Below are positions 1 through 6,578 of a stretch of 6,578 bases of DNA, in pieces. The DNA lies in contig MGQK01000081.1 of the NCBI GenBank assembly GCA_001797815.1, forward strand, positions 181,179-187,756. The letters are read 5' to 3'. The position numbers were made by a program, and so were the translations under genes. Source of the DNA: Deltaproteobacteria bacterium RBG_13_61_14. Its GTDB lineage: Bacteria > RBG-13-61-14. The notes under the pieces were generated by a model. It was not told the origin of the DNA and made no database searches. It saw only the letters and a program-made list of their open reading frames with translations. Each line of letters begins with the position of its first letter. Position 1 is the first letter of the stretch.

Positions 1-3221
<3,221 letters not shown>

Positions 3222-3236
3222 GGGCCGGGGGAAGAG

Positions 3237-3285
3237 AAAACAAAAAAGGCTTGACAAAATCTGAAAAATTAATATAATGAAGATT
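3237..3285 (+). promoter_or_regulatory. Sigma70-type promoter of the rpsL-rpsG-fusA-tuf genes
   Basis: The -35 hexamer TTGACA (3251-3256) and the -10 hexamer TATAAT (3273-3278) both match the sigma70 consensus exactly and are separated by 16 bases. A-tracts directly upstream (AAAA at 3237-3240, AAAAAA at 3242-3247) lie where a proximal UP element would sit. The predicted start of transcription is near 3283-3288, giving a leader of only about 20-25 bases before rpsL. The bases between the -10 and the start are A/T-rich, unlike the GC-rich discriminator of E. coli stringently controlled promoters. The region stands out as AT-rich between very GC-rich genes. Function is inferred from the sequence; the match itself is directly visible. 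Confidence 0.9.
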
Positions 3286-3296
3286 TCATTTTTCAG
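3261..3296. promoter_or_regulatory. Inverted repeats overlapping the str promoter (possible operator)
   Basis: Two overlapping symmetric elements cover the promoter. CTGAAAAAT (3261-3269) and ATTTTTCAG (3288-3296) form a perfect 9-bp inverted repeat centred on the end of the -10 box. AATGAA (3276-3281) and TTCATT (3285-3290) form a 6-bp palindrome around the expected transcription start. The position suits a dimeric repressor. Short AT-rich palindromes also arise by chance in such sequence, and no regulator is encoded in the window, so the operator role is only a possibility. In RNA read through from rpoC, the larger repeat would pair up to the first two bases of the rpsL ribosome binding site. 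Confidence 0.3.
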
Positions 3297-3298
3297 GA
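3295..3298 (+). promoter_or_regulatory. Ribosome binding site of rpsL
   Basis: AGGA lies 9 bases before the ATG at 3308. It is the only good anti-SD match close to this start and supports the standard S12 N-terminus (MPTINQLVR). Confidence 0.75.
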
Positions 3299-3307
3299 CA
3301 ATTAGAG

Positions 3308-3679
3308 ATGCCCACGATTAATCAGCTTGTCCGCCACGGACGGGAAAAGGTCGCGCGCAAGACCAAGGCTCCGGCCCTGCAGAGCTGCCCGCAGAAGCGG
3401 GGCGTCTGCGTGCGGGTGACCACGTTTACGCCCAAGAAGCCGAACTCGGCCATGCGCAAGGTGGCCCGGGTGCGCCTGACCAACGGCATCGAAGTGACCA
3501 CCTACATCCCCGGGGTGGGGCACAACCTGCAGGAGCACTCGGTGGTGTTGATCCGGGGCGGCCGGGTCAAGGATTTGCCCGGGGTCCGCTACCACATTAT
3601 CCGGGGCACCCTGGATGCCATGGGAGTTCAGGATCGAAAGCAAGGACGATCCAAGTACGGGGCCAAGCGCCCCAAGTAG
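3308..3679 (+). CDS. rpsL: 30S ribosomal protein S12
   Basis: S12 sits at the decoding centre of the small ribosomal subunit, contacts the A-site helix of 16S rRNA and controls decoding accuracy; it is the classical target of streptomycin-resistance mutations. The 123-residue protein is full length (E. coli 124) and aligns over its whole length. The decoding loop [11 protein letters not shown] carries Lys43 and Lys44, and the second loop [13 protein letters not shown] carries Lys88, Asp89 and Pro91. In mature E. coli numbering these are Lys42, Lys43, Lys87, Asp88 and Pro90, so the usual resistance positions are all wild type and the Asp modified by RimO in E. coli is present. The C-terminus ends in the usual [10 protein letters not shown]. 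The gene is the first of the str group, 86 bases after rpoC and directly behind a consensus promoter. It is followed by an 85-base gap with a long inverted repeat. Confidence 0.99.
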
Positions 3680-3680
3680 C

Positions 3681-3740
3681 GAAAAAGGATTTGAGAGAGC
3701 CGGGGCCAAAGAAAAGACGGCGCGTTTCAAATCCTTTTTC
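3681..3740 (+). promoter_or_regulatory. Long hairpin in the rpsL-rpsG gap, possible S7 control site
   Basis: GAAAAAGGATTTGA (3681-3694) is perfectly complementary to TCAAATCCTTTTTC (3727-3740). The stem extends inwards by a G-U pair (3695/3726) and an A-T pair (3696/3725), giving 16 pairs closed by a 28-base GC-rich loop, within which GCCG (3699-3702) and CGGC (3718-3721) can pair again. The left arm begins two bases after the rpsL stop codon. In E. coli, S7 binds the rpsL-rpsG intercistronic mRNA and represses its own translation, so a structured RNA here fits that role, although I cannot show homology to the E. coli S7 site. The T-run lies inside the stem rather than after it, which argues against a standard intrinsic terminator, though an attenuator cannot be excluded. 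The pairing is certain; the function is inferred. Confidence 0.7.
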
Positions 3741-3754
3741 TAGTTCAGAATAAC

Positions 3755-3762
3755 AGGATTTG
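3755..3762 (+). promoter_or_regulatory. Ribosome binding site of rpsG, complementary to the hairpin's right arm
   Basis: AGGA (3755-3758) is 6 bases before the ATG at 3765. The eight bases AGGATTTG (3755-3762) repeat the core of the hairpin's left arm (3686-3693) and can therefore pair with CAAATCCT (3728-3735) in its right arm, which would hide the ribosome binding site. Confidence 0.75.
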
Positions 3763-3764
3763 CC

Positions 3765-4235
3765 ATGCCAAGAAGACGGGAAGTGCCGATCCGGCCCTTG
3801 TTGCCGGACCCGGTGTATCAGGATGCCCAGGTGACCCGGTTCATCAACAACCTCATGCGCCGGGGCAAGAAGAGTCCGGCCGAGCGGATTTTTTACCAGG
3901 CCATGGACCTGATCCAAAAGCAGGCGCAGGAAGAGCCGCTCAAGGTGTTCAAGAAGGCGGTCAAGAACGCGGAGCCGAGCCTGGAGGTGAAGTCGCGCCG
4001 GGTGGGCGGGGCCAACTACCAGGTGCCGATCGAAGTGCGGCCGCGGCGGCGGGAAGCCCTGGCCATCCGCTGGCTGATCAGCTTTGCGCGGGAACGGAGC
4101 GAGCATACCATGGAGGAAAAGCTGGCCGGGGAATTGATGGACGCGGCCAACAGCCGGGGAGCCACGGTCAAGAAGCGGGAAGACATCCACCGCATGGCCG
4201 AAGCCAACAAAGCCTTTGCGCATTACCGCTGGTAG
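3765..4235 (+). CDS. rpsG: 30S ribosomal protein S7
   Basis: S7 is a primary 16S rRNA-binding protein that nucleates folding of the 30S head and lines the E site; in E. coli it also represses translation of the str mRNA. The 156-residue product is full length. Diagnostic segments are the N-terminal [20 protein letters not shown], the beta-hairpin region [19 protein letters not shown] of the family (here [16 protein letters not shown], residues 73-88), [12 protein letters not shown], and the C-terminal [20 protein letters not shown] followed by Arg-Trp and the stop, as in the short E. coli form. The start is fixed by the conserved MPRRR and by an AGGA six bases upstream. It lies 85 bases after rpsL. 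A tandem repeat begins at the base directly after its stop codon, separating it from fusA by 114 bases. Confidence 0.99.
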
Positions 4236-4277
4236 GCGAAGAGGGGACAGCATTCAGCGAAGAGGGGACAGCATTCA
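4236..4277. repeat. Two perfect 21-bp tandem repeats directly after rpsG
   Basis: Bases 4236-4256 and 4257-4277 are identical 21-bp units. Each starts GCGAAGA, contains the core GGGGACAGCAT and ends TCA. The first unit starts at the base following the rpsG stop codon. The GGGGACAG core with an adjoining inverted copy resembles palindromic repeats of the REP type that are scattered through many bacterial genomes and linked to IS200-like (RAYT/TnpA-REP) transposases. That assignment is from memory of the pattern and is not proven, since no transposase and no second locus is visible in this window. Confidence 0.85.
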
Positions 4278-4289
4278 GATGCTGTCCCC
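4264..4289. repeat. 11-bp inverted repeat (REP-like hairpin) in the rpsG-fusA gap
   Basis: GGGGACAGCAT (4264-4274) and ATGCTGTCCCC (4279-4289) are perfect reverse complements separated by the four bases TCAG. The left arm belongs to the second tandem unit; the equivalent segment in the first unit (4243-4253) could compete for the same right arm. The stem is GC-rich and would be a stable hairpin in the operon mRNA, but the following bases (AGCGTTGGTTC) have no T-run, so it is unlikely to be a strong intrinsic terminator. Possible effects are mRNA stabilisation, partial attenuation, or none. Confidence 0.85.
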
Positions 4290-4337
4290 AGCGTTGGTTC
4301 TTTGACATTACCGAACACGGAGACGACCTGATTTTCT

Positions 4338-4342
4338 AGGGA
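4338..4342 (+). promoter_or_regulatory. Ribosome binding site of fusA
   Basis: AGGGA lies 7 bases before the ATG at 4350. The match to the anti-SD is modest compared with that of tuf, but it is well placed and supports the canonical EF-G start. Confidence 0.65.
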
Positions 4343-4349
4343 AAGCGAA

Positions 4350-6431
4350 ATGCCACGCACGGTTCCATTAGACCGCATCCGCAACCTCGGGATCATGGCC
4401 CACATTGATGCGGGGAAGACCACCACCACCGAGCGGATCCTCTATTACACGGGAGTGACTTACCGGATCGGCGAGGTGGATCAAGGCACCACCGTGACCG
4501 ATTGGATGGTGCAGGAACAGGAGCGGGGCATCACCATCACTTCCGCGGCCACCACCTGTTACTGGCGGGACCACCGCGTCAACCTCATTGACACGCCCGG
4601 CCACGTGGATTTCACCGCCGAGGTCGAGCGGTCGTTGCGGGTGCTGGACGGGGCCATTGCCGTGTTTTGCGCCTACGGCGGGGTGGAGCCCCAGTCGGAG
4701 ACGGTCTGGCGCCAGGCGGACAAGTACCGGGTGCCCCGGATCGCCTTTGTCAACAAGATGGACCGGATCGGCGCCGATTACTTTCGGGTGCTGAAGATGA
4801 TGCGCGCCCGACTGCACGCGAAGCCTCTGGCCCTCCAGATCCCGATGGGGGTGGAGAGCACTTTCACCGGGGTGGTGGATTTGATCGGAATGAAGGGCGT
4901 TGTTTACGATGCGGAGACCCTGGGCGCCCGCTACCGGGAGATCGAGATCCCGGAGGCGATGCGGGGGCCGGCGGCGGAGGCCCGGGTGCAGATGCTGGAG
5001 CTGCTGGCCGAGAACGACGATGCCTTCATGGAGCTTTACCTGGGCGGGGAGGAAATGACCGAGGACCAGATCCGGGCCGGAATCCGGCGCGGCACTTTGT
5101 CTCTGAAGCTGGTGCCCACCCTGTGCGGGGCGGCCTTTAAGAATAAAGGGGTGCAGCCTCTGCTCGACGCGGTGGTGGATTATTTGCCCTCGCCCCTGGA
5201 CGTGCCGCCGGTGCAAGGGCTTCATCCCAAGACCCAGAAGCCGGAGGTCCGGCGGGCGGACGACCAAGAGCCGTTCGCGGCCCTGGCCTTCAAGCTGATG
5301 AACGACCCCTACGTGGGCGCGCTTACCTTTATCCGGGTTTATTCCGGGATGATCCGGACCGGGACCATGGTTTACAACGCCACCCGGGGCAAGCGCGAGC
5401 GGATCGGCCGGCTCTTGAAGATGCACGCCAACCAGCGGGAAGAGATCAAGGAGGTTTACGCCGGCGACATCGTGGCGGCGATCGGCTTGAAGAGCGCCTT
5501 CACCGGTGACACCCTTTGCGCGGAAGCGCACCCGCTGGTGCTGGAGAGCATCGAGTTTCCCGAGACGGTGATCGGGGTGGCGATCGAACCCAAGACCCAG
5601 GTTGACCAGGAGAAGCTGTTCACCTCGCTGCACCGGCTGGAAGAAGAAGACCCCTCCTTCCATGTCCGCTACAACGAAGAGACGGGTCAGACCATCATCT
5701 CCGGGATGGGCGAGTTGCACCTGGAGATCATCGTGGACCGCCTGCTCCGGGAGTTCAAGGTCGCGGCCCACGTGGGCCAGCCCCAGGTGGCCTACAAGGA
5801 GACCCTGACCGTGCCGGTGGAGGCGGAAGGCCGGCACGTCAAGCAGAGCGGGGGCCACGGCCAGTTCGGGGTGGTGGTGGTCCAGTTCGAGCCGCGGCCG
5901 CTGGGGAGCGGTTTCGAGTTCGTGAACCAGGTCAAAGAGAACCGCATCCCCCGGGAGTTCATCCCCGCGGTCCAGCGGGGCATCGAGGATGCCATGCAGG
6001 TGGGCGAGCTGGCCGGGTTCCCGGTGGTGGATGTCCGGGCCAGCCTGCTCGACGGCAAGTACCACGAGGTGGATTCCTCGGACCTGGCCTTCCGGGTGGC
6101 GGGCTCGCTCGCGTTTAAAGAGGCGGCGCGCAAGGGCCGGCCCACCTTGCTCGAGCCGCTGATGTCGGTGGAAGTGATTGTCCCGGAGGAATACTTCGGG
6201 GACGTGCTCCGGGACCTCAACGCCCGGCGGGGCGTGATCCTGGGCACGCAGGCGCGCGCGGGTGCCCAGATCATCCGGGCGGAGGCGCCGTTGGGGGAGA
6301 TGTTCGGTTATGTCAACAGTTTGCGTTCCTTAAGCCAGGGACGCGCGGTCTTTACCATGCAGTTTTCCCGCTACGAGCGGGTTCCGGCCAACGTGGCCGA
6401 GGAGTTGGTTACTAAACTTCGGGGCTATTAA
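4350..6431 (+). CDS. fusA: Translation elongation factor G (EF-G)
   Basis: EF-G is the GTPase that drives translocation of tRNA and mRNA on the ribosome and, with ribosome recycling factor, splits ribosomes after termination. The 693-residue product is full length (E. coli 704). The GTPase domain shows G1 AHIDAGKTT (17-25), G2 [12 protein letters not shown] (58-69), G3 DTPGHVDF (81-88), G4 NKMD (135-138) and a G5-like GAAFKNKG (260-267). Domain II starts near residue 300, domain III near 402 ([26 protein letters not shown]), domain IV near 475 with the loop GGHGQFG (501-507) and His572 in the tip, equivalent to E. coli His583, and domain V near 600 ([34 protein letters not shown]). Phe88, a site of fusidic acid resistance mutations in Staphylococcus, is wild type. 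The domain set and motifs indicate a working housekeeping EF-G rather than a RelA/Tet-type paralogue. It follows rpsG by 114 bases and precedes tuf by 41. Confidence 0.99.
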
Positions 6432-6457
6432 CTGAAGAAAGGGGGCCTCGATCCTGC

Positions 6458-6464
6458 AAGGAGG
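6458..6464 (+). promoter_or_regulatory. Strong ribosome binding site of tuf
   Basis: AAGGAGG is a full match to the anti-SD and lies 8 bases before the ATG at 6473, the strongest ribosome binding site in the window, in keeping with the very high expression of EF-Tu. TCCT (6452-6455) upstream can pair with AGGA (6459-6462 region or 6462-6465) in a short, weak hairpin. Confidence 0.9.
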
Positions 6465-6472
6465 ATTTGACG

Positions 6473-6578
6473 ATGGGAAAGGAAAAGTTTCAACGCACGA
6501 AGCCGCACGTTAACGTGGGCACCATTGGCCACATTGACCATGGCAAGACCACTTTGACCGCGGCCATCACCAAGGTCA
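6473..6578 (+). CDS. tuf: Translation elongation factor Tu (3' end missing)
   Basis: EF-Tu is the GTPase that delivers aminoacyl-tRNA to the ribosomal A site. Only the first 35 residues and one further base are in the window. They read [16 protein letters not shown] and continue into [19 protein letters not shown], which is the standard EF-Tu N-terminus with the complete P-loop GHIDHGKT at 19-26. The start is fixed by this alignment and by the AAGGAGG ribosome binding site. Residue 2 is Gly where most EF-Tu proteins have Ala or Ser, a small difference that should not affect function. The gene lies 41 bases after fusA, as in the classical str operon. Many genomes carry a second tuf copy; nothing here shows whether this one does. 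Confidence 0.98.

Follow-up and report, generated by a model that had tools for sequence, protein, structure and literature searches.

One of the questions that the rpsL–rpsG gap of this genome raises is what a long hairpin is doing between the rpsL stop codon and the rpsG ribosome-binding site. The initial annotation proposed a possible two-state RNA switch, in which the left arm of the hairpin serves as an anti-sequestor: when this arm is covered, the right arm would be released and could close the ribosome-binding site of rpsG. In this paper we looked at the hairpin, at its alternative pairing and at the corresponding gaps of other genomes.

Setting of the gap

The stretch analyzed here (the window, 6,578 nt) lies on contig C81 of a 4.7 Mb genome assembled in 132 contigs, and carries the end of rpoC, then rpsL, rpsG and fusA, and the start of tuf. 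The rpsL–rpsG gap is 85 nt long (3680-3764), with AGGA as the rpsG Shine-Dalgarno (SD) sequence and the ATG at 3765, 6 nt downstream of it. The features are collected in Table 1. Background counts were taken from ~355 kb of the source genome, sampled in stretches; they are approximate, because genes were called by a simple ORF rule.

Table 1. Features of the window around the rpsL–rpsG gap (MFE, minimum free energy)
Feature	Position	Strand	Remarks
Sigma-70-type consensus promoter TTGACA-16-TATAAT, 5' of rpsL	3251..3278	+	12/12 matches; 0.4 promoter-like sites expected
rpsL (S12)	3308..3679	+	TAG stop at 3677-3679; S12 used to find relatives
Left arm of the long hairpin	3681..3696	+	At 3686-3693 it has the same AGGATTTG as the rpsG SD segment
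Inner 4-bp stem	3699..3721	+	3699-3702/3718-3721, in the 28-nt hairpin interior of the MFE fold
Alternative hairpin closing SD and AUG	3722..3768	+	Stems 3722-3725/3765-3768, 3728-3735/3755-3762 and 3738-3741/3747-3750
Right arm of the long hairpin	3725..3740	+	T-tract at its end; 3728-3735 complementary to 3686-3693 and to 3755-3762
rpsG SD segment AGGATTTG	3755..3762	+	Includes the SD AGGA (3755-3758)
rpsG (S7)	3765..4235	+	S7 matches in 92/98 genomes

The long hairpin

The arms of the hairpin, GAAAAAGGATTTGA (3681-3694) and TCAAATCCTTTTTC (3727-3740), are 14 nt long, 100% complementary and 32 nt apart. In the MFE fold an A-U and a G-U pair extend the 14 perfect base pairs to 16 (3681-3696/3725-3740), in agreement with the 14–16 bp given by the initial annotation. 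This fold has an MFE of -28.1 kcal/mol with a z of -2.37, a value that 1 of 200 shuffles equals, and for the gap alone, with its ribosome-binding end kept fixed, z is -3.8. Per nucleotide, the MFE of the gap does not stand out (rank 26, compared with 67 gaps). Perfect inverted repeats of at least 14 bp within 100 nt were found 5 times in the 355 kb, this one counted, and inverted repeats and palindromes are frequent in the gaps of the source genome.

In the free RNA the long hairpin dominates, with P 0.996 when 3640-3800 is folded and 0.999 for 3680-3775, and the alternative described below has P~0. The order of folding in silico points the same way, as the long hairpin reaches P 0.999 once position 3740 is transcribed, before 3755 exists. 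We suggest that the left and right arms would pair during transcription, ahead of the synthesis of the rpsG ribosome-binding site. The hairpin would fold away 60 of the 85 spacer nt and prevent its right arm, an antisense sequence to the rpsG site, from pairing there; rpsG would therefore be open by default. The explanation that we favor, and to which we give about even chances, is a single-copy, lineage-specific and essentially static hairpin that came from local duplication/inversion or from insertion and that occupies its own antisense arm.

The looping-out of the spacer was also considered as a way to coupled re-initiation. Translational coupling is nearly abolished by a gap of ~20 nt in tests with E. 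coli and Haloferax (PMC10666635). The effective gap here is ~25 nt, which is still above this ~20-nt limit, and for this reason coupled re-initiation by looping-out is not claimed.

The alternative pairing that would close the rpsG start

The right arm has a second partner. As proposed from the sequence, CAAATCCT (3728-3735) can pair without mismatch with its reverse complement, AGGATTTG at 3755-3762, and our folds confirm in silico that the two pairings are mutually exclusive. The alternative hairpin exceeds the 8 bp described before: it has 4 + 8 + 4 pairs, made of GCGU/AUGC, CAAAUCCU/AGGAUUUG and UUCU/AGAA (3722-3768, local MFE -13.9), and the AUG is paired too. As a start-region hairpin, its local stability is ordinary for the source genome (rank 100 of 275).

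When 3681-3694 is constrained to be unpaired, the structure moves to the SD-closing form with P~0.98. The alternative reaches P 0.98-0.99 with footprint-like blocks to 3689 or 3692 as well as with 3681-3694 blocked, and blocking the left arm closes the SD in all contexts tried and the AUG in most of them. A block that extends only to 3685 does not have this effect, as the shortened long hairpin still beats the alternative and the right arm stays with the left arm. The assumed footprint matters: in the predicted folds, a ribosome terminating at 3677-3679 would close the site with a footprint that reaches 3689, but not with one that ends at 3685.

One possible option is a true switch. Here the right arm would be free to close the SD and AUG of rpsG whenever the left arm is occupied, whether by an rpsL ribosome at termination, by S7 or some other protein, or by an RNA; at all other times the site would be open. 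We consider such a switch unlikely. The flip of the fold under blocks to 3689 or beyond speaks for this option, but the footprint has to extend past 3685, and the closed state keeps no memory. Relative to the MFE it is less stable by 7.8 kcal/mol in 3680-3775 and by 10.9 kcal/mol in 3640-3800, and the barrier on the direct path from the alternative to the long hairpin is ~8 kcal/mol. From this barrier and general rate constants, we estimate that the closed state would revert in well under a second; being less stable and behind a low barrier, the closed form would have to be maintained by a factor bound persistently to the left arm. Thus exclusive pairings with differing SD accessibility were found, in silico only, and a closed state that is long-lived without a bound ligand was not found (~8 kcal/mol less stable, with a barrier of ~8). 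It should be added that the 'open' SD is itself just 25-52% unpaired, varying with the stretch folded. The anti-sequestor role proposed for the left arm is thus partly supported by the fold in silico, which turns to the SD-closed form under blocking, but it is opposed by the lack of memory and of conservation (see below).

Is the 8-nt match more than chance?

An SD complement of at least 8 nt within 100 nt upstream was found in 3/276 sampled genes, the window's own gene included. With arms that were shuffled yet kept complementary, 0.05% of the constructs reach an 8-nt SD match, or 0.19% if AGGA is required. A chance match being so rare, the three-way identity between the left arm, the complement of the right arm and the SD segment needs a cause, and either selection for the alternative pairing or common origin by duplication fits it. 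The rarity thus speaks for a switch, and counts against the static reading in so far as selection for a switch accounts for the 8-bp SD complementarity equally well as duplication. The response of the fold is a different matter: by a similar criterion 14% of the shuffled-arm constructs are 'switch-like', so that this response alone is weak evidence for a switch.

The copies of AGGATTTG reported earlier at 889-896, 3570-3577 and 6462-6469 are correctly listed. In the window this 8-mer was found 6 times (+ strand 889, 3570, 3686, 3755 and 6462; - strand 3728) versus 0.16 expected, and in the 355 kb it is ~5x more common than equally composed words (28 vs 5.6, both strands). Its copies at 889 in rpoC and 3570 in rpsL are coding words with the Asp-Leu codons GAT-TTG, and the genomic copies lie mostly away from start codons.

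Comparison with other rpsL–rpsG gaps

Within the phylum, two other genomes were compared (G001 and G002), both from another family of the same order, and the long hairpin is absent from the rpsL–rpsG gaps of both. The initial annotation had named the lack of the hairpin in related genomes as grounds for rejecting the switch; such a lack was found here in part, though both genomes belong to another family, and it argues against the switch as far as these two genomes go. The G001 gap has only 13 nt, TAAAGGATGACGGATTATG. The G002 gap has 72 nt and contains an unrelated dispersed palindrome, GTCAGGCN5GCCTGAC, in two copies; this palindrome has 24 sites in G002, 1 in G001 and 0 in the source genome. 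The two copies form a tandem pair that occupies most of the gap (locus L119, C311:9535-9581). The window's hairpin sits in the corresponding gap, but is single-copy in its genome.

The other rpsL–rpsG loci that we compared come from distant relatives and their gaps are unrelated. Among 150 distinct gaps the median length is 19 nt (quartiles 12-67), and 51 gaps have at least 45 nt. Only two of these 51 have an SD complement at p <=0.05: in the window it is 8 nt long and unmatched by any shuffle, and in E. coli it is 7 nt long (p 0.04). Chance alone would give 2-3 among 51, and so the gaps show no general tendency to SD complements. Blocking the left arm of the window lowers the SD accessibility from 0.51 to 0.02, the largest drop among 50 rpsL–rpsG gaps of 45-240 nt, and this strong response is a further point on the side of the switch.

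One gap of a distant genome (L025, on contig C1 of G096) has a layout that resembles the window's, with a hairpin whose left arm is SD-like (GGAGGTGG) and whose right arm is anti-SD-like (CCACCTCC), 5' of the real SD. Its fold response is weak.

Comparison with the S7 operator of E. coli

The location of the hairpin is that of the S7 target in E. coli (PMC10931766), which lends some weight to the switch and also raises the possibility that the hairpin is a homologue of the autogenous S7 operator in the E. coli str mRNA. Such homology appears very improbable to us. Both elements occupy the rpsL–rpsG gap, at comparable length (85 vs 96 nt in E. coli), and E. coli has the only other notable SD complement among the 51 gaps, so that in both species an in-gap segment perfectly complements the rpsG SD, over 8 nt here and over 7 nt in E. 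coli. However, the architecture differs. In E. coli MG1655, CTCCGTT right after the rpsL stop pairs in the predicted fold with the SD segment AACGGAG, and part of the SD opens when the first 10 nt after the stop are blocked. The E. coli SD is thus closed by default and opened by blocking the arm, whereas in the window the stop codon is followed by an arm that repeats the SD segment and the default is open; in the ground state this arm pairs with 3725-3740 and the SD is partly open. No common sequence or structure was found between the two, and the window arrangement differs from the E. coli type and is not a member of it. The E. coli structure itself was reported as not obviously conserved (PMC10931766). 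An Rfam search of the window gave 0 matches above the gathering score, and so no known ribosomal leader. The similarity to the 16S S7 site is uninformative against shuffles, with p 0.95 in the window and, likewise without signal, p 0.90 in the E. coli control.

The comparison also affects the sign of any coupling. In E. coli, S7 represses rpsG only in coupled translation (PMC10931766). Because the segment after the rpsL stop copies the SD here, a ribosome at this place would close rpsG, and this coupling of opposite sign to E. coli is a point against the switch. A form of negative coupling can be drawn from it, in which S7 or the ribosome that finishes rpsL sits on the SD copy and leaves the antisense arm to mask the SD and start codon of rpsG, the inverse of E. 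coli; we hold this to be rather doubtful. According to a 2024 review, S7 regulation is unstudied in most phyla (PMC10931766). If the switch were true, it would be an independently evolved S7 control of inverse logic, in a phylum without studied S7 regulation.

A terminator or attenuator?

Another explanation is that the hairpin, with its A-tract and T-tract, is a weak intrinsic terminator or attenuator that ends part of the transcripts after rpsL; a ribosome stationed at the stop codon of rpsL would mask the left arm and so favor read-through into rpsG-fusA. A core hairpin of -18.2 kcal/mol followed by TTTTTCT fits this description, and the A-tract/T-tract arm form is found in only three hairpins of the 355 kb, of which the other two lie ~240 and 32 nt past gene ends. 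The d'Aubenton-Carafa-type terminator score, for which the usual threshold is 0, is only -4.0 for the window hairpin. The hairpin at C81:100216 is a clear terminator with a score of +46.7, far above that of the window, and the C106 hairpin of the same A-tract/T-tract form scores -32.6, lower than the window. Bidirectional intrinsic terminators of the C81:100216 type have the arm form AAAAAGG...CCTTTTT in common with the window hairpin, but the latter has long AT-rich arms, a loop of 28-32 nt, an intra-operon position and a low score, and the length of the loop speaks against termination. In addition, rpsG and fusA would be left untranscribed if termination were complete, with just 24 nt available for another promoter, and in the 355-kb sample terminator-like sites at gene ends are not above the reversed-sequence control.

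Varied terminator-like attenuators were reported in the str operon of other bacteria (PMC2965389). They share with the window a T-tract hairpin in the str operon that is multiform across lineages; however, they are located 5' of rpsL or in the rpsG–fusA gap, and a terminator together with an antiterminator is predicted for them, whereas the window hairpin occupies the rpsL–rpsG gap and is below the threshold. Since the arm form is shared with two other 3'-end hairpins and the scores are widely spread, we keep a weak terminator or attenuator as an option of low probability.

Origin of the hairpin

The static hairpin that we favor would have its origin in the gap itself. The 8-mer common to the left arm, the right arm and the SD is most probably the product of a local duplication/inversion, or of an insertion, at the rpsG ribosome-binding segment. 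Without 3694-3762 the spacer would be 16 nt long, with a single AGGATTTG and the SD at its normal distance, and such a precursor gap would be a usual one, judged by the median and quartiles of the 150 gaps. Against a duplication stands the short length of the direct duplication, which is exact over 8 nt and slightly longer by eye when one mismatch and an indel of 2 nt are tolerated. The hairpin is not a dispersed repeat. We considered and rejected a dispersed element (REP/MITE-like), as a search of the source genome with the gap gave only partial matches at chance level and no second copy; a pattern search for AGGATTTG...CAAATCCT found one other site, with an unrelated interior, and the other 14-15-nt matches to the arms (on C3 and C36) read as coding words. 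We infer that the hairpin arose by duplication/inversion or insertion and that it probably has no regulated second state in vivo. If this is correct, the locus carries a caution, because a ribosome-binding segment that is duplicated and inverted automatically yields a perfect-looking 'switch'.

Other repeats in the window

An imperfect inverted repeat, CTGAAAAATTAA/TTCATTTTTCAG (3261-3272 and 3285-3296), overlaps the rpsL promoter with its arms on either side of the -10 box and is possibly an operator. The copy of AGGATTTG at 6462-6469 is located within the tuf SD region, and the right arm upstream of rpsG therefore also complements the ribosome-binding segment of tuf. At 4236-4295, the rpsG–fusA gap starts with a 21-nt tandem duplication (GCGAAGAGGGGACAGCATTCA x2), and an inverted copy (GATGCTGTCCCC) comes next. 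In the source genome the 14-mer AGGGGACAGCATTC has 4 sites, 3 of them on the same contig.
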